The translations under genes and the position numbers were made by a program. The notes beneath the pieces were generated by a model. That model made no database searches, was not told the DNA's origin, and saw nothing but the letters and a program-made list of their open reading frames with translations. Positions 1 through 13,408 of a stretch of 13,408 bases of DNA are shown here, in pieces. Position 1 is the first letter of the stretch. Each line of letters begins with the position of its first letter. Origin of the DNA: Candidatus Bathyarchaeum sp. (GTDB lineage Archaea; Thermoproteota; Bathyarchaeia; Bathyarchaeales; Bathyarchaeaceae); assembly GCA_003096235.1 (NCBI GenBank), contig PIXT01000207.1, positions 1 through 13,408 on the forward strand. The letters run 5' to 3'.

Positions 1-3
1 AAA

Positions 4-615
4 GTGAAGAAGAAAGGGCTTTTCATTTGTATCGAAGGTTTGGATGGAAGTGGAAAAACAACTCACGCCCACAAACTTGTACAAAACCTGCAAAAACAGG
101 GATTAGACGCGGTATACACAACTGAGCCCAGCAGAGGAGAATTAGGGTCGTTTATACGGGGAACTCTTCTGGAGGGAAAGAATCGGGTTCCAAAGGTTGT
201 GGAAGCTGTTCTTTTTGCGGTTGACCGTGTTGAACATTTTGAGAAGGACGTGAAACCAGCCTTGGATGAGGGAAAAATTGTGGTTTCGGATAGGTGTGTC
301 TATTCGTCCCTTGCATATCAGGGAGCTGCTGGGCTTGACCTAGACTGGATCGAGCAGATTAACAGGCTTGCGCTTCCAGCGGATTTAGCGATTTACATTG
401 ATGTGCCGCCTGAGATTATGGTGAAAAGGATAAGGCGCAAGAAGTCTGTTATGGAGAGGCTTGAAACTCAACGAAGAGTACAAAAGGTTTACATGAAGTT
501 CGTTGATGCTGGAAAGCTTGTGCCTGTTAACGGTGACCGAAAAAAGTGTGATGTGGAACAGAATATTTTGAGTGTGACCACAGATTTTCTGGAGAAACAA
601 AGCGCTCTTAGATGA
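4..615 (+). CDS. tmk: dTMP kinase (thymidylate kinase)
   Basis: Phosphorylates dTMP to dTDP with ATP in the cytosol, on the way to dTTP for DNA synthesis. The P-loop GLDGSGKT lies at residues 12-19, right after the first strand. The thymidylate-kinase segment with Asp96-Arg97 follows in SDRCVYSSLAYQGA (95-108), and an Arg/Lys-rich lid lies near 141-155. The strand YIDVPPE (131-137) precedes the lid. At 203 residues it is a usual full length. The start is GTG at base 4, only three bases into the window, so no ribosome site can be seen; it leaves the normal short lead before the P-loop, but a start further upstream is not excluded. It converges on the minus-strand metalloprotease gene, with 23 bases between the stops. 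The family is clear; the exact start is less so. Confidence 0.93.
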   Translation: MKKKGLFICIEGLDGSGKTTHAHKLVQNLQKQGLDAVYTTEPSRGELGSFIRGTLLEGKNRVPKVVEAVLFAVDRVEHFEKDVKPALDEGKIVVSDRCVYSSLAYQGAAGLDLDWIEQINRLALPADLAIYIDVPPEIMVKRIRRKKSVMERLETQRRVQKVYMKFVDAGKLVPVNGDRKKCDVEQNILSVTTDFLEKQSALR

Positions 616-638
616 ATGGTTCGTTGTTTGTGCTGCTT

Positions 639-1214
639 TTAGACTATGTATGTGTGGTTCGGTTTTTCCAGATCCTTGATGAGTTCCATTGCTTGCTTAG
701 GCACTTTTAGCCCATTTAATGGAACGCCTTTGATTAACGCCCATGGCGTCTGTTCAGCTAGTGTTGTAACTATGTGATCGTCCCCGAAGCATTCTTTGGA
801 TACGTCGCAGACTAGGGAACGAACCTCCGCCTCTGAAACGTGTCCTAATGCGTGAAGGTACTCGTGGGTTAATATGCTGTAGACGAAAGCGTTGACTAGC
901 TTTTTTGATTTTGTTACAGCTTCAACAATGTTGACCAGACTTCGGTTTAGCACTATGTTGTTTGTGCCTAGCTGGTGGTATGCGCCCAAGTGAAGAGGCA
1001 AATCGTCCAAAAACAGAAGCATGTGTAATCTTTGTTTGCCTAAACAAACTTTGACTGTTTCTTTAACTATCTCCCAAACTCCTTTGAAGCCTTCAGCCTC
1101 ATCAATCAGTGAGCAGTAGCGCTCAGTGTTGGGTAACCTTTTTTTTGTTTTTGGTTTTTCGTCTCGTACTAGACGGTTTGGTTTAAATTCGGAAAACAAT
1201 CTTGTCACTTTCAT
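639..1214 (-). CDS. Small HExxH putative zinc metalloprotease
   Basis: A 191-residue protein with the zincin helix motif HEYLH at residues 117-121; His117 and His121 would bind zinc, Glu118 would be the base, and Glu128 (eleven residues after the first His) could be the third ligand. A strand-like NNIVLNRSL (85-93) lies before the helix, as the edge strand does in small zincins. The N-terminal 30 residues are rich in Lys/Arg. No signal peptide or membrane segment is seen, so it should be cytosolic. ATG at 1214 is preceded by AAGGT five bases upstream and by a TATA box about 28 bases upstream, so the transcript has almost no leader. The same spacing of H, E, H, E, V-R and L occurs in the protein at 10622-11152. 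The substrate is unknown. Metallopeptidase-like is secure from the motif; proteolytic activity is inferred. Confidence 0.75.
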   Translation of the reverse strand: MKVTRLFSEFKPNRLVRDEKPKTKKRLPNTERYCSLIDEAEGFKGVWEIVKETVKVCLGKQRLHMLLFLDDLPLHLGAYHQLGTNNIVLNRSLVNIVEAVTKSKKLVNAFVYSILTHEYLHALGHVSEAEVRSLVCDVSKECFGDDHIVTTLAEQTPWALIKGVPLNGLKVPKQAMELIKDLEKPNHTYIV

Positions 1215-1237
1215 TATTACCTTCTAGTAACTTCTTG

Positions 1238-1246
1238 TTATTTATA
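1238..1246 (-). promoter_or_regulatory. TATA box of the HExxH gene at 639-1214
   Basis: The minus strand reads TATAAATAA here, centred about 28 bases before the ATG at 1214. That is the usual archaeal distance from TATA to transcription start, so transcription should begin at or within a few bases of the start codon. Confidence 0.6.
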
Positions 1247-1316
1247 CCTATCAGTTTTTGGCAACATCCCAGTAAAGGCTCCTCTGCGTGTTTGTTAACC
1301 CAAAAAACATGCCCAT

Positions 1317-1853
1317 CTATTGTATGCTGGCTTTCTCGAAATCCCCAAAAAACAACTGAACCAGTTGCCTCTGCGACAACTCAACATTTATCTGTTTAAC
1401 CAAAAAGCTGATCAATTCATCTAACGGAACACGCTGAGTTCCCTTTTCATGACGAATCCGAACCTCCAAAACATCTTCTTGGAAGAAGAAACGGAGCACA
1501 TGATAATCGAACCGTAACGGAACCCGTTTACCATTATCCCTAATAAGGTGATATCGGACAGCAAAGAAAAAATCTAAAGTTTCCAGCTCTGTTTCATTAA
1601 CTGTTCTCAGAGCGTTATCCAGTTCATTTTGGTCTAAAAAATTGAAATCAATGCCATCAGCCACACCGAACTCAAAGCCCACTTCACTTTTCTGTTTCAA
1701 ATATGGTGTTACAGTGCCTAAATCAAAGAGTTCACTGTTCAAACGGTGAAATGTACAAAAAATCGCTTGCTGTAGACTCTTCGTGGGGTTCTGATGATGA
1801 AATATGGTTACGCCATGGATGTTTTCAGGAAAATTTTCGTAACGTCCAAGCAA
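1317..1853 (-). CDS. Hypothetical protein downstream of UPF0148 gene
   Basis: A 178-residue soluble protein that I do not recognise. It has no signal peptide, membrane segment, Cys pair or known catalytic motif. It alternates strand-like stretches (SEVGFEFGVADGIDFNF, residues about 56-72; FRFDYHVLRFFF-like region about 119-131) with a C-terminal half rich in Leu, Phe and Gln that is probably helical. The predicted start is TTG at 1853, preceded by AGGG; no better start was found. It begins 23 bases after the UPF0148 stop on the same strand, with no promoter visible between them, so the two are probably one operon. A role linked to that zinc-ribbon protein is a guess from position only. Confidence 0.7.
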   Translation of the reverse strand: MLGRYENFPENIHGVTIFHHQNPTKSLQQAIFCTFHRLNSELFDLGTVTPYLKQKSEVGFEFGVADGIDFNFLDQNELDNALRTVNETELETLDFFFAVRYHLIRDNGKRVPLRFDYHVLRFFFQEDVLEVRIRHEKGTQRVPLDELISFLVKQINVELSQRQLVQLFFGDFEKASIQ

Positions 1854-1876
1854 CGTAAACGCCCTTTTTGTTTGGA

Positions 1877-2230
1877 CTATTTTTTCATGCTCTTTATCTT
1901 TTCAAGATTCTCAAGAAGCGTTGACAGTGTTGCGCTTAGAGTTTTGAGTTTTTTTGCATCTGTTTCTTCTACAAGCTGTTTCTCGATTTCCTTAATTTTT
2001 GTCATAATCGTTGTTTCTAGGCTAGAAAATGCGGGTGCTTCAGGTGCCTTTGGTTCAGGGTCGCCTTCTCTTACAATTATTACACGTTTTTGGCAACTGG
2101 CACACCACAGCTCACTGCTTCTTAGTTTGAATATTGGTGAAGAACAAGCGGGGCAGGCATGTTCGGTGAGTGTGGCTCCCTGCCTGAGCAAATCTGCCAT
2201 GATTTTGATGTTTTCTGAATTTTTAGCCAC
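1877..2230 (-). CDS. UPF0148 / Sjogren-scleroderma autoantigen p27-type zinc ribbon
   Basis: A 117-residue protein matching the autoantigen p27 family: MADLLRQGATLTEHACP (residues 11-27) followed by a zinc ribbon with Cys26, Cys29, Cys43 and Cys46 (CPAC and CASC). A Pro/Glu/Ala linker (57-67) leads to a Lys/Glu-rich coiled-coil-like C-terminus (68-117). The family is widespread in archaea and its function is not established. The start is GTG at 2230, with a GAGG ribosome site about eight bases upstream. It heads a probable two-gene operon with the hypothetical protein at 1317-1853. Family assignment is strong. Confidence 0.88.
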   Translation of the reverse strand: MAKNSENIKIMADLLRQGATLTEHACPACSSPIFKLRSSELWCASCQKRVIIVREGDPEPKAPEAPAFSSLETTIMTKIKEIEKQLVEETDAKKLKTLSATLSTLLENLEKIKSMKK

Positions 2231-2377
2231 GTTAAATCCTCTTCTGCGTAAGCTTTCAGGTAGAGTATGTTTTTGCTAGGTTAATTAACTATCTATCGCC
2301 CTTTTTTGTGATGAAACTGAATCGCAGAAAGGTTTGTGCCCTAATAATTGGTATGCATCACTGTCTGTTTAGGATAA

Positions 2378-2387
2378 GATTAAATAC
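2378..2387 (+). promoter_or_regulatory. TATA element of the UPF0147 gene
   Basis: GATTAAATAC resembles an archaeal TATA box. A start about 25 bases downstream would leave a short leader holding the AGGAGG ribosome site at 2414-2419, seven bases before ATG 2427. Confidence 0.5.
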
Positions 2388-2426
2388 GCTGCATTTCGTT
2401 TAAGCTGTGTAATAGGAGGCTTCTAC

Positions 2427-2705
2427 ATGGTACGCAAAAAGAAACTAGAGGAATACGAGGAAAGAATAAAAGAAGCCATGAATGTGCTCGGTATGGTTTC
2501 AGAAGACACTACCACTCCAAGAAACATAAGAAGAGCTGCAAAACAATCAATTACATCACTTCAAGTTCCTGACAACACTCCAGCAGTCAGAGCGGCAAAC
2601 GCCATTTCTATTCTTGACGAAATCTTGCAAGACCCCAACATGCCCCCTTACAGCAGAGTGAAGCTCTGGAACGTCATGAGTCTACTCGAAGCAATCAAAG
2701 ACTAA
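2427..2705 (+). CDS. UPF0147 family protein
   Basis: A 92-residue all-helical archaeal protein of the UPF0147 family. Recognisable parts are the NVLGMVSEDTTTPRNIRRAA stretch (residues 19-38), the middle NTPAVRAANAISILDEI and the end DPNMPPYSRVKLWNVMSLLE. Structural genomics has solved members, but no function is established; it is confined to archaea, which supports the taxonomic call. ATG 2427 has a strong AGGAGG site seven bases upstream. Its TAA overlaps the TAG of a possible small opposite-strand ORF (2702-2809) within the same four bases, CTAA. Confidence 0.93.
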   Translation: MVRKKKLEEYEERIKEAMNVLGMVSEDTTTPRNIRRAAKQSITSLQVPDNTPAVRAANAISILDEILQDPNMPPYSRVKLWNVMSLLEAIKD

Positions 2706-2809
2706 AAGACTGCACCAGCTGGGATGTTTTCTTTATCCCCAACATCATAAACATCATCAACAGGGAGCTTCATCCTTTTCTTTCCTATCTGATTTTTTGA
2801 CTCAGACAC
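2702..2809 (-). CDS. Possible 35-aa small protein facing UPF0147
   Basis: An open frame from GTG 2809 to TAG 2702, 35 codons, with an internal ATG at codon 13 (2773). The C-terminal part contains LPVDDVYDVGDKENIPAGAV: polar, acidic and not low-complexity. The ATG has a purine-rich AGGAAAGAAAAGG upstream; the GTG has no clear ribosome site. A TTTAAG element around 2843-2852 on the minus strand would place a transcript start near 2820, just before the GTG. The stop overlaps the UPF0147 stop. I recognise no family. It may be real or chance; similarity in related genomes would decide. Confidence 0.35.
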   Translation of the reverse strand: MSESKNQIGKKRMKLPVDDVYDVGDKENIPAGAVF

Positions 2810-3008
2810 CCTATGTGGTGCTCAGACCCAATTTTTGTTAACACTTAAATCTATACATGGCTTGCCTGAAGTGCATGCCTCTAGGCTGAGAAAAAAGCAA
2901 AGCCGTAGGATTTTTAGTTGTATTTGTGCATAAAAGCTTTTGACATAGAACATATACCACGTATTTGGCAGAAAGCGTTTGTTGTAAGACTTCTGAAAGG
3001 ATGATACC
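2810..3008. other. Spacer before the nuclease-fold-like gene
   Basis: No gene seen. It holds a possible minus-strand promoter (about 2843-2852) for the small ORF at 2702-2809. It also holds a possible plus-strand TATA element, ATAAAAGC, near 2932-2939 for the gene at 3009. No tRNA fold or convincing C/D box pair was found. Confidence 0.4.
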
Positions 3009-3644
3009 ATGAACAAGTTCGACCGAGACATAGAGATTCTATCTGCAAAACTAAACATGGACACAGACAAAGAAGCCCAGAAGAAGCTGAATGTTCTAAA
3101 AGATAAGCTGATTCGGATGCATGACGAGAATGTCGTCAAGATTAACCATTCTGTTATGGAGATGGTATGCGCTAAACATTTGGTTCTTAAAGGCTACGAA
3201 GTGGATATTGAACGCCCCGTAAACGGGTTAATCTGTGACCTGTACGGCGTAAAGGGCTTTGGTTCACACATTGTCGAAATAGAAACTGGTTTTATTCCTC
3301 CAAGTCACGCCCTTGACCCTGCTAACTACCGCAAGTCACGGATAGCCAGCAAAATAATCAGGTACGGTAACCATTCAGAAAAGTTTGCCTTAGGTGTTCC
3401 GCCATATTATGTGCTGCAGATTCCCGAGATGCTAGTGAAGCCTCCTAGAGACCGAACAAAAAAAGACCTCAAGTACCTCAAAACTCTGTGTGACCTTTAC
3501 TACAAAAATCCGCCAGTTAGCCTCGATGAAATCAGAAACTCTCGTATTCATACAATCTACATAATAGATGTGGATGGAATATCTGTAAGAGAAGTTGACC
3601 CTGCAACATACCTAGAGAAGCGTTCCCTTTTTTCGTCAACATAA
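3009..3644 (+). CDS. Crenarchaeal-type conserved protein, possible PD-(D/E)XK fold
   Basis: A 211-residue protein. A charged helical N-terminus (residues 1-45) leads to a core with Glu51 in a helix, GYEVDIERPVNGLICDLYG (62-80, Asp77), then the strand HIVEIETGF (87-95, Glu90 and Glu92), then SHALDPANYRKSRIASKIIRYG (99-120). Helix-Glu, strand-Asp and strand Glu-x-Glu/Lys is the layout of restriction-endonuclease-like folds; here the usual Lys is Glu92, so catalysis is doubtful. I recall similar VEVETGF...HALDP sequences in crenarchaeal proteins of unknown role. ATG 3009 follows AAAGG at eight bases. The next gene on the strand begins 84 bases after the stop. The conserved family is likely; the fold is inferred. 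Confidence 0.75.
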   Translation: MNKFDRDIEILSAKLNMDTDKEAQKKLNVLKDKLIRMHDENVVKINHSVMEMVCAKHLVLKGYEVDIERPVNGLICDLYGVKGFGSHIVEIETGFIPPSHALDPANYRKSRIASKIIRYGNHSEKFALGVPPYYVLQIPEMLVKPPRDRTKKDLKYLKTLCDLYYKNPPVSLDEIRNSRIHTIYIIDVDGISVREVDPATYLEKRSLFSST

Positions 3645-3728
3645 AAACAAAAAACACAGTTTTGTAAGTTTGTGCAGCTTAAGATTCTTATTTGCTACAC
3701 GCCTAGTTTAATTGTGGTGACCCAAAGA

Positions 3729-4508
3729 ATGGTGACAGTTTCCGCAAATCTAATCAACTCACATCTGGATGAACCAAAAGTTGCGCAGATGTTCCAGCTA
3801 ATGGAAAGCGACCTTGAAGTCAAAAATACTCTTCGCATGTCGAATGTGATGGCTGTGGAGCGGCTCAAATACAACGACCACGGTCCAGTCCACGCTAAAA
3901 TCGTTGCGGGAAGCGCCTTGGAAATTTTTGATTTGTTAACCCAGCAAGTCACACCTACAACAGTACACAATAACGTTTGTTCGCTTGAAGACGCTAAGGT
4001 TGTTGTTCTTTGTGGGTCTTATCTTCATGACTTGGGCAACAGCATTCACAGGGTTGATCATCCATTCCACAGTTGTATACTAGCAAATCCTATCTTGGAC
4101 AGGCTTCTCAAGACGGTGTATCCCAAAGATGCGGGTTTGGTAGTGCGGTTAAAGTCTGAGATACTGCACGCCATTTTTGCTCATGAAGAGGAAGTCGATT
4201 GTTTGAGTGTGGAGGCGGGCGCAGCAAAGGTAGCTGATGGAACGGATATGGCTCGGGGGCGGACCAGAATTCCGTATCGCACAGGAAAAGTGGATATTCA
4301 TTCGGTATCTGCGTTGTCTATAACTCAAGTGGAAATCGAGAAAGGGAAACATAGACCTGTTCAAATCTTTGTGAACATGAATAACCCTGCGGGTGTCTTT
4401 CAAATAGAGGAAGTGCTTGACAAAAAGATTCAGACTTCAGGCATACAGGATTTGGTTGAAGTAATAGCGTTGGAGAAAGGAATACAGATAAGACGAAGCA
4501 AGGCATAA
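3729..4508 (+). CDS. HD-domain metal-dependent phosphohydrolase
   Basis: A 259-residue soluble HD-superfamily enzyme, probably hydrolysing a phosphoester; the substrate is unknown. Likely metal ligands are His51 or His55 in YNDHGPVH, the His100-Asp101 pair in YLHDLGN, His110/His114 region in HRVDHPFH, His147 and His152 in HAIFAHE, and Asp170 in AAKVADGTD. A C-terminal part (about 190-259) of strands and one helix follows the HD core. The frame is open back to GTG 3672, but ATG 3729 has GGTGA eight bases upstream (3716-3720), so I place the start there. It ends 26 bases from the convergent NosD-like gene. It is unrelated to the second HD protein at 8548-9105 beyond the superfamily. Confidence 0.85.
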   Translation: MVTVSANLINSHLDEPKVAQMFQLMESDLEVKNTLRMSNVMAVERLKYNDHGPVHAKIVAGSALEIFDLLTQQVTPTTVHNNVCSLEDAKVVVLCGSYLHDLGNSIHRVDHPFHSCILANPILDRLLKTVYPKDAGLVVRLKSEILHAIFAHEEEVDCLSVEAGAAKVADGTDMARGRTRIPYRTGKVDIHSVSALSITQVEIEKGKHRPVQIFVNMNNPAGVFQIEEVLDKKIQTSGIQDLVEVIALEKGIQIRRSKA

Positions 4509-4526
4509 CAAAAAGCAGCCAGAAAC

Positions 4527-4542
4527 CTTTTTGTCTATTTTT
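4527..4542 (+). terminator. T-rich stretch between converging genes
   Basis: CTTTTTGTCTATTTTT follows the HD gene by about 20 bases and suits archaeal poly-T termination; it overlaps the stop codon of the NosD-like gene. No hairpin is evident. Confidence 0.3.
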
Positions 4543-5866
4543 CAGAAGTGGGTTTACTTTTTGTTCGTCCACTAACAAGCGTTATTCCCATAACGATAAC
4601 ACCAAACGCAGCTAAACCCAATATTCCCAAGTGTACCCAAAGTAGTTGATTTGATTGCTGCACAGTTTCGTAGCGACTCATGAGCGGGTAACGGTCAATG
4701 TTGTTATCATCTATTACATATGATATGTCGCCTACGCCGTCTCCATTGCTGTCTGTTTCATTGTAGTTGCTCCAGTAGTTTCCTTCAGAACCATTATCCC
4801 AATAGTTTTGGCTGCTAGGTGATTCAACCTGAACAGTTTGAGTGTTATTTACAAAATTGTTATGATAAAACGTGCACTGCTCAATAACGGAGCCGCCAGA
4901 GTTTCTGATTATTATAGCAGATTCACTGCATGATACATCATTTTCGTAAATGCTGCTGTTTGCACCCACATTAAACGTTATACCCGATTCAGAAAAGTTT
5001 GTTACACTATTTCCATAAACGCTGTAGTTTGACCCAGTAATCATGATGCCGCTAATGCCATTCACCAACCTGTTCTTTGAAATTGTTGTTTGATTACCCC
5101 GCGCTCCAATTTGTAGATAGATGTTCCCAACACTGTTTTCAGTAATTGTGCTAAAAGAGCTGTCCATTGTAATTCCCTGCGCAGCATTAGTTATGCTGTT
5201 TCTGGCAACCATACTGTTTACTGTCTCAGAACGTCCAGTCAGGTTCCCAATTTCGATAGCAACCGCAACATTATCCACCGTATTATCTGAGACGACAATA
5301 CTATTGCACGAATCAAACATAATCGCTTTTGAACCAATATCTGTTACATTAGTTCCAGTAATCGTGATATCTGAGCAACTTGTTACTGATACCCCACTCC
5401 AGAACTGCGTAACCTCCATGTTCATCAACGTCACGTTACTTATGTCCTGCAAAACTATTCCATCCGCAGCATATCTTGCGTTAGTTATGAAGCCCTGAAT
5501 ACTATGACCTGCACCATCAATAACGACGTTGTCTCGCTCAACCCTAACAGTTCGATTGACCACATCATCAATCAAAGTGTAAACATCGCCATCCCGTTGA
5601 ATAGGCGCATCTTGTGGTTCAATTGTTCCATCCTCTCTGAGGGTGATGTTTGACAATTTGGTCGAAAAATACATGCTGTATATGGGTTGTCGAGGAGCTT
5701 CTTTAGTACTAGTAACTGAAAATGAAGGCAATGAGAGTGTTTCATCTGTTTGAGTTGCAGATGATTGTTCATTTGATGACGGAAAATAATAGCTAATCCC
5801 AGCTACTGAAAAAGCCAAAACCACGCCAAGAATTACTCCCAGTGCAATTTTTGTTCCTCCATTCAA
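4535..5866 (-). CDS. NosD-like right-handed beta-helix surface protein
   Basis: A 443-residue exported protein. An N-terminal hydrophobic segment (about residues 7-26) acts as signal or anchor. Residues about 70-340 carry repeated parallel beta-helix rungs of the NosD/CASH type (patterns such as NVTLMNMEVTQF, SVYGNSVTNFS, SIYENDVSCSE). They are followed by the archaeal signature NYWSNYNETDSNGDGVGD, with a calcium-like DxNxDG loop, ending DRYPLM. A second hydrophobic segment (about 410-430) and a basic tail (GRTKSKPTSEK) would hold it in the membrane with the helix outside. The predicted start is TTG 5866, with no good ribosome site upstream; a GGAGG lies just inside the frame, so the start is uncertain. 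It probably binds surface sugars or proteins; copper delivery as in true NosD is not implied. Confidence 0.87.
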   Translation of the reverse strand: MNGGTKIALGVILGVVLAFSVAGISYYFPSSNEQSSATQTDETLSLPSFSVTSTKEAPRQPIYSMYFSTKLSNITLREDGTIEPQDAPIQRDGDVYTLIDDVVNRTVRVERDNVVIDGAGHSIQGFITNARYAADGIVLQDISNVTLMNMEVTQFWSGVSVTSCSDITITGTNVTDIGSKAIMFDSCNSIVVSDNTVDNVAVAIEIGNLTGRSETVNSMVARNSITNAAQGITMDSSFSTITENSVGNIYLQIGARGNQTTISKNRLVNGISGIMITGSNYSVYGNSVTNFSESGITFNVGANSSIYENDVSCSESAIIIRNSGGSVIEQCTFYHNNFVNNTQTVQVESPSSQNYWDNGSEGNYWSNYNETDSNGDGVGDISYVIDDNNIDRYPLMSRYETVQQSNQLLWVHLGILGLAAFGVIVMGITLVSGRTKSKPTSEK

Positions 5867-6373
5867 AGTTGCACAAACTCACTACAGATTTACAGTCCTA
5901 CAAGATGTCTTCAATTATTTAATGCTATATTTCTATACAGTTGTTCTAATCTTTCGAACAGGTATGACAAGCTATGCCACAAAGCATCCCCACAAAAGGA
6001 CATAAACAAAAACGGCAAGAGCAGTTTAACTAAAGCAACTCGTCTATGTATACTAGAACAGTTGAGTAATTTTTGTCAAGAAACATTGACAAAACCGTAT
6101 CATTCATAGGTCAAGAAACCTTGACAAAAACCGTTTTATTCAAAGTAGCCCGCTTGTAATATGTGACAATATGAATATGTTTACAAAAAATTTCAATTTC
6201 AAACACAAAACCTGTAACCTAGCTAATTCTTGGAGCTCTGATTCATATTAGGAGACTAATAGAGGTACATTGTTGAAAACAGCCTTTTTTCAGAAAAACA
6301 TGAGAACAACAAAAAAGCCGTATCCTGAAAACTGAAGCAGCATTGTTAATATCCATGTGAAGAGGTAACTTGG
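5867..6373. other. 507-base regulatory spacer, no clear gene
   Basis: The spacer lies between the divergent NosD-like gene and the winged-helix gene. On the minus strand GCATTAAATAATT (about 5912-5925) is a plausible TATA region for the NosD-like gene. On the plus strand are a 35/36-base tandem repeat at 6075-6145 and two tiny frames (5974-6033, 19 codons; 6270-6335, 21 codons), each after a partial ribosome site. I do not call either a gene. Confidence 0.5.
6075..6145. repeat. Tandem 35/36-base repeat with two dyad sites
   Basis: Two units abut directly (6075-6109 and 6110-6145) and differ by one inserted A and about four substitutions. Each starts with an inverted repeat, GTCAAGAAACATTGAC (6075-6090) and GTCAAGAAACCTTGAC (6110-6125); the first extends to TTGTCAA-N6-TTGACAA (6073-6092). 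The dyads are 35 bases apart. Paired dyads upstream of a winged-helix gene look like operators, possibly for autoregulation, but the binding protein is unknown. There is no spacer between units, so this is not a CRISPR. Confidence 0.7.
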
Positions 6374-6796
6374 TTGACTGCAGAAAACGCCAAAGATGCC
6401 CTGAGGGGAAACACCCTTGAAATCTACCGATTCTTAGTGAAAAACAACAAGCCTGTTGGAATCCGAGAAGTACAAAGAGCCCTGAACCTAAGTAGCCCCT
6501 CCGTGGTTGCATACCACTTTTCCAAACTGGAAGAAGCAGGTCTTGTGAAACGAGAACAAGGAAACTACATTGTCAGCAAGATTATCCTCGACCACAGCGT
6601 ACGAATCAGCCGATTTATTATTCCAAGACACCTTTTTTATTTTGTATTCGCTGTTGCATCATTAGCAATCGAATTGACGCTACTCAGACCAAGCACAATC
6701 AGCCGCGAATACTTCTTTTCCACAGCTACAACACTAATATTTGCTATAGTTTTTGGATATGAAGCACTGCAGGCATGGCACAGAGGCGACCTATAA
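6374..6796 (+). CDS. Membrane-anchored winged-helix regulator
   Basis: A 140-residue protein with an N-terminal winged helix-turn-helix (residues about 13-72; the recognition part is PVGIREVQRALNLSSPSVVAYHFSKLEEAGLVKRE) and two predicted membrane helices (about 85-103 and 113-133) with a short loop between. The DNA-binding domain would face the cytosol. It resembles archaeal transcription regulators tethered to the membrane; ligand and targets are unknown. The start is TTG 6374, with GAGGT seven bases upstream (6362-6366). The long leader with paired dyads at 6075-6145 and the divergent surface-protein gene make both likely regulatory targets, though this is only positional. Domain call is strong. 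Confidence 0.8.
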   Translation: MTAENAKDALRGNTLEIYRFLVKNNKPVGIREVQRALNLSSPSVVAYHFSKLEEAGLVKREQGNYIVSKIILDHSVRISRFIIPRHLFYFVFAVASLAIELTLLRPSTISREYFFSTATTLIFAIVFGYEALQAWHRGDL

Positions 6797-6812
6797 ACGC
6801 AAAAAGCCAACG

Positions 6813-6821
6813 TTTTATTTA
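6813..6821 (+). promoter_or_regulatory. TATA element of the RNA methyltransferase gene
   Basis: TTTTATTTA is centred about 30 bases before ATG 6847, and no ribosome site precedes that ATG. This fits a leaderless transcript. Confidence 0.5.
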
Positions 6822-6846
6822 GCACAACCAGATTGTATTCCTTTTA

Positions 6847-7743
6847 ATGTCAGGCAAACAATTTTTCGTTAACCGTTACAAGAAACTAGGATGGACCTAC
6901 AAACAACCAAGGCTCAAACGAGCAATCAGAATAAACACCATGAACGCCAGCCAAGATGATGTTGTTTTTAGGCTCGAGTCTTTAGGAGTAACACTGGAAA
7001 AGATTGGTTTTCTTGAAGACGGCTACTGGATAAACAAAAGCAAGTTTTCTGTCGGAGCAACAGCAGAATACCTTCTGGGATTGTACTCTATTCAAGAGAC
7101 AGCTGCCCAAATCCCCGCCACACTCTTCACAGCCTTAAAAGATAAGACCGTTCTGGATGCGTGTGCTTCTCCGGGAGGAAAAACGGTTCAGTTAGCCAAT
7201 CTGATGAACAACAGCGGCGTAGTCGTTGCCCTTGAGCTTAAGCAGCGAAAAATGTTTGCACTAACAAACCAGCTGGAACGCAGCCGCGTAACAAACACCG
7301 CAGTTTATAACATGGACGCAAAAGAAGCCACAAAATTGAACATGAAATTTGATTGTGTTCTTTTGGATGTTCCATGCTCAGGCAACCCCATAACCGACAG
7401 GGACTGGTTCAACAAACGAACAATCGAAGATGTACACCGGAATGCTCGTCGGCAAAGGCAAATTTTAGCTGAGGCTGCTAAAGTCACAAAAGATGGCGGA
7501 GAAATCGTTTATGCTACGTGTTCGCTGGAGCCAGAAGAGAACGAGTTTAACGTAGATTGGGCAATAAGCAAGTTGCCTCTTAAACTTGAAAAAATCAACT
7601 GTTACGGAGAAAAAGGATTAACCAACGTTTTCGGCAAAGAACTTGACCCATCCATAAAAAATTGTAAGCGAATCTGGCCATACAAAACTCAAGGTTTCTT
7701 TGTCTGCAAACTCAAAAAACAAAAGGGTGAAGATAATGAATGA
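6847..7743 (+). CDS. NOL1/NOP2/Sun-family RNA cytosine-C5 methyltransferase
   Basis: Transfers methyl from S-adenosylmethionine to C5 of a cytosine in rRNA or tRNA. The SAM-binding motif DACASPGGKT lies at residues 104-113. Motif IV is LLDVPCSGN (172-180, Cys177) and motif VI is YATCSLEPEENE (222-233, Cys225); Cys225 would attack C6 and Cys177 would help release, as known for this family. SIQETAAQIP (81-90) is the usual lead to motif I. At 298 residues it is compact, with a short N-terminal domain (1-80) but no PUA domain of its own. The following gene, overlapping by 8 bases, encodes a PUA protein that may supply RNA binding. Which RNA base it modifies cannot be told from sequence. Confidence 0.93.
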   Translation: MSGKQFFVNRYKKLGWTYKQPRLKRAIRINTMNASQDDVVFRLESLGVTLEKIGFLEDGYWINKSKFSVGATAEYLLGLYSIQETAAQIPATLFTALKDKTVLDACASPGGKTVQLANLMNNSGVVVALELKQRKMFALTNQLERSRVTNTAVYNMDAKEATKLNMKFDCVLLDVPCSGNPITDRDWFNKRTIEDVHRNARRQRQILAEAAKVTKDGGEIVYATCSLEPEENEFNVDWAISKLPLKLEKINCYGEKGLTNVFGKELDPSIKNCKRIWPYKTQGFFVCKLKKQKGEDNE

Positions 7744-8272
7744 ACTCAATGATTTTCTGGCACAATTTAATACAAGCATCCCCCTAGATGAAAGCAAAAT
7801 TGTCAGGAACAGAAACCGGTATTACCTGTTATCAAAAAAACTGAAACAGCAAGCCCCAAAAGGCTTCTTTTATGCTGGTGCATATCTTGGTTCTGTGAAG
7901 GGAACAGGTTTTTTTCCTAGTTTTCTTTTGTTAGGGATGATCACAAAGACCAAAGCAAACAAGTTAATCGTTGACAAGAAGACGGCTTGGCTGTTTATCT
8001 GTGGACGAGACATATTCAAAAAGGGCATCGTTAACGATGCAAACCTGAAAAAAGGCGAATATGTGCTAATTATGAACAAGAACAATGAATGCTTGGGGTT
8101 TGGCAAAATGATGATTACTCTTCGGGCAGAGATTGACTTGAATAAGGTTGCTGTTAAGAACATTTTGGATCTAGGAGATTTTCTGCGAAGAGAAAAGCCT
8201 CAGCCCAGAAATCAACAACGCTCAGGCAGGCTGCAGAGCAACAGTAAGTCTGGTTATCGTGCTCGCAAATAA
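7736..8272 (+). CDS. Nip7/RsmF-type PUA-domain RNA-binding protein
   Basis: A 178-residue protein with an N-terminal alpha/beta domain (residues about 1-72) and a C-terminal PUA domain (about 76-150). The PUA part includes NKLIVDKKTAWLFICGRDIF, then GIVNDANLKKGEYVLIMN and GFGKM. A basic tail (161-178, many Arg/Lys/Gln) probably adds RNA contacts. This is the Nip7-like layout. I start it at ATG 7736, because GGTGA lies five bases upstream (7726-7730) inside the methyltransferase gene; the frame is open back to 7700. The 8-base overlap suggests translational coupling. In eukaryotes Nip7 and Nop2 act together in 60S maturation, so the pairing here is suggestive. Domain call is good; the Nip7 versus RsmF-PUA subfamily is less sure. 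Confidence 0.82.
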   Translation: MNELNDFLAQFNTSIPLDESKIVRNRNRYYLLSKKLKQQAPKGFFYAGAYLGSVKGTGFFPSFLLLGMITKTKANKLIVDKKTAWLFICGRDIFKKGIVNDANLKKGEYVLIMNKNNECLGFGKMMITLRAEIDLNKVAVKNILDLGDFLRREKPQPRNQQRSGRLQSNSKSGYRARK

Positions 8273-8288
8273 CTCCAAGCAAAGTGAT

Positions 8289-8546
8289 TCAAGACTTTTT
8301 ATGTAGCCTATCCTCTAAACTTGCTACCCTTTTTCTGAGGCGCTCAACCTCGTCCTCGAGTGCATTCATTCTCGCTGCGCTCATCTTGCCGAGCATCTTG
8401 GGCATAATCTTCATGTCCAGCTTGGATTGAAACTCGGATTCCGGAATTTTTCCTTGAGAAAACTCCATCCACAAACTGAACGCCTTTCTCTCTTCCTCGG
8501 TTAGCATCTTTGCGAACTCTTTTGTCCACCTTTCCCTAAAACTCAT
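8289..8546 (-). CDS. Small coiled-coil protein in operon with HD nucleotidase
   Basis: An 85-residue charged helical protein of no family I recognise. Residues 1-55 are amphipathic (RERWTKEFAKMLTEEERKAF...) with an IMPKMLGKM stretch, and 58-83 form a likely coiled coil with Leu/Val heptads (MNALEDEVERLRKRVASLED). ATG 8546 begins one base after the stop of the upstream HD gene, and GGAGG inside that gene serves as ribosome site, so the two are tightly coupled. It may be a partner or oligomerising subunit of the HD protein; that is inference from position. Confidence 0.75.
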   Translation of the reverse strand: MSFRERWTKEFAKMLTEEERKAFSLWMEFSQGKIPESEFQSKLDMKIMPKMLGKMSAARMNALEDEVERLRKRVASLEDRLHKKS

Positions 8547-8547
8547 G

Positions 8548-9105
8548 TTAGTTTTCCTCCAAAACGCAACAAAGAAGCTGCTTCAAATCTGGCCATGCAG
8601 TAGCATCTTTTGCAGAATTGATGAATCGTTCCAAACTTTTGTTTGGTGTCCCCATTTTTTCGTATTCCTTTGCTTGTAGAGCCATCTCGATCTTATCTAG
8701 CTGCCGCACGGCTTTTGCCTCTTTTGTTTTTCCTTCTTTGTATTCGTTCCAAACTGCTAAGTAGTTTTCCCTGTGTGTCTCTGGTAGAAAATCTAGTATA
8801 CTTTGTATTGCGTTTTGTTCTTTCTGTTTGGTTTTTGCGGTTTTTTGTGAATGCATCAAGTCTCCTATTACCGCTTCTGGCAGGTCATGAATCAATGCCA
8901 TTCTCAACAGCTTTAGAGTGTCTAAGGCGTGCATGTCTGCGTATATCATGCAAAGAAACGCTGTTCTGAATGTGTGGTCTGCAACCGATTCAGGTTGGTG
9001 TACTCCAATGTCAACCCAACCTGTTCTGGGGGTTCGTTTTAGGTTTCCTGTTATCTCCAAGAACTTGATGACGTTCTGGAATCTTGGGTCTGTCAACTTC
9101 AACAA
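8548..9105 (-). CDS. HDDC2/YfbR-type HD-domain nucleotidase
   Basis: A 185-residue protein matching HDDC2/YfbR-like 5'-deoxyribonucleotidases, which remove phosphate from (deoxy)nucleoside monophosphates. It has LKRTPRTGWVDIGV (residues 22-35), PESVADHTFR (38-47, His44), ALIHDLPEAVIGD (70-82, His73, Asp74, Glu77, Asp82) and QLDKIEMALQ (135-144, Asp137). These are the full metal and substrate residue set of the family. The predicted start is TTG 9105, with only weak GTGA upstream; nearby TTG codons (9108, 9099) are alternatives. It precedes and overlaps operonically with the coiled-coil gene at 8289-8546. Substrate range cannot be inferred further. Confidence 0.88.
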   Translation of the reverse strand: MLKLTDPRFQNVIKFLEITGNLKRTPRTGWVDIGVHQPESVADHTFRTAFLCMIYADMHALDTLKLLRMALIHDLPEAVIGDLMHSQKTAKTKQKEQNAIQSILDFLPETHRENYLAVWNEYKEGKTKEAKAVRQLDKIEMALQAKEYEKMGTPNKSLERFINSAKDATAWPDLKQLLCCVLEEN

Positions 9106-9203
9106 AGAATCACTTTCTTTAGTTAACTCGTACGTTGCTGAAGATATTTCTTATGAAGCCAAAAGATGTAGTGGCACAAAACTTTTGTTCAGACCAACAA
9201 TTT

Positions 9204-9461
9204 CTACGCTGTTTTGTAGACTGTGTCGTTTTCTCTTGCGTGACCTTTTACTTTCATGCCTATGCTTTGTCCCTTGGTTGCCTGCTTAACTTTTGTGTGT
9301 TCTATCTCCATGGACTCCACAGTCTGTTCAATGTCTGTTGTAGGTCCCTTGATGAATATTTTGTCGCCAACAGAAATAGTGCCCACAACCTCTATAATCG
9401 CCACACTAATATGCCCAAAGAAATGCGACACTCGCCCAACTTCTCGAAGTTGCTCCCCCAA
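9204..9461 (-). CDS. Stand-alone EF-Tu domain-II-like protein
   Basis: An 85-residue beta-barrel protein that resembles domain II of EF-Tu/EF-1A and the C-terminal domain of some U32 peptidases. It runs VGRVSHFFGHISVAIIEV (8-25), LxVGD-type turn SVGDKIFIKGPTTDIEQTVESM (30-51), then ATKGQSIGMKVKG (61-73) and NDTVYK (78-83). There is no GTPase domain, and the gene is complete at this size. Such short proteins occur in archaea under names like translation elongation factor-like; role unknown, possibly RNA or tRNA binding. The start is TTG 9461, with GGGGG seven bases upstream; ATG 9468 is in another frame. A TATTTAA element at about 9484-9490 could be its promoter. It is divergent from the PEBP gene. 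Confidence 0.83.
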   Translation of the reverse strand: MGEQLREVGRVSHFFGHISVAIIEVVGTISVGDKIFIKGPTTDIEQTVESMEIEHTKVKQATKGQSIGMKVKGHARENDTVYKTA

Positions 9462-9600
9462 AACATTCCCCCCAACACTTCGATATTTAATACTAACACA
9501 CTTTGCCTAGATATAATTTGTCACACACCCTATGAACAAAGCATATGCGCCGACAAGTTTTTTATTTCACACTCTGCCCAGTTAGTTTTGGGGTTATTTG

Positions 9601-10035
9601 ATGAAATTACTAAGTAAAGATTTTGAAGATACCAAAAACATCCCCTCCGAATTTACCTGTGACGGAAGAAATGTCTCGCCGCAGCTTTCATGGGAAGATG
9701 TTCCTGCTAACACGAAGAGCTTTGCGTTAGGTGTCACTGACCCTGATGCTCCAGGAGGCATGTGGATTCACTGGCTAGTGTATGATATTTCCAAGGCGTT
9801 ACGCGAAATCGAACAGAACAGTTTGCCTGCGGGAGCCAAAGAGGTGGAAAACGATTTTGGCAAAAAACCGTATGGTGGACCTTGTCCGCCTTCAGGAACT
9901 CACAGATACATCTTTGTCATCTACGCACTTGATGTTGAACATTTAGAGGGAATCAAAAAACACAACTTTCTAAACAAAGTTGAAGAGCACACTATCGAAA
10001 AAGCGGTAATCAAAGGATTATACAAAAGGCGATGA
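9601..10035 (+). CDS. PEBP / YbhB-YbcL (Raf kinase inhibitor-like) protein
   Basis: A 144-residue PEBP-family protein. Signature parts are FTCDGRNVSPQLSWEDVP (18-35), TDPDAPGGMWIHWLVYDI (46-63) and GGPCPPSGTHRYIFVIYAL (92-110), which form the anion-binding pocket (Asp47, His57, and the PPSGTHR turn). No signal peptide, so cytosolic. It binds phosphate-like ligands; prokaryotic roles are largely undefined. ATG 9601 is preferred to an adjacent in-frame TTG at 9598. A TTTTTATT element near 9558-9566 would start transcription close to the ATG. It stands alone. Family call is secure. Confidence 0.93.
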   Translation: MKLLSKDFEDTKNIPSEFTCDGRNVSPQLSWEDVPANTKSFALGVTDPDAPGGMWIHWLVYDISKALREIEQNSLPAGAKEVENDFGKKPYGGPCPPSGTHRYIFVIYALDVEHLEGIKKHNFLNKVEEHTIEKAVIKGLYKRR

Positions 10036-10113
10036 TTTTAACAGCATTTGCATGTTTCTTTTTGGTGCTGTCTGTTTTGAACTATTACCGTTGATATAAA
10101 AAATAATTTGGTT

Positions 10114-10131
10114 AAAAAAACCATTCATGGT
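10114..10131 (-). terminator. Hairpin plus T7 after the micro-ORF unit
   Basis: Read on the minus strand, ACCATGAATGGT can fold as a 4-base stem (ACCA/TGGT) with loop TGAA, followed directly by seven T. It starts 14 bases after the stop of the 17-aa ORF. The stem is short, but the T tract alone suits archaeal termination. Confidence 0.5.
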
Positions 10132-10144
10132 AGTTGTACCAAGT

Positions 10145-10198
10145 TTATGCTTTGCCTGTCTTATTGACTTTCTTTCCTTTCTTCCCCTTCTTTGGCAT
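10145..10198 (-). CDS. 17-aa lysine-rich microprotein
   Basis: ATG 10198 to TAA 10145 encodes MPKKGKKGKKVNKTGKA, with eight Lys in 17 residues and no acidic residue. It has a full GGAGGTGA ribosome site (10204-10211, minus strand) five bases before the ATG, which is stronger than that of nearly every other gene here. It follows the acidic ORF by 45 bases on the same strand and precedes a hairpin with T7. Too short for any fold; it would bind acids such as RNA, DNA or the acidic partner. I know no match. The ribosome site is the main reason to call it. Confidence 0.6.
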   Translation of the reverse strand: MPKKGKKGKKVNKTGKA

Positions 10199-10243
10199 CT
10201 AGCTCACCTCCCCTTTCAATGAGCAAATTGCTGTTTGGTTTAC

Positions 10244-10309
10244 TTACCAGTCTTCCTCTTCTTCGTCGTCTTCTTCCCAATCTTCCCACTCGTTTTCTTC
10301 GAACATCAT
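10244..10309 (-). CDS. 21-aa acidic, Trp-containing microprotein
   Basis: ATG 10309 (followed by a second ATG) to TAA 10244 encodes 21 residues: 14 Asp/Glu, three Trp (8, 11, 21), one Phe and no basic residue. The core is EWEDWEEDDEEEEDW. GGAGGTGA at 10315-10322 lies five bases before the first ATG, with exactly the same spacing as in the basic partner downstream. The site is half of an inverted repeat (10314-10329). A TATA element at 10351-10360 would start the transcript just upstream. It could be a peptide that pairs with the Lys-rich one, or a leader whose Trp codons sense charged tRNA; no Trp gene is nearby. Coding status is inferred. Confidence 0.6.
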   Translation of the reverse strand: MMFEENEWEDWEEDDEEEEDW

Positions 10310-10313
10310 ATGT

Positions 10314-10329
10314 TTCACCTCCAGGTGAA
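10314..10329 (-). promoter_or_regulatory. Inverted repeat covering the first microprotein ribosome site
   Basis: The minus strand reads TTCACCTGGAGGTGAA: seven-base arms TTCACCT and AGGTGAA around GG. In RNA a six-pair stem with loop TGGA would hide the GGTGA part of the ribosome site; in DNA it would be a dyad near the transcript start. Either reading gives control of this unit. Confidence 0.5.
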
Positions 10330-10350
10330 GTCTCCTTGAGAGAACGTCAC

Positions 10351-10360
10351 AATAAAAATC
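10351..10360 (-). promoter_or_regulatory. TATA element of the micro-ORF unit
   Basis: The minus strand reads GATTTTTATT, centred about 46 bases before ATG 10309. A start near 10330 follows, which would put the inverted repeat at the 5' end of the message. Confidence 0.4.
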
Positions 10361-10621
10361 AAATAAGATTTGTGCGTCAGAAAAAGATGATAAAAACAGG
10401 CTATTTAGGCGTATTGTGGAATAATTTAAGTTATTTTATCTAAAACGCCATTATTCAAAGCATTGAACCAAATTAAGTCTTATTAAAGCCCTTATCTATC
10501 TTTATAAACCCATTTTGGGTTTATTGTTCGAATTACTTGTGAATTTAGAGTGAAAACAACAATTGAAAACTATCAGAGGCTTTAAAACCCCGAACAAACC
10601 AACACCATGCTCAAATACAAA
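10361..10621. other. Spacer between the micro-ORF unit and the second HExxH gene
   Basis: AT-rich, with no gene seen. It holds the 9-base-arm inverted repeat at 10504-10524 next to TATA-like sequence, which could be an alternative promoter or the 3' end of the HExxH transcript. No tRNA was found. Confidence 0.4.
10504..10524. repeat. Perfect inverted repeat, 9-base arms
   Basis: ATAAACCCA and TGGGTTTAT flank a three-base TTT. On both strands it carries a TATAAA- or TTTATAAA-like edge. It could be an operator, or a hairpin at the end of the gene at 10622-11152. Confidence 0.6.
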
Positions 10622-11152
10622 CTAAAACCCAAATAACATCTTTTGTACATTATGCCTGCTCTTAACATCGGCATTCTGGTGCCTGATGAAGATGCCAAAG
10701 TAATTCTCTGTAAGCTGCCGCACCTTGCTTTCATTGTCCTCATACTTTACGTGAAGAAGTTCATGTATCAAAGCTGCCATGGCTCTGCTTTTCAAATAAA
10801 AGAGAACTTTTTCTTTTTTGTGCTTTTGTAGTTTTTTCTTAAGAAGGCTACGCCTTTTTGGAAAAATGAGAATCACGCCCTCATTGTTGCATCTTCCCGC
10901 AAGAGACTTTCCATTTTCTTTTTGAAACGGAAACATACGAACCTGAATATCCTTAACCGCTTTTTTCTCAATTTTTTCTCGTTTAATTATCCAACGCAGA
11001 AACTTCTGGAACAAAGGTTTTTTCAAAGTTTCAGAAACTGCCGACGCGTAACAAGTGTAAAACTGTAGCCTTTTTTCTGGGCATTTTTTGAGTTTCTTGG
11101 GATTTGAAACCACTCTAATCTTGTTTGAAAGTTTTGTTTTATTCATTTTCAT
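10622..11152 (-). CDS. Second HExxH putative metalloprotease, Lys-rich
   Basis: A 176-residue protein with HELLH at residues 130-134 (His130, Glu131, His134) and Glu141 eleven residues after the first His. Val144-Arg145 and Leu147 match in spacing the protein at 639-1214. The strand GVILIFPKR (92-100) precedes the helix. The N-terminal 120 residues are strongly basic, suggesting nucleic-acid or ribosome contact, somewhat like SprT-type proteins, but that is weak. No signal or membrane segment. ATG 11152 is followed in frame by ATG 11146, which has AGGA at a better distance, so the start may be 11146. It stands alone; activity and target are unknown. Confidence 0.7.
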   Translation of the reverse strand: MKMNKTKLSNKIRVVSNPKKLKKCPEKRLQFYTCYASAVSETLKKPLFQKFLRWIIKREKIEKKAVKDIQVRMFPFQKENGKSLAGRCNNEGVILIFPKRRSLLKKKLQKHKKEKVLFYLKSRAMAALIHELLHVKYEDNESKVRQLTENYFGIFIRHQNADVKSRHNVQKMLFGF

Positions 11153-11290
11153 CCTAACGCTGGCATCGAATTCCGCGGGAAGCTAAAAACTATAGAATTC
11201 CCGAAGTCAACAGATTCTACATGTTATATTCTCATGATTGAATTTAAACCCTTTATTCAAAATGTTTATGCGTCAAACTTTTTTATGAAT

Positions 11291-12037
11291 TCACGTAGGA
11301 TTAATGATGGCATTAACCCTTCTTTGAGCATGATACGCTTTCATTAGGCTTTTCGAAAAATCTATCTTTAGCCACACTTCATAGACTGTAGCTACCTTCT
11401 TTAGAATTAAGAATCTTCGTTTGATTCTTGAAAAACGGTCACGTATTACTCCATAATCGTTTGTAGTGCGGGCTTTTATGTAGATTTCTTTGCATGAGCT
11501 GACAATATCGGCGGCAGCTTTTTCAACACGTTCTCTGGTTTCTTGCATAAGCCTTTCTACAGATGCAACGTTGACGATCACTGCTCGTGAAATAATTTTT
11601 ACTTTTCCTTGAATCTCTCTGATGAAGTTAACAAACTTTAAAGCGTCAACAAGTTTTGGCTCTTTTTCATACAAAGAATGCTTCTGAGAGAAAGCGTAAA
11701 CAGAACGACGCAAACGTATACATGGCGCACGTCTAAGAAAGCTTGTCACATTCTCTCTGTTGGCTCCTTTTGGAAGAGTAAATGTCACCACTATCAAGCT
11801 TCCAAGCCCAGAGAACTCCTTCTTTTTGGCAAGTTTCGGGTTCTTGATTTCCCTTAATCGCCTCAAAAGTATTGGCTGATTATTCTCAAGCACCTTAAAG
11901 ATGTGGTGAACTTTCTTTTCGTTAACTTTCCAGAACGCCCTATGTACCTGCTGGCACCCAAGCTCCTTTAAACGAGCGGGAATGCTACTTCTCTTCTTGG
12001 ATTCTATAGACGCTCTATATACCACATACAGGACCAT
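11291..12037 (-). CDS. Hypothetical protein, Cas2/ChrB-like N-terminal half
   Basis: A 248-residue basic protein. MVLYVVYRASIESKKRSSIP (1-20), then a helix and HRAFWKV (32-38), looks like a ferredoxin-type fold of Cas2 style. A second similar pattern, LIVVTFTLP (81-89), helix, RRSVYAFS (110-117), is close in feel to ChrB N-termini. The Cas2 Asp after the first strand is Arg8 here, so nuclease action is unlikely. Residues 160-235 are helical and charged, with KARTTNDYGVIRDRFSRIKRRF. There is no CRISPR array or cas1 near. ATG 12037 has a TATA element about 33 bases upstream and only a weak ribosome site. I do not recognise the family; the fold is inferred. Confidence 0.7.
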   Translation of the reverse strand: MVLYVVYRASIESKKRSSIPARLKELGCQQVHRAFWKVNEKKVHHIFKVLENNQPILLRRLREIKNPKLAKKKEFSGLGSLIVVTFTLPKGANRENVTSFLRRAPCIRLRRSVYAFSQKHSLYEKEPKLVDALKFVNFIREIQGKVKIISRAVIVNVASVERLMQETRERVEKAAADIVSSCKEIYIKARTTNDYGVIRDRFSRIKRRFLILKKVATVYEVWLKIDFSKSLMKAYHAQRRVNAIINPT

Positions 12038-12065
12038 GGTTCTCTTAGCCCTCGCAGCATCTCAA

Positions 12066-12075
12066 GCTTTTATGC
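12066..12075 (-). promoter_or_regulatory. TATA element of the gene at 11291-12037
   Basis: The minus strand reads GCATAAAAGC, about 33 bases before the ATG, which gives a very short leader. Confidence 0.5.
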
Positions 12076-12126
12076 TTTCCCACACCTTTCTGTCGCACAA
12101 TAGTTACTTTCACGTTGAATATTTTG

Positions 12127-12387
12127 TTAACATGCACCTGATTTGCTGTCGGTTATTAATTGCTGTTTTTTGTTGCGGCTCAATGTTTTGATTTTCCGTT
12201 CTCTTCTCATAGCCTCGCTACGGCTCTCAAACTCTTCAACGTAAACCAGTTTTTCAGGTTCATACATCCGAGTGTATTTAGCCCCTCGTCCCTTCTTATG
12301 CATTTCAAATCGTTTTTCCACATCTTTCGCGTGCCCAGTGTAGTAGCTACCGCCCTTGCAACGGAGAATGTAAACATAGTAAGGCAT
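12127..12387 (-). CDS. GIY-YIG domain protein (UPF0213/YhbQ type)
   Basis: An 86-residue single-domain GIY-YIG protein: YVYIL (4-8), YYTGHAKDVEKRFEMHKKGRGAKYT (15-39; Tyr16, Gly18, Arg26, His30), then EEFESRSEAMRRERKIK (51-67) with the acidic metal-binding position near Glu63. The family has DNA-nicking folds, though small members of this type have no firm role. I start it at ATG 12387, where the domain begins; GAGGA lies eight bases upstream. The frame is open back to ATG 12546, which would add 53 residues unlike any GIY-YIG family. The gene is followed by the unit at 11291-12037, which has its own promoter. Domain call is secure. Confidence 0.85.
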   Translation of the reverse strand: MPYYVYILRCKGGSYYTGHAKDVEKRFEMHKKGRGAKYTRMYEPEKLVYVEEFESRSEAMRRERKIKTLSRNKKQQLITDSKSGAC

Positions 12388-12640
12388 CAGTAATTCCTCA
12401 GGGGCTAACAAATAATCGTCTTTGTTCTCTCTTAAAAAAATTATACCCTCTAAAACGAAGCCATACTGTTGTTTGGTTGCTGCCACCATTTCGGTAACGT
12501 TCCTGTGAGATAACAATATGCATATTTTACCGTCACTATGCCCCATGTAGAAATTCTTTTAATCATAATGTTACAATAGTGTACTCAAAAGAACAAGTAA
12601 ACAACCAATAGAATGAACAAAACAATGTTTGAGGCTTAAA

Positions 12641-12892
12641 ATGACGTTTAACATAAATTTTGAGAAAATACCTAGAAAAGTTTTGGAGAACGCCATTATG
12701 CTAAATGATACCCTAAAGAAGATTTACATAACCCTCTACTGTTGTGAAGAACCCACCACACCCAAAGAAATAGCCAAAAAACTGGGATATGCAAGAGCAT
12801 ACGTTCACATGCGGCTGTGCCAACTCGAATCCATGCAACTAGTTAAACGTATCGAAGACACAAAAAGAGTGAAATTTAAAGCAATCAAATGA
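12641..12892 (+). CDS. Small winged-helix DNA-binding protein
   Basis: An 83-residue protein with a winged helix-turn-helix (residues about 22-80): NDTLKKIYITLYCCEEPTT, then PKEIAKKLGYARAYVHMRLCQLESMQLVKRIED and the wing KRVKFKAI. It is probably a transcription regulator, maybe dimeric. ATG 12641 has GAGG six bases upstream (12631-12634); ATG codons further up lack such a site. It is divergent from the GIY-YIG gene, across a short AT-rich spacer. Target is unknown. Confidence 0.8.
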   Translation: MTFNINFEKIPRKVLENAIMLNDTLKKIYITLYCCEEPTTPKEIAKKLGYARAYVHMRLCQLESMQLVKRIEDTKRVKFKAIK

Positions 12893-12944
12893 AGCATCGA
12901 TTATTCTTCTGTGACAATACATCCCTAGCTAAACTGGAAAACTT

Positions 12945-12953
12945 GAAATATAC
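12945..12953 (+). promoter_or_regulatory. TATA element of the cut gene at the right edge
   Basis: GAAATATAC is centred about 23 bases before ATG 12972, where no ribosome site is seen; this fits leaderless transcription. Confidence 0.4.
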
Positions 12954-12971
12954 GAAAAGCTCTGGCTATTA

Positions 12972-13408
12972 ATGGCGACCTTGATGACGGAAACAAACTC
13001 CGATCATTTGAAGGATCTGGTTTTAAGAACCATACAAGTTTACAACAGGTATCGAAGCCCACAAACAACAGCCAAACTTGTTAAAGTAAAGAAAGACGAG
13101 TTCATCCTCGACTTTGAGGGATCATTCTGTACAACCTGTGGCGCAAAAGTCTACTTTGAAGACTTCATCTATGAACTTGAAACTATAAACAAAAAATTCA
13201 AGTTTGAATTAGCGGAGACAACAGCTACTACTCCACAGAGTTTCAGAGTGCGATACAGGATTAAAGACAGTTTTTCTGAACTTGACGAAGATTCGCTTTT
13301 TCGAGAATATCTTCTAGATCAAGGCTTATCATTCAAAGAGTACCTTGTATCCAATTCCTGTACAAGAGACGTTATCAAGTTCAATTTTCGAACATGGCTC
13401 TTCGAAAA
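12972..13408 (+). CDS. Hypothetical protein with CxxC, cut by window end
   Basis: An open frame of at least 145 codons with no stop before the window ends. ATG 12972 or ATG 12984 may be the start; in-frame TAA at 12930 limits it upstream. The sequence is charged and mixed alpha/beta: a helix NSDHLKDLVLRTIQVYNRYR (9-28), strands KLVKVKKDEFILDFEGSF (35-52), then CTTCG (53-57), one half of a zinc knuckle, then FEDFIYELETINKKFKFEL. A second Cys pair may lie beyond the edge. No family recognised; role unknown. It follows the winged-helix gene by 79 bases on the same strand. Confidence 0.7.
   Translation, partial: MATLMTETNSDHLKDLVLRTIQVYNRYRSPQTTAKLVKVKKDEFILDFEGSFCTTCGAKVYFEDFIYELETINKKFKFELAETTATTPQSFRVRYRIKDSFSELDEDSLFREYLLDQGLSFKEYLVSNSCTRDVIKFNFRTWLFE

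Follow-up and report, generated by a model that had tools for sequence, protein, structure and literature searches.

The carrier proteins LysW and ArgW are small and acidic, with a Trp in the tail; the acidic tail of LysW ends in EDWGE, and the C-terminal Glu of LysW/ArgW accepts the amino acid. Proteins of the prothymosin alpha/histone H1 type are eukaryotic and over 100 aa long. For such strongly charged, disordered pairs, PMC11971343 includes a description of charge-driven binding without folding. Among the findings given in PMC6791870, the tail peptides SEEEALAGLSALFG and KKEEEVDLSGLSGMFGF of the archaeal stalk protein aP1 bind EF1A, and the stalk partners it names include IF5B, EF2 and ABCE1. 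In Salmonella, as set out in one part of PMC8092293, acidic residues in the short ORF mgtQ are reported to impede translation of mgtQ itself and to increase translation of the following gene.

The acidic microprotein described below was found in a 13,408-nt stretch of Candidatus Bathyarchaeum sp. (contig PIXT01000207.1; hereafter the window), where a basic microprotein accompanies it, and it can be compared with each of these systems. Like the aP1 tail it has a flexible acidic run followed by hydrophobic or aromatic residues, but it is a free peptide, far more acidic, with a Trp every few residues and no globular stalk domain, and any binding of translational GTPases or ABCE1 in the manner of the aP1 tail would be hypothetical. 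Prothymosin alpha/histone H1 pairs share the strong charge and disorder, but they lack the Trp ladder and have no homology to the archaeal microproteins. Like mgtQ, the archaeal frame is a tiny acidic ORF near other genes; mgtQ, however, acts in cis on the next gene in the account cited above (PMC8092293), whereas the archaeal ORF is usually separated from the next gene by a T-run and some copies have no same-strand follower. The comparison with LysW/ArgW is taken up below, together with a fusion protein that bears on it.

The two-ORF locus and its relatives

The window contains two tandem mini-ORFs on the minus strand (Table 1). An initial sequence-only reading had described these frames, a GGAGGTGA ribosome site before each and equal spacings to the two start codons, and all of this proved exact. 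Counting both strands of the window, GGAGGTGA occurs only twice, in both cases at a mini-ORF, against 0.20 copies expected, and at least two copies appeared in 5 of 200 shuffles. The same reading had placed a TATA-like element before the ORFs and a hairpin with T7 behind them: the AT-rich stretch and the T7 run are present, but the hairpin is weak, with 17 of 200 shuffles folding equally well and a simple terminator scan listing no site there. The whole message shows no extra stability of RNA fold relative to shuffles (z +1.14), and Rfam gave no match to the window at its gathering thresholds. No T-run separates the acidic from the basic ORF, and the pair looks like one small transcription unit encoding two microproteins that look translated. 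As a separate observation, ribosome site 1 lies inside a possible small hairpin, the perfect inverted repeat TTCACC-TGGA-GGTGAA (10329-10314, minus), which could mask the site; by eye, the repeat is imperfect in the G003 and G051 copies introduced below.

Table 1. Features of the window (positions are counted from its first nucleotide).
Feature	Position	Strand	Remarks
Acidic Glu/Asp/Trp microprotein ORF, MMFEENEWEDWEEDDEEEEDW	10309-10244	minus	21 aa, 14 D/E, 3 W, no K/R; net charge -14
Basic Lys/Gly microprotein ORF, MPKKGKKGKKVNKTGKA	10198-10145	minus	17 aa, 8 K, no D/E; net charge +8
Ribosome site 1, GGAGGTGA	10322-10315	minus	exactly 5 nt upstream of the acidic ORF ATG
Ribosome site 2, GGAGGTGA	10211-10204	minus	exactly 5 nt upstream of the basic ORF ATG
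TATA-like/AT-rich stretch, AATCTTATTTGATTTTTA	10370..10353	minus	putative promoter; TATA-like CTTATTTGAT at ~10367-10358
T7 tract 3' of the basic ORF	10120-10114	minus	probable oligo-T terminator
Convergent neighbour, PEBP family (PF01161)	9598..10035	plus	adjoins the acidic ORF in G003 (L003) too
Upstream neighbour, 176 aa, HELLH motif	10622..11152	minus	metalloprotease-like by eye; no confident family
248-aa protein, MVLYVVYRAS...RSSIPARLKELGC	11291-12037	minus	no Pfam family

Conservation in relatives is decisive in dismissing a chance origin of the window pair. The PEBP gene has relatives in three genomes, two of Ca. Bathyarchaeum and one of Ca. Bathyarchaeota, at 71-81% identity, which places the window in the archaeal class Bathyarchaeia. 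In genome G003 an acidic orthologue, MVFEEEDWDEWEEDDEGEEDW, is kept beside this gene with a GGAGGTG site upstream; the 77%-identity match extends over an AT-rich stretch, CTTATTTGATTTTTAT, that precedes the orthologue and resembles the promoter stretch of the window, and the basic ORF is absent at this, the window's own locus. At L001 and L002 the PEBP gene is followed by different DNA, and an acidic ORF was not detected, L002 being masked there (~90 N). In G051 (L042) and G053 (L027) a gene resembling the 176-aa neighbour (by eye) lies upstream of an acidic ORF, again without a basic ORF. Both genomes carry the full pair at another locus, as MVFEEDDWDDWEEDEGDEEDW, a 44-nt gap, and then MMPKKGKKDKKSTKANKK preceded by GGAGGTGA, and they give the clearest instance of the pair being retained in relatives, a check that had been set in advance. 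Loss of the frames in close relatives, which had been named beforehand as grounds for rejection, was thus found in part, for the basic ORF, which is missing from the G003 and G051 copies.

Genes like that for the 248-aa window protein stand, by eye, beside acidic microproteins at L033, L038, L066, L067 and most of L077-L086; this protein type is a recurrent neighbour of the acidic microproteins.

The acidic family and its occasional basic partner

The strict search pattern for the acidic ORF, TGG-(GAN)3-gap-(GAN)2-TGG-stop, imposes no frame on the gap. It matches 83 of the 256 genomes from Bathyarchaeia (2 when reversed as a control) and, in a sample of 398 genomes spanning the phylum, 134 (4 when reversed), with a few false matches such as L129. 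Because a relaxed pattern, although matching 177 of the 398 genomes, is noisier, its reversed control climbing to 35 genomes, we relied on the strict one. The loci examined comprise 87 from Bathyarchaeia, with two strict matches in G052 and those in G190, G201, G202, G204, G207 and G217 left out, and 39 others, for which 40 non-bathyarchaeal loci were taken by eye for spread among the matches listed. Judged by these sequences, the acidic ORF is one of a family of Glu/Asp/Trp microproteins of about 16-50 aa that extends through Thermoproteota (in the GTDB sense); examples are MVFEEEEEWEEEDWEEEEWEEEEW (L049), MSRRKTPPKEEEEEEEEEWEDWGEEEEEWEEEEEWEEEEEEW (L080), MPIWYYREEEEWEEEEELWEEFEEEWEEEEEW (L105) and MVVYFEEEWWEEEEEEWEEEEEWWEEEEEW (L109). 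Across 129 acidic ORFs, Glu makes up 64% of the residues, Trp 15% and Asp 6%, and net charge runs from -8 to -32 (median -17). Length and repeat number vary freely, from 16 to about 50 aa, and every collected member ends in Trp, as the search pattern demands.

That the acidic ORF is a real coding gene follows from several comparisons, in which the loci are related by descent and the counts are not independent events. Among 130 distinct strict-pattern stretches (with L001-L011, L022 and L046 left out as duplicate or non-family places), the gap is divisible by three in 129, the sole exception being the false match L129, which lies inside a long repeat protein; Glu, Asp or Trp accounts for 818 of 865 gap codons. 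Equal-length pairs whose proteins are 75% or more identical (78 pairs) differ 150, 146 and 602 times at the first, second and third codon positions; choosing pairs in this way itself favours third-position change, and the frame test is free of that bias. The 60-nt flanks of the compared ORFs are 41% identical when aligned without gaps. Of 129 acidic ORFs, 76 (66 of 94 in Bathyarchaeia) have a Shine–Dalgarno (SD) match of at least 6 nt upstream of their best in-frame start and the other 53 lack one, the baseline being 361 of 58883 start codons overall. The GAA/GAG repeats are of low complexity, as they would be if the ORFs had arisen by chance in purine-rich non-coding DNA or a small RNA, but the frame test, the third-position bias and the SD placement all stand against such an origin, and in a viral-contig control the same pattern kept frame in 91 of 120 cases among the matches listed. 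We regard a chance origin as scarcely conceivable and rejected it on the frame test and the codon-position bias. Among the short frames listed for viral contigs, L198 alone resembles the family (30 aa, 63% D/E).

Searches of Pfam and NCBIfam with four acidic members found no family, and a PDB search with one member found no matching chain, so that homology to aP1 was not detected in these searches. A large protein database searched with a 44-aa and a 42-aa member returned nothing at E<=0.01, a kind of search that low complexity weakens, and a surface-level survey of the literature found no recognisable description of such a Glu/Trp microprotein family. In 13 of 18 selected genomes the acidic ORF lies on a contig of at least 1.3 Mb, and good assemblies, perhaps cultures, therefore exist.

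The acidic module also occurs as the tail of longer proteins. At L102 and L103 (G279) the same Glu/Trp tail closes two proteins that contain a TTEDSGCFAL.PDPFAP-type part (frames of 125 and 117 aa), the L103 fusion having no Pfam match. At L139 a minus-strand frame ending near 3041 joins a zinc ribbon resembling LysW (PF21344, 27.1 bits for a cut-off of 27; NF041070, 37.4 for 75) to a long Glu/Trp tail, and a Lys-rich frame follows. This fusion, together with the small size, the acidity, the Trp in the tail and the internal EDWGE of several 40-aa members, would fit an amino-group carrier related to LysW. The free microproteins, however, lack the zinc ribbon, which was seen only in the L139 fusion, and none of the four that we scanned matched a LysW model; they also lack the terminal Glu, all collected members ending in the Trp that the pattern requires. 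A carrier role of this kind is very unlikely.

A Lys-rich mini-ORF lies within 60 nt behind the stop codon at 9 of 128 acidic ORFs, compared with 5 of 1720 long-ORF stops and 38 of 7860 random places. All nine partners are bathyarchaeal, and eight begin M/V-[A/G/P]-K-K (L043 read from its second Met); three carry GGAGGTGA in full, and in three the start codon lies no more than 11 nt from the acidic stop, resembling translational coupling. The layout of the window, with no T-run between the ORFs and oligo-T behind them, recurs by eye at L043, L023, L024 and L090; looser cases are L028 and L139, the latter with T5 between the frames and no standard start codon for the Lys-rich one. The basic peptide of L066 ends in KKEEEW. 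A strict Lys-rich start pattern matches 13 of 256 Bathyarchaeia genomes and is linked to an acidic ORF only in G051-G053, the other 10 matches lying elsewhere, and for this reason a widespread basic family cannot be claimed. The proposal of a self-contained acidic/basic unit therefore survives for the small two-ORF unit itself but not for the acidic ORF at large, which is phylum-wide and mostly unpartnered.

The pair had also been proposed as a toxin-antitoxin or obligate buffered pair, for which its bicistronic layout and opposite charges would speak, recurring within 60 nt in G051/G053 and in seven other sampled genomes besides the window. Genes of a type II toxin-antitoxin system are kept as a pair, but at 119 of 128 acidic ORFs no basic partner lies within 60 nt, the basic ORF is variably present at a single locus (it is missing at the window locus in G003 and G051), and a toxin fold in 17 mostly Lys/Gly residues seems unlikely. 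We consider such a system highly improbable. Since it is missing at the same locus in relatives, the basic peptide is best described, as far as comparison of genomes goes, as a real but facultative partner rather than an obligate toxin-antitoxin half, and mutual binding of the acidic and basic peptides is plausible.

Gene neighbourhoods and transcript boundaries

Neighbours were counted by motif matching with a Pfam check on ten representatives, leaving out L022, L025 and L027 (duplicates) and L129 (not in frame from Trp to Trp). At 43 of 87 bathyarchaeal loci the next gene on the same strand, 52-139 nt downstream, encodes the ribosome-recycling ATPase ABCE1, and at 32 of 87 an asparaginase-family gene precedes the acidic ORF. 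ABCE1 is a neighbour at 3 of the 39 non-bathyarchaeal loci by script and at 5 by eye (adding L125 and L140). An RPB9-like zinc ribbon gene adjoins 16 of these 39, in 8 on the same strand behind the acidic ORF and in 8 divergently, the representatives scoring under the curated cut-offs (Pfam, 23.4 and 22.7 against 25.2 bits; TFS, 30.8 against 64.75). Other recurrent neighbours among the 39 are a THUMP gene (6), a downstream AdoMet decarboxylase gene (4) and a PhoU-domain gene on the opposite strand (3). Among 40 more bathyarchaeal ABCE1 genes, taken from the matches listed and with no strict match adjoining, 11 have an upstream acidic mini-ORF: ten clearly belong to the family, one of them at a distance of 650 nt, and the eleventh is doubtful; the other 29 have none, although L272 has only ~100 nt to the contig end.

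Several observations on neighbours stand apart from these counts. At L109-L114, L117 and L119 the steady neighbour is a protein of ~100 aa with only an N-terminal RPB9/TFS-like zinc ribbon, possibly an undescribed RNA-polymerase-associated protein; the L109 member falls below the TFS cut-off. At L066 and L070 the acidic ORF is followed by a 42-aa microprotein with a zinc ribbon, MAKCPKCGKEVEKP...CCGKKFREYEKKA, which at L066 has a GGAGGTGA site. By eye, the non-bathyarchaeal loci L104-L108, where AdoMet decarboxylase follows, have a TATA-like box ~25 nt upstream of the start codon, the spacing of leaderless messages.

The main rival to a peptide acting in trans is a regulatory leader, a uORF whose acidic nascent chain would destabilise the ribosome and so control ABCE1, the RPB9-like gene or AdoMet decarboxylase in cis, sensing for example Mg2+, polyamine or recycling capacity. 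We rank it as such because an acidic short ORF regulates the next gene in Salmonella, as part of PMC8092293 describes. A same-strand gene lies within 300 nt downstream at 56 of the 87 loci from Bathyarchaeia and at 19 of the 39 from elsewhere, AdoMet decarboxylase among them, as such a leader would have it. A leader would, however, always lie upstream of a same-strand gene, and no such gene lies within 300 nt behind the acidic ORF at the other 31 and 20 loci. Copies without a same-strand follower include the window, G003 and L077-L086; at L087-L089 the ORF sits among hydrogenase-maturation-like genes (named by eye) with no same-strand gene next, and in G198, G199 and G135 (L097, L098, L060) it is still behind the asparaginase gene despite a following gene that lies on the other strand. 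The divergent RPB9-like arrangements and the fusion of the module to longer proteins likewise speak against a leader. The Trp-sensing leader offered by the sequence-only reading is unsupported on the same counts, and no trp gene was recognised among the neighbours identified.

Transcript boundaries bear on the same question. In 37 of the 44 intervals separating an acidic ORF from ABCE1, a T5 run is found no more than 70 nt beyond the acidic stop, against 14.5 expected, and because T-runs usually intervene, the acidic ORF looks like its own transcript. By eye, many of these intervals have a TATA-like TCATATTTATAA before ABCE1, while a generic BRE/TATA score there is hardly above that of shuffles (7.73 vs 7.43). 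A cis leader is in our judgement a genuine possibility, though an unlikely one.

Possible roles of the acidic peptide

The ribosome has a micro-subunit, eL41; by analogy, the acidic peptide could be a tiny structural subunit of the ribosome or RNA polymerase, or a partner in its assembly, with the basic peptide binding rRNA and the acidic one serving as its carrier. Tiny size, phylum-wide occurrence, frequent proximity to ABCE1 or RPB9-like genes and a Lys/Gly-rich basic peptide would all suit this role. On the other hand, no PDB chain matches the one member searched, length and repeat number are free to vary as those of a fixed subunit would not be, and only 134 (strict) to 177 (relaxed, noisier) of the 398 genomes match; we think a subunit quite unlikely. 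A cation buffer, in which the polyanion would hold Mg2+, polyamines or metals and the polycation would tune it, is compatible with the high negative charge and with the AdoMet decarboxylase and PhoU-domain neighbours outside Bathyarchaeia, but it leaves the Trp content and the ABCE1/RPB9-like neighbourhoods unexplained, and we hold it to be distinctly improbable.

The reading that we prefer, at a probability of roughly 0.4, is that of a disordered, polyanionic acidic peptide that acts in trans and uses its Trp residues as stickers. Action in trans is argued from the copies that are divergent or have no same-strand follower, from the T-runs and from the use of the module as a tail of longer proteins. 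It would target those components of the gene-expression machinery whose usual ligand is nucleic acid or the aP1 tail, which is acidic and hydrophobic-ended; the first candidates are ABCE1 and other translation factors. The C-terminal ...EEEEW would mimic an aP1-type tail and might compete for, hold or deliver factors; where the polycation is present, it would bind the polyanion electrostatically and adjust the amount that is free. Such a mimic is our best guess because the EEEEW layout is like that of the aP1 tail, the charge is nucleic-acid-like and ABCE1 or RPB9-like genes are often nearby.

The step from acidic gene to function is one that we infer. Gene neighbourhood alone is no proof of function, and the neighbours vary, from AdoMet decarboxylase and PhoU/AbrB-type genes to hydrogenase-maturation-like genes and PEBP. 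The mimic reading is weakened by the 29 further ABCE1 genes without an acidic mini-ORF, by RPB9-like scores below their cut-offs, by an ABCE1 promoter score near that of shuffles and by the acidic ORFs without a long SD match; it is weakened, too, by the aP1 tail itself, which ends in Leu/Met/Phe-Gly and has no Trp ladder, and by a basic partner that is mostly missing. The narrower proposal, that these free Glu/Trp peptides form an unrecognised class of diffusible stalk-tail mimics that serve translation and transcription throughout the phylum and tune ABCE1-dependent ribosome recycling and other factor traffic, with a Lys/Gly counter-peptide added in some Bathyarchaeia, is correspondingly doubtful, though worth entertaining.

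The strict pattern matches about one third of the sampled genomes of a major archaeal phylum, and the family has apparently been overlooked because its members are only 16-50 aa long and of low complexity. On the narrower proposal, some Bathyarchaeia would possess a natural pair of oppositely charged polyelectrolytes, each some 20 residues long; the acidic/basic pair also offers a minimal model for complexes of opposite charge. Since the acidic ORF is often adjacent to ABCE1 or RPB9-like genes, its product may be a so far unrecognised factor in archaeal gene expression.
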